A DNA stretch of 64,000 nucleotides, taken from positions 248,001-312,000 of the forward strand of contig NZ_JAIOAO010000006.1 of NCBI RefSeq assembly GCF_021190955.1, read 5' to 3'. The notes under the pieces are model-generated. The model saw nothing but the letters and a program-made list of their open reading frames with translations, had not been told where the DNA came from and ran no database searches. Both the position numbers and the translations under genes were made by a program. This document shows positions 1 through 64,000 of this stretch, piece by piece (the first letter of the stretch is position 1; every line of letters begins with the position of its first letter). The stretch comes from Parachryseolinea silvisoli (GTDB lineage Bacteria > Bacteroidota > Bacteroidia > Cytophagales > Cyclobacteriaceae).

Positions 1-79
1 TCACGAACTTAGTTACCAGCGGATCGCTGAACTTAGGATCGGGCAGAAGATATCTCTTTTTAGGTTTTGACTTTCTCAT
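1..79 (-). CDS. rpsG: 30S ribosomal protein S7, N-terminal fragment
   Basis: The first 26 codons of a gene that runs off the left edge of the window. They translate to MRKSKPKKRYLLPDPKFSDP and onward, which is the start typical of Bacteroidota S7. S7 binds the 3' domain of 16S rRNA and begins head assembly of the small subunit. The gene follows rpsL by 13 bases, the usual rpsL-rpsG order of the str operon, so the two are surely co-transcribed. Only the N-terminal tail is visible. Confidence 0.9.
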   Translation of the reverse strand, partial: MRKSKPKKRYLLPDPKFSDPLVTKFV

Positions 80-92
80 GGCTTAAATCCGA

Positions 93-521
93 TTATTTTT
101 TCTTACCCTTTGCTGCTGGTGCACCTTTTCCGGCAGGCGCTGCTGCTCCTGGCTTAGGACGTTTTGCTCCGTATTTCGAACGGCTCTGCTTACGGCCGTT
201 TACACCCGCAGTATCCAATGCACCACGAACGATGTGGTAACGAACACCGGGAAGATCTTTCACACGACCACCACGGATCAGCACGATCGAGTGCTCCTGG
301 AGGTTGTGGCCTTCACCCATAATGTAAGCATTTACCTCTTTGCCGCTCACCAGGCGAACCCGGGCAACCTTACGCATAGCGGAATTAGGCTTTTTAGGAG
401 TTGTTGTGTACACACGTGTACATACGCCTCTTTTTTGAGGGCAAGAGTCAAGGGCAGGCGACTTGGACTTGAATTCCAGTGTCTTACGTCCTTTTCTTAC
501 AAGTTGTTGAATGGTAGGCAT
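93..521 (-). CDS. rpsL: 30S ribosomal protein S12
   Basis: S12 sits at the decoding centre of the 30S subunit and takes part in tRNA selection. The protein has 142 residues and shows the family core, including [19 protein letters not shown] and [12 protein letters not shown], the two loops where streptomycin-resistance changes usually fall; the lysines there are the ordinary wild-type ones. It is longer than the 124-residue E. coli protein because of a C-terminal Ala/Pro/Gly/Lys tail (about residues 120-142), a kind of extension common in Bacteroidota. It starts the rpsL-rpsG unit and has its own promoter upstream. Confidence 0.98.
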
Positions 522-560
522 TTATATTTCTTTTTAGAAACCTTTCAAAATTTTGGACTG

Positions 561-591
561 CAAAGGTACCTAAACTAAGATTCCTTGCAAA
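561..591 (-). promoter_or_regulatory. Bacteroidota-type promoter for rpsL-rpsG
   Basis: On the minus strand a TTTG (588-591) is followed after 19 bases by TACCTTTG (561-568), which fits the Bacteroidota sigma-A pattern TTTG-N17-23-TAnnTTTG. Transcription would begin near 554, about 30 bases before the rpsL start codon. It makes rpsL independent of the rpoBC transcript, which has a terminator of its own further upstream. Confidence 0.75.
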
Positions 592-694
592 GCCCCATCG
601 CAATATTTTTGCGCAAGATGACCTAATAATGAGACAAATACGTATCCCGACAGCCGATTTAAAGAATTCTTAACGTACCGGCGCGCCCGATTTC

Positions 695-1030
695 TCAGGC
701 TTCACCCACCGCACCCCCAAAATTCATGGGAAACTTGGGCATATCGTCCGTACGCTTAATCGGTCCGAAGCTCGCTTCGTATTTGTCAATGTTGTCTTTT
801 AACGCCTGTAACAGACGCTTGGCATGCTCCGGTGTGATCACAATCCGCGACTTCACCTTCGCCTTCGGAACCCCCGGCATCAACCGGATAAAATCAATCA
901 CGAACTCGCTGTTCGAGTGCGCAATCATCGCCAGATTCGAATAAATCCCCTCCGCGATCTCTTCCGTCAGCTCAATGTTGATCTGACCTTGCTGTTGCCC
1001 CGGCTGCTGCTTGTTCTTGTCTTCTGTCAT
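695..1030 (-). CDS. DUF3467 family protein
   Basis: A 111-residue protein matching the small DUF3467 family, whose function is not known. A Gln-rich N-terminal tail (KNKQQPGQQQGQ) precedes the conserved part INIELTEEIAEGIYSNLA, then SNSEFVIDFIRLMPGVPKAKV and SRIVITPEHAKRLLQALKDN. The family is found widely in Bacteroidota. The gene lies 81 bases after rpoC, beyond the rpoC terminator, and 173 bases before rpsL, so it may depend on read-through from rpoBC or on a promoter I did not recognise. No signal peptide or membrane segment is visible; it should be cytoplasmic. Confidence 0.85.
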   Translation of the reverse strand: MTEDKNKQQPGQQQGQINIELTEEIAEGIYSNLAMIAHSNSEFVIDFIRLMPGVPKAKVKSRIVITPEHAKRLLQALKDNIDKYEASFGPIKRTDDMPKFPMNFGGAVGEA

Positions 1031-1044
1031 AAATGCTCATAAGT

Positions 1045-1085
1045 AAAAAAAGTGCGGATGGCACCCGAAGGCCGCACATCCGCAC
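1045..1085 (-). terminator. Intrinsic terminator after rpoC
   Basis: GTGCGGATG (1052-1060) pairs perfectly with CATCCGCAC (1077-1085) around a 16-base loop, and on the minus strand the stem is followed directly by a run of seven T (1045-1051). It would end the long rpoBC transcript 27 bases downstream of the rpoC stop codon. Confidence 0.8.
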
Positions 1086-1111
1086 GATTTATAGTCATTT
1101 AATACATCGTA

Positions 1112-4100
1112 TTAGTCCTGAAGCTCCTTTTCGCGGTCCCGAGTCGTACGCTCCGGCGCATTCACCGCGGATGAATCGTACTCGTCTTTGTGAGTAACGA
1201 TCATGTCGAGGAACCTCCGTTGACCCGTACCGGCAGGGATCAGGTGCCCTACGATAACGTTCTCTTTCAAACCGTTCAACCAGTCGGTCTTGCCACGGAT
1301 CGCCGCTTCGCTCAACACCTTCGTCGTTTCCTGGAAGGACGCCGCCGATAGCCAGCTTTCCGTTTTCAAAGACGCCTGGGTAATACCTTGCAGCGTCGGT
1401 CTTGATACGGCCGCCAGGGCGTCGCGTACCTCTACCAGCTTCAGGTCTTTACGACGCAGCACCGAGTTCTCGTCGCGGAATTCACGTCCCGTAACGATCT
1501 GACCGGGTCTCATAGTAGGCGAATCGCCTGCATCTACGACCACCTTCTTATCCAGAATCGTGTCGTTGTCTTCGCGGAACTGCAGTTTGTCAACGTACTC
1601 GCCCGGCAGGAAGCTGGTATCACCCGGATCGAGGATTTCCACTTTCTGCATCATCTGGCTTACGATCGCCTCGATGTGCTTATCGTTGATCTTCACACCC
1701 TGCAGACGGTATACTTCCTGGATCTCGTTCACCAGGTACTCTTGTACCGCAGTAGGACCTTTGATCGACAGGATGTCCGAAGGCGTAATAGAACCGTCAG
1801 ACAGCGGCTGGCCGGCCTTCACGAAGTCATTGTCCTGAACCAGGATGTGCTTCGACAGCGGCACCAGGTAGCGCTTCTGAACTCCGTCACGCGATTCGAT
1901 GAAGATCTCGCGATTACCACGCTTGATACCACCGTACGTAACAACACCGTCGATCTCGCTCACAACCGCCGGGTTCGACGGGTTACGAGCTTCGAACAAT
2001 TCCGTTACGCGGGGCAGACCACCCGTGATGTCGCGCGATTTACCCATCGTACGCGGGATCTTCGCCAGTACCGTACCGGCCTTGATCTTCTCACCGGCGT
2101 CTACCGCCAAGTGAGCGCCTACCGGAATGTTATAACCTTTAGTATCGGTTTTACCTTTTACCATGACCGCAGGGTTCTTGGTCTTATCCCGTGTTTCGGT
2201 AATTACCTTTTCACGGTGACCAGTCTGCTCATCCGATTCCTCTTTGAAGGTCACACCTTCAATGATGGATTCGTATTCAATGATACCGTCGAACTCCGAA
2301 AGGATCACGGCGTTGTAAGGATCCCAGAAGCAAAGCTCCTCGCCCTTCTCAACTTTCTGACCGTCTTTCACTTTCAGGAACGCACCGTACGGCACGTGGT
2401 TCGTGATCAGTACGCGGGTCCGCTCGTTGTCCACGATCCGGATCTCACCGGTACGGCCCATCACCACTTGTACAGGGTTGTTGTCGTTGTCGGTAGTATC
2501 GATCACCCGCACACCTTCGAACTCGAGGATACCGGTAAATTTCGCCTTGATGTTTGCTTCAACAGCGATGTTCGACGCAGTACCACCCACGTGGAATGTA
2601 CGCAGTGTCAGCTGAGTACCCGGCTCACCGATGGACTGTGCAGCGATTACGCCGACAGCTTCACCAGCCTGTACCATCTTACCAGTCGCCAGGTTGCGGC
2701 CGTAGCATTTCGCACAGCCACCCACTTTCGACTCGCAGGTCAGCAGCGAGCGGATTTCAACTTCTTCAATGTTTGTATCTTCAATCAGCTTCGCGATCTC
2801 GTCGGTGATCTCTTGGTTCGCACCGCACACCAGCTCGTCTGTCAGCGGATCGTAGATGTCGTGTACTGTTACACGACCCAGGATACGCTCCGACAGCGGC
2901 TCTACGATGTCTTCGTTGTCTTTCAGTGCCGTCACTTTCAGACCACGCAGTGTACCGCAGTCCTCTTCAGAGACCACGAGATCCTGCGCTACGTCCACGA
3001 GACGACGTGTCAGATAACCGGCATCAGCCGTCTTCAACGCCGTATCGGCCAGACCTTTCCGCGCACCGTGCGTCGAGATAAAGTACTCCAATACGTCCAG
3101 ACCTTCTTTGAAGTTCGAAAGGATCGGGTTCTCAATGATCGAGCCTACTGAACCAGCCAGGTTCTTCTGCGGCTTGGCCATCAGACCGCGCATACCGCCC
3201 AACTGGCGGATCTGCTCGCGCGAACCCCGTGCACCGGAGTGCATCATCATGTAGATCGAGTTGAACCCTTGCTGATCTTCCTCCAGCTGCTTCATCAGCG
3301 TGCTGGTCAACATCGTGTTTGTACGGGTCCAGATATCGATTACCTGGTTGTAACGCTCGTTGTCAGTGATCAGACCCATCATGTAGTTGTTCCATACGGC
3401 ATCAACTTCTTCCTGGGCATTGGCCACCATCACTTCTTTCTCAGCCGGTACGTTTACGTCGTTCAGACCCATCGACAGACCGCCTTTGTACGCCATCTGG
3501 AATCCGAGTTCCTTGATATCATCCAGGAACTTCGCAGTCTTCGACTGGCCAGCGTATTTGTAGATGTCGGAGATGATCGTCTGCAGCTTTTTCTTCGTCA
3601 GCAGCTCGTCTACGAAACCAACTTCTTCCGGTACGAACTGGTTGAAGATCACCCGTCCTGCGACAGTGTCGATCATCTTGTATTCCAGCTCACCGGTCTT
3701 CTTATCTTTTACGGTCGCACGAACCTTGATCAGCGCGTGCTTCGACAGTTTACCTTCGTTGAAAGCAATCACCACTTCGGCAGCCGAGTAGTAACGCTTG
3801 CCTTCGCCTCTGATCGGATACTCCGGCGTGGACTTGCGACCTTTGGTCAGGTAGTACAGACCCAACACCATGTCCTGCGACGGTACCGTGATCGGCGCGC
3901 CGTTGGCAGGGTTCAGAATGTTGTGCGACGACAGCATGAGCAGCGACGCTTCCAGGATAGCCTCCTGGCCAAGCGGTACGTGCACCGCCATCTGGTCACC
4001 GTCAAAGTCTGCGTTAAAGGCCGTACACACCAGCGGGTGCAGCTGAATAGCCTTACCTTCGATCAGCTTCGGCTGGAAGGCCTGGATACCCAGTCTGTGC

Positions 4101-5428
4101 AGCGTAGGGGCACGGTTCAGCAGCACGGGGTGACCTTTCAGTACGTTTTCCAGGATATCCCAGATAACCGGGTCCTTGCGGTCAACGATCTTCTTGGCCG
4201 ACTTCACCGTCTTCACAATACCTCTTTCGATCAGCTTGCGAATGATAAATGGCTTGAACAATTCCGCCGCCATGTCCTTCGGCAGACCGCACTCGTGCAG
4301 CTTCAGCTCAGGACCTACGACGATTACCGAACGACCCGAGTAGTCAACACGCTTACCGAGCAAGTTCTGACGGAAACGGCCTTGCTTACCTTTCAGCATA
4401 TCGCTGAGGGACTTCAGGGCACGGTTACCATCCGAACGCACCGCGTTTACTTTGCGTGAGTTGTCGAACAGAGAGTCGACAGCCTCTTGCAACATACGCT
4501 TCTCGTTACGCAGGATCACTTCCGGCGCCTTGATGTCGATCAGACGCTTCAGACGGTTGTTCCGGATAATCACACGGCGATACAGGTCGTTCAAATCGGA
4601 GGTAGCAAAACGGCCACCATCCAGCGGTACGAGCGGACGCAGTTCCGGCGGAATCACCGGCACCATCTTAATCACCATCCACTCGGGCTTGTTCTCAATA
4701 CGGGTCTTCGCGTCACGGAACGCTTCCACCACCTTGAGGCGCTTCAACGCTTCAGCCTTACGCTGCTGTGATGTATCGGTAGCAGCCTGGTGGCGCAGGT
4801 CGTACGACAGCGTGTCCAGTTGCGTACGCGACAGCAGCATTTCCAGCGCGTCGGCACCCATTCTCGCGATGAACTTCTTCGGATCGTTGTCGTCCAGCAG
4901 TTGGTTCTCGCGGGGCAGTTTGTCAATAATGTCCAGGTACTCCTCTTCGGTCAGGAAGTCGAGGCGGTTCACGCCGTCTTCTTCTTTGGTACCGGGTTGG
5001 ATCACCACATAACGCTCGTAGTAAATGATCTGGTCGAGCTTCTTTGTAGGAAGGCCGAGCAGGTAGCCGATCTTGTTCGGCAGGGAGCGGAAATACCAGA
5101 TGTGTGCCACCGGTACAACCAGCTCGATATGGCCCATGCGCTCGCGACGAACTTTCTTCTCGGTAACTTCTACACCGCAGCGATCGCAAATGATGCCTTT
5201 ATAGCGTATACGCTTGTATTTTCCACAATGACACTCCCAGTCTTTTACAGGGCCAAAGATCCGCTCGCAGAACAACCCGCCCATTTCGGGCTTGTAGGTC
5301 CGGTAGTTGATCGTCTCCGGCTGCGTAACCTCGCCATGTGAGCTCTCCAGAATAGATTCCGGAGACGCCAGGCTGATGGTGATCTTGGAGAAGTCGTTGT
5401 TGATCTTTTTATTCTTTCTGAAAGACAT
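1112..5428 (-). CDS. rpoC: DNA-directed RNA polymerase subunit beta'
   Basis: The beta' subunit forms half of the RNA polymerase active-site cleft. The 1438-residue protein has the N-terminal zinc site (Cys66, Cys68, Cys81, Cys84), the absolutely conserved NADFDGD loop at 472-478 whose three aspartates hold the catalytic magnesium, and the second zinc cluster starting at Cys898 ([13 protein letters not shown]). The bridge-helix and trigger-loop region follows. Length agrees with other Bacteroidota. It lies 33 bases downstream of rpoB in the usual order and ends at an intrinsic terminator. No break or unusual feature was seen. Confidence 0.99.
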
Positions 5429-5461
5429 AGTGTAAGTTTTCAGTTATAATATATACCCTAA

Positions 5462-8400
5462 TTAGTCCATGGTGATCTCAAGCGCCAAACCTCTGAGCTC
5501 GTGCACCAACACGTTGAACGACTCAGGAATATTGGGTTTGCGCATGTTCTCGCCCTTCACAATCGCTTCGTACGCCTTCGCACGGCCGATCACGTCGTCG
5601 GATTTGATGGTCAGGATCTCCTGCAGGATGTTCGAAGCACCAAAGGCCTCGATCGCCCATACTTCCATCTCTCCGAAACGCTGGCCACCGAACTGCGCCT
5701 TACCACCCAGCGGTTGCTGCGTGATGAGCGAGTAAGGCCCGATGGAACGTGCGTGCATCTTATCGTCCACCAAGTGACCGAGTTTCAGCATGTACGCCAC
5801 CCCTACCGTTACCGGCTGGTCGAACTTGTCGCCTGTCAGACCATCGTACAGGTATGTACGACCGTATGGCGGCAGACCCGCTTCTTTCAGCTCGGCTTGT
5901 ACCTCGTCCAACGAAGCACCGTCGAAGATCGGCGTCGCATACTTGCGGCCCAGCTTCAGACCGGCCCATGCCAGTACAGTTTCGTAGATCTGACCCAGGT
6001 TCATACGCGACGGTACGCCCAGCGGGTTCAAACAGATATCTACCGGTGTACCGTCTTCCAGGAACGGCATGTCTTCCTCGCGTACGATACGCGCCACAAC
6101 ACCTTTGTTACCGTGGCGACCCGCCATCTTATCACCAACTTTCAGCTTGCGCTTCTTGGCAATATATACTTTCGCAAGTTGTACGATACCCGTCGGCAGC
6201 TCGTCCCCTACTTCCAGCGTAAAGCGCTCGCGCTTAAACTCGCCGGCGTAGGTGTTACGCTTGATGATATAGAACTTCACCATCTGGCCGATCAGCTCGT
6301 TGGTGTGCTCTTCGCTTGTCCAGTTCTCCAGGCTTACGTCGGAGATCAGGTTCACTTCTTCCGGAACGTTGTAGTTGCTTTCGTCACGGTAGATGTTCTT
6401 GTCGGGGAACAGGTTGTTCTCGATCACCTTGGCCGAGAATTTCACACCCTTGCTCACCAACTCATCACCGAACTTGTGCTTCACACCGTTGCTGGTCTTG
6501 CCGTTCAGCAGCACCGTCAGCTTCTTGATCATTTCCTCGCGGAGATCAGCCAGCTGCTTGCTGTATTTGTTCTTCAGCGCATCCAGCTCCTTCTTCGACT
6601 TCGTGCGCACATCTTTGTCGCGCTTCGGACGAGAGAAGAGTTTGGTATCGATAACAACACCTTTCAGTGACGGAGGTGCCTTCATGGAAGCATCTTTCAC
6701 ATCACCGGCTTTGTCACCGAAGATCGCACGGAGCAGTTTTTCTTCCGGCGTCGGGTCGGTCTCACCTTTCGGTGTAATCTTACCGATCAGAATGTCGCCT
6801 TCGCGAACTTCAGCACCGATGCGAATGATACCGTTCTCGTCGAGGTTCTTCACAGCCTCTTCGCTCACGTTCGGGATTTCAGAAGTAAGTTCTTCTTCAC
6901 CACGCTTCGTGTCGCGTACTTCGAGCTCGAATTCTTCGATGTGGATCGACGTGTACACGTCGTCTTGCACCACCTTCTCCGAAATTACGATCGCATCCTC
7001 GAAGTTGTAACCTTGCCACGGCATGTACGCCACCAGCAGGTTGCGGCCCAGGGCAAGCTCGCCGTTCTGGGTAGCATACCCCTGGCACAGCGGCTGGCCT
7101 TTTACCACCTTCTGGCCTTTGAACACCAGCGGGGTCAGGTTGATACACGTATCCTGGTTGGTTCTTCTGAACTTGATCAGGTTGTACGTGCGGTATTCGT
7201 TGTCGAAGCTTACCAGGCGTTGCTCCTCGGTAATTTCGTATTTGATCGTGATCTTCTTCGCATCGACAAAGTCCACCACGCCGTCGCCTTCTGCCAATAC
7301 CAGTGCGCGTGAATCCAGGGCTACACGGCCTTCCAGACCAGTACCCACGATCGGCGCCTGCGGCCGCATCAGCGGTACCGCCTGGCGTTGCATGTTCGAG
7401 CCCATCAGCGCACGGTTCGCATCGTCGTGCTCCAGGAACGGAATCATCGACGCGGCCACCGACACAATCTGGTTCGGCGCAATGTCCATATACTTCAGCT
7501 CCTTCGGCTCGATCACCGGGAAGTCACCCTCGAAACGCGCCTTCATCTTCTCGTCTACAAACTCGCCGTTCGGCTTCAGTTGCATCTTCGCCTGGGCGAT
7601 GTAGTTTGTATCTTCTTCCTCGGCCGTCAGGAACACAACCGGCTCTTTTACTTTTACTTTACCATCTTCTACGCGACGGTACGGGGTCTCGATAAAGCCC
7701 ATCTTGTTCACCTTGGCGTGAACGCAGAGTGACGAGATCAGACCGATGTTCGGACCTTCCGGCGTTTCGATTGTACACAGACGGCCATAGTGCGTGTAGT
7801 GTACATCTCGAACTTCGAAGCCTGCGCGTTCGCGCGACAGACCACCGGGACCGAGTGCCGACATCCGACGCTTGTGCGTGATCTCGGCCAGCGGGTTGGT
7901 TTGGTCCATGAACTGCGACAGCTGGTTCGTACCGAAGAACGAGTTGATCACCGACGACAGTGTGCGGGCGTTGATCAGGTCTACCGGTTTGAAGTCTTCG
8001 TTGTCGCGTACGTTCATTCTTTCTTTGATCGTACGGGCCATACGCGCCAGACCTACACCGAACTGTGAGTATAACTGCTCGCCTACTGTACGTACGCGAC
8101 GGTTGCTCAAGTGGTCAATGTCGTCGATCAGCGCCTTGGAGTTGATCAGACCGATCAGGTACTTCACGATCAGGATGATATCCTCTTTCGTCAGTACGCG
8201 CTGGTCAGAGCTGATGTCCAGGCCAAGCTTTTTGTTAATCCGGTAACGGCCTACTTCACCCAGATCATAACGCTTCTCGCTAAAGAACAAGCTGTTGATG
8301 ATATCACGGGCAGTTTGCTCATCCGGAGCTTCTGTATTCCGCAACTGACGATAGATGTACTCCACAGCCTCTTTCTCAGAGTTGGAAGTATCTTTTGCCA

Positions 8401-9334
8401 GCGTGTTGAAGATGATGTTATAGTCGGCGATGTTGATATCGTCGCGGTGCAGGATGATGGACTTCACGCCTGACTCTACGATAATGTCTACATCTTCTGC
8501 TTCAATGCTATGGTCACGCTCCAGCAACACTTCGTTACGGTCGATCGACACCACTTCACCGGTATCTTCGTCCACGAAGTCTTCTGTCCAGGTTTTCAGC
8601 ACCCGGGCTGCCAGCTTGCGGCCGACAATTTTCTTCAGCGTGTTTTTGTTTGCCTCCACTTCTTCAGACAGGCCGAAGAGGTCGAGGATATCTTTATCCG
8701 AACCATACCCGATCGCGCGGAGCAGGGTGGTAACGGGGAATTTCTTCTTCCGGTCAATGTATGCGTACATCACCGCGTTCACGTCGGTCGCAAACTCGAT
8801 CCACGAGCCTTTGAACGGAATGATCCGGGCAGAGTACAGTTTCGTACCGTTAGTGTGCTTGCTCATCGCGAAGAATACACCGGGTGAACGGTGCAGCTGC
8901 GATACAATAACACGCTCGGCGCCATTGATCACAAACGAGCCCTTCTCGGTCATATACGGGATATTGCCGAGAAATACTTCTTGCTCAATGGTTTCAAAAT
9001 CTTCGTTATCCTCGTCGTTACAGGTCAGGCGAAGCTTGGCCTTCAGGGGTACGGAGAATGTCAATCCGCGGTCAATGCACTCGTCAACCGAGTACTTCGG
9101 CGGATCAATCGTATAGTCTACAAACTCCAGCACGAAGTTTTCACGCGAGTCGCTAATCGGGAAATTTTCTGCAAAAACCTTATAAAGACCTTCGTTCTGT
9201 CTTTTTTCGGCTGGCGTTTCAATCTGTAAGAAATCTTTGAAAGACTGGAGTTGAAGGTCCAGAAAATCGGGGTATTCGAGGATCTTCTCAATGCCTGAGA
9301 AGTCGATTCTACCGTTAATTGTCTTCTTTGCCAA
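5462..9334 (-). CDS. rpoB: DNA-directed RNA polymerase subunit beta
   Basis: The beta subunit of RNA polymerase, 1290 residues. The rifampicin-binding cluster is readable as [20 protein letters not shown] and then [18 protein letters not shown], all wild-type in appearance. The C-terminal part holds [14 protein letters not shown] and [18 protein letters not shown], the conserved contacts with beta' and the active site. The start at [12 protein letters not shown] is the normal one for the phylum. A large RNA hairpin lies in the 165-base gap between rplL and rpoB and probably adjusts rpoBC output relative to the ribosomal genes upstream. Confidence 0.99.
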
Positions 9335-9403
9335 GGTGATTTAACGTTTAAGTTCTTTGATCCCGGACGGAGAACAGTAAGAAATAATGAGTACAAACAG
9401 GAA

Positions 9404-9460
9404 TAGACCCTGTCCATCCCGACCCCGATTTTATCGGAGTCGGGAAAGACACAGGGTCTA
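9404..9460 (-). promoter_or_regulatory. Two-tier hairpin in the rplL-rpoB gap (possible attenuator or processing site)
   Basis: An outer 10-base stem, TAGACCCTGT (9404-9413) with ACAGGGTCTA (9451-9460), encloses a small asymmetric internal loop and an inner 12-base stem (9418-9429 with 9433-9444, one G-U pair). No T run follows on the minus strand, so it is not a plain intrinsic terminator. In E. coli the same gap carries a partial terminator and an RNase III site; a similar role here is inference. The inner stem uses the same CCCGA/TCGGG core as palindromes at 12535 and 29047. Confidence 0.6.
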
Positions 9461-9499
9461 ACCGAAGCTTTCAGACGGTACTCTTCGTCTGCAGAAGAA

Positions 9500-9877
9500 T
9501 TACTTCAGCTCAACTTCGGCACCAGCCTCAACGAGTTGCTTCTTCAGGTTCTCTGCTTCGTCCTTCGGTAAGCCTTCTTTGATAGTTTTCGGAGCGCCGT
9601 CTACCATATCTTTAGCTTCTTTCAGGCCAAGACCTGTCAGGTCTTTCACCAGTTTCACGATTTGAAGCTTGTTCGGGCCAGCAGCCTTCAGTACCACGTC
9701 AAAGTTAGTCTTTTCAGCAGCTGCAGCGGCACCACCACCACCAGCAGCAGGACCTGCTACAACAGCTGCAGCGGCAGGTTCAATACCATAGGTTTCTTTC
9801 AGGTAAGAAGCCAGTTCGGTAACTTCTTTAACGGTGAGGTCAACGAGTTGATCTCCGATTGCTTTAATATCAGCCAT
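9500..9877 (-). CDS. rplL: 50S ribosomal protein L7/L12
   Basis: The mobile stalk protein that recruits and activates translational GTPases; several copies bind L10. The 125-residue protein has the N-terminal dimerisation and L10-binding region (1-35), a flexible Ala/Gly hinge (about 36-55) and the C-terminal domain with [20 protein letters not shown] and [20 protein letters not shown]. It lies 36 bases after rplJ as in most bacteria, and before the rpoB hairpin. Confidence 0.98.
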
Positions 9878-9913
9878 TTTTGTAAGTTTTAAGAATTCTA
9901 GTGAGTTAATAAA

Positions 9914-10450
9914 TTATTTGTTCCCGCGTTCTTCCAGCGCTTTTACCAGGCCGGCCACGGTGTTCTTGCTGCCATTTTGAAGAGCAGAAATAACGTTCTT
10001 GGCAGGTGCTTGCAGGGCTGCAATAACGTCGCCAATAAGTTCGTTCTTCGACTTCAGTTCGACTAGCGTAGTAAGGTTCTCGTCCCCGATAAACAGGTCG
10101 GAGTTGATGGAAGCCGCTTTCAAAACAGGCTTGCCTTCCATTTTCTGACGGAACTCTTTAATAATCTTGGCGGGCAGATTGCCGATTTCTTTGGAGAACA
10201 TTACTCCTGAGAAACCTGCGAGTGCGCCGAACAAGGGCGAGTAGTCAGTGCCTTCTTGCTTCTCCAGCGCTTTCTGAATCAAGGTGTTTTTATACACTTT
10301 ATATTCGATACCGCTTTTGAAACACAGTCTTCTAAAATTATTGATCTGTGCGACAGTGAAGCCACCTGCATCAGTAATATAGAAGTGGGCATTGTTGGCA
10401 AACTTCTCTGAAAGCTCCTCGATAATCTGTGATTTTTCTTCTCTCGTCAT
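9914..10450 (-). CDS. rplJ: 50S ribosomal protein L10
   Basis: L10 anchors L7/L12 dimers to the 23S rRNA GTPase-associated region. The 178-residue protein begins MTREEKSQIIEELSEKFA and has an N-terminal rRNA-binding domain, with the C-terminal helix that carries L12 at about 135-178 (LQAPAKNVISALQNGSKNTV). It sits between rplA (12 bases upstream) and rplL in the conserved order. In many bacteria L10-L12 represses its own message; I see no clear L10 leader structure in the tiny gap. Confidence 0.97.
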   Translation of the reverse strand: MTREEKSQIIEELSEKFANNAHFYITDAGGFTVAQINNFRRLCFKSGIEYKVYKNTLIQKALEKQEGTDYSPLFGALAGFSGVMFSKEIGNLPAKIIKEFRQKMEGKPVLKAASINSDLFIGDENLTTLVELKSKNELIGDVIAALQAPAKNVISALQNGSKNTVAGLVKALEERGNK

Positions 10451-10462
10451 GTCGTTGGATGC

Positions 10463-11161
10463 TTAAATGCCAGCAATAGAGTTTTTGTCAACCGTCAGAC
10501 CCGGACTCATAGTAGTCGAAATAGTGATGCTTTTGAAATACTCACCTTTCGCAGAGGACGGTTTCAGTTTGGCAACAACATTGATCATCTCCACAGCATT
10601 GTCCCGGATTTTATCCGCCGAGAAGGAAGCTCTGCCAATGCCGACGTGGATGATGCCTTGCTTATCAATTTTGAAGTCGATCTTACCCGCTTTTACTTCT
10701 TTCACGGCTTTCCCGACTTCGAGCGTAACAGTTCCTGATTTAGGATTCGGCATGAGGCCTCTCGGACCGAGTACTTTACCCAGCTTACCAACCTTTGCCA
10801 TGACAGTAGGAGTACAGATGATCACATCGATATCTGTCCAGCCACCTTCGATCTTCTGGATATAATCATCCAGGCCTACGTGATCCGCGCCGGCGTCTTT
10901 CGCATCCTGAACTTTGTCAGGCGTGCAAAGCACCAATACACGAACATCTTTACCAATGCCGTGGGGCAATGCCACCACGCCACGAACCATTTGATCCGAC
11001 TTCTTCGGGTCTACACCCAAGCGAATGTCAAGATCAACCGATGCATCAAATTTTGTAAAGGAAATGTCCTTCAAAACTTTTGCTGCATCTTCCAGAGAGT
11101 ATTCTTTCTCCCGGTCTACTTTAGCAAGGACTGCTTTTCTGTTCTTTGAAATCTTCGCCAT
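10463..11161 (-). CDS. rplA: 50S ribosomal protein L1
   Basis: L1 forms the mobile L1 stalk that helps release deacylated tRNA from the E site. The protein has 232 residues, the usual bacterial length. Recognisable parts are [18 protein letters not shown] in the first domain, GRPRG-type loop [15 protein letters not shown] in the second, and [18 protein letters not shown] near the end. It overlaps no neighbour and lies 8 bases after rplK, with which L1 is usually co-regulated. Confidence 0.98.
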
Positions 11162-11169
11162 TGCCCTGA

Positions 11170-11613
11170 TTATTTATCCCACGGGGGAGTTCCTGATACG
11201 GTAATACCTAAGCTTCTAGCAGTACCTGCCACCATTTTCATGGCCGACTCAACCTTGAAGGCATTGAGATCTGGCATTTTGGTTTCTGCGATGGCCTTCA
11301 CCTGTTCCCAGGTAATAGAGCCCACCTTGTTGCGGTTCGGCTCAGCAGAGCCTTTTTGCTTCTTTGCGGCGTCCAAAATCAGGTTCGCTGCGGGGGGTGT
11401 CTTGATCACAAAATCAAACGACTTGTCGTTGTAAATGCTGATCAAAACAGGAAGCACTTGTCCGGGTTTGTCTTGCGTACGAGCATTGAATTGCTTACAA
11501 AAGTCCATGATGTTCAGACCTTTGGAACCCAACGCAGGACCAATCGGAGGTGCCGGGTTTGCTGCCCCGCCCTTTACCTGTAATTTCAGATAACCAATAA
11601 TCTCTTTTGCCAT
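11170..11613 (-). CDS. rplK: 50S ribosomal protein L11
   Basis: L11 binds the 23S rRNA GTPase centre and is needed for stringent-factor activation. The 147-residue protein has the N-terminal proline-rich loop [19 protein letters not shown], where thiostrepton and release factors act, and a C-terminal rRNA-binding domain ending in [12 protein letters not shown]. It follows nusG by 6 bases and is followed by rplA. Length and motifs are typical. Confidence 0.98.
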
Positions 11614-11619
11614 GTTATC

Positions 11620-12177
11620 TTATTCTAGCTTTTCTACCTGCATGTAACTTAATTCCACCGGAGTATTCCGGCCAAAAATTTTCACCATTACATTGAGTTT
11701 CTTTTTGTCTTCAAAAATCTCCTCAACTGTCCCGGTAAACCCGCTGAATGGACCATCCATTACTTTCACGGACTCACCTTTGATAAATGGTGTCTCGAGT
11801 TTTTCATCGAGTTCGTCAATCTCTTCAACTTTACCGAGAATCCGGTTAACCTCTGATTGACGAAGAGATACTGGATCCTTGGAAGCCCCGGTGCCGTTGT
11901 TGCCGAGGAAACCGATCACACCGGGAATTGTGTTCACCGCGTGATATGCCTCCCCATTCGAGAGATCTGCTGAAACGAGTACGTAACCCGGAAAAAAGTT
12001 GCGCTCACGAACACGCTTCTTTCCGTTTCTCATTTCATATACTTTTTCAGAAGGGATCAGCACCTGGGGGACAAAGTCCGCCAGCTTGGAACGCTCGATC
12101 TCAGTCTCCAGGTAGGACTTAACCTTCTTTTCCTGGCCACTGACGACCCTGAGAACATACCATTTCAGCTCGCCCAT
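11620..12177 (-). CDS. nusG: Transcription termination/antitermination protein NusG
   Basis: NusG binds the RNA polymerase clamp, suppresses pausing and couples to Rho or the ribosome. The 185-residue protein starts WYVLRVVSGQEKKVKSYLE, the NGN domain, has FFPGYVLVSADL in the polymerase-binding core, and ends with a KOW domain (about 125-185) whose core is GESVKVMDGPFSGFTGTVEE. A loop of Bacteroidota type is seen between the domains. It lies between secE and rplK, the conserved order. Confidence 0.97.
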   Translation of the reverse strand: MGELKWYVLRVVSGQEKKVKSYLETEIERSKLADFVPQVLIPSEKVYEMRNGKKRVRERNFFPGYVLVSADLSNGEAYHAVNTIPGVIGFLGNNGTGASKDPVSLRQSEVNRILGKVEEIDELDEKLETPFIKGESVKVMDGPFSGFTGTVEEIFEDKKKLNVMVKIFGRNTPVELSYMQVEKLE

Positions 12178-12186
12178 TGTTTCTGT

Positions 12187-12381
12187 TTAAAATTCGCCTT
12201 TGTAATAGATCTGAAGACCGGTCTTGAAAACCCAGTCGATCGCACCAATCACCAGTGCAAAAAGTGTCGATGCCACCAGCACCAGGATTGCACTGCTTTG
12301 CAATTCACTGTACTTCGACCAAGTCACTTTGTTCTTGATCTCGTCCCAGGACTCTGCGAAATAGGTTTTTAACTTCTCCAT
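12187..12381 (-). CDS. secE: Preprotein translocase subunit SecE
   Basis: SecE clamps SecY in the inner-membrane translocon. At 64 residues this is the short, single-membrane-helix form found in most bacteria. An amphipathic helix (1-30, with ESWDEIKNKVTWSKYSEL) is followed by one hydrophobic segment (about 31-52, SAILVLVASTLFALVIGAID). It starts the secE-nusG-rplK run and lies just downstream of tRNA-Trp, the classic arrangement. Confidence 0.96.
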   Translation of the reverse strand: MEKLKTYFAESWDEIKNKVTWSKYSELQSSAILVLVASTLFALVIGAIDWVFKTGLQIYYKGEF

Positions 12382-12442
12382 GTGATTCTGTCGTTTGTAT
12401 CTGAAAAAGCTTCCGCTTTTCCCTTGTAAACCTCGATTCTAG

Positions 12443-12515
12443 CACGGGTGGAGAGACTCGAACTCCCAGCCAATGGTTTTGGAGACCACTACTCTACCAA
12501 TTGAGCTACACCCGT
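12443..12515 (-). tRNA. tRNA-Trp (CCA anticodon)
   Basis: A 73-base cloverleaf without encoded CCA. The acceptor stem is ACGGGTG with CACCCGT, the anticodon stem GTGGT/ACCAT closes the loop CTCCAAA with anticodon CCA, and the T arm holds GTTCGAGTC. It lies between tuf and secE, as in many Bacteroidota. The discriminator base is G. Confidence 0.97.
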
Positions 12516-12520
12516 TTTTG

Positions 12521-12565
12521 AGTTTACTCTACCTCCCGATAGCTATCGGGGTGAGCTATACCCGT
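12521..12565 (-). pseudogene. Broken 5' copy of tRNA-Trp with a palindromic insert
   Basis: Read on the minus strand, 12565 to 12553 gives ACGGGTATAGCTC, one base different from the first 13 bases of the adjacent tRNA-Trp, and 12533-12525 gives GGTAGAGTA, which continues the same tRNA. Between the two, where the real tRNA has a few D-loop bases, is CCCGATAGCTATCGGG with one flanking base on each side. The copy stops before the anticodon arm, so it cannot be a working tRNA. Confidence 0.6.
12535..12550. repeat. 16-base perfect palindrome CCCGATAGCTATCGGG
   Basis: A perfect inverted repeat in the gap between tuf and tRNA-Trp, sitting inside the broken tRNA copy. The CCCGA...TCGGG core recurs at 9418-9444 and 29047-29066. 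I recall similar palindromes as dispersed elements in other Bacteroidota genomes, but cannot confirm that here. Confidence 0.7.
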
Positions 12566-12632
12566 TTATTTAAATCCCTTGCTCCAACAACCTGATCCCC
12601 ACACCGATGTCACTCGGCCCAAAAAGGGACTG

Positions 12633-12640
12633 CAAAAATA
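12633..12640 (-). promoter_or_regulatory. Possible -7 element for tRNA-Trp-secE
   Basis: On the minus strand TATTTTTG matches TAnnTTTG and lies after the tuf terminator and before tRNA-Trp, where a promoter is expected. I found no convincing -33 TTTG at the right distance, so it is a partial match only. Confidence 0.4.
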
Positions 12641-12650
12641 GAAGAATTGG

Positions 12651-12694
12651 CAGGAAAATAAAAGCGTTCTTGAAAATTATTCCAAGAACGCTTT
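12651..12694 (-). terminator. Intrinsic terminator after tuf
   Basis: AAAGCGTTCTTG (12661-12672) pairs perfectly with CAAGAACGCTTT (12683-12694) around a 10-base loop. On the minus strand the stem runs into TTTTATTTT. It lies 19 bases after the tuf stop codon. Confidence 0.8.
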
Positions 12695-12713
12695 GTTATT
12701 GATAATCAGACGA

Positions 12714-13901
12714 TTAGTCGATGATCTCAGTTACCTGACCAGATCCTACCGTACGGCCACCTTCACGGATAGCGAAACGGAGACCTTTCTCCATCGCGAT
12801 TTTGTTGATCAGCTCAACTTCAATCGAGATGTTGTCGCCAGGCATAACCATTTCCACACCGGCAGGAAGCTTACACTCGCCTGTAACGTCGGTTGTACGG
12901 AAATAGAACTGAGGACGGTATTTGTTGAAGAATGGTGTGTGACGACCACCTTCTTCTTTCGACAGTACGTACACTTCAGCCTTGAACTTAGCGTGCGGCT
13001 TAACCGAACCAGGCTTACAGATAACCATACCACGACGGATTTGCTCTTTTTCAATACCGCGGAGCAGCAGACCTACGTTGTCACCAGCTTCACCTCTGTC
13101 GAGGATCTTGCGGAACATTTCCACACCTGTGATCGTAGATTTCAGGTTTTCTGCACCCATACCCAGGATCTCAACTGCGTCGCCAGTGTTGATAACACCG
13201 CGCTCGATACGACCCGTAGCAACTGTACCACGACCAGTGATCGAGAACACGTCTTCTACAGGCATCAGGAAGTCTTTATCGATCAGACGAACAGGCAGGG
13301 GAATATGCTCATCCACAGCTTTCATCAGTTCTTCAACTTTCTCAACCCATTTCGGTTCGCCGTTCAACGCGCCCAATGCTGAGCCACGGATTACAGGCAT
13401 AGTATCGCCAGGGAAGCTGTAAGCAGACATCAGTTCGCGAACTTCCATCTCTACCAGATCCAACAATTCTTCGTCATCAACAAGATCGACTTTGTTCATG
13501 AATACAACCAGGGCAGGTACACCTACCTGACGGGCCAGGAGGATGTGCTCACGAGTCTGGGGCATAGGGCCGTCTGTAGCAGCCACCACGAGGATAGCAC
13601 CGTCCATCTGAGCAGCACCAGTAACCATGTTCTTCACATAGTCGGCGTGACCAGGGCAATCAACGTGCGCGTAGTGTCTGTTCGCTGTGGCATATTCCAC
13701 GTGCGAAGTATTGATAGTGATACCACGTTCTTTTTCTTCCGGAGCGTTGTCGATAGAAGAGAAGTCACGCATAGAAGCAAGTCCTTTAGACGCAAGCACT
13801 TTTGTAATTGCTGCTGTCAGCGTGGTTTTACCGTGGTCAACGTGACCGATAGTACCCACGTTTACGTGGGGTTTCGAACGATCAAATGTTTCTTTAGCCA
13901 T
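12714..13901 (-). CDS. tuf: Elongation factor Tu
   Basis: EF-Tu carries aminoacyl-tRNA to the ribosomal A site in a GTP-dependent way. The 395-residue protein has the P-loop GHVDHGKT at 19-26, the DCPGH switch II motif, NKVD for guanine recognition, and the domain 2 and 3 motifs [15 protein letters not shown] and [15 protein letters not shown]. It is the tRNA-linked tuf copy, downstream of tRNA-Thr; whether the genome has a second copy cannot be told. A strong terminator follows. Confidence 0.99.
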
Positions 13902-14051
13902 ATTTGAAAATCCCAGTTAAAGTTTTAAAGTAAATAGTGTTAGTTATTAAAGTTCTGTTCTATGTCAATTCGTTGATCGGCTATCGGTTAACTCAGTGAT
14001 TCCGTAACAAATCAACTAATTAACGAATGAACAAATCAACACTTTCCAGAG

Positions 14052-14123
<72 letters not shown>

Positions 14124-14196
14124 ATTACAGCCGTCACACGCTATCCGTCAACTGCAAAAACTTGCAGTAAACGTCTAACGGACAACAGCTCCGAAG

Positions 14197-14269
14197 AGCG
14201 GGAGACGAGGCTCGAACCCGCGACCTATAGCTTGGAAGGCTATCGCTCTACCAACTGAGCTACTCCCGC
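14197..14269 (-). tRNA. tRNA-Gly (TCC anticodon)
   Basis: A 73-base cloverleaf. Acceptor stem GCGGGAG pairing with the 3' CTCCCGC, anticodon stem ATAGC/GCTAT around the loop CTTCCAA with anticodon TCC, T arm with GTTCGAGCC, discriminator T. It lies between tRNA-Tyr and tRNA-Thr. Confidence 0.97.
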
Positions 14270-14332
14270 ATTCTTTCGCCGAAAATGTTCCGCGAAGGCG
14301 GGTATGCTTCCCGTTGTCCTCGCCAGCACCCC

Positions 14333-14350
14333 GCCTGCCAGCGGGCAGGC
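14333..14350. repeat. GC-rich inverted repeat between tRNA-Gly and tRNA-Tyr
   Basis: GCCTGCC (14333-14339) and GGCAGGC (14344-14350) form a stem with a four-base loop in the 130-base spacer between the two tRNA genes. There is no T run, so it is not a terminator. It may help tRNA precursor processing or be another small dispersed palindrome. Confidence 0.5.
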
Positions 14351-14400
14351 TTTGCTATCGGCATATTTTTGCCTAACCTGAAAAGCATAAGTAGGCGCTG

Positions 14401-14483
14401 TGGGGGAAATAGGATTCGAACCTATGAAGTCATAAGACAACAGATTTACAGTCTGTCCCAGTTGGCCGCTTTGGTATTCCCCC
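14401..14483 (-). tRNA. tRNA-Tyr (GTA anticodon)
   Basis: An 83-base class II tRNA. Acceptor stem GGGGGAA/TTCCCCC, anticodon stem ACAGA/TCTGT around CTGTAAA with anticodon GTA, a long variable arm, T arm with GTTCGAATC, discriminator A. It is the first gene of the tRNA-tuf transcript. Confidence 0.97.
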
Positions 14484-14556
14484 AATCTTTCAATAAACAA
14501 GTAAGAACGATTCCTGTTTTTTTGTCCTTTTTAGAGGGCCTTCAAAAACAGGAGTG

Positions 14557-14586
14557 CAAAATTATACGCTTTTACACTTTTTCAAA
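14557..14586 (-). promoter_or_regulatory. Bacteroidota-type promoter for the tRNA-tuf operon
   Basis: Minus strand TTTG (14583-14586), an 18-base spacer, then TAATTTTG (14557-14564), a full match to the phylum's sigma-A pattern. Transcription would start near 14550, about 65 bases before the mature tRNA-Tyr, and run through tRNA-Gly and tRNA-Thr into tuf. Confidence 0.75.
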
Positions 14587-14652
14587 ACTTCTGCGAGAAA
14601 TTTCCTCAAATCTTTATGTTTTTTCCACCCCATCCTGTCCTTTCCACACGTT

Positions 14653-14961
14653 TTACATGGCTACAATCTCCGTAATCACCCCGGGACCAAATTCTTTTTT
14701 GAACATGTCCAGCACTTGTGCACGGTAAAGCGAAAAATCATGACGCATCGTCGGAGAGTCGAATTCTACAAACAACACTTTATTACGAATGTACAGTTTC
14801 TTCGTGCGCCGCGCGATCGGCCGCCCCGCCACCCGTTCCCACGAGTCAATGAGCGTAGCCTCGTCATACTTGGTCGTCAGCTGGTACGAATTCAACATGC
14901 TCCGGATGGCCTCGCCTACCGATTGAATATCGTCCCTGCCGTCTTTTCGCCGTTTTGACAT
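14653..14961 (-). CDS. DUF721 family protein (DciA-like)
   Basis: A 102-residue basic protein of the DUF721 family, which includes the replicative-helicase loader DciA. The conserved core is IDSWERVAGRPIARRTKKLY, followed by FVEFDSPTMRHDFSLYRAQVLDMF. I chose the start MSKRRKDGRDD at 14961; a further upstream ATG would add an unlikely leader that overlaps recF. It lies 19 bases after recF, which agrees with the common neighbourhood of this family near replication genes. A helicase-loading role is inferred from family, not shown. Confidence 0.8.
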   Translation of the reverse strand: MSKRRKDGRDDIQSVGEAIRSMLNSYQLTTKYDEATLIDSWERVAGRPIARRTKKLYIRNKVLFVEFDSPTMRHDFSLYRAQVLDMFKKEFGPGVITEIVAM

Positions 14962-14980
14962 GCCACAAAGGTAAAAGAAG

Positions 14981-16075
14981 TTAGCGGATCTCCCCACGGT
15001 CTACCGTAAACACCCGCGCAGCCATGTCGATCGACTTGAGCAATGCGTCCGTTCGGTCTGGCCGCGCATCCGTAATAAACAATTGCCCCAAATCGCCCTT
15101 TACCAATTCCAACAACCGCGCGATCCGGTAATCATCCAGCTTATCAAAAATATCATCCAATAATAATATGGGCTTAAATCCCTTGTGCTGCAGCATGACC
15201 TCGTACTGCGCCAGCTTCAACGCGATCACAAAAGATTTCTGCTGCCCCTGCGAGCCCAAACGCTTCAGATCGCCGCCACCCAACGTAAACTGATAATCGT
15301 CACGATGTATACCAAAGCTGGTACGCTGCAACGCCAAATCTTTTTGCCGGTTCTTCATCAACCCACTGGCGAAGTCCGTCTCGTGCAGCTTCGAAACATA
15401 CTGCAGGTCGGTTTCTTCCACGGCGTCCACAATAAAACGGTAATACTTCTGAAACACCGGAAGGAACTCGGCCGCAAAAGCTTCACGCTGCGTAAAGATC
15501 ACCTGCCCGGCCTGCTGCAGGACGTGGTCGTACGACTCGAGCATCACCCAGTCCGCCGTGCCGCGCTCCTGGAACATGCGCAGCAAACTGTTGCGCTGCT
15601 TGAGGGCCTGGTTGTATTGCATCAACGCTTCCAGGTAACGCTTGTCCAATTGCGCGATAATTCCATCAAAAAACTTACGCCGTTCTTCGCTGCTCTCCCG
15701 CACCAGATCGACGTCGTCGGGCGCCAATAAAATAACGGGATATTTGCCGATGTGGTCGCTCAGCCTGGCATAGTCCTGCTGATCCTCGCGAAAGACCTTT
15801 TTAGCCCCCACCTGCACTGCGCTGACCAGCTCGTATTCGCGGCCCTCCTTCTCAAAAAAACCTTTTATCATAAAGGCGCCCTGCCCGGCACGGATACACT
15901 GCTGGTCGGAGGATGCAAAGGCGCTTTTGGTAAACGCGAGCGAATAAATGGCGTCCAGCAGGTTGGTTTTGCCGCTGCCGTTCTTGCCTACAAAAACATT
16001 CACCGAAGGCGAAAAATCCAGGTTGCATTCCGGGTAATTCTTAAAATTCAGCACATGAAGTTTCGCGAGGTACAT
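14981..16075 (-). CDS. recF: DNA replication and repair protein RecF
   Basis: RecF is an ABC-type ATPase that helps load RecA at single-strand gaps. From the start MYLAKLHVLNFKNY the protein has 364 residues, the usual length; the frame is open a further 21 codons upstream but those would overlap the pdhA leader and are not part of the family. The Walker A motif VGKNGSGKTNLL lies near residue 33, the ABC signature region near LKRLGSQGQQKSFVIALKLA, and Walker B is PILLLDDIFDKLD. It is divergent from pdhA. Confidence 0.96.
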   Translation of the reverse strand: MYLAKLHVLNFKNYPECNLDFSPSVNVFVGKNGSGKTNLLDAIYSLAFTKSAFASSDQQCIRAGQGAFMIKGFFEKEGREYELVSAVQVGAKKVFREDQQDYARLSDHIGKYPVILLAPDDVDLVRESSEERRKFFDGIIAQLDKRYLEALMQYNQALKQRNSLLRMFQERGTADWVMLESYDHVLQQAGQVIFTQREAFAAEFLPVFQKYYRFIVDAVEETDLQYVSKLHETDFASGLMKNRQKDLALQRTSFGIHRDDYQFTLGGGDLKRLGSQGQQKSFVIALKLAQYEVMLQHKGFKPILLLDDIFDKLDDYRIARLLELVKGDLGQLFITDARPDRTDALLKSIDMAARVFTVDRGEIR

Positions 16076-16093
16076 CAGGAATTGCCGGGAAAG

Positions 16094-16125
16094 TTTGGCG
16101 AATGTTCGTTGGGGGGTTAATTTCG
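16094..16125 (+). promoter_or_regulatory. Likely promoter for pdhA
   Basis: TTTG (16094-16097), 20 bases, then TAATTTCG (16118-16125), one base off TAnnTTTG. It lies in the short gap between the divergent recF and pdhA starts, about 24 bases before the pdhA ATG. Confidence 0.5.
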
Positions 16126-16148
16126 CAACTCGGATCAAAAATAGGGAT

Positions 16149-17192
16149 ATGGCTACGACAACAAAAGCGAAAAGCGAGCCTGCCGCGGCAAAAAAGGGCG
16201 GAAAGACAGAATTCTCGAAAGAGACTTACATGTACTGGTATGAGAGCATGCAGCTCATGCGCAAGTTTGAGGAGAAAGCAGGACAGCTGTACGGCATGCA
16301 GAAGATCAAAGGATTTTGCCACTTATATATTGGTCAGGAAGCTTGTGCCTCCGGTGCCGCCTCGGCACTGAGAAAAGGCGATAAGTGGATCACCGCCTAC
16401 CGCGACCACGGCCATCCCCTGGCGCTGGGCACCGCCCCGAAGGCCATCATGGCCGAGCTTTACGGCAAGGAAACCGGCACCACCAAAGGTAAAGGCGGTT
16501 CCATGCACATTTTTGATAAATCCGTTGGTTTCATCGGTGGTCACGGTATCGTAGGTGCGCAAGTGCCCATGGGCGCCGGCATCGCCTTCGCCGAAAAATA
16601 TAATAAGACGGGTAACCTCTGCATCACATACATGGGCGACGGCGCCGTACGTCAGGGTGCCTTCCACGAGGCCCTCAACCTGGCCATGCTCTGGAAACTG
16701 CCCGTCATTTTCTGTATCGAAAACAATGGCTACGCCATGGGTACCTCGGTAGAACGTACCTCCAACGTACACGAGCTCTATACCCTGGCCGAAGCCTATG
16801 ACATGCCCGCCGAGCCGGTCAATGCCATGGACGTAGAAGCCGTACACATTGCCGTGGCCAACGCCGCCGAGCGCGCCCGCGCCGGTGAAGGCCCTACCCT
16901 GCTGGAGTTGAGAACCTATCGCTACAAAGGACACTCGATGTCCGACCCGCAGAAATACCGCAGCAAAGAAGAGGTTGAACAGTACAAACAGCGCGATCCG
17001 GTTGAAGCAGTCCGCAAAACGATCCTGGAAAAGAAGCTCGCAACCGAAAAAGAGCTGGAAGACATCGATAATAAAATAGTCCAAACGGTCGAAGAAAGCG
17101 TGAAATTCGCGGAAGAATCGAACTTCCCCGATCCTTCTGAAGCATTGACCGACGTTTACGTACAACAGGACTACCCGTTTGTAATGGACTAA
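16149..17192 (+). CDS. pdhA: Pyruvate dehydrogenase E1 component, alpha subunit
   Basis: E1 alpha binds thiamine diphosphate and, with E1 beta, decarboxylates pyruvate in the pyruvate dehydrogenase complex. The 347-residue protein has the thiamine-binding signature from GDGAVRQGAFHEALNLA to CIENNGYAMGT, and the phosphorylation-loop region YRYKGHSMSDPQKYRSKEE. An Ala/Lys-rich tail (1-25) precedes the domain; the start MATTTKAK at 16149 is favoured over an upstream in-frame ATG at 16095 that would overlap the promoter. No pdhB or E2 gene is adjacent, so the complex is encoded at scattered sites. A terminator follows. Confidence 0.95.
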   Translation: MATTTKAKSEPAAAKKGGKTEFSKETYMYWYESMQLMRKFEEKAGQLYGMQKIKGFCHLYIGQEACASGAASALRKGDKWITAYRDHGHPLALGTAPKAIMAELYGKETGTTKGKGGSMHIFDKSVGFIGGHGIVGAQVPMGAGIAFAEKYNKTGNLCITYMGDGAVRQGAFHEALNLAMLWKLPVIFCIENNGYAMGTSVERTSNVHELYTLAEAYDMPAEPVNAMDVEAVHIAVANAAERARAGEGPTLLELRTYRYKGHSMSDPQKYRSKEEVEQYKQRDPVEAVRKTILEKKLATEKELEDIDNKIVQTVEESVKFAEESNFPDPSEALTDVYVQQDYPFVMD

Positions 17193-17200
17193 GTCCGGTC

Positions 17201-17232
17201 TTTTGTTTAATATGATCTAATTCGTAGTTTTG
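17201..17232 (+). promoter_or_regulatory. Bacteroidota-type promoter for the TPR gene at 17273
   Basis: TTTG (17202-17205), 19 bases, TAGTTTTG (17225-17232): a complete match. The start of transcription falls inside the pdhA terminator hairpin, about 35 bases before the ATG. Confidence 0.7.
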
Positions 17233-17233
17233 C

Positions 17234-17260
17234 AGCCCTCCTGACCCCAGGAGGGCTTTT
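17234..17260 (+). terminator. Intrinsic terminator after pdhA
   Basis: AGCCCTCCT (17234-17242) and AGGAGGGCT (17249-17257) form a perfect nine-base stem with a six-base loop, followed by TTTTATAT. Confidence 0.8.
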
Positions 17261-17272
17261 ATATAGAATACA

Positions 17273-17962
17273 ATGGCTAAGAAACAAGAACACAAGCACG
17301 AACTGCTGGAAAATCCGGAAGTAATCCGGGAAACATTGGTGGGGGCCGAGAACTGGGTTGAGAACAATGCCAAACTTTTTATCGGAATCGCCGTCGTGCT
17401 GGTCATCGCAGTGGCTGGATACTTTGGCTTCCAATACTGGAAAAATGGACAGGAAGAAGAAGCCCAACGCGAAATGTTCCAGGCCGTGTATTATTTCGAG
17501 CAGGACAGCCTCAACCTGGCGCTGAACGGTGACGGTAACGCCCTCGGCTTTAGAACCATCGCCGACGACTACGGTATGACCGATGCTGCCAAGCTAGCCA
17601 ACTTCTACGCCGGCGTAGCATACCTGAAGCAAGGTAAATTCGAACTTTCCCGCCTGCACCTGGAAGACTTCAGCTCCAACGACCTGCTGGTACAGGCCCG
17701 TGCGTATAGCCTCATCGGCGACACGTACATGGAAGAAGAAAAATATGAAGACGCAGCCAAGTTCTACAACAAGGCCGCCAATTACAAAGAGAACAAATAC
17801 TTCTCCCCCGCCTACCTGATGAAGGAAGCTCTCGCCTACGAGAAGCTGAACCAAAATGACAAGGCCCGGGAGGCTTACGACAAGATCATTAATCAATACT
17901 GGGAGTCATCCGAGTTCCAGAACGCCCGCAAATTCCGCGCGAGACTGGAGCCCAATTCCTAA
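17273..17962 (+). CDS. Membrane-anchored TPR protein (YfgM-like)
   Basis: A 229-residue protein with a charged N-terminal tail, one membrane segment (about residues 38-58, LFIGIAVVLVIAVAGYFGFQ) and an outer part made of TPR-like helical repeats, including DLLVQARAYSLIGDTYMEEE and KYEDAAKFYNKAANYKENKY. Proteins of this shape in Bacteroidota are related to YfgM, an accessory of the Sec translocon that works with periplasmic chaperones; that function is inferred from architecture. It has its own promoter and a terminator before ribH. Confidence 0.8.
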   Translation: MAKKQEHKHELLENPEVIRETLVGAENWVENNAKLFIGIAVVLVIAVAGYFGFQYWKNGQEEEAQREMFQAVYYFEQDSLNLALNGDGNALGFRTIADDYGMTDAAKLANFYAGVAYLKQGKFELSRLHLEDFSSNDLLVQARAYSLIGDTYMEEEKYEDAAKFYNKAANYKENKYFSPAYLMKEALAYEKLNQNDKAREAYDKIINQYWESSEFQNARKFRARLEPNS

Positions 17963-17981
17963 GGTATTTGCCGTACTTTTG

Positions 17982-18009
17982 AAAGGATAGATTTTTCTAT
18001 CCTTTTTTT
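17982..18009 (+). terminator. Intrinsic terminator between the TPR gene and ribH
   Basis: AAAGGATAG (17982-17990) pairs with CTATCCTTT (17997-18005) around a six-base loop, followed by more T. A TACTTTTG (17974-17981) overlapping its left edge looks like a -7 element for ribH, but no -33 partner is evident. Confidence 0.7.
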
Positions 18010-18036
18010 ATTTATACCCTAACCCCCACCCTGCAG

Positions 18037-18504
18037 ATGGCCGGTTCATTAACATCAGGAAGTGTAGAAAGCAATGTAGACCTCTCCAAAAAGACATTTG
18101 CCATCGTCGTGGCCGAATGGAATTCCGAAATTACGGAAGCGCTCTATAGCGGCGCCGTAGAGTCGCTGCTCAAACACGGTGTCAGGAAAAAAGATATCAT
18201 CCGCAAGAATGTACCAGGCACCTTCGAGCTCACCCTCGGCGCCCTCTGGCAGGCCGAAGAAAAGAATATCGACGCCGTACTCTGCCTGGGCTGCGTCATC
18301 CAGGGTGAGACCCCACACTTCGATTACATCTGCCAGGCCGTAGCCTACGGCATCACCGAAGTAAATATTAAGACCCGCAAGCCCGTCATCTTCGGCGTAT
18401 TGACGACCCTCGACAAACAACAAGCCTTCGACCGCGCCGGTGGCAAACACGGCAACAAAGGAGAAGAGGCGGCCCTCACCGCCATTAAGATGCTGAATTT
18501 CTAA
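18037..18504 (+). CDS. ribH: 6,7-dimethyl-8-ribityllumazine synthase
   Basis: Lumazine synthase joins 5-amino-6-ribitylaminouracil and 3,4-dihydroxybutanone 4-phosphate in riboflavin synthesis. The 155-residue protein shows the substrate residues of the family: AEWNSEITEAL near the start, VPGTFELTLGA, GCVIQGETPHFDYIC with the catalytic histidine, and QAFDRAGGKHGNKG for phosphate binding. No other riboflavin genes are adjacent, which is common because they are scattered in this phylum. Confidence 0.97.
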   Translation: MAGSLTSGSVESNVDLSKKTFAIVVAEWNSEITEALYSGAVESLLKHGVRKKDIIRKNVPGTFELTLGALWQAEEKNIDAVLCLGCVIQGETPHFDYICQAVAYGITEVNIKTRKPVIFGVLTTLDKQQAFDRAGGKHGNKGEEAALTAIKMLNF

Positions 18505-18535
18505 AAAAAAATGCCCCGGGATCCGGGGCATTTTT
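18502..18535. terminator. Bidirectional terminator between ribH and the repeat protein
   Basis: ATGCCCCGG (18511-18519) and CCGGGGCAT (18523-18531) form a stem around a three-base loop, with an A run on the left and a T run on the right. It can therefore serve ribH on the plus strand and the convergent gene ending at 18557. Confidence 0.85.
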
Positions 18536-18556
18536 ACTATATCCTTGTTACTTCGT

Positions 18557-19570
18557 TTACTCCACAAACAACGCCATAGCCATAGAGCCGCCGCCACCGT
18601 CAACCTCCATGGGCACGCCGTTCTTCCAGCACCGCGCGACGGGCTTCGAGTTGATCATTTCATACCCGGCTACATATACGTCGCCGTCTACAACAACCAC
18701 TTTCTGTGCTGCCGATGACGCGGTACGAGGCCCAAGCTCCGTGGCAACGCCGTTCTTCCAGAGTGTAGCAGTATACTTCCCTTCCGGCGTGGTATACCCT
18801 ACCACGTATACATCACTACCAGATACGTATATGCCTTTCGCACTGGCGTCTTTCTTGCCATCCGTCAGCATCACCGCGGTGCCGTTCTTCCAATACTTGG
18901 CGGCGTCGATCGCGGGGCTGCGCTCCGTGCCCGCTACATAAACGTCATTGCCCGATATGAATATATCGTATCCTACGGCATCCGTTTCGCCACTCGAAAC
19001 CGACGTCGCCAGGCCATTTTTCCAATACGTAACAACGGTAGGGTAATAGTTATACTTGCTTTTTTCCAGTGCCTTCTCCGTGCCCACGATATAAACGTCG
19101 CTGCCGGATACGGTCAGTCCGTTGATCTCACCCGTTTTCTTTTTGTTCAGCGCAGAGGGTTGACCGTTTTTCCAGTACTGTGCAAAGCGGTTGCCTTTTT
19201 TATCATACTCCTTCCCTACGATGTATACATCGCTCCCAACCACGGCCACATCTTCCAGAAAGGCGCCGTTTGATGTAATGGATACCGGCGTTCCATTCTT
19301 CCAGTAACGCACCGCTGGCTCGCTGCCGTTACTTTGAAATCCTACAATGTGGACATCGCCGCCATGGACGAAAATACCATGCGCTTTAGATTTGGAGAAG
19401 CCGGCGTCGATCGGAAGTGCCGTGCGGACACCATCCTTCCAGTACACTGCAGCGTCTCCTTTTTCGTTGGTAAATCCCACCAAATGGACTGTGCGCTTCT
19501 GCTGCGCCAGGGAATGATTCAAAAACGATACGCATATCAGTGCGATCGCGGTCAACAATCCTTTTTTCAT
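18557..19570 (-). CDS. Secreted seven-repeat protein, predicted beta-propeller
   Basis: A 337-residue protein I cannot assign to a named function. A signal peptide (1-22, ending NHSLAQ) is followed by seven copies of a unit of about 43 residues. Each has a strand like SDVYIVGT or GDVHIVGF, then 10-20 variable residues, then YWKNG (YWKDG, LWKNG or CWKNG in some) and a short strand. The final AMALFVE could close the ring by completing the first blade. Seven units of this size suggest a seven-bladed propeller outside the cytoplasm, by inference. A shared bidirectional terminator lies between it and ribH. Confidence 0.75.
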   Translation of the reverse strand: MKKGLLTAIALICVSFLNHSLAQQKRTVHLVGFTNEKGDAAVYWKDGVRTALPIDAGFSKSKAHGIFVHGGDVHIVGFQSNGSEPAVRYWKNGTPVSITSNGAFLEDVAVVGSDVYIVGKEYDKKGNRFAQYWKNGQPSALNKKKTGEINGLTVSGSDVYIVGTEKALEKSKYNYYPTVVTYWKNGLATSVSSGETDAVGYDIFISGNDVYVAGTERSPAIDAAKYWKNGTAVMLTDGKKDASAKGIYVSGSDVYVVGYTTPEGKYTATLWKNGVATELGPRTASSAAQKVVVVDGDVYVAGYEMINSKPVARCWKNGVPMEVDGGGGSMAMALFVE

Positions 19571-20399
19571 ACTTTATTTAAGGTTTATACTTCGCATGCG
19601 GAACTCTTACAGTTTGGTCATGAAGCGACCGAAGGTTATGGAGCACAATAATAACGTGTATGCCCATGGTGGGCCTCACTATGTGCCTTTTTTCTGCGTA
19701 TCTTTAAATATAAACAATAGGAGACTTCCCTGACAGTTGAAATCGTTGAACACCGGGATAAAGATAATTGTACAAATTGGCTACAGATACGCTGCAAAAA
19801 GATGGTTACGATCAGGAGCTGCCAAAAGATCCAATTTTTCTTCAAAACTTCTAAAGGCTATAAACAGATCCAATTGTAGTTACTGACCGTGTGACCAGTG
19901 TTTTCGAGACGCCTGGGGTAGCATAATATTACTCTCACCGCTATTAACGGTCGCGAGTATTTTATTCGCGGTAGCAGTATTTGACAAAACAGTGCTTCAC
20001 AGCAAAGCAATAATGGTAGCGGTAACTGCGCAAGGCTGCCCTTAAGTTGTCCACATTTTTTGCACATCTTTTTATAAACACTAAAACACTTTTATCGCTA
20101 ATTCACTGCGGGCGCCAGTCTTATAGTCGTATAGTATCTGAATACCGGACTATTCCGGTATGAGTAAGTCAACAGTCAGGATATTTAATAGATATTCAAT
20201 AGTTTATAAAGTTTTTATTAATAGATATTCAATACTATATAAGGTATTGAATATCCATCTATAATATATTTTTTTTGAAAATTATAACTATTCATATAAC
20301 AGGCTAATCACTCACATTTCCTATATTCGCTTCATACACCCGTTATGACCCGGCGGCTGTTGTAGGTTAAATCATTCGTTTTACTAAATCTATAGTGTT
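19571..20399. other. 830-base AT-rich gap without a convincing gene
   Basis: The largest gene-free stretch of the window. Its short open frames (under 70 codons) show no family likeness, no plausible start context and odd composition, so I call none. The right third (20160-20290) is very AT-rich and carries direct and inverted repeats, listed separately. The composition differs clearly from the flanking genes, which fits an integration or regulatory region, but I see no transposase remnant, tRNA end or terminal repeats. Confidence 0.6.
20185..20255. repeat. Direct and inverted repeats upstream of the gene at 20400
   Basis: The 17-base TTAATAGATATTCAATA occurs at 20185-20201 and 20218-20234, 33 bases apart. 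The second copy is followed by TATTGAATATC (20245-20255), the exact reverse complement of its last 11 bases, which makes a hairpin with a 10-base loop. The regular spacing of about three helical turns suggests protein-binding sites. Confidence 0.65.
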
Positions 20400-22289
20400 A
20401 TGCCCTTTCTCGAAGGAATCACCTTTACCGGAAAACTAGCCGACTTAAGCGCCTACCGCATGCGCGGTTTTGACAAGATTATCGTCCGTCGTAAAGGCGG
20501 CCCTAATCCAGAGCACATGCGAAAGGGCGAAAATTTTGCCAACGTACGCCGCACGATGTCTGAATTCGGCGGCTGCTCGCGGATGGGCCGGCATGTACGC
20601 CTGGGGTTGCTCCAGCTTCGCCACTTGTCCGACTATAATTTTGGTAGCGATATCAATAGCCTCATGCGCCAGGTGCAATTGCAAGATGGCACTGGCGACT
20701 GGGGCAAACGCAACATTATACTCTCCGAACACGCCCGCATCCTGGAAGGATTTCCGATGAACGAAACCAATCCCACGTTCGATTCGGTTATCCGAAATCC
20801 CATCTACTACACGATGGATCGTGCTACACGCACCGCGCAGTTGGATATACCCGAATTAAAGCGGAGCATCAATTACTTTCCTCAGAACAACCACGCCATG
20901 TTCCGCATTGTTGTGACGCTCGGCATTGTGCCCGATATGGCATTTAATATACAGAAGAAAGAGTATTTGCCACCAGCCTGGTATTCGCCAAAATTTTATT
21001 CACGCGAGGTCTCGACGGAGTGGTGTCCCTCCCTCGAAGGTATGCCGGCGACAACACTGACGATAGCAACAGATACCCTGCCACCGGACGATCAATGGAC
21101 ATTGATGTTATCGGTTGGCGTAGAGTACGGCGCATTTCGGGAGAACGGAAAAATTAAAGAGGTAGCGCGTTATGGGGCTGCGAAGATCCTGGCATTGCGG
21201 GGAAGGGATGGATCGGCTGATGACGATTTGCGGGACGAAGAAACCCACGACTCGGACGAGGCACCCGTGAAAGAACGGATAAAACCTGATTTACCAGAGG
21301 AACCTGCCGTTGTTGTACGTGAGGAGAAATTGTATCAGGCGCCCGAGGTCAGGTATGTCTATACGGCAAAAGAAAAGAATGTAGACAAAGTAGACGTTCG
21401 GGCCTACACGTACGCGATGGAGGGTGATAAAAAATCAGGTTGTTCGCATTTTTACAATTCAAATACAACGTTTGCATCTTCCTTTGCGTGTATAATGGTT
21501 TATGAAACAATAACAACCGATCCCATGAGCGCCTTTGAAACCTTCCGCCAACTACACCAAAACGAAAAACCGCTTGTACTGGGCAACGCCTGGGATGTGC
21601 ACAGCGCCCGGCTGTTCGAGCAGAGCGGCTATGCTGCGGTGGGTACCTCCAGCCAGGCGGTAGCGCAGGTGCTGGGATATGATGATGGTGAGAACGTTTC
21701 ATTCGAAGACCTGCTTCGACTGGCGCGACGCACTGCGGAAGTTGTAAAGATTCCAGTAACGGTCGACCTGGAGGCCGGTTATGCACGCACTGCGGACGGC
21801 ATTGTCGAGAATATCAAGAAGCTGCACGACGTTGGCGTAGCCGGCATCAACCTGGAGGATACCCTGCCGGGCACAGCCGTGCTTCGCCCCGCGGAAGAAT
21901 TTCAGAAACAGTTGTCGGCCATCACCAATAAAATGGAACAGCAAAACATTAAGCTGTTCATCAATACCCGTACGGATGGTTTTATCCTCGGCCTGGAAAC
22001 GGCATTGGAAGAAACCACTGTCCGAGCCAGGCTCTACGAGCAAACCGGCGTGCACGGCTTGTTTGTCCCTTGCATGACCGAGGAAAAAGATATCCGCACC
22101 GTGACGAGTACTACGAAGTTGCCCGTCAGCGTAATGTGTATGCCAATGCTGCCGGCGTTTGATGTGTTAGGGTCGTGGGGATTGAAGCGTATCAGCATGG
22201 GGCCTTTTGCTTACCGGTATGTAAACAAACAAGCAGAAGCGGCGATGAAGGAAGTATTGAAGGTAAATAGCTTTACGCCTTTCTTCTGA
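20400..22289 (+). CDS. Unknown Bacteroidota protein fused in frame to a PEP-mutase/isocitrate-lyase-like enzyme
   Basis: One open frame of 629 codons joins two unlike parts. Residues 1 to about 240 resemble a family of uncharacterised Bacteroidota proteins that I recall by the pattern FTGKLADLSAYRMRGFDKII, then SEFGGCSRMG and DWGKRNIILSEHARILEGF; no function is known. Residues about 250-340 are charged and probably disordered. From residue 376 (MSAFETFRQLHQ) on, the sequence is a complete PEP-mutase-like domain. The stretch in between (about 345-375) reads like an intergenic region in translation, so this could be two genes whose separating stop was lost by a frameshift. The start at 20400 is the only good one. 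Confidence 0.65.
   Translation: MPFLEGITFTGKLADLSAYRMRGFDKIIVRRKGGPNPEHMRKGENFANVRRTMSEFGGCSRMGRHVRLGLLQLRHLSDYNFGSDINSLMRQVQLQDGTGDWGKRNIILSEHARILEGFPMNETNPTFDSVIRNPIYYTMDRATRTAQLDIPELKRSINYFPQNNHAMFRIVVTLGIVPDMAFNIQKKEYLPPAWYSPKFYSREVSTEWCPSLEGMPATTLTIATDTLPPDDQWTLMLSVGVEYGAFRENGKIKEVARYGAAKILALRGRDGSADDDLRDEETHDSDEAPVKERIKPDLPEEPAVVVREEKLYQAPEVRYVYTAKEKNVDKVDVRAYTYAMEGDKKSGCSHFYNSNTTFASSFACIMVYETITTDPMSAFETFRQLHQNEKPLVLGNAWDVHSARLFEQSGYAAVGTSSQAVAQVLGYDDGENVSFEDLLRLARRTAEVVKIPVTVDLEAGYARTADGIVENIKKLHDVGVAGINLEDTLPGTAVLRPAEEFQKQLSAITNKMEQQNIKLFINTRTDGFILGLETALEETTVRARLYEQTGVHGLFVPCMTEEKDIRTVTSTTKLPVSVMCMPMLPAFDVLGSWGLKRISMGPFAYRYVNKQAEAAMKEVLKVNSFTPFF
21525..22289 (+). other. PEP-mutase/isocitrate-lyase-like module, possibly an independent gene
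   Basis: From the internal ATG the product would be 254 residues, the full length of the COG2513 family. Visible are LVLGNAWDVHSARLFEQSG, GTSSQAVAQVLGYDDGEN, VTVDLEAGYARTADGI with a metal-binding acidic cluster, GINLEDTLPG and FINTRTDGFILG. Family members act on 2-methylisocitrate, oxaloacetate or phosphonates, or are uncharacterised; the exact substrate is not predictable here. The upstream TGATAA near 21426, out of frame by one, would be a natural stop for the preceding part. Confidence 0.7.
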
Positions 22290-22300
22290 CGGCCTTAGGG

Positions 22301-22816
22301 TCAAGCGGCATCAGTCTGCTTACGTTCACTCCACTGCACTTTTAGGAACACCAGGAATGTGATCCAAAAGATTATCGTATGGAGTACGTCCAATGTATAC
22401 CGGATTTCGCCTGACACCAGGTGCAGCATTCGTAGCGGAGCCGCTGCCAGAAAGATTACCGTCAGCATCTTTAGGTAGTCTAGTACTTTCTTCCGCTGTT
22501 TGGCAACGAAGTGAAGGGTGTACAAGATGACTAATAAAAGGACCGATATTATCAGGATTTGATCTGCTCCTGTTAGGTGCAGGATTTTAAATACAACACC
22601 TAGCATGTATGCCGCAATCGCTGCCCGGGCTATTGTATAATAACGCCTGGTCACAAATGTCCCGTTGATCAGCATCATCAAAAGACCTGCATACAGTGCA
22701 AGGCTGGGAAACAAGACGTTGTCAAATGTGAATTCAATAGATGACGGTAACACCCAGTCTATGAGCGCACAGACCAGTAGCAGAATAATGATTGTCAGGA
22801 GAATTTTGTTGGTCAT
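22301..22816 (-). CDS. Integral membrane protein, GldL-like hydrophobic profile
   Basis: A 171-residue protein that is almost entirely hydrophobic, with about five predicted membrane segments: 4-22, 33-50, 64-82, 88-106 and 116-130, with another near 144-160. The stretch VVFKILHLTGADQILIISVL recalls the membrane part of GldL-related proteins of Bacteroidota, but the charged cytoplasmic tail of true GldL is absent. No function is assigned. It converges on the gene at 20400 with an 11-base gap and lies 19 bases downstream of the gene ending at 22836, so it may share its transcript. Confidence 0.6.
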   Translation of the reverse strand: MTNKILLTIIILLLVCALIDWVLPSSIEFTFDNVLFPSLALYAGLLMMLINGTFVTRRYYTIARAAIAAYMLGVVFKILHLTGADQILIISVLLLVILYTLHFVAKQRKKVLDYLKMLTVIFLAAAPLRMLHLVSGEIRYTLDVLHTIIFWITFLVFLKVQWSERKQTDAA

Positions 22817-22835
22817 ATATGCTCTCTTTATCTTC

Positions 22836-23624
22836 TTACAATCCTCTTAGCAATCTTGTAACGGCATTAACCGCCGCCGACCATTTATCGGGCTTTTGTT
22901 CATGTTTCCTATGCTCGTCGGAAACCCGGCGAGACAACTCATCGCGGGATGACAATTCGTTCAACGGCCTTGGATAAAGAAGCATGAATTGATGCAGCAT
23001 CTGAAAACTTCCGGATATCTGCGTTTCCTGGGTGTACTGGTGCAACTCCTGCACAGCCGACTCCCAGTGCTCTCCATTGAGCCTGCACGATACGTCTACC
23101 ATACCCGTTGAAAATTTGCCGGTAAAACATTTTACCCAAAGTAGGCCGGGCGTGTCCATGACGGTAGTCATTTCATTTGCCAGAAGTTTATAAAACTCCC
23201 AGATTTCTTTATTCTCCACGCGGGTCGAGCCCTCCTCCATGATCAGCACCGGTCCGAGTAACAAGTTCCAGCCCGTTTGTACGTCGCCGGTCTGCGTAAC
23301 AATTTCTGCCCGCTGTACGCCCCCATCGTTATCGCCTGGACATAAGTATGCATGTAACACGGGAAAGTCGACATTCAGCCAGCGTCGGGCCGCATCGACG
23401 TATCGGTCGCGTTCATTATGCCCTCCGCCAAAGAGCAACTCGTGGCGCCCCTCCGGAAACAAAAGATGCTGGGCTGATATTTTGAAGCAAGATGTATAGT
23501 CTTCGGTGTAAAGATGTTCGAGATGCAATGCCAGACCCAGCGGGATGATCGTTAACCTATCATCGCCGACTTCGGTTGCGAAACCCATATTTTGAAATTC
23601 CTCTTGAAAGATCGTGGCTATCAT
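22836..23624 (-). CDS. Cytoplasmic protein of unknown function, DUF6348-like
   Basis: A 262-residue protein without signal peptide or membrane segment. The middle reads GWNLLLGPVLIMEEGSTRVE and later LWVKCFTGKFSTGMVDVSCR, and the end SGSFQMLHQFMLLYPRP. This arrangement, with a short strand-rich domain followed by a final YPRP-like motif, resembles DUF6348 proteins as I remember them; the match is weak and should be tested. It is part of a run of three poorly characterised minus-strand genes and could be an immunity-type protein, though no toxin is adjacent. Confidence 0.5.
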   Translation of the reverse strand: MIATIFQEEFQNMGFATEVGDDRLTIIPLGLALHLEHLYTEDYTSCFKISAQHLLFPEGRHELLFGGGHNERDRYVDAARRWLNVDFPVLHAYLCPGDNDGGVQRAEIVTQTGDVQTGWNLLLGPVLIMEEGSTRVENKEIWEFYKLLANEMTTVMDTPGLLWVKCFTGKFSTGMVDVSCRLNGEHWESAVQELHQYTQETQISGSFQMLHQFMLLYPRPLNELSSRDELSRRVSDEHRKHEQKPDKWSAAVNAVTRLLRGL

Positions 23625-23711
23625 GGGCGGAATATACTCACATCACTATATACCAAACAAGGCCGGGAAAAACCCTCTTGCCATCTCGCTGTTTACGCGT
23701 ATCGGAGTGGA

Positions 23712-24161
23712 TTATTTGTCCACGTATTCGATCTTATCATACCGAAATACACGATCGTGTTCCGGCTTTTCGGGTGTTTTTAATTCATACGAGCGTGAGA
23801 TACCGCGGTCAATATAGAAACGGCCGGTCAGCCGGAGGTATTGGTAAAAATAACCTGAGTCATAGAAAGCCCTGCTGACCTCTAGCGCTGGATCGGAGGC
23901 TTCGATAAAGAAGATATCGGCATCCGGGATTGCGCCGATATCTACTGGTGGCGTTCTGCGAAATGTGAAGTCAGCACAATCACAGGCCCAGTTTATATGG
24001 TGGGCATCTATCGTCTCTATCTTGTCGGATAAGAACCAGGCTTTGTCATAGGGCATAACGTGAAACATATTGTAAAAGAAAACGAAGCCACTCAGAAGCA
24101 CGACGCCCACCGTGCAGCAGAAAACAAGTATTACTTTTTTAACGATACGACGTCGACGCAT
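23712..24161 (-). CDS. Hypothetical membrane-anchored protein
   Basis: A 149-residue protein with a basic N-terminus (MRRRRIVKK), one membrane segment (about 10-30, ILVFCCTVGVVLLSGFVFFY) and an outside domain of about 115 residues. The domain has NWACDCADFTFRRTP with two close cysteines, and ADIFFIEASDPALEV. I do not recognise it. It is separated by 87 bases from the next gene on the same strand and may begin the three-gene run that ends at 22301. Confidence 0.55.
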   Translation of the reverse strand: MRRRRIVKKVILVFCCTVGVVLLSGFVFFYNMFHVMPYDKAWFLSDKIETIDAHHINWACDCADFTFRRTPPVDIGAIPDADIFFIEASDPALEVSRAFYDSGYFYQYLRLTGRFYIDRGISRSYELKTPEKPEHDRVFRYDKIEYVDK

Positions 24162-24212
24162 AGAATAAAGATAGTTGCCCCTGCCTAAAGATAGCAGTAG
24201 CTATATATAAAA

Positions 24213-24238
24213 TAAAAAAGCCGGTCGCAAAACCGGCT
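24213..24238 (-). terminator. Intrinsic terminator after icd
   Basis: AGCCGGT (24219-24225) and ACCGGCT (24232-24238) form a seven-base stem with a six-base loop; on the minus strand it is followed by a T run. It lies 25 bases after the icd stop. Confidence 0.75.
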
Positions 24239-24263
24239 CTTTTTATCTTGGAAGTCTTCGTGA

Positions 24264-25490
24264 TTAGAAGTTCTTCACTACTTCCTGGCCGAACTCCGAG
24301 CACTTCAGCAGTGTAGCGCCTTCCATCTGACGGTGGAAGTCGTACGTTACTTTCTTGCTGTTGATGGCGCCTTCGAGACCTTTGATGATCAGGTCGGCTG
24401 CTTCTTGCCAGCCCATGTATTCGAGCATCATCACACCCGACAGGATTACTGATCCAGGGTTTACTTTGTCCTGGCCAGCGTACTTGGGTGCTGTGCCGTG
24501 AGTTGCTTCGAAGATGGCGTGGCCAGTCTTGTAGTTGACGTTACCGCCGGGGGCGATACCGATACCGCCTACGATAGCTGCAAGCGCGTCAGAGATATAG
24601 TCGCCGTTGAGGTTCAACGTGGCCACTACTGAATACTCGTCGGGGCGCAGCAGAATCTGTTGCAGGAAGGCGTCGGCGATGGCGTCTTTGATGACGATCT
24701 TGTGGCCGTCTTTTTCAATAACCTGCCAGGGGCCGCCGTCGAGGTCTTTTGCACCGAACTCGCTTTTCGCCAGGGCATATCCCCAGTCGCGGAAACCGCC
24801 TTCGGTAAATTTCATGATGTTGCCTTTGTGCACCAGGGTGACGCTGGGCTTCTTCTGGGCAATGGCATACTCGATGGCCGAACGCACCAGACGCTCTGTA
24901 CCTTCTTTCGATACGGGCTTGATACCGATGCCCGATGTTTGCGGGAAGCGGATCTTCTTATACAGCTTGGCGTAGTTTTCTTCGAAGAGCTTCAGAAATT
25001 TCTTGACGTCGTCGCTGCCTTCCTGGAATTCGATGCCGGCGTAGATGTCTTCTGTGTTTTCACGGAAGATTACCATGTCGGTTTTTTGGGGCTCTTTTAC
25101 CGGTGAAGGTACACCTGTGAACCACCGTACAGGCCGTACGCAGGCATAGAGATCAAGCTCCTGACGCAGGGCTACGTTCAGGGAACGGATACCGCCGCCA
25201 ACGGGCGTTGTCAGGGGGCCTTTGATCCCCACCAGGTATTCGCGGAAAATCGTCAGCGTTTCTTCCGGCAGCCAGTTGCCGGTTTGGTTGAAGGCTTTCT
25301 CGCCGGCCAGGGCTTCTTTCCAGTTGATTTTACGCTTGCCGTTGTAGGCTTTCTCAACTGCTTTATCGAATACGTACTTGGATGCTGGCCAGATGTCTAC
25401 GCCGGTACCGTCACCTTCGATAAAAGGAATCGTCGGATTATCGGGCACGTTGAGTTTGCCGTTGCTGATGCTGATTTTCTGATCGCTCAT
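24264..25490 (-). CDS. icd: Isocitrate dehydrogenase (NADP-dependent type)
   Basis: The citric-acid-cycle enzyme that oxidises isocitrate to 2-oxoglutarate and CO2. From [13 protein letters not shown] the protein has 408 residues, as for the E. coli type; 19 more in-frame codons upstream have no family likeness. The phosphorylatable serine loop is [15 protein letters not shown], the substrate and metal residues appear in [16 protein letters not shown] and [17 protein letters not shown], and the C-terminal nucleotide region has [24 protein letters not shown] preference is inferred from family resemblance. It is divergent from the CAP-domain gene. Confidence 0.95.
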
Positions 25491-25650
25491 TTTACTATAT
25501 TGTTTATTGGTTACGTGTATTTGTGATTTGGGTGTGTACGTGTGCACGTCCTCACGTATAACCTGCCTTTGATTTGGGCGCGGAAAATTAAAAAATTAAG
25601 TACAGAAATGAAGATATTTTGTGTTCATTCGTTTCTCTAGAAAGTAAACT

Positions 25651-26229
25651 ATGAAAGCCTTTTTTTGTATTCTGCCACTGTTTTTTCTCTTTCAGGCACA
25701 CACACCCGCGGAACGTCCGTCTACAGCCGAAATCTGCCTTTCGGGCGAAGAAAAGAAATTGTACGACCTGATCATGGCCTACCGGAAGACAGAGGGCCTG
25801 CCACCGATTCCGCTGTCGGCCAAGCTCACCCAGGTAGCCCAAACCCATGCACGCGACTTGTCGGAAAACTATACGTTCGATCCCAATAACAAATGTAATC
25901 CGCACAGCTGGTCGAAAAAGGGCACCTGGAGCTCGTGCTGCTACACCAGCGACCATGCCCAGGCGCAGTGTATGTGGGACAAACCCAAGGAGATTGCCGG
26001 TTATGAGTCGGAAGGCTACGAAATTGCCTACTACGGTTCGGCTGGATCCAACGCTGAAGAAGCGCTGGCAGGCTGGAAAAAAAGCCCGGGCCACAACCCG
26101 CTGATCATTAACAGCGACACCTGGAGCCAGCTGACCTGGAAGGGCATTGGCATCGGCTTATATAAAGAGTACGGCCTGGTGTGGTTTGGTGCGCTGGAAG
26201 ATGCTACGCCGATAAAAGTATGTAAATAA
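25651..26229 (+). CDS. Secreted CAP-domain protein (SCP/PR-1 family)
   Basis: A 192-residue protein with a signal peptide (about 1-18, FFCILPLFFLFQAHT) and one CAP domain. The family features are LTQVAQTHARDLSENY with the first conserved histidine, NPHSWSKKGTWSSCCY, and AEEALAGWKKSPGHNPLIIN with the second. Six cysteines in the mature part suggest disulfides. CAP proteins are secreted and their role in bacteria is mostly unknown. The two histidines typical of the CAP cavity are present. Confidence 0.85.
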   Translation: MKAFFCILPLFFLFQAHTPAERPSTAEICLSGEEKKLYDLIMAYRKTEGLPPIPLSAKLTQVAQTHARDLSENYTFDPNNKCNPHSWSKKGTWSSCCYTSDHAQAQCMWDKPKEIAGYESEGYEIAYYGSAGSNAEEALAGWKKSPGHNPLIINSDTWSQLTWKGIGIGLYKEYGLVWFGALEDATPIKVCK

Positions 26230-26303
26230 AAGAACGGCGGCACATCGGTCATTCTGTCCTTTTTCCTCCCCTTTAGGCTGATTTTTCTGCCATAAATGCA
26301 TGA

Positions 26304-26328
26304 AATCCATTCAAATTTGAAATGGATT
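26304..26328. promoter_or_regulatory. Inverted repeat in the clpB leader
   Basis: AATCCATT (26304-26311) and AATGGATT (26321-26328) flank a nine-base spacer that contains CAAATTTG. It lies 39 bases before the clpB start codon. It could be an operator or a short RNA hairpin; no CIRCE-like sequence is present. Confidence 0.4.
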
Positions 26329-26366
26329 GTGATTTGATTATTCCCTCCGAGGAAAATAGCACCATT

Positions 26367-28985
26367 ATGAACTTTGATAAATTCACCATAAAATCTCAAG
26401 AGGCACTGCAGAAGTCGGCCGAGCTTGCGATGGGCAACCAGCAGCAAGCGATTGAGCCGGGGCACGTGCTAAAGGCAATCCTGGAGACGGACGAGAATGT
26501 TTCGGGCTACTTGTTTAAGAAGCTCAACATTAACGGTACGATCCTGGAAAACCGCCTGGAGGAGATCATCCAGGGCTATCCCCGTGTGACGGGTCAGCAG
26601 CCGTATTTGTCGTCGGGCACCAACACGGTGTTGCAGAACGCACAGAAAGAGCTGCGCGAATTTAAAGACGAATATGTAGCCGTTGAGCACCTGTTGCTGG
26701 CGTTGCTGGACACGAAAGACAAGGTGTCGACGGTGATGAAGGATACGGGCTTCGAGCGGAGCGCATTGATCAAAGCGATTAAAGAATTGCGCGGTGGCAA
26801 TACTGTTACCGATCAAAACGCGGAGGCGAAGTATAAATCACTGGAGCGCTATTCGAAAAACCTGAACGAGCTTGCCAAGCGTGGGAAGATCGATCCGGTC
26901 ATTGGCCGCGACGAAGAGATTCGCCGTGTGTTGCAAATCCTGTCACGTCGTACGAAGAATAATCCCATACTGCTCGGTGAGCCCGGTGTTGGTAAGACGG
27001 CGATCGTGGAAGGTATGGCGCAACGTATTGTAGACGGTGACGTGCCGGAGAACCTGCGCGAGAAGATACTTGTGTCGTTGGACATGGGCTTGCTGGTGGC
27101 CGGCGCGAAGTATAAAGGCGAGTTTGAGGAACGCCTCAAGGCGGTCATTAAAGAGGTGACAGACTCCGACGGTCAGATCATTCTTTTTATTGACGAGATC
27201 CACACCTTGATCGGTGCGGGAGGTGGTGGCGAAGGTGCCATGGATGCCGCTAACTTGCTTAAGCCTGCCTTGGCGCGCGGCGAGCTGCATGCGATCGGTG
27301 CCACGACATTAAAAGAATATCAAAAGTATATCGAAAAGGACAAGGCGCTGGAACGTCGCTTCCAGGCCGTCATGGTAGACGAGCCTTCGGTAGAAGATTC
27401 GATCTCGATCCTGCGCGGTATAAAAGATAAATATGAGCTGCACCACGGGGTGCGGATCAAAGACGACGCGGTTATTGCTTCCGTCGAATTGTCGAGCCGC
27501 TATATCAGCGACCGCTTCCTGCCCGACAAGGCCATCGACTTGATGGACGAGGCTGCTGCCAAGCTGCGCCTGGAAATGGACTCGCTGCCGGAAGAGCTCG
27601 ACGAATTGAATCGTAAGATCATGCAGCTCGAGATCGAGCGCGAAGCTATTCGTCGTGAAAAAGATAAAGAAAAAGAAGCTGTGCTGAGCAAGGAGATTGC
27701 GGAACTTTCAGAGCAACGCAATTCGCTCAAGGCGAAGTGGGAAAGCGAAAAAGAGGTGGTGCACGGTATTCAGAAAGCAAAAGAAGATATTGACAAGCTG
27801 AAGTTCGAAGCCGAGCAGGCTGAGAAGGCTGGTGACTATGGCAAGGTGGCCGAGATCCGGTACGGTAAAATTACCGAGGCGGAAAAACGCCTGAACGAGT
27901 ACCAGCAGAAGATGAAGGACATGCAGGGCGAGAAGTCGCTGTTGAAAGAAGAAGTAGACAGCGAGGATATAGCCGAAGTCGTGGCGAAATGGACCGGTAT
28001 ACCGTTGTCCAAGATGTTGCAGAGCGACCGCGAAAAGTTACTGCAACTGGAAGAAGAGTTGAGCCGGCGTGTAGCCGGGCAGGAGGAAGCGATTCGTGCG
28101 TTGAGCGACGCGGTGCGCAGAAGTCGCGCCGGTCTGCAAGATCCGAAGCGGCCGATTGGCTCGTTTATCTTTATGGGTACAACGGGTGTCGGTAAGACAG
28201 AGCTTTCAAAGGCGCTGGCGGATTATCTCTTCAACGACGATAACGCAATGGTGCGGATCGACATGAGTGAGTACCAGGAGCGTCACAGCGTAAGCCGTTT
28301 GATCGGTGCGCCCCCGGGCTACGTGGGCTACGACGAAGGTGGCCAGCTGACAGAGTCCGTGCGCAGAAAGCCGTACTCGGTCATTCTGCTGGACGAGATC
28401 GAAAAGGCACACCCGGATGTTTTTAACATCTTGCTGCAAGTGCTCGATGAAGGCCGTCTGACCGATAACAAAGGACGCGTGGCGAACTTTAAGAACACGA
28501 TCATTATCATGACGACCAACATTGGCTCGCAGATCATTCAGGAGAACTTCGAGAAGATCAACGAGACGAACTTCTTCGATGTGCTGGAAGAAACGAAGGA
28601 AGAAGTGTTGAGCTTGCTGAGGAAGTCTGTGCGGCCGGAGTTCATCAACCGTATCGACGAAATCATCATGTTCCGTCCACTGAGCCAGCAAGATATTCGC
28701 AAGATTGTGGATATACAGGTGGACATCGTGCGCAAGCGCCTGGAAGAAGCCGGTGTACGCATCGAGATTTCGGATGCAGCACGCAATCGTCTCGCGTACC
28801 TGGGTTTCGATCCGCAGTACGGTGCACGTCCGCTGAAACGCGTGTTGCAGCGTGAACTGTTAAATGAGCTTTCGAAACAGATTCTCGCGGGTAAAGTTCA
28901 AAAGGACTCGGTGATTTTCATCGACCTGAAGAACGGCGTGGAGTTTGTGTTTGAGAATGGAGAACTGACGCCTGCTATAAATTAA
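26367..28985 (+). CDS. clpB: ATP-dependent chaperone ClpB
   Basis: ClpB is a hexameric disaggregase that works with DnaK to rescue aggregated proteins. From [14 protein letters not shown] the protein has 872 residues; a further upstream ATG at 26322 is unlikely. In order: N-domain (1-145), first AAA+ domain with [13 protein letters not shown] and the Walker [14 protein letters not shown], a long coiled-coil middle domain (about 400-525, rich in Glu/Lys) that identifies ClpB rather than ClpA or ClpC, and the second AAA+ domain with [15 protein letters not shown] and [14 protein letters not shown] strong terminator follows. Confidence 0.98.
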
Positions 28986-29046
28986 TGCAGGCTGGGAACT
29001 AAAGAGCGTAGTGACATCGTTATACAGACAGGTTTAAGGATTGGTG

Positions 29047-29066
29047 ATCCCGACTCTGGTCGGGAT
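29047..29066. repeat. Palindromic repeat ATCCCGAC-TCTG-GTCGGGAT
   Basis: Eight-base arms with a four-base loop, 60 bases after clpB and before its terminator. The CCCGA/TCGGG core matches the elements at 9418 and 12535. Confidence 0.6.
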
Positions 29067-29093
29067 GTGAAGTTGGTTAGAGGGGTTTGGTTT

Positions 29094-29127
29094 AGCCCCC
29101 GGGGTGGTTCCCGGGGGCTTTTTTTAT
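29094..29127 (+). terminator. Intrinsic terminator after clpB
   Basis: AGCCCCCGGG (29094-29103) and CCCGGGGGCT (29110-29119) form a perfect 10-base stem with a six-base loop, followed by a run of seven or more T. Confidence 0.9.
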
Positions 29128-29171
29128 TTTGCACCACACGCATATACCAGTATATAATTTTGCTCCATAAG

Positions 29172-29208
29172 ACAAAAGCCACACATGCAATGCATGCGTG
29201 GCTTTTGT
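29172..29208. terminator. Hairpin between clpB and purF, probable purF terminator
   Basis: ACAAAAGCCAC (29172-29182) pairs with GTGGCTTTTGT (29198-29208), and the arms continue as CATGCA/TGCATG with one mismatch. The A/T-rich ends make it usable in both directions. It lies 23 bases after the purF stop. Confidence 0.65.
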
Positions 29209-29230
29209 TATGTGCGTGTGTCGACCGTGC

Positions 29231-31114
29231 TTAGTAGGCGCGAACGAGCTTGCCTTCCATGTAGTTTACGTACGAGCGGTTTACCACCTTCATACCGCCG
29301 GGGGTAGGATAATCGCCTGTGAAATACCAATCGCCGCTATGAAGAGGAATGGCTTTGTGTAAATTATCTACCGTCTGGAAGATGATCTCCAGCTCTGCAT
29401 TCATATCGGCCGGGCGACAGATTTCCGTGACCTTTGCCGAAATCTCGTCGTGGGTAAATTGTTCGTACAGTTGTTTTACGTAGTTCTGCTGACGCTCGTG
29501 GCCACGGGCGCGGGTGCAACGCTCGTATACTTCGCCGAGCAAATAATCTTTGCCCTGATCTTTCAGCAACGCCCGCATGGCGCGGAACGCGACGAATTCA
29601 CCCATCTTGCTCATATCGATTCCGTAGCAATCGGGGAAGCGGATCTGCGGTGCGGATGATACGACCACGATCTTTTTCGGACCGAGACGATCGAGCATTT
29701 TCAAAATGCTTTTCTCCAGTGTTGTCCCGCGCACGATCGAGTCGTCGATTACCACCACGGTGTCGATGCCCTTGCGGATCACCTCGTAGGTAGTGTCGTA
29801 TACGTGCGACACCATTTCGTCGCGGTGTTCGTCGTCGGTAATGAAGGTGCGCAACTTCACGTCTTTCAGCACGAGCTTTTCTACGCGGGGACGTAACGAG
29901 AGTATATCTTCCAGTGAATCGACAGAGGGTTTACCGTCGATAATGATGTCTTTCTGTTTGTTGATGAGGTATTCTTCAATGCCTTCCATCATGCCGAAGA
30001 ATGCTGTCTCGGCGGTATTGGGAATGTAGGAGAATACAGTGTTGCGCAAGTCGGAATTGATCGCTTTCAGCACCTGTGGCACGAGCAGGCGGCCGAGCTG
30101 CTTACGTTCGCGATAGATATCCGGGTCGTTGCCGCGCGAGAAGTAGATGCGCTCGAAGCTGCACGAAGTTTTCTCGCCGGGCTGAATAATTTGATATTGG
30201 GCGTATTCACCGCTCTTGTTGACGATGAGCGCATGACCAGGTTTTATTTCTTCGATCTGGCTGTAGTCTACGTTGAAGGCTGTTTTGATGGCCGGCTTTT
30301 CAGACGCCACTACGACCACCTCGTCGTCTGCATAGTAATATGCCGGGCGTATACCGTTGGGGTCGCGTGTTACGAATGCCGAGCCGGAGCCGGTTACACC
30401 GGCCATGGTATAACCACCGTCGAAGTCTTTGCAGGCACGTCTCAGGACGCGGTGCAGGTCGAGCTCATTCTCGATGATATCCGATACCTCGCGGTTAGAG
30501 AATTTGTCTTTATATTTTTCGAAAAGCGTCTGCACTTCTTCGTCGAGGAAGTGGCCGATCTTTTCCATGACGGTAACGGTATCAACTTTCTCTTTCGGGT
30601 GTTGACCGAGTCCGACGAGCAGGTCGAAGAGCTCTTCTACGTTCGTCATGTTAAAGTTACCCGCCATGACCAGGTTACGGCTGCGCCAGTTGTTTTGACG
30701 CAGGAACGGGTGCACGTTTTCAATGCTGTTCATGCCGTGCGTACCGTAACGCAAGTGGCCCAGCCACAGCTCGCCGGTGAAGGCTACGTTTTCCTTGAGC
30801 CATTGCTCGTCGCGGAAACGTCCTTTGCCTTCTTTCTGGGCGCGCTTGTATTTTTTACTGATCTTTTTGAAGAGGTGGGCTACGGGTTGGGCTTTGATGG
30901 AACGATAACGGCTAATGTAACGGTGTCCGGGTTCGATGTCTAGTTTGATGTTGGCGATCCCTGCGCCATCCTGTCCGCGATTGTGCTGCTTCTCCATTAG
31001 GATATACATCTTGTTCATCGCGTAAGTTGGTCCGTACTTTTCAATGTAGTACGAAAGAGGCTTACGCAGGCGGATCATTGCAATGCCGCACTCGTGCAGG
31101 ATTTGGTCACTCAT
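29231..31114 (-). CDS. purF: Amidophosphoribosyltransferase, long Bacteroidota form
   Basis: PurF makes 5-phosphoribosylamine from PRPP and glutamine, the first step of purine synthesis. From MSDQILHECGIAM the protein has 627 residues, much longer than the 505 of E. coli but typical of a Bacteroidota variant. The N-terminal nucleophile hydrolase has Cys9 as the likely catalytic residue, which means removal of an eight-residue propeptide, and RGQDGAGIA nearby. The PRPP loop is VVVIDDSIVRGTTL. I prefer this start to one 24 codons upstream. A promoter lies inside the end of nuoN. Confidence 0.9.
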   Translation of the reverse strand: MSDQILHECGIAMIRLRKPLSYYIEKYGPTYAMNKMYILMEKQHNRGQDGAGIANIKLDIEPGHRYISRYRSIKAQPVAHLFKKISKKYKRAQKEGKGRFRDEQWLKENVAFTGELWLGHLRYGTHGMNSIENVHPFLRQNNWRSRNLVMAGNFNMTNVEELFDLLVGLGQHPKEKVDTVTVMEKIGHFLDEEVQTLFEKYKDKFSNREVSDIIENELDLHRVLRRACKDFDGGYTMAGVTGSGSAFVTRDPNGIRPAYYYADDEVVVVASEKPAIKTAFNVDYSQIEEIKPGHALIVNKSGEYAQYQIIQPGEKTSCSFERIYFSRGNDPDIYRERKQLGRLLVPQVLKAINSDLRNTVFSYIPNTAETAFFGMMEGIEEYLINKQKDIIIDGKPSVDSLEDILSLRPRVEKLVLKDVKLRTFITDDEHRDEMVSHVYDTTYEVIRKGIDTVVVIDDSIVRGTTLEKSILKMLDRLGPKKIVVVSSAPQIRFPDCYGIDMSKMGEFVAFRAMRALLKDQGKDYLLGEVYERCTRARGHERQQNYVKQLYEQFTHDEISAKVTEICRPADMNAELEIIFQTVDNLHKAIPLHSGDWYFTGDYPTPGGMKVVNRSYVNYMEGKLVRAY

Positions 31115-31218
31115 GTTTGGTGGTCCGTTAGTCTCGTTAGACCCGTTGTTAGCCGTTCGTTGTAACCGTTTTCGCACACCCGGCAATTCGCCTGCAGCAC
31201 ACGGACAACGAATAACCG

Positions 31219-32697
31219 TTAACGGATCACAAAGGTAATTTTATTAATCCATCCCATCAACAATCCGGGACTGAAGAAGAGGACGAGTAGCAGTAAAACC
31301 AACAACAGGCCAAAAAGATTTTCGAATGCGAGGTTATTTGTGGAAGTGGTCGATTCGCCATTTTTTATGAAGGCGAAATAGGGTATGCGCAGATAATAAA
31401 AGAGCGAAACCACCGTATTCAGCAAACCCATAACGAGGAGCCACAGCAATACAGGTTTGCCGGAAAGGGCGTAGGCTTCCCACAATGCCGAAAAAATAAA
31501 AAGTTTGCCTGTAAAACCCGCCGTAGGAGGCAATCCCGTCAGCGCCACCATCCCTACCAGCAGGAACACCATGGGCCACACCCGCTGGCGGCCGAGCCCC
31601 TGATACGATGCAATCGTTTCCAATCCTATATTTTCGAAGCTTTGCAGATATATAAAGACCAGAAAATTCATGATGACATACACCGTGGCATAGAACAGCA
31701 TAAACTGCATGCCTTGCGGCAGAAAGGCCACGACACCCACGAGTAGAAATCCGGACTGCGCAATGGAAGAATACGCCATGAGGCGCTTTGGATTTTTTTG
31801 CCACAGTGCCGAAAAATTTCCGACGGTCAGGGTGATGATCGCCACTACTGCCAGTACGCCCTGCCAGTCGAAGGCGGAGTGTCCATATGCGTTCAGCACG
31901 AGCACAAATTTTAGCAATGCGCCCACGGCTGCCAGTTTGGGCACCACGGAGAAAAACGCTACAACGGGCATCGGCGCACCTTCGTACACGTCTGGCGCCC
32001 AGGGGTGCACCGGGGCCGCCGCCAGTTTGTACAAGAATCCGGCGAGCACCATCAGGCCAGCCGCAAATACGAGGGGTGTTTGCTGCTGTTGCAAAGCGGC
32101 CGAAAATGTTTCGGAGGAAAAGTCGAGGGTGCCGGTGAACCCGTACAGCAGTGACAAGCCATACAGCATGACTGCCGATGCTACCGCACCGAACAGAAAA
32201 TATTTCAAGCTTCCTTCCGCACCCTGACGCGTAAAGGAAAATCCGGCGAGCACATACGAGCACAACGACATGATTTCCAGCGACAGGAACGTCATGAGCA
32301 GGTTTTGGCTCATGACGAGCAGGTGCGCGCCGAGTATGATGGAGAGCAGGAGCGAATAATATTCGGAAAGTCGCTCGTCGGCGCGCTTGTCACGCCAGGC
32401 CATGATGAGTGTCAGCACGCCGCCGATGTCGATCAGGGCGCGCAGGTAGGCGGAGAAGTTGTCGCTGCGGACCATGCCGCCAAACAATGTATGGGCGAAC
32501 GGCTCGGCGTGATACGGAAGAGAGACAAAGCTGAGCAGCATGACGCCAAAGACCATGAGGCTCAACCTGCCCCGACGGCGGTTGAGCAGGCCGGCCAGCA
32601 AGACGAGCAGAATGCCCAGCGACAGGATGAGTTCCGGCACAAATGCATGCAGGCTATTCCGAACCAGGGCGATCGTTTCTGACAGGCCGCTTTCCAC
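31219..32697 (-). CDS. nuoN: NADH-quinone oxidoreductase subunit N
   Basis: One of the three antiporter-like proton-pumping subunits of complex I. The 492-residue protein has about 14 membrane segments and the family motifs FLSLEIMSLCSYVLAGFSF with the conserved glutamate, SLKYFLFGAVASAVMLYGLS, and PVHPWAPDVYEGAPMPVVAF with the lysine/histidine row. It is the last gene of the nuo run, four bases after nuoM. The purF promoter lies within its 3' end. Confidence 0.95.
   Translation of the reverse strand: MESGLSETIALVRNSLHAFVPELILSLGILLVLLAGLLNRRRGRLSLMVFGVMLLSFVSLPYHAEPFAHTLFGGMVRSDNFSAYLRALIDIGGVLTLIMAWRDKRADERLSEYYSLLLSIILGAHLLVMSQNLLMTFLSLEIMSLCSYVLAGFSFTRQGAEGSLKYFLFGAVASAVMLYGLSLLYGFTGTLDFSSETFSAALQQQQTPLVFAAGLMVLAGFLYKLAAAPVHPWAPDVYEGAPMPVVAFFSVVPKLAAVGALLKFVLVLNAYGHSAFDWQGVLAVVAIITLTVGNFSALWQKNPKRLMAYSSIAQSGFLLVGVVAFLPQGMQFMLFYATVYVIMNFLVFIYLQSFENIGLETIASYQGLGRQRVWPMVFLLVGMVALTGLPPTAGFTGKLFIFSALWEAYALSGKPVLLWLLVMGLLNTVVSLFYYLRIPYFAFIKNGESTTSTNNLAFENLFGLLLVLLLLVLFFSPGLLMGWINKITFVIR
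31230..31260 (-). promoter_or_regulatory. Promoter for purF inside the end of nuoN
   Basis: Minus strand TTG (31258-31260), 20 bases, TACCTTTG (31230-31237). This overlaps the last codons of nuoN and gives purF a leader of about 110 bases. The leader is rich in repeated CGTTAG/CGTTG blocks and has the palindrome CCGTTAACGG; I do not recognise a riboswitch. Confidence 0.6.
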
Positions 32698-32701
32698 TGG
32701 C

Positions 32702-34315
32702 TTACAATTTAAAAGTTACGCTTTTGCCGACGGTGAGCACGTGCTCACAAAATTGCTGCGCGAACGGATCGATAATGCTCAGCACAGGCTGCGGCCATAT
32801 ACCAAACGCCAGCGCTGCCAGCGCCAGGGGCGCGAGCTGTATATATTCCCGCAGGGTGAGGTCTGTGATCTGTTCGGGCTGTATACCCCCTTTCAGATCA
32901 AACGGACCGAAGAACATGCGTTGCAGCGTCCACAGGTAGTAGGCCGCGCCAAACACCAGGCCAGACGTGGCAATGATGGCCAGGCTTTCGTGTAACAGCC
33001 CGTTGGTGCTGGCCGATTTAAAGGCACCGAGGAATATCAATATTTCCGCAATGAAGCCCGAGAAGCCCGGCAAGCCCATCGAGGCAAAGAATGACACTAA
33101 CACCATGGCGGTATACGCAGGCATACGCGACGACAATCCGGAGTAGTGTGAAATGGTGCGGTCGTGTGTACGATCGTATACCACGCCTGCTACCAGGAAG
33201 AGCATGGCGGAGATGATGCCGTGGCTGAACATCTGGTACATCGCGCCGCTTACGCCCTCGGGTGTCACGGCCGCCAGGCCCAACAAAACAAATCCCATGT
33301 GTGCCACCGAGGAGTAAGCGATGAGTCGCTTGAGGTCTTTGCTCGCCATGGCGTTGAGGCTGCCATAGACAATGGAGATCACGCCCATGATGCCTATGAA
33401 GCTGCTGAAGTATAATGCTGCATCGGGGAAGATGGGCAGCGCGATGCGCGCGAGGCCGTAGCCACCGATCTTCAACAGCAACGCGGCCAGCAGTACTGAC
33501 ATCGGCGTCGGCGCTTCTACGTGCGCATCGGGCAGCCAGGTGTGCAGCGGTACCATGGGCAATTTGATGGCAAACCCAAAGAAGAGTAGCAGGAAGGCCC
33601 ACTGGCGCGCATCGAGCCGCCCGAGCCTCCACACGTTGTGGGGATCGAATATAGCGTGCGATACAATGTTGGACGGATCGGCCATGTGCAGCAGGTTGAA
33701 GGTGTGCACCAGCCCACCGGGCGAAGACGGATCGTGTACGCTGATGTATAGGCCGATCATCACGATCAGGATGAGAACGGACCCGAGCAGCGTGTATAAG
33801 AAAAATTTAATGGACGCATATTCTCTTCTCGGCCCGCCCCAGATGGCGATGAGAAAGAACATGGGCAAGAGCATAAACTCGAAGAAGAGATAGAACAACA
33901 GGAAGTCGAGTGCGACGAAGCTGCCGATGATGGCGGCGTTGAGTACAAGTAATAAAATGTAATAGCCTTTTGCCTGGCGGGTGGTTTGCCACGAGGAGAT
34001 GGTGGCGATGAGCAGTATAAAAACCGAGAGGGCTACCAGGGGCAGGCTGAGTCCGTCTACGCCTACAAAGTATTCGGCTCGAAATACACCCCACGCGCCC
34101 AGGCTGATGACGATCCAGGGTTGTTGCTCGACCTGTTGCAGGCCGCCGGCGGGGTTGTAGGCGACCAACAATTGTAGCAGGACAAACACTTGCAGCACAC
34201 TGACCAGCAGCGCCAGCCACCGGAATGACTTCACGGCTCCGGCGGGGATAAACACCGCGGCCAGCGCGGCTACGAGCGGTGTGAAGATCAGGAATGAGAG
34301 AAGGTATGGCTGCAT
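32702..34315 (-). CDS. nuoM: NADH-quinone oxidoreductase subunit M
   Basis: Second antiporter-like subunit, 537 residues with about 14 membrane segments. Typical motifs are FFEFMLLPMFFLIAIWGG, KLPMVPLHTWLPDAHVEAPT and SVLLAALLLKIGGYGLAR, which carry the glutamate, histidine and lysine of the central proton path. GMPGFSGF-like MGLPGFSGFIAEILIFLGAF follows near the end. It lies one base after nuoL and four before nuoN. Confidence 0.96.
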   Translation of the reverse strand: MQPYLLSFLIFTPLVAALAAVFIPAGAVKSFRWLALLVSVLQVFVLLQLLVAYNPAGGLQQVEQQPWIVISLGAWGVFRAEYFVGVDGLSLPLVALSVFILLIATISSWQTTRQAKGYYILLLVLNAAIIGSFVALDFLLFYLFFEFMLLPMFFLIAIWGGPRREYASIKFFLYTLLGSVLILIVMIGLYISVHDPSSPGGLVHTFNLLHMADPSNIVSHAIFDPHNVWRLGRLDARQWAFLLLFFGFAIKLPMVPLHTWLPDAHVEAPTPMSVLLAALLLKIGGYGLARIALPIFPDAALYFSSFIGIMGVISIVYGSLNAMASKDLKRLIAYSSVAHMGFVLLGLAAVTPEGVSGAMYQMFSHGIISAMLFLVAGVVYDRTHDRTISHYSGLSSRMPAYTAMVLVSFFASMGLPGFSGFIAEILIFLGAFKSASTNGLLHESLAIIATSGLVFGAAYYLWTLQRMFFGPFDLKGGIQPEQITDLTLREYIQLAPLALAALAFGIWPQPVLSIIDPFAQQFCEHVLTVGKSVTFKL

Positions 34316-34316
34316 T

Positions 34317-36287
34317 CTATAATAGTGTCCAAATTAGAAAAATAATGATTGCCAGAACGGACCAGAAGATATAAAGCTGGATTTTGCCTCCCTGGAATGA
34401 GCGTGTAAAACTGCCGATTGTACGAACCAGCCAGGCCATACCATTTACGCTGCCGTCGATGATGACGCGGTCGAACCAGCCGGTAAGATATGCCAGCGTT
34501 ACGTGTCCGTAGGCCGTAAAATGCAGGAAGCCGTCAATCCAGCGGCGGTCTATTTTTTCCGTGAAGAACGCCAGGGCCAGGACCGGTCTGGTCGCCAGCC
34601 ATAGATAAACTTTGTCGACGTAAAAAGCCTGCTGCAGCACGGCAGCCTGCGCTGTATAGCGACGGTTGTACAGAAAGTATCCTACCGCGCAGGCGATGAG
34701 CGCCCACGCCGCAGAGACAAAGACCAGGATGCTGGAGTGAAAGTTCTCGTCTGCCTTCCAGGGGGCGTATAGCCACCCGTAGTAGTTGAGGGGATTCCAG
34801 GATACGAGGAACCAGCATGAGCCCAGCGCAAGCAGTGCAATGGGCGCCCGCATATACCACGACGGCTCGTGCACGGTCAGGCCAGCGGTCTTTTGTTCAC
34901 TGCCGAAGAAGATGCTTGCCATGAGGCGGAAGGTATATAATGCGGTAAGGAACGATACAAGGAATGCGCCGCCGAATACGATATGGCGCCAGGAGAATAC
35001 ATCCCCCTTCCAGTATAGCAGTGAGGTAAGTATAGCGTCTTTTGACAGAAAGCCCGAGAAAAACGGCAGCCCCGCGAGGGCCGCTCCACTGATGATAAAA
35101 GCGACGAACGTGAAAGGCAACTTGTGTCGCAGGCCACCGAGGTTGCGAATATCCTGTACGTCGAAGTGCTCGTGCGTGCCATGCTGCGCTTCGTGCAGGG
35201 CGTGAATGACGGCGCCGGCACAGAGGAACAAGCAAGCTTTAAAGAATCCATGCGTAAAGAGATGCAGAAAGGCAGCCTGTGGCGCTCCTGCTCCGACTGC
35301 CATCACCATAAAGCCTAGCTGCGAAACGGTAGAATACGCCAGAATCTTTTTCAGATCAGTTTGCGCCAGTGCAGCAAGCGCAGCTGCCAGGGCTGTGGTG
35401 ACGCCGACTACAGCGATCACGTCAAGCGATACGGGCGTAAAGAGTTCGTGCATTTGCACCAGCAGAAAAACACCCGCAGCCACCATCGTGGCGGCGTGAA
35501 TCAACGCCGATGCGGGCGTAGGGCCTTCCATGGCATCGGGCAGCCAGGTGAACAACGGGAACTGGGCAGACTTGCCAATCACGCCACAGAAGATACACAA
35601 TGCTCCTGCCGTTTTCCAGTGGGAGAAGAGATCGTCGTAGCTGTATCCAACCTGCCCGTAGTCGAGCGATCCCACGGCAGCCCAGTAGATCATGAGACCA
35701 ATTATAAAACCGGCATCGCCGATGCGGTTCATGACAAATGCCTTTTTTGCAGCTGCGGCTGCGGCAGGCCGGTCGCGCCAGTGACCGATGAGCATATAGG
35801 AAGAAAACCCGACCAGTTCCCAGAAGACAAACATGACAAGCAGGTTATGTGTCAGCACAATGCCCAACATGGAAAATGTAAAGAACCCCAGCGCGGCGTA
35901 GTAGCGCTTCAGGGCTGCATCGCCTGCCATATACGCCACCGAGTACACATGCACCAGGAACGAGACCAGCATGACCAGCACAAGCATGCGCACGGATCGT
36001 TCGTTCAGAAAAATGCTGATGTCAAATGCCTTCCCGCCGAGTTGAAACCATGTAAAAGATATAAGGCCATAACGCTCGCCCCCGATGGAACCGAACAGCG
36101 CACCGGCTGCCAACAGGCCCAGGAGCAGGAGCACCGACGCCGTGGCCATGACCCACCCCGGCTTCCGCGCCGGCAACACCAGACATATTATTGCCGAGAG
36201 TAACGGCATTCCCACCACCAGCAACAGGCTGATTCGATAAATTCCGGTGAAATCGACGGGGGGTGTCTGGGTTAATAAAAATAACAT
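34317..36287 (-). CDS. nuoL: NADH-quinone oxidoreductase subunit L
   Basis: Largest antiporter-like subunit, 656 residues, including the long C-terminal amphipathic helix that runs along the membrane arm and ends in a final membrane anchor. Motifs are FVFWELVGFSSYMLIGHW, FPLFTWLPDAMEGPTPASAL and HAATMVAAGVFLLVQMHELF. The C-terminal extension (about 540-656) has the last segment IYFWSVLAIIIFLIWTLL-like end. It follows nuoK by five bases. Confidence 0.96.
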   Translation of the reverse strand: MLFLLTQTPPVDFTGIYRISLLLVVGMPLLSAIICLVLPARKPGWVMATASVLLLLGLLAAGALFGSIGGERYGLISFTWFQLGGKAFDISIFLNERSVRMLVLVMLVSFLVHVYSVAYMAGDAALKRYYAALGFFTFSMLGIVLTHNLLVMFVFWELVGFSSYMLIGHWRDRPAAAAAAKKAFVMNRIGDAGFIIGLMIYWAAVGSLDYGQVGYSYDDLFSHWKTAGALCIFCGVIGKSAQFPLFTWLPDAMEGPTPASALIHAATMVAAGVFLLVQMHELFTPVSLDVIAVVGVTTALAAALAALAQTDLKKILAYSTVSQLGFMVMAVGAGAPQAAFLHLFTHGFFKACLFLCAGAVIHALHEAQHGTHEHFDVQDIRNLGGLRHKLPFTFVAFIISGAALAGLPFFSGFLSKDAILTSLLYWKGDVFSWRHIVFGGAFLVSFLTALYTFRLMASIFFGSEQKTAGLTVHEPSWYMRAPIALLALGSCWFLVSWNPLNYYGWLYAPWKADENFHSSILVFVSAAWALIACAVGYFLYNRRYTAQAAVLQQAFYVDKVYLWLATRPVLALAFFTEKIDRRWIDGFLHFTAYGHVTLAYLTGWFDRVIIDGSVNGMAWLVRTIGSFTRSFQGGKIQLYIFWSVLAIIIFLIWTLL

Positions 36288-36292
36288 CGGTG

Positions 36293-36607
36293 TCAGGGTT
36301 TATCGGCGAGTTCAGCCACCGCATCCGGCACGGATGTCTGGTAAAAATGATAGGTACGCAAGATAATGGCCAGCCCCACAGCGGTTTCGCATACTGCTAC
36401 GATAATCACAAACAACGCAAACATCTGGCCGTCGCGGTGGTTGGGGTATAATTGGTTAAACGCAACAAGATTGAGATTCGCAGCATTCAGCATGAGCTCG
36501 ATGCCAATCAGCATCATGATAGCGTGACGTTTGATCACCACGAGCAGCAGCCCTACCGAAAAGAGAATGGCGCTTAGTATCAGGAAGTGTTGTAACGGGA
36601 ACATCAT
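36293..36607 (-). CDS. nuoK: NADH-quinone oxidoreductase subunit K
   Basis: A 104-residue subunit with three membrane segments (about 5-22, 30-50, 62-85). The two conserved glutamates of the proton path are in IGIELMLNAANLNLVAF and VCETAVGLAIIL. It overlaps the end of nuoJ by four bases, which implies translational coupling. Confidence 0.95.
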   Translation of the reverse strand: MMFPLQHFLILSAILFSVGLLLVVIKRHAIMMLIGIELMLNAANLNLVAFNQLYPNHRDGQMFALFVIIVAVCETAVGLAIILRTYHFYQTSVPDAVAELADKP

Positions 36608-37122
36608 GAAGCTCGATTATTTTTTGTACGGGCAGCAATCACCGCTGCGCCCACCAATGCCATCAACAATAACATACCGGCAAGCTCAAAGGGCAACACG
36701 AAGTCGCGCATCATGACAAAGCCCGTTTCTTGTACCGCGTTTTGCGTTGCCATGGTTGTCGCCGCCGTGGCGGGTGTAAAGTCATGCCCTGCCAATCCAT
36801 ACAGCAGCACGGCCAACAACGACGCCGCTGCCAGGATTCCACCGAACAGATTGCCATGTTGTACTACCAGCGGCTTTTCGCCAATCTTCGCGGTCAGCAT
36901 GACACCAAAGAGAATCACCACAACGATACCACCGGCATATACCAGGATCTGTGTGACGGCGACAAACTCGGCGAAGGCCAGTATATAAATTGCGGCCAGT
37001 GACAACAGGCAGACGATAAGCAATAGGGCGCCGTAAAAGACCTGACGGATAAAGATCAGCGAGGCAGCCGACAGGGCTGCGGCTCCTTCAAAGAAGTAGA
37101 ACATGATTGTCGCCGGTTCCAT
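36604..37122 (-). CDS. nuoJ: NADH-quinone oxidoreductase subunit J
   Basis: A 172-residue subunit with five membrane segments; YILAFAEFVAVTQILVYAGG and IVVVILFGVMLTAKIG mark the third segment with its pi-bulge region. Its start codon overlaps the nuoI stop by one base and its end overlaps nuoK. The C-terminal part is short and basic. Confidence 0.94.
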   Translation of the reverse strand: MEPATIMFYFFEGAAALSAASLIFIRQVFYGALLLIVCLLSLAAIYILAFAEFVAVTQILVYAGGIVVVILFGVMLTAKIGEKPLVVQHGNLFGGILAAASLLAVLLYGLAGHDFTPATAATTMATQNAVQETGFVMMRDFVLPFELAGMLLLMALVGAAVIAARTKNNRAS

Positions 37123-37817
37123 CAGCTTGCAGACGGAGGCCCCGCCGGTTTAATCTTCGGTTTGAAAACAGGCTTCGCGCCGGCAGCAGGCGGTGTCGCC
37201 ACGGCCGATGTATCCGGCATTGCAGGGGTAATAGGGGGTGTCTTGGGTTGTGTTACCTTATTTTGCTGGTATACTTCGTAGACTTGCTTTTTCTCGGTAA
37301 TCTCTGCATCGGTCATTTCGCCAAAGACAAAGTTGTGGTCGCGTATATCCAACACGCTAAAGTCGTAGACTTTGGTCATGGTCAGGCATTCTGTCGGGCA
37401 CACGGTGGTGCAGAGTCCGCAGAAGCAGCACTTGCCCATGTCGATGTCGAACTTGGCGGCGTAAATGCGTTTGGGGGTACCATCGGAGGTCTTGCCGATC
37501 TCTTCGATGGCTTTGATCGGCTCGATGGTGATGCAATCGACGGGGCACACCTTGGCACACTTGTCGCAGACAATGCAGTCGTCGATCTCGTTGTGCAGGC
37601 GATAGCGACCATTGTCCGGCACGGGCTGCATGGCGTGTGGGTACGCAATGGTGTTGATGCCCTCGGTGTCGTTGAAGTAGTTTTTGTCGCTGATGATTAC
37701 CGGCCGGCGGCTATGGCGCGCTTTCAGCAAATGGTTGAACGTAATCTTGAGTCCGGTCCACAGAGAACGTACCGTACTGCCAATCGCACCGAAATATGTA
37801 AGCGGGGTTCCTTCCAT
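37122..37817 (-). CDS. nuoI: NADH-quinone oxidoreductase subunit I
   Basis: The ferredoxin-like subunit that passes electrons from the peripheral arm to cluster N2. The 231-residue protein has two 4Fe-4S motifs, CIVCDKCAKVCPVDCI and CCFCGLCTTVCPTECL. The last 45 residues are a Pro/Thr/Ala/Lys tail that is not part of the cluster domain. It is the first gene of the nuoI-N group and lies 111 bases after the inserted histidine kinase. A -7 element just upstream suggests separate transcription. Confidence 0.96.
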   Translation of the reverse strand: MEGTPLTYFGAIGSTVRSLWTGLKITFNHLLKARHSRRPVIISDKNYFNDTEGINTIAYPHAMQPVPDNGRYRLHNEIDDCIVCDKCAKVCPVDCITIEPIKAIEEIGKTSDGTPKRIYAAKFDIDMGKCCFCGLCTTVCPTECLTMTKVYDFSVLDIRDHNFVFGEMTDAEITEKKQVYEVYQQNKVTQPKTPPITPAMPDTSAVATPPAAGAKPVFKPKIKPAGPPSAS

Positions 37818-37827
37818 TTCTGTGGAA

Positions 37828-37835
37828 CAAAAATA
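37828..37835 (-). promoter_or_regulatory. Possible -7 element for nuoI-N
   Basis: Minus strand TATTTTTG matches TAnnTTTG and ends 11 bases before the nuoI start codon, so the transcript would have a very short leader. No clear -33 element is seen. Confidence 0.45.
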
Positions 37836-37878
37836 GAAGGTTAAAAGATGTTAAAAAGGAATTTAAAAGATGAATTTA

Positions 37879-37906
37879 GGGGTACTACCCGTTACCGGGT
37901 AGCCCC
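37879..37906. other. Hairpin between the inserted kinase and nuoI
   Basis: CTACCCG (37885-37891) and CGGGTAG (37896-37902) with a TTAC loop, extended by GGGG (37879-37882) and CCCC (37903-37906) across a two-base bulge. No T run follows on the minus strand, so it is a weak terminator at best, or a transcript-stabilising or attenuating structure. Confidence 0.55.
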
Positions 37907-37928
37907 TTTGCTATCGGAATAGCGTTCG

Positions 37929-39974
37929 TTAGTCCGCCTTGGGCACCGTAAAGAAAAACGTACTGCCCTGCCCTTCTTCGCTTTCAACCCAGATGCGTCC
38001 TCCGTTCTTCTCGATAAATTCCTTACACAGGATCAGGCCCAGGCCGGTGCCCTTTTCGTTGGCGGTGCCGCGGGTGGTATACGGGGCGGTCTTGTCAAAG
38101 AGCATATTGAGTACTTCCGGCTTCATGCCTACGCCGTTGTCTTTCACGGAGAACAACCATTCCGATGGCTGCGACTTGGCGTCGATAATCACTTTGCCCC
38201 CATCGTTGGTGAACTTAATGGCGTTCATCATCAGGTTCCGGATCACCAGGTTGATGGTGTTGGAGTCTGCATAGCCAATGGCGTCTGTCGGCACGTGGTT
38301 GATCATATCGATCTGTTTGTTCTGCACGGAGATGAGCAGCTGAATGTTTTCGTCTACAATCTTGCGCAGGTTGATGCGGGCTGCCTGCAGGCTCAGTTTA
38401 TCCATTTGCAGCAATGTCCAGTCGAGCAGGTTGTTTAGCAGCGTGCGGGTGTGGTTAAACCGTACTTTGAGCTCCTGCGTATGTTTGTGCATTTCCGCCG
38501 GCTCGATGGCTCCCTTGTCGATGAGGTCGAGCAGACCTGCCAACGCATTGATGGGCGACCGCAAGTCGTGCGAGATGATGGAGAAGAATTTGTCTTTTAC
38601 CTGGTTGAGGCGCTCCAACTCTTCGCTGCGTTTTTCCATATCATCCTGGTGTTGCAGCAGCAAGGTGTTGATCTTGCGGCGGCGTTGTCCGCTGCGGTAT
38701 ACTGTCACGAGCAGGATGGCGCTCAGGGCCATGACCACGACCAGGATGTTGCGTACAAACTCCTGTTTCTTCAGCTCACCGTGCTGCAGGACTTGCAGCT
38801 GGCTGAGGGCAGCAATCTGCGTATCGCGCGATTCCGTTTCGAAACGGATCTGGTCGCGCAGTAGCTTGCCTTGTGTCTCCTGGCTGAAGAGGGTATCTTC
38901 TAATTGCTTGTATTGTTTGTAGTAATACAATGCTTTTTTAAAGTCGCCTTCCTGTTCCCACAGTACCGAGAGCTGGTTGAAGGCTTTTATCTCCAGTACG
39001 CGGGCATTGAGGGTGCGTGCTACGGAGAGGCTGGCTTCGAATTTCTCCAGGGCTTTCTCGAAGTTTCCTTCTTTCGTCAGTACAATCCCCCGACCCAGGT
39101 TGGCTTCTGCCATGCCGTAGCGGTTGGTGGTCTTCTGGTGCAAGGCATAGGCCGAGTCGTAAAATGCCAGCGCATTTTTGTAGTCGTTCTGCTGCAGGTA
39201 GGCGGTCGCCATGGTGGAAAGCACCTTGGGCTCGATAATGTCTACGTGCAGTTTACGCACCAATGCCAGCGCCTCGCGCAAGGTGGCCAGCGCGGAGTCG
39301 TATTCATGCTTGCGCAGCAACACGTCACCAATTTCGTAAAGGCCATAGGGTATACCTTCCTGGTCATTCTGCGTCTCGCTTAGTTTTTTCGAAAGCTGCA
39401 GGTGGTCGAGGGCCTGCTCGAATTGACCCAGCTCTTTGAATACACGGCCTACATTGTGCAGGGCGATGAGCATGCGCAAGGTGTCGCGGGTGGCGCTGGC
39501 CATGCGGTGTGATTGCGTGAAGTAGAAGTATGCATCGTCGTACTCACCGAGGTCGTAGTAGTCGTTGCCGATGGCGTTATATTCTTTTGCAATGCCGACG
39601 CTGTCTTTCACGATCATGTCAAGCTCGAGGGCCAGGTTGTCGTAGCGCAGGGCGGAACTATAGTCGCCGCTGATAGTATACAGCAGGGCGGCGTTGCGAT
39701 AGGCTTTGATCTTGTGCAGGGGCAAGTCGGTATTGGCCGCCAGGGCAATGGCTTCTTCGCTATACTCCACGCTGCGGGCGAAGTCTACGAACTGGTACAG
39801 GTCCGACAACCGCGTGAGAGCGTCGAGGCGCACGCTGTCCGGCAGGTTAGACGATTTGACAACGTTTTCGAGGCTGTCAACGCCCGCGGGCGTCTGTGCT
39901 TGCGACAGGCCGCACGTGGCCAGCACCATAGTCGTTAAAATAACGCGTAAAGACAGCATCCTGCTCATATACAT
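37929..39974 (-). CDS. TPR-sensor histidine kinase inserted in the nuo locus
   Basis: A 681-residue kinase from the ATG at 39974; a second ATG at 39968 forms a classic ATGA overlap with the nuoH stop, and either may be used. A signal peptide (about 1-26, VILTTMVLATCGLSQAQ) leads to roughly seven TPR units in the periplasm (40-340), a coiled coil, one membrane segment (about 388-408, ILVVVMALSAILLVTVY), a HisKA domain with the phosphoacceptor His469 in SIISHDLRSPINAL, and a HATPase domain with NLMMNAIKF, VKDNGVGM and KGTGLGLILC. No response regulator is adjacent. Its place between nuoH and nuoI suggests, but does not prove, a link to respiration. Confidence 0.9.
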   Translation of the reverse strand: MYMSRMLSLRVILTTMVLATCGLSQAQTPAGVDSLENVVKSSNLPDSVRLDALTRLSDLYQFVDFARSVEYSEEAIALAANTDLPLHKIKAYRNAALLYTISGDYSSALRYDNLALELDMIVKDSVGIAKEYNAIGNDYYDLGEYDDAYFYFTQSHRMASATRDTLRMLIALHNVGRVFKELGQFEQALDHLQLSKKLSETQNDQEGIPYGLYEIGDVLLRKHEYDSALATLREALALVRKLHVDIIEPKVLSTMATAYLQQNDYKNALAFYDSAYALHQKTTNRYGMAEANLGRGIVLTKEGNFEKALEKFEASLSVARTLNARVLEIKAFNQLSVLWEQEGDFKKALYYYKQYKQLEDTLFSQETQGKLLRDQIRFETESRDTQIAALSQLQVLQHGELKKQEFVRNILVVVMALSAILLVTVYRSGQRRRKINTLLLQHQDDMEKRSEELERLNQVKDKFFSIISHDLRSPINALAGLLDLIDKGAIEPAEMHKHTQELKVRFNHTRTLLNNLLDWTLLQMDKLSLQAARINLRKIVDENIQLLISVQNKQIDMINHVPTDAIGYADSNTINLVIRNLMMNAIKFTNDGGKVIIDAKSQPSEWLFSVKDNGVGMKPEVLNMLFDKTAPYTTRGTANEKGTGLGLILCKEFIEKNGGRIWVESEEGQGSTFFFTVPKAD

Positions 39975-40999
39975 AGTACTTTCCAAAATCCGCATAGAAT
40001 GACCAATGCTAGTGCTATTGGTGTTAAATATTTCCACGATAAATTCATTAATTGATCGACCCTGAGCCGAGGATAGGTCCAGCGGACCCACATTTGAATC
40101 GCTACGAACAGCAACGCTTTGCCCAGCAACCAAAAAATTCCCCAGAGGGTCGAAGCTACAGTGCCCGGTGTACCGCTTGTCCATTCCGCTAACCGCATCG
40201 ATGCGATATTAGGCAGGGGCGTACTCCAGCTTCCAAAAAATAACACCGACCCTAATATACTCACTAAAAGCATCATTCCATATTCACCCAGCATGATTAC
40301 GGCCCAGCGGAAGCCGGAGTATTCGGTTTGAAAGCCTGCTACCAGCTCGGATTCCGCTTCGGGCAGGTCGAACGGTGCGCGGTTGCTTTCGGCCAGGGAG
40401 GCTATAAAAAAGATCACCCACGCCAAAAAGAGCAAGGGCATACGGACGACGTTCCATGCCAGGAAGCCGCCGATCGCCGTCACATCTATACCCCAGGCAC
40501 GAATGCCAAAAAGATATTGGTGCTCGGCGTTGAGTGCGCTTTGTTGATACGAGATGGCTTGCAGGTCGAGCGTTTCGCACACCATGCAGACACTTAATAC
40601 GGACAGGCCGAGCGGTACTTCGTACGAGATGATCTGGGCGGCTGAGCGCATGGTACCCAACACACTGTATTTATTATTGGAGCTCCAGCCCGCTACCAGG
40701 ATTCCCAGTACATCCAGCGACGTGATGGCCAGCAGGAAAAAGACGGCCGAAGAAATGGGCGCGCCCGTCCACGCGGGGGATAGCGGCAGTACGGAAAAAC
40801 CGACAAATACTGCTGTAAAAATGACAATGGGCGCCACCCGGAACAGGAATTTGTCGGCGCCCGCGGGTATAATGTCTTCTTTCTGAATGAGCTTCACCAA
40901 ATCGGCAACGCTTTGCAGCAGGCCGTAGGGACCGGCTTCCATAGGACCCAACCTATCCTGAATAAACGCCGAGATCTTCCGTTCTGCGTATATGGCCAT
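39965..40999 (-). CDS. nuoH: NADH-quinone oxidoreductase subunit H, N-terminus apparently frameshifted
   Basis: NuoH links the peripheral and membrane arms and forms part of the quinone site. The clear coding part begins MAIYAERKISAFIQDRLGPM, which in NuoH normally follows the first membrane helix; ESNRAPFDLPEAESELVAGF and GFRWAVIMLGEYGMM are the quinone-chamber motifs. The first helix is present just upstream (FLSTLLFILPFLLLYTI) but has no ATG, GTG or TTG start in this frame. One base out of frame there is an ATG at 41105 (MIENHRNKFSIFDAILTQ) that would join it if one T of a TTTT run were absent. The true gene is probably 39965-41105 of about 379 residues. Confidence 0.85.
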   Translation of the reverse strand: MAIYAERKISAFIQDRLGPMEAGPYGLLQSVADLVKLIQKEDIIPAGADKFLFRVAPIVIFTAVFVGFSVLPLSPAWTGAPISSAVFFLLAITSLDVLGILVAGWSSNNKYSVLGTMRSAAQIISYEVPLGLSVLSVCMVCETLDLQAISYQQSALNAEHQYLFGIRAWGIDVTAIGGFLAWNVVRMPLLFLAWVIFFIASLAESNRAPFDLPEAESELVAGFQTEYSGFRWAVIMLGEYGMMLLVSILGSVLFFGSWSTPLPNIASMRLAEWTSGTPGTVASTLWGIFWLLGKALLFVAIQMWVRWTYPRLRVDQLMNLSWKYLTPIALALVILCGFWKVLCI

Positions 41000-41143
41000 G
41001 ATGGTATACAGCAGGAGGAAGGGTAATATGAACAGGAGTGTGCTCAGAAAATTGGGTTAAAATGGCGTCAAAGATGCTGAATTTATTACGGTGGTTTTCT
41101 ATCATTTCTGAAAAAACAGTACACCAGCCGCGGGCCCAATGCC

Positions 41144-41959
41144 CTATTCCCACAACGCATGACGGTCGAGGTGGACCGTTTCATGGAAAAACAGCCGGGC
41201 CGATGCCTCAAATGATTCGGTGTAGTCCGATACGAGGAAATGATAATACGGATCGGCGCCCGTGTCGTTGAGAAGTCCCTCCTGCAGCAGGTGGCGCTGC
41301 AGGGCCTGGGCCACGACCTCGGACGAGTCCAGAATGGGAAGCTGTCCTTTATAGTAATCGCTGATCTCTCTTTTTATAAGGGGGTAGTGTGTGCAGCCCA
41401 GGATGAGCGCGGCAATGTTTTGCAGGGACGGATCGGCCAGATATTGGGCGATGATTTCATGGCTGATCTGGTTGTTAAAGAATCCCTCCTCGATCATGGG
41501 CACTAACAACGGTGCGGCCAGGGAGTGTACCGTTGTGCCTTTGTTCGCCTCTTCAATCTTACGATGATAGACACCCGACTGTACTGTGCGTTTGGTGCCG
41601 ATCAATCCGACCTGTGCCCCGGGGAATTTATCCAACACCAACGAGACCATGGGGTCTATGACGTTGATGATGTGAATGTCCTTGCGTACGTATTCTTTCA
41701 GGAGCGCATAGGCGGCGGAAGAGGCAGAGTTACAGGCAATCACGATCACCTTGCAGCCTTTTTTTACGAGCACGTCGGCAATGCGAATGGAGTACGCTTG
41801 AATGGCAGCTTCCGATTTTTCGCCGTACGGCAAGTGCGCGGTGTCGCCAAAATAGATCATGCTTTCGTTCGGCAATAATTTCTTAATGGCGTGGGCTACG
41901 GTCAATCCGCCGATGCCGCTGTCGAATACGCCGATGGGCTGCTGCTTTTCTACCTTCAT
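41144..41959 (-). CDS. murI: Glutamate racemase
   Basis: MurI makes D-glutamate for peptidoglycan. The 271-residue protein has the pair of catalytic cysteines in VIVIACNSASSAAYALL and ALILGCTHYPLIKREI, and the phosphate/substrate loop GVFDSGIGGLTVAHA. Length is normal for the family. It lies upstream of nuoH on the same strand (39 bases before the proposed longer nuoH start), which is an unusual neighbour for a nuo locus, and is divergent from the second TPR kinase. Confidence 0.96.
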   Translation of the reverse strand: MKVEKQQPIGVFDSGIGGLTVAHAIKKLLPNESMIYFGDTAHLPYGEKSEAAIQAYSIRIADVLVKKGCKVIVIACNSASSAAYALLKEYVRKDIHIINVIDPMVSLVLDKFPGAQVGLIGTKRTVQSGVYHRKIEEANKGTTVHSLAAPLLVPMIEEGFFNNQISHEIIAQYLADPSLQNIAALILGCTHYPLIKREISDYYKGQLPILDSSEVVAQALQRHLLQEGLLNDTGADPYYHFLVSDYTESFEASARLFFHETVHLDRHALWE

Positions 41960-42012
41960 TGGCTGCTGTAAATCGCTGCGAATTTTACTATTTTTAGTGT
42001 CATCTTAACTGC

Positions 42013-44187
42013 ATGAGCCAGAAAAATCCGTGCTTTTTTTTCCTCCTGGTAGCCATCCTGCTCTTGTTACCAGGTAGCACCCGCGCACAGGATACTACCG
42101 ATCTTGACAGCCTTTACAATCGCGCACAGATGAGCTCGCCCCGCGAGATGGTGGCGGTCTTTGATGCTTTACAAGAGCGCTACCTGGCACTGGATCAGGA
42201 GCAGGCCATTCACTTTGCGCGACAGGGTTTGAAACAAACCGAGAAGGGCTCCCCTCTCAGCCGTGTGCTGGCCAACCGAAACATGGCCTTTGTTTATGGG
42301 AAATTTGGCTTTAAGGAAGAAGCCCTGCGCCACTTTCAACGGGCACTGGCCACGGCCAAAGAGAATCAAGGGGAGGAAATGGGTCTGGGACTGGCCTATT
42401 TTCACCTGGGACAGTTTTTGTCCCAGCAAGGCTTACTATCGGAAGGTCTTCAACACATTCTTGACGCTTCCAAGATCTTTGAATCGTTACAACTCTACAA
42501 TTATGTGACCTTGTGCCACTACGAGAGCTGCATGATCAGCTATTCGGCGCGCAACTACCAGCAATGCATTGACGAAGGATACCGCTTGCTTCAATATCAC
42601 GACCGCGTGGGTGAAACCGAAAGTAGCCGCGCGGACTACTTTCAGAAGATGAGCACGTGTAACACCATTGCGCTGGCGCACCGACAGATGAGACAGTATG
42701 CTGCCGCGTTGCGCTATTACGACCAGGCAGAGGCCCTGGCGCGGAAGATCAACGATGAGTTTTGGATCGGCCTCATCAATGGTAACAAAGCGGTGGTGCT
42801 GCGCGATATGGGTCGCACGGAGGAAGCGAAGGCGGGCGTGCTGGCCGACTACAGGGTGAGCCAGAAGTTCAGCATGTGGAGCAGCGCCGGCATGGCTGCC
42901 CTGACGATGAGTGACATTTATCTGACACAGGGCAACTACCCCCTGGCAAACGCTTATCTCGACTCCGCCCATCTTATGTTTAGCCGCCAGCATGACGTCG
43001 TTGAGTCCCGAAAGAATATGGCGTCGTACTGGCTGGCATGGTCGCGCCTCAAGTCTGTGGAGGGCGCTTATGGCCCGGCCTATGATGGACTCTTAAAACA
43101 TGTAAAGCTCCGCGACTCACTTTCCCATGAGCAGGAGGCCTTGAACCTGGCGAAGGTGAATGTTGCGTTCGACCTCGACCGCAAGCAAACCGAAATTGCA
43201 CTGCTTACGAAAAATAACGAAATCCAGGAAGAGCGCATCCGCAGTCAGAATATTCTTTTTATCGTGACCCTCATGGGCCTGATCCTTCTGGTGGTGTTGG
43301 TGATCCTGCTCGTTAATAACTTCCGCCGGCAGCGAAACATCTCCCGGCTTATACGCCAGCAGCGCGACGAGATCGAGATCAAAAACTCCGAGCTGGAAGC
43401 GCAAAGTGCCATGTTACAAGAAAACAACCAATATATCCAGACGCTGAACACACAACTGGAAATGAAGGTAGTCGAACGCACGCGCCAGCTGGCGCTCTCC
43501 AACCAGGAGCTGGACACGTTTCTATACCGGTCGTCGCACGATATACGCCGCCCCATCACTACGCTATTGGGTCTGGACCAGGTCGCCCGCCACATTGTGA
43601 ACGACCCGCAGGCAAATATGCTCTTTGACAAAGTGGTAGAGACGGCGCGGAACATGGACAGCATGCTGTTTAAAATGCAAATGATGTATGAGCTCAACAA
43701 ACCCGATCTGCCGCTGGAGCCCATCCATCTCAACCCCCTGGTGGAAGAAGCGGTGCAATATTTCCAAAACGACTTCCGTCGGTTTGGCATCACCAATCAC
43801 CTCTCGGTACACGCGGACATCACCATCTTGTCTAACGTAGGCCTGCTGCGCATCATCTTCCGCAACCTGATTGAAAACGCCGTGCTCTTCCGGAAGACAC
43901 AACCCGGCGTCACTCCTTTTATCGATGTAAACATTATGCAAATAGGCGATCATGTCGAGATTCACGTCGCCGATAACGGCATGGGTGTGGAAGAAAAATA
44001 CCAGGCGCGTTTATTCGATCTGTACTTTCGGGCCTCGCAGGCTTCTAAAGGCAACGGCCTGGGGCTTTATCTTGTGAATAAGGCTATTCACAAATTGAAG
44101 GGGACGATTACGTTGATTAGTGATTATGGGATAGGCACTACATTTACCATCCACTTGCCGCTGGCACAGCCTAATTCGGCCAATTAA
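42013..44187 (+). CDS. TPR-sensor histidine kinase, orphan
   Basis: A 724-residue protein built like the kinase at 37929 but not closely similar. A signal peptide (1-25, FLLVAILLLLPGSTRAQ) is followed by TPR units (about 40-350), one membrane segment (about 416-436, ILFIVTLMGLILLVVLVILL), a long coiled coil (440-500) and a kinase core. The phosphoacceptor is His509 in YRSSHDIRRPITTLLG; the HATPase boxes are RNLIENAVLF, VADNGMGVEE and GNGLGLYLV. There is no receiver domain and no response regulator nearby. It is divergent from murI. Confidence 0.9.
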   Translation: MSQKNPCFFFLLVAILLLLPGSTRAQDTTDLDSLYNRAQMSSPREMVAVFDALQERYLALDQEQAIHFARQGLKQTEKGSPLSRVLANRNMAFVYGKFGFKEEALRHFQRALATAKENQGEEMGLGLAYFHLGQFLSQQGLLSEGLQHILDASKIFESLQLYNYVTLCHYESCMISYSARNYQQCIDEGYRLLQYHDRVGETESSRADYFQKMSTCNTIALAHRQMRQYAAALRYYDQAEALARKINDEFWIGLINGNKAVVLRDMGRTEEAKAGVLADYRVSQKFSMWSSAGMAALTMSDIYLTQGNYPLANAYLDSAHLMFSRQHDVVESRKNMASYWLAWSRLKSVEGAYGPAYDGLLKHVKLRDSLSHEQEALNLAKVNVAFDLDRKQTEIALLTKNNEIQEERIRSQNILFIVTLMGLILLVVLVILLVNNFRRQRNISRLIRQQRDEIEIKNSELEAQSAMLQENNQYIQTLNTQLEMKVVERTRQLALSNQELDTFLYRSSHDIRRPITTLLGLDQVARHIVNDPQANMLFDKVVETARNMDSMLFKMQMMYELNKPDLPLEPIHLNPLVEEAVQYFQNDFRRFGITNHLSVHADITILSNVGLLRIIFRNLIENAVLFRKTQPGVTPFIDVNIMQIGDHVEIHVADNGMGVEEKYQARLFDLYFRASQASKGNGLGLYLVNKAIHKLKGTITLISDYGIGTTFTIHLPLAQPNSAN

Positions 44188-44198
44188 CGTAATGCCGG

Positions 44199-44237
44199 AA
44201 AAAAAAACGAGTGCTGCCCATCAAGACAACACTCGTT
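44199..44237 (-). terminator. Intrinsic terminator after floA
   Basis: AACGAGTG (44206-44213) pairs with CACTCGTT (44230-44237); on the minus strand the stem is followed by a run of T. It lies 26 bases after the floA stop and also separates the convergent kinase gene. Confidence 0.75.
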
Positions 44238-44262
44238 ATATAATTAGTACGCTGCCTCGCTG

Positions 44263-45258
44263 TTATTGTTTCGGCGTAGACGACTGTCCTTGTCCTTTAG
44301 CGCCCGATCCGGAGATTGCCTGCCGCATGTCGGTGTCCGCTTGTACATTCTGCATTTTATAGTAGTCCATTACACCCAGGTTACCATTCATAAACGCAGC
44401 GGCAATGGCTCTCGGAATTTCGGCCTCCGCCTCGATTACTTTCGCACGGGCGTCCGTTGCCTTGGCTTTCATTTCCTGATCCAACGCTACGGCCATAGCA
44501 CGACGCTCTTCGGCTTTCGCTTCGGCCACTTTCAAGTCGGCAGTAGCCTGATCGATTTGCAGCTTGGCACCAATGTTGGCACCTACATCTACGTCGGCAA
44601 TATCAATCGACAATATTTCAAAGGCAGTACCGGCATCCAGACCGCGCGAGAGCACAAGCTTGGAAATTTTATCCGGACTTTCCAGTACTTCTTTATGTGA
44701 TTTGGCTGAACCGATAGACGATACAATACCTTCGCCCACGCGGGCCAGGATAGTGTCTTCACCGGCACCCCCTACCAGCTGGGCGATGCTGGCACGTACA
44801 GTCACGCGGGCTACGGCGATCAGCTGAATGCCATCGGCCGCTACGGCCGCTACCTTGGGCGTTGTAATCACCTTGGGGTTAACGGAGATCTGTACGGCCT
44901 GGAACACGTCACGACCCGCGAGGTCGATGGCAGTAGCCTGTTTGAAGCTCAGGCTGATATTGGCTTTATCGGCCGAGATCAGGGCGCGAATAACATTTGG
45001 CACATTGCCACCGGCCAAATAGTGTGTCTCCAATTCGTTCGAGGAGATCTGCAAGCCGGCTTTAGTAGCCGTAATCAACGAATCTACGACAATGCGTGGT
45101 GGCACCTTCCGGATGCGCATAAACACCAGTTCGAGCAGACCCACCTTCACGTTGGAGAAGATGGCGGTGATCCACAGGTTGATGGGTACAAAGTATAAAA
45201 AGAGCAGGAACAGAATAATCCCACCCAACACAAGAACAAGATAGTAAACAGGATCCAT
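44263..45258 (-). CDS. floA: Flotillin-like protein FloA
   Basis: FloA scaffolds functional membrane microdomains. The 331-residue protein has one N-terminal membrane segment (about 4-26, [19 protein letters not shown]), a short re-entrant-like part, an SPFH/band-7 region, and a long coiled coil rich in Ala/Glu/Lys (about 225-290, [20 protein letters not shown]). [15 protein letters not shown] and the [18 protein letters not shown] strand are typical. It lies 15 bases after the NfeD-like gene, its usual partner. Confidence 0.95.
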
Positions 45259-45273
45259 GATGATTTGCTATGG

Positions 45274-45744
45274 TTAGTTAAAAGGTTCTACGACAATGTC
45301 GTTAAGACGAATTTGTATGATGCGGACATGCTGGCCAGTTTCCACGTACTGCCCCAGCGTTTTCACTTCGAATGTTTTGTTGTGAAACTCGGCTTTGCCA
45401 ATGGGGCGGAGCGTCGACAGGGTAACACCTTCGTCGCCTATGCTCAGGCCACCGGTAATACCTTCGTTCACTTTCCCATCGCTGGAGGATTTATTGGAGA
45501 ACCGCGACCACGCCCCCGACCGGAAGCTGTAGAAGAGTGAGCCCAACGTAGCCAACAAGGTACCCATTAATATGTAGAAACCGGTATCGCTACCAAAATG
45601 CTGGTAGCCAATCACCACGCCGGCACCGGCAAAGATGAGCCCCAGCAAACCCACTACCGTGGTGCCGGGAATGAATACCAATTCAATCACGATCAGCGCC
45701 AGGCCGATGAGAAGCAAAGAAAAGATGATTATCCACATGATCAT
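45274..45744 (-). CDS. NfeD-like membrane protein
   Basis: A 156-residue protein with membrane segments at about 3-25, 30-47 and 56-72 and a C-terminal OB-fold domain (about 95-156, GDEGVTLSTLRPIGKAEFHN, then RIIQIRLNDIVVEPF), the architecture of short NfeD proteins. These are partners of SPFH proteins such as FloA, and the gene order here, NfeD then floA, is the common one. Both follow proS closely (24 bases) and may share its transcript. Confidence 0.9.
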   Translation of the reverse strand: MIMWIIIFSLLLIGLALIVIELVFIPGTTVVGLLGLIFAGAGVVIGYQHFGSDTGFYILMGTLLATLGSLFYSFRSGAWSRFSNKSSSDGKVNEGITGGLSIGDEGVTLSTLRPIGKAEFHNKTFEVKTLGQYVETGQHVRIIQIRLNDIVVEPFN

Positions 45745-45768
45745 GGCTGAACGAGTTTAGTTGTGAGG

Positions 45769-47247
45769 TTAGTACGCCCGGGCAAACAGTACCCGCCGGG
45801 TCGAAGGCTTGCCGGAGTAGATACATGCGCCTGCTTCTTCCTTCGCATCCAGCGGAATGCAACGGATGGTGGCTTTTGTTTCCTCTTTAATGGCTGCTTC
45901 TGTTTCGGGTGTTCCGTCCCAGTGCGCAGCAAGGAAGCCGCCTTTTTCGTTCAGCACCTGCTTGAACTCTTCATACGAGTTAACCTCTGTGGTAACCTCG
46001 CTGCGGAATGTCCTGGCGCGGGCATAGATCGTTGTCTGAATGTCGTCCAGCAGGGCAGGGATTTTTTCTACCACTTCGTCCAGTCTCATGACCTGCTTCT
46101 CTTTGGTGTCGCGGCGCGCCACTTCTACGGTGCCGGCCTCCATGTCGCGGGGCCCAATGGCCAGGCGCACGGGTACGCCTTTCAGCTCCCACTCGGCAAA
46201 CTTAAAGCCCGGCTTGTGGGTATCACGGTTATCGAATTTCACCGCAAATCCTTGCTTGCGCAGGGCAGCAGCGATTTCCTGTGCTTTTTCAGAGATCTTG
46301 GCCAATTCCTCGTCGGTGCGGAAGATCGGCACGATTACCACGTGGATGGGGGCCAGCTTCGGCGGCAGCACGAGGCCGTCGTCGTCTGAGTGCGCCATGA
46401 TCAGGGCACCCATCAGGCGTGTGCTCACGCCCCAGGAAGTGCCCCACACGTAGCCGAGCTTGCCTTCCTTGTTTGTGAACTGTACATCAAACGCCTTGGC
46501 AAAGTTTTGTCCGAGGAAGTGCGACGTCCCTGCCTGCAGTGCTTTGCCATCTTGCATCATAGCTTCGATACAATAGGTGTCGACCGCGCCCGGGAAACGC
46601 TCGCCTTCGGACTTTCTTCCTTTTACAACCGGCAATGCCATGAAGTTTTCAGCAAAGTCGGCATAGACGTCGAGCATTTGCACGGTTTCCTTTACGGCTT
46701 CGTCGGCTGTGGAGTGCGCCGTGTGGCCTTCTTGCCATAAGAATTCTGCCGTCCGTAAAAAAAGGCGCGTACGCATTTCCCAGCGCACCACGTTGGCCCA
46801 TTGGTTTACGAGGATGGGCAGGTCGCGGTACGACTGAATCCATTTTTTGTAGGTGCTCCAGATGATGGCCTCGCTGGTAGGCCGTACCACCAGCTCTTCG
46901 TCGAGCTTGGCTTCAGGGTCGACAATCAGCTTGCCTTTATTTTGTGGGTCGGTTTTCAAGCGGTAGTGCGTTACAATGGCACACTCCTTCGCAAAACCTT
47001 CGGCGTTCTTCTCCTCTGCTTCAAACAGGCTTTTCGGCACAAAAAGCGGGAAATAGGCGTTGCTGTGGCCTGTATCCTTAAACATTTTGTCCAGTGCCTG
47101 CTGCATTTTTTCCCAGATGGAGTACCCATAGGGCTTGATGACCATACACCCCCGCACGTCTGAATGTTCGGCAAGATCTGCCTTCTTCACTAATTCGTTG
47201 TACCACAAAGAATAATCTTCTTTGCGGGTGGGTAATTCTTTGGCCAT
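45769..47247 (-). CDS. proS: Proline--tRNA ligase (archaeal/eukaryotic type)
   Basis: Class II synthetase that charges tRNA-Pro. The 492-residue protein is the short form without the bacterial editing insert. Motif 2 is visible as [20 protein letters not shown], preceded by [17 protein letters not shown]; motif 3 lies near [20 protein letters not shown]. The C-terminal anticodon-binding domain begins about residue 290 and a zinc-type end follows. A TACATTTG -7 element (47289-47296, minus) lies 41 bases upstream. It starts a probable proS-nfeD-floA unit. Confidence 0.96.
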
Positions 47248-47407
47248 ACTGGTATAATTATTGTTATATGTAATCGATGTCGAAAAGGCAAATGTAAATT
47301 AAGCGGGTCAAATACTGGCTAAATTTTGTAGCTTTATCGACACTTTTACGGCATTACACTCGTTAGGTTGTGTAGAGCCACTACCAAGATATAAAACACA
47401 CCACGCT

Positions 47408-48646
47408 ATGAAAACCAAGGCATTGTTGCTGTTACTGGCAGCTTTCATCATAAACATCGGCGCCTTCGCCCAGGAGGACGATGACATGTATTTCAACGCC
47501 ACGGATCGCGTTAAGCTTCAATCTAAAGAGCGACAGGACCAAATTGCCTATGAAGCCAGCGTGAAGAAGGCGAAAAAAATGCGTGAAGAGCCGGCTGTGG
47601 AGGAAGAAGGGGAAAGTGTCGAAAGTGTAGAGGCGCTCAACCCTACCGACAGCTACTCGGCCCGCAACGTCAATCCGGAATATGAAGCTCGTTCCACCGC
47701 AAAGCTCTCGCAGTCGGACGACCAGGATTATTTCGTGAACAACTATCAGTATTCCACTTCCAGCAACATGAACAACTGGAACAACAACTTTAATTCGTGG
47801 TACGGCAGTTCATGGTATACACCCAACTACTACAACTCAAATATCAATTCGTGGAATAGCCCGTATTATGGATATGCCGATCCCTACTACAGCCCCTGGT
47901 ACAACCCATATTGGAACAACAACGGCTGGTCAGCTTCTTTCAGCTACTATTGGGGTAACTCCTATAATAACTATGGTAACTATGGCTACGGGTGGGGTGG
48001 TAATTACAACTACTGGAACCGTCCGTATTGCGGTTACGCTTCTTCCTGGGGATTTGGTTATGGCTACAATTCCGGTTATCCGGGCTGGTATGGCTACCCC
48101 GGCAGTGTAATCATTATTAACAATGGTGAAGGCACTTACGGCCCTCGTTACGCCAAACGTGGCAGCCGTGGCAATGATGTTGTCAACACTACGCGCCCCA
48201 GTCCAAGTACCCGCACACAGGTGTCGGATGCTTTTGGCAGCAACAACCGCTCGCAACGGCAGGCTACCGCCGGACGCACGTCTAACCTGAATAACAACGC
48301 TGTTACACCGGCGAACACCACCAACGGCAGATCGCGTCAACAAGGCAGCGAGTACTACAACCGCACATGGAGGCGCGTAACCCAGGAGCCTTCAAACGCC
48401 AGCAATAGCAATTCGAATTCAAACTCGGGTAACAGCTCTAACGGCCGTACATCCAACAGCAATTCGAACTGGAACAATGGCAACAGTAACAGCGACCGCT
48501 CCTATACACCGTCGAGAAGCAGCAACAACGACCGCTCAAACTCTTCGTTCGGTAACAGCAACAGCGGCGGTGGTGGACGCAGCAGCGGTGGCTACTCGGG
48601 TGGTAACTCCGGCGGGGGCCGCTCGCGCGGTGGCAGAGGCAACTAA
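47408..48646 (+). CDS. Secreted low-complexity protein rich in Asn, Ser, Tyr and Gly
   Basis: A 412-residue protein of unknown function. A signal peptide (1-21, ending NIGAFAQ) is followed by an acidic and basic stretch (22-95), a segment dominated by Tyr, Asn, Trp and Ser (about 105-240, with repeats like NNWNNNFNSW and YYSPWYNPYWNNN), and a tail of Asn/Ser/Gly/Arg (about 250-412) ending SGGRSRGGRGN. No known domain is recognisable. Such sequences may be adhesive or amyloid-like, but that is speculation. It is 25 bases before the FadL-like gene and probably shares its transcript. Confidence 0.8.
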   Translation: MKTKALLLLLAAFIINIGAFAQEDDDMYFNATDRVKLQSKERQDQIAYEASVKKAKKMREEPAVEEEGESVESVEALNPTDSYSARNVNPEYEARSTAKLSQSDDQDYFVNNYQYSTSSNMNNWNNNFNSWYGSSWYTPNYYNSNINSWNSPYYGYADPYYSPWYNPYWNNNGWSASFSYYWGNSYNNYGNYGYGWGGNYNYWNRPYCGYASSWGFGYGYNSGYPGWYGYPGSVIIINNGEGTYGPRYAKRGSRGNDVVNTTRPSPSTRTQVSDAFGSNNRSQRQATAGRTSNLNNNAVTPANTTNGRSRQQGSEYYNRTWRRVTQEPSNASNSNSNSNSGNSSNGRTSNSNSNWNNGNSNSDRSYTPSRSSNNDRSNSSFGNSNSGGGGRSSGGYSGGNSGGGRSRGGRGN

Positions 48647-48671
48647 TTCTTAATTTCTCGTACAGTACACT

Positions 48672-50285
48672 ATGAAGGTGATGAAGGTAGTGAGGGTGAG
48701 CCTCACGGTGGTTATTCTATTGTTCATGATTTCCCCAACACTTCCCGTGCTGGCGCAAAGCTTCACCAGTAACGCACTGCTCTTTAGCCGTACGAAGCCG
48801 GCCGGTAGCGCGCGCATCCAGGCACTGGGTGGTACACAGACATCTCTGGGGGGTGACTTCAGCTCTGCAGCGTCAAACCCAGCCGGGTTGGGATTTTATA
48901 ATAAATCAGAGTTTACCCTGGGGCTGGGCGTAGCGGGTGAAGATATCAGTACTCGCTACTATGGGTCTACTTCCAGCAATCAGAATACAAAATTTAACAT
49001 TCCTTCGCTCAGCCTGGTACTGCACTACGGCAACGATCGCGAGACGGGGTTTCTCGGCGGCAACTTTGCTATTACCTTCACCCGCATTAATGATCTGAAT
49101 AACTCGTATCGCTACAGCGGCACGAACAGCGAGTCATCGATCATCGACTTTTTTGTGGATGATGCTTTCTTCCAGGCCCCCGACGATCCCTCCTACCTTG
49201 AGGCGGGCAACGACGGATACTACACGTTATCAGGCCTTGCGTATAATAACTTCCTGGTCGACGCCGTCTATGACGACAATGGTAATTTTCTCAACCGGTA
49301 TGGTTCGGTCCTTGACACGGACATTCCTATACCGAACCAACCAGACGAAGTACGTACGATCGATCAGGTAGAGTCCTTCCGCCGCAGCGGACGCCAATAT
49401 CAATGGTCCTTTGCGTATGGCGCCAATTTCTCTGATAAGTTTTATCTCGGTGCCAGCCTCGGTCTGACTACACTGCGCTACTCCCTGGAGCTGAATTTCC
49501 GGGAATCGAACTTCCGGTATAGCCGCGGCGAGGATGCCGTCGATTATAATCCACTTAATTACCATTCCACGAGCGAGAACATCGACATTGAGGGAAGTGG
49601 CGCGAACTTTACCATTGGCGCTATTTACAAGCCAGTAAGCTTTGTACAGTTAGGTGTTTCGCTGGCAACGCCCACCTGGTACAGCCTGACCGACAACTAT
49701 ACGGCCAGACAGGAAGCCGATTGGAATGACTTTGACTACTATGATACCCCGACGAATACCAGTGACGACCTGAGGAACATTGTTTCGCAATTCGATTCAC
49801 CTACACTGTCTGAATACACGCTTCGTACACCTATGAAGGTAAGCGCCGGTGCGACATTCATTGCCAAGTTTGGCTTTATCAGCGCCGATGTAGAGTTTGT
49901 GAACTATGGCAGCTCCAAGTACAAAGACAATACTGGTAATTCCGACTGGTACGACTCCGACAACAAGAGCATCAAGTCTAGTTATACTTCGGTGGTGAAT
50001 TACCGCGTGGGAGCAGAATATCGCTATAACATCTTTCGTGCCCGGCTCGGCTATAACCTGATGGCCGATCCCTATCGCGTCAGCAATGGCGCCGATCGCA
50101 AGATCCAATCTATCTCCGGAGGCGTTGGCGTGCGGGTGAAAAAGTTCTATACCGATCTGGCTGTTGTTTCCAGCAAAACGGAGAATATACGCGTGCCGTA
50201 TTCCGTGGACGGAATCCCAGAACCGCGTGCCATACAAGACGTAAAAAATATGAACTACCTCCTCACGCTGGGCTTTACTTTCTAA
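48672..50285 (+). CDS. Outer-membrane beta-barrel protein of the OmpP1/FadL family
   Basis: A 537-residue protein with a signal peptide (about 1-29, to PVLAQ) and a barrel typical of OmpP1/FadL/TodX. The N-terminal plug-like segment is conserved: SARIQALGGTQTSLGGDFSS and AASNPAGLGFYNKSEFTLGL. Many alternating strands follow and the chain ends in a phenylalanine (LLTLGFTF), the usual barrel signature. Family members move hydrophobic molecules across the outer membrane; the substrate here is unknown. The end overlaps the convergent aroK by 11 bases. Confidence 0.85.
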   Translation: MKVMKVVRVSLTVVILLFMISPTLPVLAQSFTSNALLFSRTKPAGSARIQALGGTQTSLGGDFSSAASNPAGLGFYNKSEFTLGLGVAGEDISTRYYGSTSSNQNTKFNIPSLSLVLHYGNDRETGFLGGNFAITFTRINDLNNSYRYSGTNSESSIIDFFVDDAFFQAPDDPSYLEAGNDGYYTLSGLAYNNFLVDAVYDDNGNFLNRYGSVLDTDIPIPNQPDEVRTIDQVESFRRSGRQYQWSFAYGANFSDKFYLGASLGLTTLRYSLELNFRESNFRYSRGEDAVDYNPLNYHSTSENIDIEGSGANFTIGAIYKPVSFVQLGVSLATPTWYSLTDNYTARQEADWNDFDYYDTPTNTSDDLRNIVSQFDSPTLSEYTLRTPMKVSAGATFIAKFGFISADVEFVNYGSSKYKDNTGNSDWYDSDNKSIKSSYTSVVNYRVGAEYRYNIFRARLGYNLMADPYRVSNGADRKIQSISGGVGVRVKKFYTDLAVVSSKTENIRVPYSVDGIPEPRAIQDVKNMNYLLTLGFTF

Positions 50286-50793
50286 GCCTGGTGTCGATGG
50301 CTTGCTGCAATGCCGGCAAGGTGGGTTCTTTCAAAGCGATCTGCGCCTGTGCATAGCAGGTCTGCCGGCGATCGTATAGTGCTGTCAACTTTACTTTCTT
50401 TTCCGCCAGATCTTCGGCTTGTAGCAGCGGCCGGCCTTTGTCGGTAGCCGTTCTGCTGAGTAGCTCTTCTACCGGCACATCCAGGAACACGCTTATACCG
50501 GCTACGTTGATGACGGCCATGCCGTCGTGGAAGCAGGGAGCCCCGCCACCGGTAGCCATCACGAAGTTCATGTCGGTCGAGGCCCAGTGCTTTAACACTT
50601 CTGATTCCAACAGGCGAAAGTATGCTTCGCCGTCTTCGGCAAAAATGGCTTGCACCGTCTTCCCGGCGCGACGTTCAATTTCTTTGTCCTGGTCTACAAA
50701 TGGCAATAACAACGCCTCTGCCAGGGGTCGCCCCAGTGTGCTTTTGCCGGAGCCTGGCATGCCGACCAGGAATATCTTGAGGTAGTCGCTCAC
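50275..50793 (-). CDS. aroK: Shikimate kinase
   Basis: Phosphorylates shikimate in aromatic amino-acid synthesis. I place the start at a GTG (50793) that overlaps the stop of the upstream gene in a GTGA arrangement; the product is then 172 residues, beginning VSDYLKIFLVGMPGSGKSTL with the P-loop. Shikimate contacts are seen in FVDQDKEIERRAG and VMATGGGAPC. A longer frame upstream has no family likeness. It is translationally coupled to the DoxX-type gene and convergent on the FadL-like gene. Confidence 0.92.
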   Translation of the reverse strand: MSDYLKIFLVGMPGSGKSTLGRPLAEALLLPFVDQDKEIERRAGKTVQAIFAEDGEAYFRLLESEVLKHWASTDMNFVMATGGGAPCFHDGMAVINVAGISVFLDVPVEELLSRTATDKGRPLLQAEDLAEKKVKLTALYDRRQTCYAQAQIALKEPTLPALQQAIDTRLRK

Positions 50794-51905
50794 TCGCCCA
50801 GGGTGTTCAATACCGTTGCAGCGTCCGGCGTGTCGTTGTGATGCCACATGCCTTTTACCGTGCCTTCTTTCCACAGTGTAATGCCGGGGTTGGAGCGAAT
50901 GATGGTCTTTAGCACGGTGGCATCGACAAAGTAATACGCTACCGGCAGTTGGTGTTCATGACGGAAGGCTTCAAATTCGCCGGCGCTGGAAGCTGTCAGC
51001 GCCATCACCTCCACCTTGCTACCCTCCAGTGTTTTTACGAGCGTGCGAACTTTGTCGATGTTTTTGGCCGAGGCCTTCGAGACGTCGTAGAAGATTAGCA
51101 AGAGCTTGTTGCCTTCGAAAGTATTTTGCGTAATATCTTCACCCTGATCGGTAAAGACTGAGTAGTCTGTGATCTTCGCTTTGGTTTTATCTTCATTTGT
51201 CTGGCGTACACTGATATACTGATACACGGTAGTATCGCCGAGGTATTTTTCTGAAGCGACCTCTTCGCCACTGTCTTTCTTTTTAAATACATACTCGAAG
51301 CGTGGTTGCTCTTCGGGCTGCATTTGCTGCGGTATATTGTTACCGATCTTATACGCGCGGAAGTCGATAAAGGGCAGGTGCAACAACGCGTAAATACCCA
51401 GTGCGAAACTGATGATCGTTGAAGATGCTATAATGATATGGCCCACCCGGTCGGGCAGCGCAGGTGTATAACGCTTGCGATACCAGAACAGGTGCAGAAT
51501 AAACACGACCAGTATAACGTCTTTCGTAAACGACTCCCAGGGTGTAAGCTTAATCGCGTCGCCAAAGCAGCCACAATCAGTCACCTTATCGAAATATGCG
51601 GAGTAGAATGTGAGGAATGTAAAGAAGATGATCAATCCCAGCAGCACCTTGGTGGTGAGGTTCATGCGGTAGAACAGCAGCACGGCAATGCCGAGCACGA
51701 CTTCCAGTACGATCAGGATCAGACCAATTTCCAACGCCCAATCTTTAAACACCAGAAAGAAAGAGCCAAAGTCGTTGGCAAAGACTTCAAAGTATTCTTC
51801 CATTTTTATCTCGGTGCCGATCGGGTCGTTCAACTTGATCAGTCCGGAGAAGATGAATAAGGCTCCTACAAAGAAGCGTGAGAATTGGTCGATTATCTTG
51901 ATCAT
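50790..51905 (-). CDS. DoxX-type membrane protein of the BT_3928 family
   Basis: A 371-residue protein with a four-helix DoxX/MauE-like membrane part (about 1-135; TDCGCFGDAIKLTPWESF is the conserved cysteine signature) and a further membrane segment near 153-172. The C-terminal half (about 240-371) has a thioredoxin-like outline, GNKLLLIFYDVSKASAKN, but the CXXC pair is replaced by Ser/Lys residues, so redox activity of that part is doubtful. The family is characteristic of Bacteroidota and usually sits near DUF1599, folP and cdaA, as here. The function is not established. Confidence 0.8.
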   Translation of the reverse strand: MIKIIDQFSRFFVGALFIFSGLIKLNDPIGTEIKMEEYFEVFANDFGSFFLVFKDWALEIGLILIVLEVVLGIAVLLFYRMNLTTKVLLGLIIFFTFLTFYSAYFDKVTDCGCFGDAIKLTPWESFTKDVILVVFILHLFWYRKRYTPALPDRVGHIIIASSTIISFALGIYALLHLPFIDFRAYKIGNNIPQQMQPEEQPRFEYVFKKKDSGEEVASEKYLGDTTVYQYISVRQTNEDKTKAKITDYSVFTDQGEDITQNTFEGNKLLLIFYDVSKASAKNIDKVRTLVKTLEGSKVEVMALTASSAGEFEAFRHEHQLPVAYYFVDATVLKTIIRSNPGITLWKEGTVKGMWHHNDTPDAATVLNTLGE

Positions 51906-52046
51906 CGTTCTTGATATTGTACTCGGTTCACATCGCGGCTGTGCACGGGGCGGCTACAGTCACCAAACTTCCCACTTCCGCCTCTCAAAAGCCATAGCAC
52001 AGCTTACTTTAACTATTAAATAACAACTTTTCCGCATAGGCGGTCT

Positions 52047-52592
52047 TTACCTGGCTTCGCCACTCATGATCATGGCAAATACCGCGTAGTTAATCATATC
52101 CTGGTAGTTGGCTTTTACACCTTCGCTCACCAGTGTCTTGCCCTGATTGTCTTCGATTTGTTTTACCCGCAGCAACTTCATGAGAATGATGTCGGTGATG
52201 GAGGAGACGCGCATGGCGCGCCAGGCCTCGCCATAGTCGTGGTTCTTTTGCTGAAGCAGCGTGAAGGTCTCATTGGCGGCGTTGTCGTACAGCGGCGCCA
52301 GTTCTTCAAACGGCAGGTCGAGGCTGGAGTGCTCGTCGAGCTGCAGTTGGATCAGCGCGATGATGCTGTAGTTGATGATGCCGATGAACTCATCGCGGAT
52401 GGGGTCGTCCACCAGCTGCATGCCCTTATCCTGTATGCTGCGAATACGCTGGGCCTTGATAAAAATCTGGTCGGTGATGGAAGGCAGTCGCAGAATGCGC
52501 CAGGCGGTTCCATAATCGCGTGTTTTTTTCTCAAACAGCGCGCGGCACTGGGCGATTACCGCCTTATACTCCTGAGATGTTTTTTCAACCAA
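52047..52592 (-). CDS. DUF1599 domain protein
   Basis: A 181-residue cytoplasmic protein made of two similar halves. The first contains YGTAWRILRLPSITDQIFIK and the second YGEAWRAMRVSSITDIILMK, each followed by R-I-R-S-I-Q or R-V-K-Q-I-E. DUF1599 is grouped with nucleotide-modification-associated proteins, but no activity has been shown. The duplicated layout, with repeats about 90 residues apart, is a family feature. It is divergent from folP with a 58-base gap. Confidence 0.85.
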   Translation of the reverse strand: MVEKTSQEYKAVIAQCRALFEKKTRDYGTAWRILRLPSITDQIFIKAQRIRSIQDKGMQLVDDPIRDEFIGIINYSIIALIQLQLDEHSSLDLPFEELAPLYDNAANETFTLLQQKNHDYGEAWRAMRVSSITDIILMKLLRVKQIEDNQGKTLVSEGVKANYQDMINYAVFAMIMSGEAR

Positions 52593-52650
52593 GGGAATAA
52601 ACTTTAGCCCGCAAACTTCTTAATTTGAATGAGAATTCCAGCGCCTGCCC

Positions 52651-53538
52651 ATGAAATCCGTGTTCGAAAATGATTTTTTTTCCACAAACCGTACCCTGCA
52701 TTGCGGCGGACGGCTTATCGACCTGCAGACGCCCCGCGTCATGGGCATCCTGAACGTTACGCCGGACAGCTTCTTCGAAGGCAGCCGCTACTCGTCGCTG
52801 GACCAGGTACAGGCACAGGCGGGCGTTATGCTGGAAGCAGGCGCAACTTTCCTGGACATCGGCGGCTACTCCACACGGCCGGGAGCAGCTGACATTACCG
52901 TAGCCGAAGAGGTAGAACGTGTCGTGCCCGCTATACGGGCCATTCTTACGGCCTTTCCGGGTGCTTTGATTTCTGTCGATACCTTTCGCAGCGAGGTTGC
53001 AGCCGAAGCCGTAGCAGCCGGCGCCCACCTCATAAACGACGTATCGGGCGGCACGCTGGACCCGGCCATGTTCGACACCGTAGCCCGTCTGCAAATACCC
53101 TATGTACTGATGCACATGCGCGGCACGCCCCAAACCATGGCGACGCAAACGAACTATACCGACCTGTTGAAGGAAGTTCTGGACTTTCTACACCCGGCGC
53201 TACACGCTCTGCGGCAACGTGGGGTGAAAGATGTCATCATCGATCCGGGCTTTGGTTTTGCTAAAACACCCGCGCAGAATTTCGAGCTGCTGCAACACTT
53301 CGAGCACTTTCGCGTGTTGGGCTGTCCCATGCTGGCGGGGCTGTCGCGCAAGTCAATGATCTGGCGCACGCTGGAGCAGCGACCGGAAGATGCGCTGAAC
53401 GGCACTACTGTGTTGAATACCATTGCCCTGGTGAAAGGCGCCGGCATACTGCGGGTACACGATGTACGCGAGGCCGTGGAGGCCGTCAAGCTGGTCATGC
53501 TTACCACACGTTCTTCCGCACAGAAGTCCGTTGTTTAA
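52651..53538 (+). CDS. folP: Dihydropteroate synthase
   Basis: Joins p-aminobenzoate to the pterin precursor in folate synthesis; the target of sulfonamides. The 295-residue protein has the signature loops PRVMGILNVTPDSFFEGSRY, FLDIGGYSTRPGAADITVAE and DPGFGFAKTPAQNFELL, with LAGLSRKSMIW near the end, all complete. The start at 52651 lies close to the divergent DUF1599 gene. It is followed by cdaA after 38 bases, a pairing common in Bacteroidota, though cdaA seems to have its own promoter as well. Confidence 0.96.
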   Translation: MKSVFENDFFSTNRTLHCGGRLIDLQTPRVMGILNVTPDSFFEGSRYSSLDQVQAQAGVMLEAGATFLDIGGYSTRPGAADITVAEEVERVVPAIRAILTAFPGALISVDTFRSEVAAEAVAAGAHLINDVSGGTLDPAMFDTVARLQIPYVLMHMRGTPQTMATQTNYTDLLKEVLDFLHPALHALRQRGVKDVIIDPGFGFAKTPAQNFELLQHFEHFRVLGCPMLAGLSRKSMIWRTLEQRPEDALNGTTVLNTIALVKGAGILRVHDVREAVEAVKLVMLTTRSSAQKSVV

Positions 53539-53539
53539 A

Positions 53540-53570
53540 TTGGGCTTCTATGCCTGATCGGTTACATTTG
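53540..53570 (+). promoter_or_regulatory. Promoter for cdaA, possibly giving a leaderless transcript
   Basis: TTG (53540-53542), 20 bases, TACATTTG (53563-53570). The start codon at 53577 lies only six bases after the -7 element, where transcription normally begins, so the message may start at or next to the ATG. Confidence 0.6.
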
Positions 53571-53576
53571 TAAGAC

Positions 53577-54443
53577 ATGATCTTCCTGTTCAAAATCGGA
53601 TTCCTGGAAGTTAGCTGGGTCGATGTCATCGATATTGGCCTGGTCAGTGTCTTATTGTACCAGGTGTATAAGCTCATTCGCGGCAGTATTGCCGTGAATA
53701 TCTTCCTGGGTATTCTCGCCCTGTACCTGGTATACCTCATCGTGCGTGCCGCCCAGATGGAACTGCTGACGATGATCCTGGGACAGTTTATGGGCGTAGG
53801 TGTGTTGGCCATGATCATTCTCTTCCAACCTGAGATCCGGAAGTTCCTGCTCGTTATCGGCCGCGGTACGGAGTTTCGCGAAAATATCTTCAAGACCATT
53901 TCCAATTGGCGCCACGAATACCATGATGACTTTGATATAAGCCAGGTGATCGAAGCGGTTAAGACCCTCAAGGCTTCAAAGACCGGAGCGCTCATGGTTT
54001 TCTCGCGCGACACCGAGCTGAAGTTCTACGCACAGACCGGCGATGCCCTGGATGCCGAAGTAAACAAGCGCCTGCTCCTGTCGATATTCAATAAAAATTC
54101 TCCCCTGCACGACGGCGCTGTGATTATATATAAAGGCCGCATCCGGGCGGCACGCTGCGTATTGCCTGTCAGTGAAAACGACCACCTTCCCCCTAACTTT
54201 GGGCTGCGCCACCGTGCGGCCGTGGGTATGTCCGAAAGCACGGACACGCTCGTGCTGGCGATATCGGAAGAAACGGGTCGCCTGGTGCTGGCCCGGAACG
54301 GTAAATATCTGCGCGCCCTGAAACTGAAACAGATCGAGCAAAAGATCCTGGACTACCTGCACAACAACGAATCTGGCAACTGGGAGGAGGTACACGAGCA
54401 CGAAGCCGAGGCGCCCGCCGAAACGCCACCCGTTAAAGCGTAA
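53577..54443 (+). CDS. cdaA: Diadenylate cyclase CdaA (DisA_N domain)
   Basis: Makes the second messenger c-di-AMP from two ATP. The 288-residue protein has three N-terminal membrane segments (about 2-20, 35-58, 62-82) and a DisA_N cyclase domain. The catalytic motifs are intact: DGA at 179-181 in LHDGAVIIYKGRIRAARC and RHR at 211-213 in GLRHRAAVGMSE. The tail is charged. It follows folP by 38 bases and precedes the WD40-caspase gene by 39 bases, so the three may share transcripts. No c-di-AMP phosphodiesterase gene lies in the window. Confidence 0.95.
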   Translation: MIFLFKIGFLEVSWVDVIDIGLVSVLLYQVYKLIRGSIAVNIFLGILALYLVYLIVRAAQMELLTMILGQFMGVGVLAMIILFQPEIRKFLLVIGRGTEFRENIFKTISNWRHEYHDDFDISQVIEAVKTLKASKTGALMVFSRDTELKFYAQTGDALDAEVNKRLLLSIFNKNSPLHDGAVIIYKGRIRAARCVLPVSENDHLPPNFGLRHRAAVGMSESTDTLVLAISEETGRLVLARNGKYLRALKLKQIEQKILDYLHNNESGNWEEVHEHEAEAPAETPPVKA

Positions 54444-54450
54444 AACTTAC

Positions 54451-54458
54451 TACTTTTG
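54451..54458 (+). promoter_or_regulatory. Possible -7 element for the WD40-caspase gene
   Basis: TACTTTTG matches TAnnTTTG and lies 24 bases before the start codon at 54483. No good -33 element is visible, so the gene may rely partly on read-through from cdaA. Confidence 0.4.
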
Positions 54459-54482
54459 CCTGGCATCTAATTTGCCGCCGGC

Positions 54483-57400
54483 ATGAGACTGACCTTCCTC
54501 TTTGTGCTGCTCACCAGCAGCTCTTTCGCACAATCCATTGAAACCATTATTCAAAAGGGCCACGAGCTGGCGGTCATGACCGTCGCCGTCAGCCCTGACA
54601 GCAATTACATTGCTACCGGCAGCAAAGACAAGGCTGCCAAGCTATGGGAGATCAGCACCGGCCGCGAAGTGCGCAGCTTCCTGGGCCACGAAGCCACTGT
54701 CACCAGCCTGGCCTTTACGCCTAACGGCCAGTACCTCCTCAGCGGTAGCTACGACAAAACCATCCGCTTGTGGGAAGTGAAGACCGGACGGGAAATAGCC
54801 GTTATTACCACCATTGACTTCGTCGGCGACGTCGCCATCGATCCACAGATGCGTTTTTTTGTACACACGGGCACTAACGATACGGGCTACGATTCTGCCG
54901 TAATCTACGACTTTAAAACCCGCCGCGTGCTGGTGCGCCTGCCCGTCGATCCCGACAAGGGCCTGGGCACGGGCACTGACATCGCCATCAGCCCCGATGG
55001 CCGCTGGATGGCTCTCGGCCAGGATGACCGCCGCACCAGCCTATACGACGTACAGCAGTGGAAACTTGTCAAAGACTTTACCGCCGAAGACGAAGGCAGC
55101 TGCGGTGGCTGTGGCACCCGTGCGGAGTTCAGTCCCGACAGCAAGTTCCTGTATACCCTGCCCCACAACGGCATCGCTAAGAAATTTAACCTCGCCACCC
55201 TGGCCCTGGTGCGCACCTACGACAAGAACGAAGAGGACGTAACCGGCTCGGCGCTTAGCCCGGACGGTAAGAAATTGGCGTTGGCGACAGAAGAAGATGT
55301 TACCGTATGGGACGAAGCTTCGGGCAAAGTACTTGCCAAACTGGTAGCCGAAGAAAAAGGTCAATTCCACCGGGTGACGTTCACCAACAGTGGCAACGAG
55401 TTGCTCGTCACCTCCGACAACAACACAGCGTTTGCCTGGAACCCGACATCACAAAAGAAGACCAGCGTCTTTACCGGTTTCCTCAGCCAACGCGACAAAG
55501 GCGGCCTGGACTACGACCCTAACTTTTACTGGCAGTCGTCCATTGCTAAATATGTACGCCTCAAAAACAGCCTTCGCATTACGCCCGACGGCAAGACACT
55601 GATCAAAGGTAAGTTTGGCACCAAAGTAAAACGCTGGGACATTGCCAGTGGCAAGACCGTGATGGAGTATGTCAGCCACAAGAAAGGAGTGCTGAGCTAC
55701 GATCTTTCTAAGGACGGCAGCAAACTGCTGACGGGCGGAGGCGACGGCAAGATTGTATTGTGGGACCTGAACACCGGTGACTCGCTCAAGGTAATTCAAT
55801 CGTACCGTGAGCCGATCTTCGATATACATTTCAACGCCGCCGAGACCGGTGTGATCTCTTGCAGCTGGGACGCTACCATGAAAATCCACGACCTGGCCAC
55901 CGGCACAATGCAAACCTACTTCGATTTTCAGAGCTACTCGGTATATAACCTGCTTTACCCCGACGACCTCTACGTCATTACGGCCCGCCTGGACAACGCC
56001 ATTCAGATGTGGGAGATCGACACGAAGAAAGAAGTGCGCAATTTTGTTGGTCATACAGATATTGTAGGCTCGATCCAAATCAGCGCTGACCGCAAAACGC
56101 TGCTCAGTGCCAGCTGGGACGGCTCGGTGCGCCTGTGGGATGTAGGCACCGGCCTGATGACCCGCAAGCTGAAAGACCACCGCGGCGCAGTGCACACGGC
56201 GATCTTTAGCACCAACGAAAAAGAGATTTATACCGCCGGTGCCGACCGCACCATCCGCGTGTGGGAGCCTGCGACCGGTAAAATTATCCGCACCTTCCAG
56301 GGGCACAATGCCGAAGTAACCTCACTGCTGTTGAGCCCTGACGGAAAAATGCTGATCAGCCATAGTCTGGACGGCGTGACCAAGTTCTGGGACCTCGCCA
56401 CCGGCAAAGAGTTCTTCGAGCACATACACCTGGGCGAGCGCGACTGGATGGTCAAGAACCCCGAGGGATATTTTAATGGCACCGACGACGCACGCAAGAA
56501 TATACACTTCGTCAGCGGTCTGAAGACTTACGCGGTCGACCAGTTCTTCCACGAGTTTTACCGACCCGATCTGCTTCCCAAAATATTCCAAAACCGCGGC
56601 GGTCGTGACGATCGCAAGGGTGGCATCCAGGGTAAGCTCAACAGCGCACCTCCTCCGACGGTAAAGGTGGCAGTATTGCCGCATGCCACCGAGGGCAAGG
56701 CAGAACTATACATTCGCATTACTGACAATGGCGCCGGAGTAGAGAACTTACGAGTCATGCACAATGGCAAAAGCATTTCACTGGATCGTGGGGCACTGAA
56801 GCTTCCTTCAGGCAAAGGACAGACGTCCACGTATAAAGAAGTCGTTGACCTGGTGAGCGGCCCTAACAGCTTTACCGCCGTCGCCAGCAACCGTGACCAT
56901 GTAGAGTCTGATCCACACACGGCGGAGATCGTCTCCGACCACGTTTCGAAGAACAGCACCTGTTATGTACTGTCGGTCGGCATCAACCAATACAAAAACA
57001 GCAAGCTCAGCCTGAACTATGCTCGTCCCGACGCCGAGTCGTTCAGCAAGGTGATTGTCAACGACAAAAGCACGAAACTCTTTAAGGACATCGAGCTGGT
57101 AACCCTGTACGACGGCGAGGCCACGCGCGAACACATCCTGCGTAAACTGGATGAGCTCAGCAGCAAGATCCGGCAGGAGGACGTCTTTATTTTGTACTAC
57201 GCCGGCCACGGTAGCATGGTGGAGAACAAATTTTACTTTATCCCCACGGAAGGTCTGCGGCTGTACGACCAGGCCGCGCTGCAGAAAGAAGCCATTGAGG
57301 CCGGTGTTTTACAAGACAAGCTGAAGCACATCAAGGCGCTGAAGCAGCTTATCATCATGGACGCCTGCCAGTCGGGTGGCTCCGTCGAGTTGCTGGCCAC

Positions 57401-57713
57401 ACGGGGTGCGGGCGAAGAGAAGGCCATTGCCCAATTGTCGCGCAGTGCGGGCATTCACGTCATGGCCTCGGCGGGCAGCGAGCAGTTCGCCACCGAGTTT
57501 ACCGAGTTGGGCCACGGCCTCTTTACATATGTGTTGATCAAGGCCCTGCAGGGCGCAGCAGACGGCGCCCCGCACGACGGCAAGGTTACAATTTATGAAC
57601 TGAAGTCATACATTGACGACCAGGTGCCCGAGATGACACGCCAGCTGAAGGGCAAACCGCAGTATCCGTATACCTTCAGCCGGGGACAAGATTTCCCTGT
57701 GGTAATCGAGTGA
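54483..57713 (+). CDS. Secreted WD40-repeat protein with C-terminal caspase (peptidase C14) domain
   Basis: A 1076-residue protein. A signal peptide (1-17, ending SSSFAQ) suggests export. Residues about 25-645 hold some 14 WD40-type units, enough for two seven-bladed propellers; clear units include GSYDKTIRLWEVKTGREI, ASWDGSVRLWDVGTG and AGADRTIRVWEPATGK. A linker with NPEGYFNG and FFHEFYRPDLLP, usual in bacterial WD40-caspase proteins, leads to a beta-sandwich (about 700-810) and a caspase-like domain (about 830-1076) with the catalytic pair His909 (YYAGHGS) and Cys962 (IIMDACQSGG). Some residues after the cysteine (SVELLATRGAG) look like an autoprocessing loop. The target is unknown. Confidence 0.92.
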   Translation: MRLTFLFVLLTSSSFAQSIETIIQKGHELAVMTVAVSPDSNYIATGSKDKAAKLWEISTGREVRSFLGHEATVTSLAFTPNGQYLLSGSYDKTIRLWEVKTGREIAVITTIDFVGDVAIDPQMRFFVHTGTNDTGYDSAVIYDFKTRRVLVRLPVDPDKGLGTGTDIAISPDGRWMALGQDDRRTSLYDVQQWKLVKDFTAEDEGSCGGCGTRAEFSPDSKFLYTLPHNGIAKKFNLATLALVRTYDKNEEDVTGSALSPDGKKLALATEEDVTVWDEASGKVLAKLVAEEKGQFHRVTFTNSGNELLVTSDNNTAFAWNPTSQKKTSVFTGFLSQRDKGGLDYDPNFYWQSSIAKYVRLKNSLRITPDGKTLIKGKFGTKVKRWDIASGKTVMEYVSHKKGVLSYDLSKDGSKLLTGGGDGKIVLWDLNTGDSLKVIQSYREPIFDIHFNAAETGVISCSWDATMKIHDLATGTMQTYFDFQSYSVYNLLYPDDLYVITARLDNAIQMWEIDTKKEVRNFVGHTDIVGSIQISADRKTLLSASWDGSVRLWDVGTGLMTRKLKDHRGAVHTAIFSTNEKEIYTAGADRTIRVWEPATGKIIRTFQGHNAEVTSLLLSPDGKMLISHSLDGVTKFWDLATGKEFFEHIHLGERDWMVKNPEGYFNGTDDARKNIHFVSGLKTYAVDQFFHEFYRPDLLPKIFQNRGGRDDRKGGIQGKLNSAPPPTVKVAVLPHATEGKAELYIRITDNGAGVENLRVMHNGKSISLDRGALKLPSGKGQTSTYKEVVDLVSGPNSFTAVASNRDHVESDPHTAEIVSDHVSKNSTCYVLSVGINQYKNSKLSLNYARPDAESFSKVIVNDKSTKLFKDIELVTLYDGEATREHILRKLDELSSKIRQEDVFILYYAGHGSMVENKFYFIPTEGLRLYDQAALQKEAIEAGVLQDKLKHIKALKQLIIMDACQSGGSVELLATRGAGEEKAIAQLSRSAGIHVMASAGSEQFATEFTELGHGLFTYVLIKALQGAADGAPHDGKVTIYELKSYIDDQVPEMTRQLKGKPQYPYTFSRGQDFPVVIE

Positions 57714-57797
57714 TAAGAAAATCACGGTAACTGGAACAAAATTGGCAGACATATCGTAAATTAGGTTTACACATAACCCCTGACTTGATTTAAGAAA

Positions 57798-58250
57798 ATG
57801 GTAGAAGCTAACCCCGTTAAATTTTATTTCGCCAAATACTTTTTCCTGGCCTTCGCACTTATCCAGTGGATCGTAGGAGGTATCGTTATCATTGGCCGCG
57901 ACTTTAATGCCAAAAGCTTTTTCATTGCCTTGATCTTTTTCACGCTGGGACTTATTTCCCTCTTTATTTTCTCCATCGTCAGCGACAAGATTCGGCGAGT
58001 AGCGGTCGGCAAAAACAAGATCGTGGTCCTGGAAGGTCACCGCAACATCCGGCTGGAGTGGCCTGAGGTCAAGTCCCTGCGCATTGTACCCTACCTGAAT
58101 ATTTACAAGCTCAAGATCCGGGGCAAAAAAAGCTGCATCTATTTTTTCCCTTCCGATAACATCGATCCGGCGTTTGGCTTCATTGCCAAGGACACCTCTA
58201 AAATGGGCGAGATCGTCGCCAAGCGCAAGAAGGAATTCGGTATCAAGTAA
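57798..58250 (+). CDS. Small membrane protein with a PH-like domain
   Basis: A 150-residue protein with two membrane segments (about 9-32 and 39-62) and a C-terminal domain of about 85 residues with alternating strands (RRVAVGKNKIVVLEGHRNIR, then WPEVKSLRIVPYLNIYKLKI) ending in a basic helix. The outline resembles bacterial PH-like domains of small membrane proteins. No function is assigned. It lies 84 bases after the caspase gene on the same strand and could be a partner, but this rests on position alone. Confidence 0.7.
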   Translation: MVEANPVKFYFAKYFFLAFALIQWIVGGIVIIGRDFNAKSFFIALIFFTLGLISLFIFSIVSDKIRRVAVGKNKIVVLEGHRNIRLEWPEVKSLRIVPYLNIYKLKIRGKKSCIYFFPSDNIDPAFGFIAKDTSKMGEIVAKRKKEFGIK

Positions 58251-58349
58251 TCTTACCGCCGCGGCCCCAGACCAGATCATCCGCCTGGTCATAATGGATG
58301 GGGTTGTTAGCGCATAATCGTACCTTGTTGGCACACAAGATCAACGAGC

Positions 58350-59270
58350 ATGACAGAACGAATCACACGCCGCGAAGCCCTGTTGGGGCTGGCCAGTGCC
58401 AGTCTGTTGCTGTCGTCGTACACGCAGAAAGGCATGGAAAAAGGCATGAACACCCGCCCGATACCGTCGTCGGGGGAGCAACTTCCCCTCGTAGGCCTAG
58501 GCACCTGGATACAGTTTGACGTAGGCAACGACAATGCCGGGCGCCAGCCCCTCACCGAGGTATTAAACCTGATGGCCCAACAAGGTGGTAAGCTGATCGA
58601 TACCTCCCCCATGTATGGCCGCGCCGAAGAAGTGATCGGCGATCTTACGGCTGCCAGCCCTATTCGCGAGAAGCTCTTTTATGCTACAAAGGTTTGGACC
58701 ACGGGGGAAGCTGCCGGCATTCACCAAATGGACGACTCCTTGCGAAAGATGCAGCGCAAAACGATGGACCTGGTCCAGGTACACAACCTCACCGACTGGA
58801 AGACGCACCTCCGCACGCTGCAGCGCCGGAAAGCCGAAGGCAAAGTTCGCTATACCGGCATCACACATTATACTACCTCCGCTCACGCACAACTGGAGCA
58901 GATTCTCAAGACGGAAGCCGTCGACTTCGTACAGTTCAACTATTCCCTCCGCGTACGCAATGCTGAGCGCAGCCTGCTGCAGGCCGCGCAAGAAAAAGGT
59001 GTTGCTGTTATTATCAATGAACCCTTTGAAAAGGGCTCGCTGTTTTCACTAACGAAAGGCAAAGCCCTACCTGCCTGGGCAGCCGACTACGACATTCAAA
59101 GCTGGGCACAGTTCTTCCTGAAATATATACTCTCTCATCCGGCAGTAACATGTGCTATACCGGGTACATCCAGTCCCAAACATGTCGTAGACAACATGCT
59201 CGCGGGGCACGGCACCCTGCCGGATGAAAAAGGTCGTGAGAAAATGGTCGCCCTGATCGAATCTTTATAA
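58350..59270 (+). CDS. Aldo/keto reductase with a possible Tat signal
   Basis: A 306-residue protein. The N-terminus TERITRREALLGLASASLLL has adjacent arginines followed by a hydrophobic run, which looks like a Tat export signal, although the fit to the full SRRxFLK form is only partial. The reductase core has the catalytic tetrad: Asp and Tyr in IDTSPMYGRAEEVIG, Lys in FYATKVWTTG and His in DLVQVHNLTDW. The substrate is unknown. It converges on the thioredoxin-reductase-like gene with a six-base overlap of the ends. Confidence 0.85.
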   Translation: MTERITRREALLGLASASLLLSSYTQKGMEKGMNTRPIPSSGEQLPLVGLGTWIQFDVGNDNAGRQPLTEVLNLMAQQGGKLIDTSPMYGRAEEVIGDLTAASPIREKLFYATKVWTTGEAAGIHQMDDSLRKMQRKTMDLVQVHNLTDWKTHLRTLQRRKAEGKVRYTGITHYTTSAHAQLEQILKTEAVDFVQFNYSLRVRNAERSLLQAAQEKGVAVIINEPFEKGSLFSLTKGKALPAWAADYDIQSWAQFFLKYILSHPAVTCAIPGTSSPKHVVDNMLAGHGTLPDEKGREKMVALIESL

Positions 59271-60185
59271 CGTCTTCAGGTCTTCGTCGATCAATACCCG
59301 GTTTATAAAGGCCGCTGCCTTGGTGCCCATGGCGACAACGTTGCTGACACTACGCATCGGCGAACTGTTATCACCTGCCGCAAACAGGCCTTCGATGTTG
59401 GTCTTCCCAAACTCGTCGATGCGAATAAAATTCATCTCGGTAAAATCAAGGCCCAGCTGTTGTACAATCGCAGGCTGCTCAAAGGGTGCCCGGGTAAAGA
59501 TGGCATCCAACGCTATACGCGATCCATCGTCTAACACCACCTCGCGGATATAACCATCCTTGCCTTCCAACGCCGTAACTTCTTGTTCTACGACCGGTAT
59601 ACCCCACTTCTTGATCTCGGCTTGCTGCGCGGCGGAAAGGGTTGAAGCGCCGTTGGTAAACAAGGTCAACGTTTTGCTCCAGTGCCCGATCAGCTTGGCC
59701 AGATCGTAGGCGGTGTCGCCGTTAGCCAATACTCCCAGTCGGTGCCCTGCAACCTCGTAGCCGTGGCAATACGGGCAATGCAGCACTGAAATACCCCAGG
59801 ACTCTTGTAGCCCGGGAATAGCCGGCAGCCTGTCGCGGATGCCCGTAGCCAGCAGCACCTTCCGGCCTTCAAACGTCTGGCCGCTGGTTGTTTCCACCTG
59901 GAATAGCGTGCCGACGGTTGTTACCTGGGTGGCTTCATCTTCCTGGAAGGTGACGGTGGGATAACGCAGCACCTGGCTTTTGGCCAGCGTAGCGATTTCT
60001 TTGGGTGTGCTGCCGTCTTGTGTCAAAAAGTTGTGGGAGTGCGGTGTCTGTGCGTTACAGGGCTTGCCGCCGTCAATAATGAGTACGCGGCGCAACGAGC
60101 GCCCAAGGGCCATGCCGGCTGACAACCCAGCGTAGCTGCCGCCAACGATAATGACGTCAAAAGTAGAGGTAGAGGTGGATACCAT
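59265..60185 (-). CDS. FAD-dependent thioredoxin-reductase-like oxidoreductase
   Basis: A 306-residue flavoprotein from MVSTSTSTFDVIIVGGSYAG; the open frame extends 11 codons upstream without family likeness. It has the FAD-binding GxGxxG-like IIVGGSYAGLSAG, the redox motif HCPYCHGYE in the second domain, the NADPH-binding stretch RLGVLANGDTAYD, and the end FGKTNIEGLFAAGDNSSP. The CPYC pair suggests a thioredoxin-reductase or disulfide-handling role, but no thioredoxin gene is adjacent. It lies downstream of the YiaA-like gene and its terminator. Confidence 0.88.
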   Translation of the reverse strand: MVSTSTSTFDVIIVGGSYAGLSAGMALGRSLRRVLIIDGGKPCNAQTPHSHNFLTQDGSTPKEIATLAKSQVLRYPTVTFQEDEATQVTTVGTLFQVETTSGQTFEGRKVLLATGIRDRLPAIPGLQESWGISVLHCPYCHGYEVAGHRLGVLANGDTAYDLAKLIGHWSKTLTLFTNGASTLSAAQQAEIKKWGIPVVEQEVTALEGKDGYIREVVLDDGSRIALDAIFTRAPFEQPAIVQQLGLDFTEMNFIRIDEFGKTNIEGLFAAGDNSSPMRSVSNVVAMGTKAAAFINRVLIDEDLKTL

Positions 60186-60257
60186 AGATTTTTTAAGATT
60201 AACTACATGCAACAACATTGCACATAATAATAAGTTCAGGGAAGCCTGAAAAAATAA

Positions 60258-60287
60258 AAAAGGCTGTCCCTGGGAAAACAGCCTTTT
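60258..60287 (-). terminator. Intrinsic terminator after the YiaA-like gene
   Basis: AAAAGGCTGT (60258-60267) and ACAGCCTTTT (60278-60287) form a ten-base stem; on the minus strand it ends in a T-rich run. It lies between the YiaA-like gene and the flavoprotein gene. Confidence 0.8.
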
Positions 60288-60310
60288 GATGATAGGAGAA
60301 GCGGGTGTGG

Positions 60311-60712
60311 TTATCGACCCTCGCTCTCAGCCTTTTTTAAGTCGCGGGTATTTTTCTGTACGGCGATGGCGGCAAACAAGCTCAGGAGGAACGACATGGA
60401 GTAAAAGCCTTTTTCACTTAGGGTTAGTGTGGCATTCCACAGCCCTACCGTTAGCAGCACAATGGCCAGCAGCGTGGAGAACCAGCACAGGCCGTAATAG
60501 ATCTGCGTAACAGCGATTCCTTCCAACTGGTCGCGTACACTTTTTTGTAACGAGATGGCGGCAAACAAGCCGAACATCAACACAGTAAAATAATAACCTT
60601 TTTCATTCAACAGCATGTCGGCATTCCAGAGTCCGATAATGAACGAGATCATACCGGCCAGAAGGGCAATCCAGGAAGCAGCGACAAATGCATTTGATGG
60701 TTTCTGATTCAT
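60311..60712 (-). CDS. YiaA/YiaB-family inner-membrane protein
   Basis: A 133-residue protein with four membrane segments in two similar pairs. The repeated element reads [20 protein letters not shown] with [20 protein letters not shown], and later [20 protein letters not shown] with [20 protein letters not shown]. This doubled YiaAB domain is the family mark. The function is unknown. A 14-base palindrome lies 23 bases upstream. Confidence 0.9.
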
Positions 60713-60734
60713 ATTTTATGTTTTAGGTTAGACC

Positions 60735-60748
60735 GTTTCATATGAAAC
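60735..60748. promoter_or_regulatory. Palindrome GTTTCATATGAAAC upstream of the YiaA-like gene
   Basis: A perfect 14-base inverted repeat in the 146-base gap between the YiaA-like start and the kbl stop, 23 bases before the YiaA-like ATG. Its position suits an operator. The binding protein is unknown. Confidence 0.5.
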
Positions 60749-60805
60749 CGGCACTTCGCCGTGTAAACGGTGTACTGAAACAAAGGTTAGGTTTCGTTTT
60801 TGGAC

Positions 60806-60832
60806 AAAAAAAAAGCCATCCCGAAAGATGGC
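60806..60832 (-). terminator. Intrinsic terminator after kbl
   Basis: GCCATC (60815-60820) and GATGGC (60827-60832) with a six-base loop, followed on the minus strand by a run of nine T. It lies 27 bases after the kbl stop. Confidence 0.8.
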
Positions 60833-60858
60833 CCTATAGTATAATAATTTACGTCGTT

Positions 60859-62070
60859 TTATTTTGCGACAGCCTCTTTTAATACCCCTAGCTCTTTTCC
60901 AACTTCGGTAAAAGCGCGAATGGCCTTATCCAGGTGATGCCGATCGTGACCTGCCGAAATTTGCACACGAATCCGTGCCTGTCCTTTTGCCACGACCGGG
61001 AAGAAGAAACCAATCACATAAATACCTTTCTCCAGCAGACGGTCAGCAAATTGCTGCGCCAACGGCGCGTCGTATAGCATGATCGGTACAATAGGGTGCT
61101 CGCCCGGTTTAATATCGAAGCCGGCCTTCGTCATCTCTGCGCGGAAGTAGTGTGTGTTCTCTTCCAGTTTGTCGCGCAGATCAGTGGTCTCTGACAACAT
61201 ATTAAACACTTCGATTGAGGCGCCGACGATCGACGGCGCCAGGGTATTCGAAAACAAATACGGACGTGAGCGCTGGCGCAACATTTCAATGATCTCTTTG
61301 CGACCCGATGTAAAACCGCCCGATGCACCGCCCAACGCCTTGCCTAGGGTACCGGTGATAATGTCTACACGACCTGTTACTCCCCTGTATTCCGGCACAC
61401 CGCGACCGGTCTTGCCAATGAACCCCGTGGAGTGACACTCGTCGGTCATCACCAATGCTTCATACTTATCCGCGAGGTCACAGATCTTGTCCATTTGAGC
61501 AATGGTGCCGTCCATGGAGAATGCACCGTCGGTCACAACGATGATCTGTTTGGCCCCGGCAGTGCGGGCATCCTGCAGTTGCTTTTCCAGGTCAGCCATA
61601 TCGTTGTGTTTATACCGGTAACGCATGGCTTTGCACAAACGCACGCCGTCAATGATCGACGCATGGTTCAGCTCGTCTGAGATGATGGCATCTTCTGCGC
61701 CCAGCAGCGGTTCGAATACACCGCCGTTGGCGTCAAAGGCTGCCGCGTATAAGATCGTGTCTTCCGTGCCCAGGAATTCCGAAATCTTTTTCTCCAGTGT
61801 CTTATGAATATCTTGTGTGCCACAAATGAACCGTACCGAAGACATCCCAAAGCCGTGTGTATCGATCGCGCGCTTGGCGGCTTCGGTCACACGCGGGTGT
61901 GACGACAAGCCCAGGTAATTATTTGCGCAGAAGTTGATCACCTCTTTGCCTTCGCTGGTCTTTATGTCAGCTCCTTGCGGCGTCGTGATGATCCGCTCTT
62001 TTTTAAAAAGACCGGCCGTGCGGATGGTTTCGAGTTCCTGTTGTAAAAACGGTTGTAGCTTCTTATACAT
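60859..62070 (-). CDS. kbl: Glycine C-acetyltransferase (2-amino-3-ketobutyrate CoA ligase)
   Basis: A PLP enzyme that splits 2-amino-3-ketobutyrate with CoA to glycine and acetyl-CoA, the second step of threonine breakdown. The 403-residue protein has [17 protein letters not shown], the substrate region [31 protein letters not shown], and the PLP lysine in [16 protein letters not shown]. Length matches E. coli Kbl. It lies five bases downstream of the Pro/Ala-rich gene, and the threonine dehydrogenase gene is close by in the opposite direction, which supports this identity over other alpha-oxoamine synthases. Confidence 0.95.
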
Positions 62071-62075
62071 AGGGT

Positions 62076-62879
62076 TTAATCTGTTTTCGGTTTTGGGGGT
62101 TTGATCACCGGCCGGGCCATACCGGGTTTAGCAGGTTTAGCAGCCGGTGGTGTTTCAGGCGCTGGCGGTGCTGCCTCTGGCGTCGGCTGTGCGTCCGATG
62201 ACGTGACTGCTTCTTGTGAAGATATACCAGCCGTTGCGGTTGTTGACTCCGTGGCAGGTGCCGGTATAGCGGGCTTTATAATAGGACGCGGAACCACAGG
62301 CTTCACGGCAGGCTTTGCTGATGGTGCCGGTGTCTCTGTGGTTTGCGCTGGTATAATATCGTTGGTCGTGTTTTTCCCGGCCGCGGTTGTCTCTGCTTGC
62401 GTAGGCTGTTCTACGGGCGGCTTCGGTTTCATGACCGGTCGCGGAATAACTGGCTTTGCAGCCGCCGGTTTTGCCTGTGGTGTAATGGCAGCAGTATCTG
62501 TGCTGGTACTGGCATCGGCCGGCGGTGTAGCCACTGATGGCGCTTGCGTGACGGATTGTTCGCCTGTCTCCGCGGGCTTCGGCTTGATCATCGGCTTCGC
62601 GATAGCAGGCCTGGCAACGGCGGGCTTTGGTGCAATCGTTTCAGTCGCTGTCGTAGTAACCGGTTGCGATAAAGTTGTAGCGGTTTTCTCTGATATAACC
62701 TCTATCTGTAAAGTATACTTTCTTCGAACCGGATTGATCAGATACAGCTTTTGTGCTGTAAAACTACTGGGGTGCATCTCCGCAAATTCGGCGTCCCACG
62801 TAGCCCACAGGGCAGGCTCTGCCCGCCGGAAAGCCTCCGCATCAATTTTTTTCGATGTCAGGTAATCCCTGAAGTTCAT
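62076..62879 (-). CDS. Pro/Ala/Thr-rich protein with a small conserved N-terminal domain
   Basis: A 267-residue protein. Residues 1-60 ([20 protein letters not shown], then [20 protein letters not shown] and NPVRRKYTL) look like a folded domain that I recall from other Bacteroidota next to kbl or tdh. The remainder is low-complexity with a recurring motif of the kind [14 protein letters not shown] or [14 protein letters not shown], four clear copies, separated by Ala/Thr/Glu/Gln spacers. No signal peptide or membrane segment is seen. The tail may act as a flexible linker or binding platform. It is translated just before kbl. Confidence 0.75.
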
Positions 62880-63013
62880 GGCCGCTAAGTTAATGCAAAA
62901 CCATTCCTAACGTAGAGTAGGCGAATGGTAAATTTTGGTAATTTCGCCCCGCCTTCCTACAAGTACGGGGAACGAGACCAAACCCTTAAAAGGCAAACCA
63001 GAAATTTATACAC

Positions 63014-63979
63014 ATGAAGAAACAGAAAATTCTTGTTATCGGTGCAGGCGGACAACTGGGCTCTGAACTGACGCAAGGCCTTTGGAAGCTTCACGGAAAA
63101 GAGAACGTGATCGCGACCGACATCAAAGATCCGGAAGGCGTGCTCGCCACCGGCAACTTCGAGATCCTGGATGTCATGAAAGAAAACGAGTTTCTCGATT
63201 TCGTGAAAAAGAATGGCTTTACGCAGCTATATCACCTGGCCGCGGTGCTGTCGGCCACGGGTGAAAAAAATCCCAAGTTTGCGTGGCAGTTGAACATGGA
63301 CGGCCTCATTCGCGTGTTGGATGCCGCTGTAAACTATAAAATAGAGAAGGTATACTGGCCCAGCTCTATCGCGGCCTTCGGCCCCACAACGCCTAAAATA
63401 AAAACACCGCAGGATACCATCATGGACCCCACCACAATCTATGGCATCAGCAAACAAGCCGGCGAGCTGTGGTGCAACTGGTATCATAAAAATCGCGGCC
63501 TCGACGTACGCAGCCTGCGTTACCCGGGTCTCATTGGCTACAAGACCAAACCCGGCGGCGGCACAACGGACTATGCCGTCGACATTTTCTTCAAGGCCCT
63601 GACTGAAAAAAAATTCGAATGCTTCCTCAGCGCCGACACCTATCTGCCCATGATGTATATGGACGATGCTGTCAAAGCAACACTTGACCTCATGGAAGCG
63701 CCCGCCGAAAAAATAAACGAGCGCGGCAGCTACAACATCTCTGCCATGAGCTTCTGCCCTGCCGAAATCGCTGCCGAGATCAAAAAGCACATACCCGAGT
63801 TTGAAATCACCTACAAGCCCGACTTCCGTCAGGCCATTGCCGACTCGTGGCCACGCTCTATCAACGACTCCACTGCACGCATTGACTGGGGCTGGGAACC
63901 TCAGTTCGACCTGGCGGGCATGACCGACGATATTCTCAAAAACCTGCCGGTGCTCATGCACGAACAGGCGATGATCTAA
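63014..63979 (+). CDS. L-threonine 3-dehydrogenase, short-chain dehydrogenase type
   Basis: Oxidises L-threonine to 2-amino-3-ketobutyrate with NAD. The 321-residue protein is a SDR/epimerase-fold enzyme: GAGGQLGSELTQGL is the nucleotide motif, VIATDIKD follows, LYHLAAVLSATGEKNP is characteristic of this TDH group, and the catalytic Tyr-Lys pair lies in TTIYGISKQAGELWCNWY. It is not the zinc-dependent medium-chain TDH. kbl is divergent and separated only by the Pro/Ala-rich gene, so the two pathway enzymes are neighbours. The gene ends 21 bases before the right edge. Confidence 0.93.
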   Translation: MKKQKILVIGAGGQLGSELTQGLWKLHGKENVIATDIKDPEGVLATGNFEILDVMKENEFLDFVKKNGFTQLYHLAAVLSATGEKNPKFAWQLNMDGLIRVLDAAVNYKIEKVYWPSSIAAFGPTTPKIKTPQDTIMDPTTIYGISKQAGELWCNWYHKNRGLDVRSLRYPGLIGYKTKPGGGTTDYAVDIFFKALTEKKFECFLSADTYLPMMYMDDAVKATLDLMEAPAEKINERGSYNISAMSFCPAEIAAEIKKHIPEFEITYKPDFRQAIADSWPRSINDSTARIDWGWEPQFDLAGMTDDILKNLPVLMHEQAMI

Positions 63980-64000
63980 AAAAATAGAGCGAGAGCGAAC

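Follow-up and report, generated by a model that had tools for sequence, protein, structure and literature searches.

A predicted exported WD40-caspase protein encoded beside cdaA in Parachryseolinea silvisoli and some of its relatives

Gene order and domain architecture

We analyzed a 64,000-nucleotide stretch of Parachryseolinea silvisoli DNA (contig NZ_JAIOAO010000006.1, positions 248,001 to 312,000; hereafter the window) and found an ATG-initiated, uninterrupted reading frame at 54483-57713 on the forward strand that encodes a 1076-aa protein. Since all seven genomes of the genus, the window's own included, carry this protein at 70-100% identity and its dN/dS relative to Dawidia soli was 0.042, the reading frame is not a chance one. 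The features of the locus are collected in Table 1. The end of cdaA at 54443 leaves a gap of 39 bases before the caspase gene, and the gene that follows encodes a small membrane protein with two predicted transmembrane helices, which confirmed the gene order given in the original prediction. A Pfam search of this 150-aa protein at E values up to 1 returned only one match, of 10 bits and below its cut-off. The protein is perhaps PH-like, but its fold matches were weak, with Z scores of 7.1 or less. A promoter and terminator scan of the gaps at 54444-54482 and 57714-57797 returned no site, nor did a Bacteroidota promoter consensus; we give these results little weight.

Table 1. Features of the folP-cdaA-caspase locus (positions in the window)
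Feature	Position	Strand	Evidence
folP, dihydropteroate synthase	52651..53538	+	TIGR01496, 306.8 bits
cdaA, membrane diadenylate cyclase	53577..54443	+	TIGR00159, 203 bits vs cut-off 188.8; DAC and CdaA_N domains
WD40 double propeller, Ig-like, C14 caspase protein, predicted exported	54483..57713	+	ORF, Pfam, AlphaFold2 model
Predicted signal peptide, about residues 1-17	54483..54533	+	hydrophobic stretch in 63/64 rows
Propeller 1, residues 20-335, seven blades	54540..55487	+	AlphaFold2 model; 7big_A match
CGGC motif (C207, C210), inside propeller 1	55101..55112	+	alignment
Propeller 2, residues 340-648, seven blades	55500..56426	+	AlphaFold2 model
Conserved connector after propeller 2, residues 649-702	56427..56588	+	alignment conservation
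Ig-like beta-sandwich, residues 726-818	56658..56936	+	model strands; sandwich type not from any search
C14 caspase domain, residues 826-1076	56958..57710	+	PF00656, 65.6 bits; PDB metacaspase profile match
Catalytic His909	57207..57209	+	64/64 rows
Catalytic Cys962, in DACQSGG	57366..57368	+	64/64 rows
150-aa protein, two TM helices then beta-domain, perhaps PH-like	57798..58250	+	predicted; 31 relatives aligned

The Pfam analysis identified WD40 repeats (PF00400, E 1.8e-68) and a Peptidase_C14 domain (PF00656, E 6.8e-18, against a cut-off of 21.4 bits), the latter spanning residues 190-424 of the C-terminal 437-aa piece when p20 and p10 were taken together. A full Pfam rescan of these 437 residues indicated no NTPase domain, and none was present among the matches listed for the whole protein (25 of 52 families). 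The AlphaFold2 model of the 1076-aa protein had a mean pLDDT of 87.7 and a pTM of 0.82; residues 20-330 form 29 strands and residues 364-649 form 28, counts that fit two seven-bladed propellers of about 14 units in all. These were followed by the beta-sandwich and the caspase-like alpha/beta domain, and no further domain was seen in the model. Residues 25-322 matched the seven-bladed propeller 7big_A with a Z score of 37.1 and an rmsd of 2.0 over 277 residues (VIA-align), so that the model and the fold search both assign propeller 1 to this fold, while propeller 2, which had no fold-search row of its own, was assigned from the model and from matches to the whole pair. Pfam, the model and the 64-row alignment described below thus agreed with the predicted layout of a signal peptide, about 14 WD40 units, a beta-sandwich and the His909/Cys962 site.

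H909 lies within the modeled strand 901-913 and C962 ends the strand 954-962; judged by secondary structure, the model gave no sign that the expected His/Cys geometry is lacking. Two loops of the caspase domain, 964-969 and 1001-1003, had pLDDT values under 50. The best 50 rows per program of the whole-model fold search were all propeller matches and included no caspase-fold chain, which excludes nothing, and the relatives of the caspase domain were for this reason judged by sequence profile only. The best solved relative was GSU0716 (PDB 3bij, E 1.1e-6), followed by the metacaspases MCA2, Mca1 and MC4 (E 2e-4 to 0.05). All of these are single caspase-family chains of 285-433 residues, and the matches cover the domain partly.

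Predicted export and the catalytic site

We aligned 64 family members, the window protein included, and noted a hydrophobic, signal-peptide-like N-terminus in 63 of them. Export of the protein is therefore well supported by prediction, and we guess that the signal peptide may be cleaved near A16/Q17. We rejected a lipoprotein because a lipobox-like motif occurred in only 2 of the 64 rows, and a T9SS cargo because neither of the two NCBIfam models that matched at E <= 0.001 was a sorting domain.

H909 and C962 were each identical in all 64 rows, as were the putative pocket residues D850 and D960 and the basic residues R974, K980 and R987. The C14 match passed the curated cut-off and the His-Cys dyad (H-G and D-x-C-x-S-G) was intact. 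In a profile alignment, D850 lined up with a conserved Asp of the trypanosome metacaspase MCA2, whose pocket we take to be lined by this Asp and by the one preceding the catalytic Cys. The caspase domain was the most conserved part of the protein (0.78, compared with 0.53 and 0.63 for the propellers); the connector at 649-702 came second, with a mean share of the commonest residue of 0.74, and each of the two Cys residues of the CGGC motif was kept in 62 of 64 rows. Passages of PMC6426788 describe two well-conserved Asp residues in the pocket of modeled cyanobacterial orthocaspases, and passages of PMC5756287 give Arg and Lys as the cleavage sites of non-metazoan C14 enzymes. An intact and strictly conserved catalytic site is thus well supported by the alignment and the model, and the protein is apparently an active protease.

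Conservation and distribution

The dN/dS values relative to D. soli were 0.030 for the caspase domain and 0.039 for CdaA, and the caspase gene as a whole is under strong purifying selection. By sequence, its product is a member of a conserved family whose hosts are soil-dwelling relatives of Dawidia and Chryseolinea. The genome has one full-length copy, which is chromosomal. In 109 of the 148 family genomes a search at E <= 1e-100 gave no match, an upper limit since no more than five candidates were scored in each genome; absence on up to this scale indicates that the task of the gene is dispensable. None of the 111 plasmid records with a match covered 80% of the protein, and there was one match each in a viral contig (28% identity) and in a phage collection (29% identity, in a record labeled Salmonella).

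Linkage to cdaA

A survey of the gene order across relatives had been suggested, and it gave linkage in one clade only. On a tree of 79 caspase proteins, a set of 54 contained 45 that were linked to cdaA, 7 that were unlinked and 2 of unknown state, whereas all 22 scorable rows outside this set were unlinked. The linked/unlinked label required 6 changes over the whole tree, and members of the linked clade had as little as 49% identity with the window protein. This pattern fits a single origin of the linkage at the base of the 54-protein set with later escapes, several of which occurred with the caspase gene kept. The gene was adjacent to cdaA in Chryseolinea, Ohtaekwangia, Dawidia and Chryseosolibacter, while in other genera the two genes lie apart; the gap did not exceed 60 bases in 36 of the 45 linked rows. 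In six rows, mutS (1002-1031 bits, cut-off 480) replaced folP upstream of cdaA, and the caspase linkage was kept in all six; since the caspase tree has these rows at two separate positions, they represent two events at most. Eight proteins encoded next to unlinked members were scanned first: four matched no family, and no family was common to the remaining four. Among the loci checked, only the three Fulvivirga-like ones had constant neighbors, a PD40 protein and an alpha/beta hydrolase.

All 14 genomes examined that have the caspase gene elsewhere keep folP beside cdaA, and in two genomes with no detectable match to the caspase protein cdaA and the small membrane gene lie close together, which indicates that the linkage is lineage-specific and optional. 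Within the Chryseolinea-Dawidia clade, the short same-strand gaps suggest that the caspase gene is probably co-transcribed with cdaA, and this in turn hints at a joint envelope-stress program. The titles and starts of abstracts searched contained no report of a cdaA-caspase pairing. We also correlated the pairwise distances of the caspase with those of other proteins. The Pearson coefficient for cdaA (0.62) did not exceed the values for folP and the small membrane protein (both 0.74), DUF1599 (0.63) and BT_3928 (0.65), so this mirror-tree test of co-evolution was uninformative.

We considered whether the caspase replaces CdaR/YbbR, which passages of PMC9259658 describe as a membrane regulator of CdaA often encoded in the cyclase operon. 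The caspase protein is likewise encoded beside the cyclase gene, but PF07949 was not among its listed Pfam matches (25 of 52 families; C-terminal piece in full). A PF07949 search of the genome at E <= 0.001 gave no YbbR gene; a profile from seven divergent relatives identified a YbbR-like gene elsewhere in it (E 1.6e-127). Replacement was rejected since such a protein was encoded elsewhere in 19 of 20 searched genomes, irrespective of whether the caspase was linked, unlinked or absent.

Discussion

The His-Cys C14 domain joined to WD40 repeats is shared with the prokaryotic WD40 metacaspases/orthocaspases surveyed by Asplund-Samuelsson (2012, PMC3501461), which reports WD40 repeats for 73 of 671 sequences and describes N-terminal helices that are maybe signal peptides; the operon section of its main text does not name a c-di-AMP gene. 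Our family differs in its constant layout, in which a signal peptide is followed by two seven-bladed propellers, the sandwich and, at the C-terminus, the caspase domain; no NACHT domain was seen. The paired propellers are similar to those of Apaf-1 in the apoptosome (match to 3sfz over 571 residues with a Z score of 37.2 but an rmsd of 16.5), which according to passages of PMC7159879 act as the sensor of a caspase pathway. In our protein, by contrast, CARD and the NB-ARC ATPase were not seen, and a single chain, predicted to be exported, carries both propellers and caspase, so that the likeness would be an analogy of layout and not membership. The EACC1-associated caspases (Kaur 2020, PMC7159879; NF047832) similarly belong to a bacterial system close to the membrane, but our protein scored 79.3 bits against a cut-off of 140. 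According to the passages, EACC1 has a single TM helix and its gene lies 5' of one for a protein whose caspase domain is N-terminal; in our locus the caspase domain is C-terminal and the neighbor with two TM helices is encoded on the 3' side.

We consider it fairly probable that the gene encodes an exported, latent C14 protease of orthocaspase type with a basic P1 preference, which would act in the periplasm under control of its propellers and sandwich. Computation supports the export signal, the fold, the intact dyad, the purifying selection and the chromosomal single copy; protease activity, P1 preference, propeller sensing, autoprocessing and an envelope substrate are inferences. In such a scheme, the protein would be exported by Sec, and the two propellers and the Ig-like sandwich would bind an envelope ligand or a partner protein. 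Binding would shift the flexible loop after the catalytic Cys, possibly with self-cleavage at the invariant R974, K980 and R987, and the repositioned loop would switch on cleavage of an envelope substrate. The original prediction of a periplasmic protease with partner-sensing propellers therefore gained from the export signal and the conserved site, while its sensing part stays an inference. Literature titles, starts of abstracts and passages yielded nothing on activity, ligand, partner, substrate or localization for this family.

Two other roles for the protein appear far less probable. A catalytically dead scaffold, using the caspase fold for binding only, has precedent in the pseudo-orthocaspases, which passages of PMC6426788 report as rare in Bacteroidetes (10 of 1078 sequences), but we regard it as very unlikely given the invariant dyad and both putative pocket Asp residues. 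We hold it just as improbable that the protein is an anti-phage or self-killing effector similar to the cytosolic caspase-NLR or EACC1-type systems. The sub-cut-off EACC1 score, weak PADLOC matches ('caspase', 44.6 bits; 'HEAT-ARM_XIII' in the WD40 region, 70.3 bits) and the Apaf-1-like propellers would favor such an effector, yet the protein is predicted to be exported and no STAND ATPase was seen. We further downgraded it in view of the single copy, the presence throughout the genus, the low dN/dS, the weak viral and phage matches and the lack of a plasmid record covering 80% of the protein, and our best reading is that the gene is not a fast-evolving or mobile defense gene.

As to its position, there is about an even chance that a single insertion placed the gene between cdaA and its small membrane neighbor and that the order has merely been inherited. 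The surrounding block is itself old: folP adjoins cdaA in 30/30 chosen genomes, and in 25 of 54 rows the small membrane gene has a glycine C-acetyltransferase gene (707 bits versus 493) beside it; in 3 genomes cdaA and the small membrane gene stay close with no caspase gene between them, and the several escapes without gene loss also fit. Against simple inheritance, the cdaA-caspase junction outlasted the folP side in the six mutS rows and short same-strand gaps persist over deep divergence. These two points, together with the linkage in 45 of 52 scorable clade rows down to 49% identity and the six label changes, would instead favor the caspase as the periplasmic arm of c-di-AMP control and a functional partner of CdaA, for example by cleaving a CdaA partner or the small membrane protein under envelope stress. 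Passages of PMC9259658 place envelope homeostasis of P. gingivalis, another member of Bacteroidota, under c-di-AMP control, which agrees with such a partnership. We nevertheless find it rather doubtful because the 14 unlinked relatives and the two without a caspase match retain the cdaA neighborhood, all scorable rows outside the clade are unlinked, the known YbbR/CdaR-like type of regulator is encoded elsewhere and the distances single out no tie with cdaA. The bolder version for the Chryseolinea-Dawidia clade, an envelope-sensing operon in which outside damage would lead to proteolysis and so to altered CdaA output, seems more unlikely still. An envelope link through cdaA had been predicted, and the gene order behind it proved real and old in one clade; the arrangement named beforehand as speaking against it, folP-cdaA kept with the caspase gene elsewhere, was what we found. 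The c-di-AMP link is thus supported in part only, and the two genes may share a role.

In the parts of the literature searched, exported bacterial caspases seem to have received little study. As the linked genera are culturable and the gene is unlinked in other genera, they offer a natural comparison for a role in envelope control or c-di-AMP signaling. If the proposed function is true, caspase-type regulation would reach into the periplasm and c-di-AMP in Bacteroidota would gain a new input; were the operon reading true, a nucleotide second messenger would come under the control of a caspase-type protease acting across the inner membrane.

Predicted structure and conserved residues of the WD40-caspase

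We found that the reading frame of the caspase gene was open and encoded a 1076-aa product in which WD40 repeats and Peptidase_C14 scored well over the Pfam cut-off. An AlphaFold2 model, computed from this protein and 63 of 78 listed relatives, had a mean pLDDT of 87.7 and a pTM of 0.82. The observations in the original prediction are confirmed, and its interpretation is partly supported. The strand pattern of the model was consistent with two seven-bladed propellers (residues 20-330 and 364-649), followed by a sandwich at residues 726-818 and, from 826 to 1076, a caspase domain of the alpha/beta type. Over 277 residues, propeller 1 aligned with 7big_A at an rmsd of 2.0 and a Z of 37.1. The double propeller also matched 2ymu (Z 38.3) and Apaf-1 (Z 37.2), at larger rmsd values of 11.5 and 16.5, respectively, which indicate that its two propellers are placed differently relative to each other than in those structures. 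The pLDDT of the model fell below 50 in two stretches, residues 1001-1003 and the loop past the catalytic cysteine (964-969), which might be mobile activation loops.

In a 64-row caspase alignment that included the window protein, H909, C962, D850, D960, R974, K980, R987 and E1005 were invariant (64/64), and a simple hydropathy rule detected a signal-peptide-like N-terminus in 63 rows, the exception being L105. The mean share of the commonest residue was highest for the caspase domain (0.78) and the connector (649-702; 0.74), falling to 0.63 for propeller 2 and to 0.53 for both propeller 1 and the sandwich. C827 was Cys in 56/64 rows, and C207 and C210 of a CGGC motif in 62/64 each; propeller 1 may have a disulfide or a redox-sensitive site at this conserved pair. 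A profile of the caspase domain retrieved GSU0716 from the PDB, together with several metacaspases, and aligned D850 with a conserved Asp of MCA2. Modelled orthocaspases have two conserved Asp in their pocket (PMC6426788), and cleavage after Arg/Lys is a property of non-metazoan C14 enzymes (PMC5756287); a basic P1 preference is therefore likely.

Distribution and selection

The caspase gene was present in 7/7 genomes of the genus, and in at least 39/148 of the family (E <= 1e-100; up to five candidates scored per genome), 39/291 of the order and 11/395 of the phylum (both E <= 1e-60; two candidates scored), these counts being lower limits. None of 111 matching plasmid records reached 80% coverage of the caspase; viral contigs gave one weak match and the phage collection one match of 29% identity. 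The window's genome carries one full-length copy among five C14 domains. Two further genes of this genome, close to one another and distinct from the window gene, each combine TPR repeats with a caspase (C14) domain at the C-terminus, scored at 137 bits in each. Genome G023 has two full-length members (L055 and L070), one cdaA-linked (~60% identity) and one elsewhere (43%), and a second subfamily therefore exists. Relative to Dawidia soli, whose caspase is 94% identical, dN/dS (NG86) came to 0.042 in the caspase and 0.039 in CdaA; the corresponding values were 0.063 in FolP, 0.067 in the aldo-keto reductase and 0.035 in the small membrane protein. At this identity the source organism probably belongs to Dawidia, a genus whose species D. 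soli and D. cretensis appear in the title of PMC9296434.

Coordinates of the caspase gene and of features in relatives and elsewhere in the genome
Feature	Record	Position	Strand
WD40-caspase	window	54483-57713	+
TPR-C14 gene pair	G000:C7	1089610-1092755
TPR-C14 gene	L005	808-2298
TPR-C14 gene	L006	511-2109
YbbR/CdaR-like	G000:C6	524092-525036
G023 caspase	L070	7910-11281
DUF1648	L107	9457-9951
DUF1648	L111	3401-3895
DUF1648	L140	4756-5250
MgtC-family	L092	9309-9977	opposite
MgtC-family	L202	351-1501	opposite
PD40 protein	L152	8178-9911	opposite
PD40 protein	L154	8156-9874	opposite
PD40 protein	L150	7048-8820	opposite
Alpha/beta-hydrolase	L152	13279-14058
Alpha/beta-hydrolase	L154	13306-14079
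Alpha/beta-hydrolase	L150	12273-13064

Linkage of the caspase gene to cdaA

cdaA lay upstream of the caspase gene in 17/41 loci (40 plus the window). We also scored 79 rows, namely the window and 78 of 80 loci, which were the best 80 of 422 stretches encoding a relative in a genome-contig scan; the two sets overlap because several records represent the same contigs. Left out were L160, which is partial, and L127 (CP058703.1), which has the same order with an intact cdaA beside a caspase gene split over two frames, the split being either genuine or a sequencing error. Forty-five rows were linked (cdaA adjoining or one gene apart), 29 were unlinked and 5, close to contig ends, were undecided. 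On a quick IQ-TREE tree of the 79 proteins (SH-aLRT only), every linked row fell inside one 54-row set with 99% support (45 linked, 7 unlinked, 2 undecided). Since all 22 scorable rows outside it were unlinked, the linkage history is best read from this tree as one gain and several escapes; the label required 6 changes, an unsure number because the program warned of long branches and open forks.

Of the 52 scorable rows in this set, 41 had the caspase gene directly beside cdaA and 4 had a single gene in between; in 35, the caspase gene adjoined the small membrane gene. The gap to cdaA was at most 60 bases in 36 of the 45 linked rows, taking first possible start codons. The order was retained in all six rows (L101, L115, L117, L118, L136 and L137, at two places on the tree) where mutS, supported by NCBIfam in 6/6, occupied the usual place of folP. 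In three records, an inserted gene for a 164-aa DUF1648 protein separated cdaA from the caspase gene. Two TM helices are predicted in the small membrane protein, along with a beta-domain that may be PH-like given weak structural matches.

We selected 30 genomes of the family: 15 that lacked a match at E <= 1e-100, 14 whose caspase gene lies away from cdaA, and the linked G023, which has an unlinked copy as well. folP adjoined cdaA in all 30, and within the flank examined past cdaA only G023 had the caspase. Genomes that keep folP-cdaA with the caspase elsewhere, as 14/14 did here, were named in the original prediction as its refutation, and they are evidence against a necessary link to cdaA; the intact catalytic site and the signal-peptide-like N-terminus are well supported. 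The small membrane gene directly followed cdaA in G039, where the caspase is elsewhere, and lay ~180 bases from it in G050 and ~1.1 kb, with an MgtC-like frame, in G136; a genome-wide search of the latter two drafts (G136 and G050, 99 and 96% completeness) at E <= 1e-10 gave no match to the caspase protein. An MgtC-family gene lay past cdaA on the opposite strand in L092, with the caspase present (MgtC by Pfam), and in L202 (G136), with the caspase absent (MgtC-like by eye, the frame broken by a stop). The caspase as a substitute for YbbR/CdaR was ruled out, since a YbbR/CdaR-like gene occurred in 19/20 genomes regardless of linkage and the caspase has thus not taken its place. The window's genome encodes a divergent YbbR/CdaR-like protein (~315 aa) that a local profile matched at E 1.6e-127 and the Pfam model did not at E <= 0.001. 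Three Fulvivirga-like records shared a different, constant neighbourhood, in which a PD40 propeller protein encoded on the opposite strand lay upstream of the caspase gene and a gene for an alpha/beta-hydrolase lay downstream.

Interpretation of the neighbourhood

Metacaspases that carry WD40 repeats, and others with a probable signal peptide, were already known (PMC3501461), as were C14 domains among the neighbours of cyanobacterial WD40 genes, from a survey of prokaryotic WD40 proteins (PMC5587647), and conflict systems bearing caspases (PMC7159879); in P. gingivalis, c-di-AMP is essential and acts on the envelope (PMC9259658). The portions of this literature available to us made no mention of a cdaA-caspase pairing. 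We give an even chance to the neighbourhood being an inherited block. A functional partnership with CdaA, with which the short gaps and the order kept beside mutS are compatible, appears rather unlikely; in a pairwise comparison, caspase distances followed those of cdaA no better than those of other neighbours. Neither reading excludes a protease role. The window protein is most likely a latent exported protease, whose propellers would control its activity and which would cleave after Arg/Lys in the periplasm. It belongs to a family of exported double-propeller caspases for which cdaA is an old but optional neighbour.
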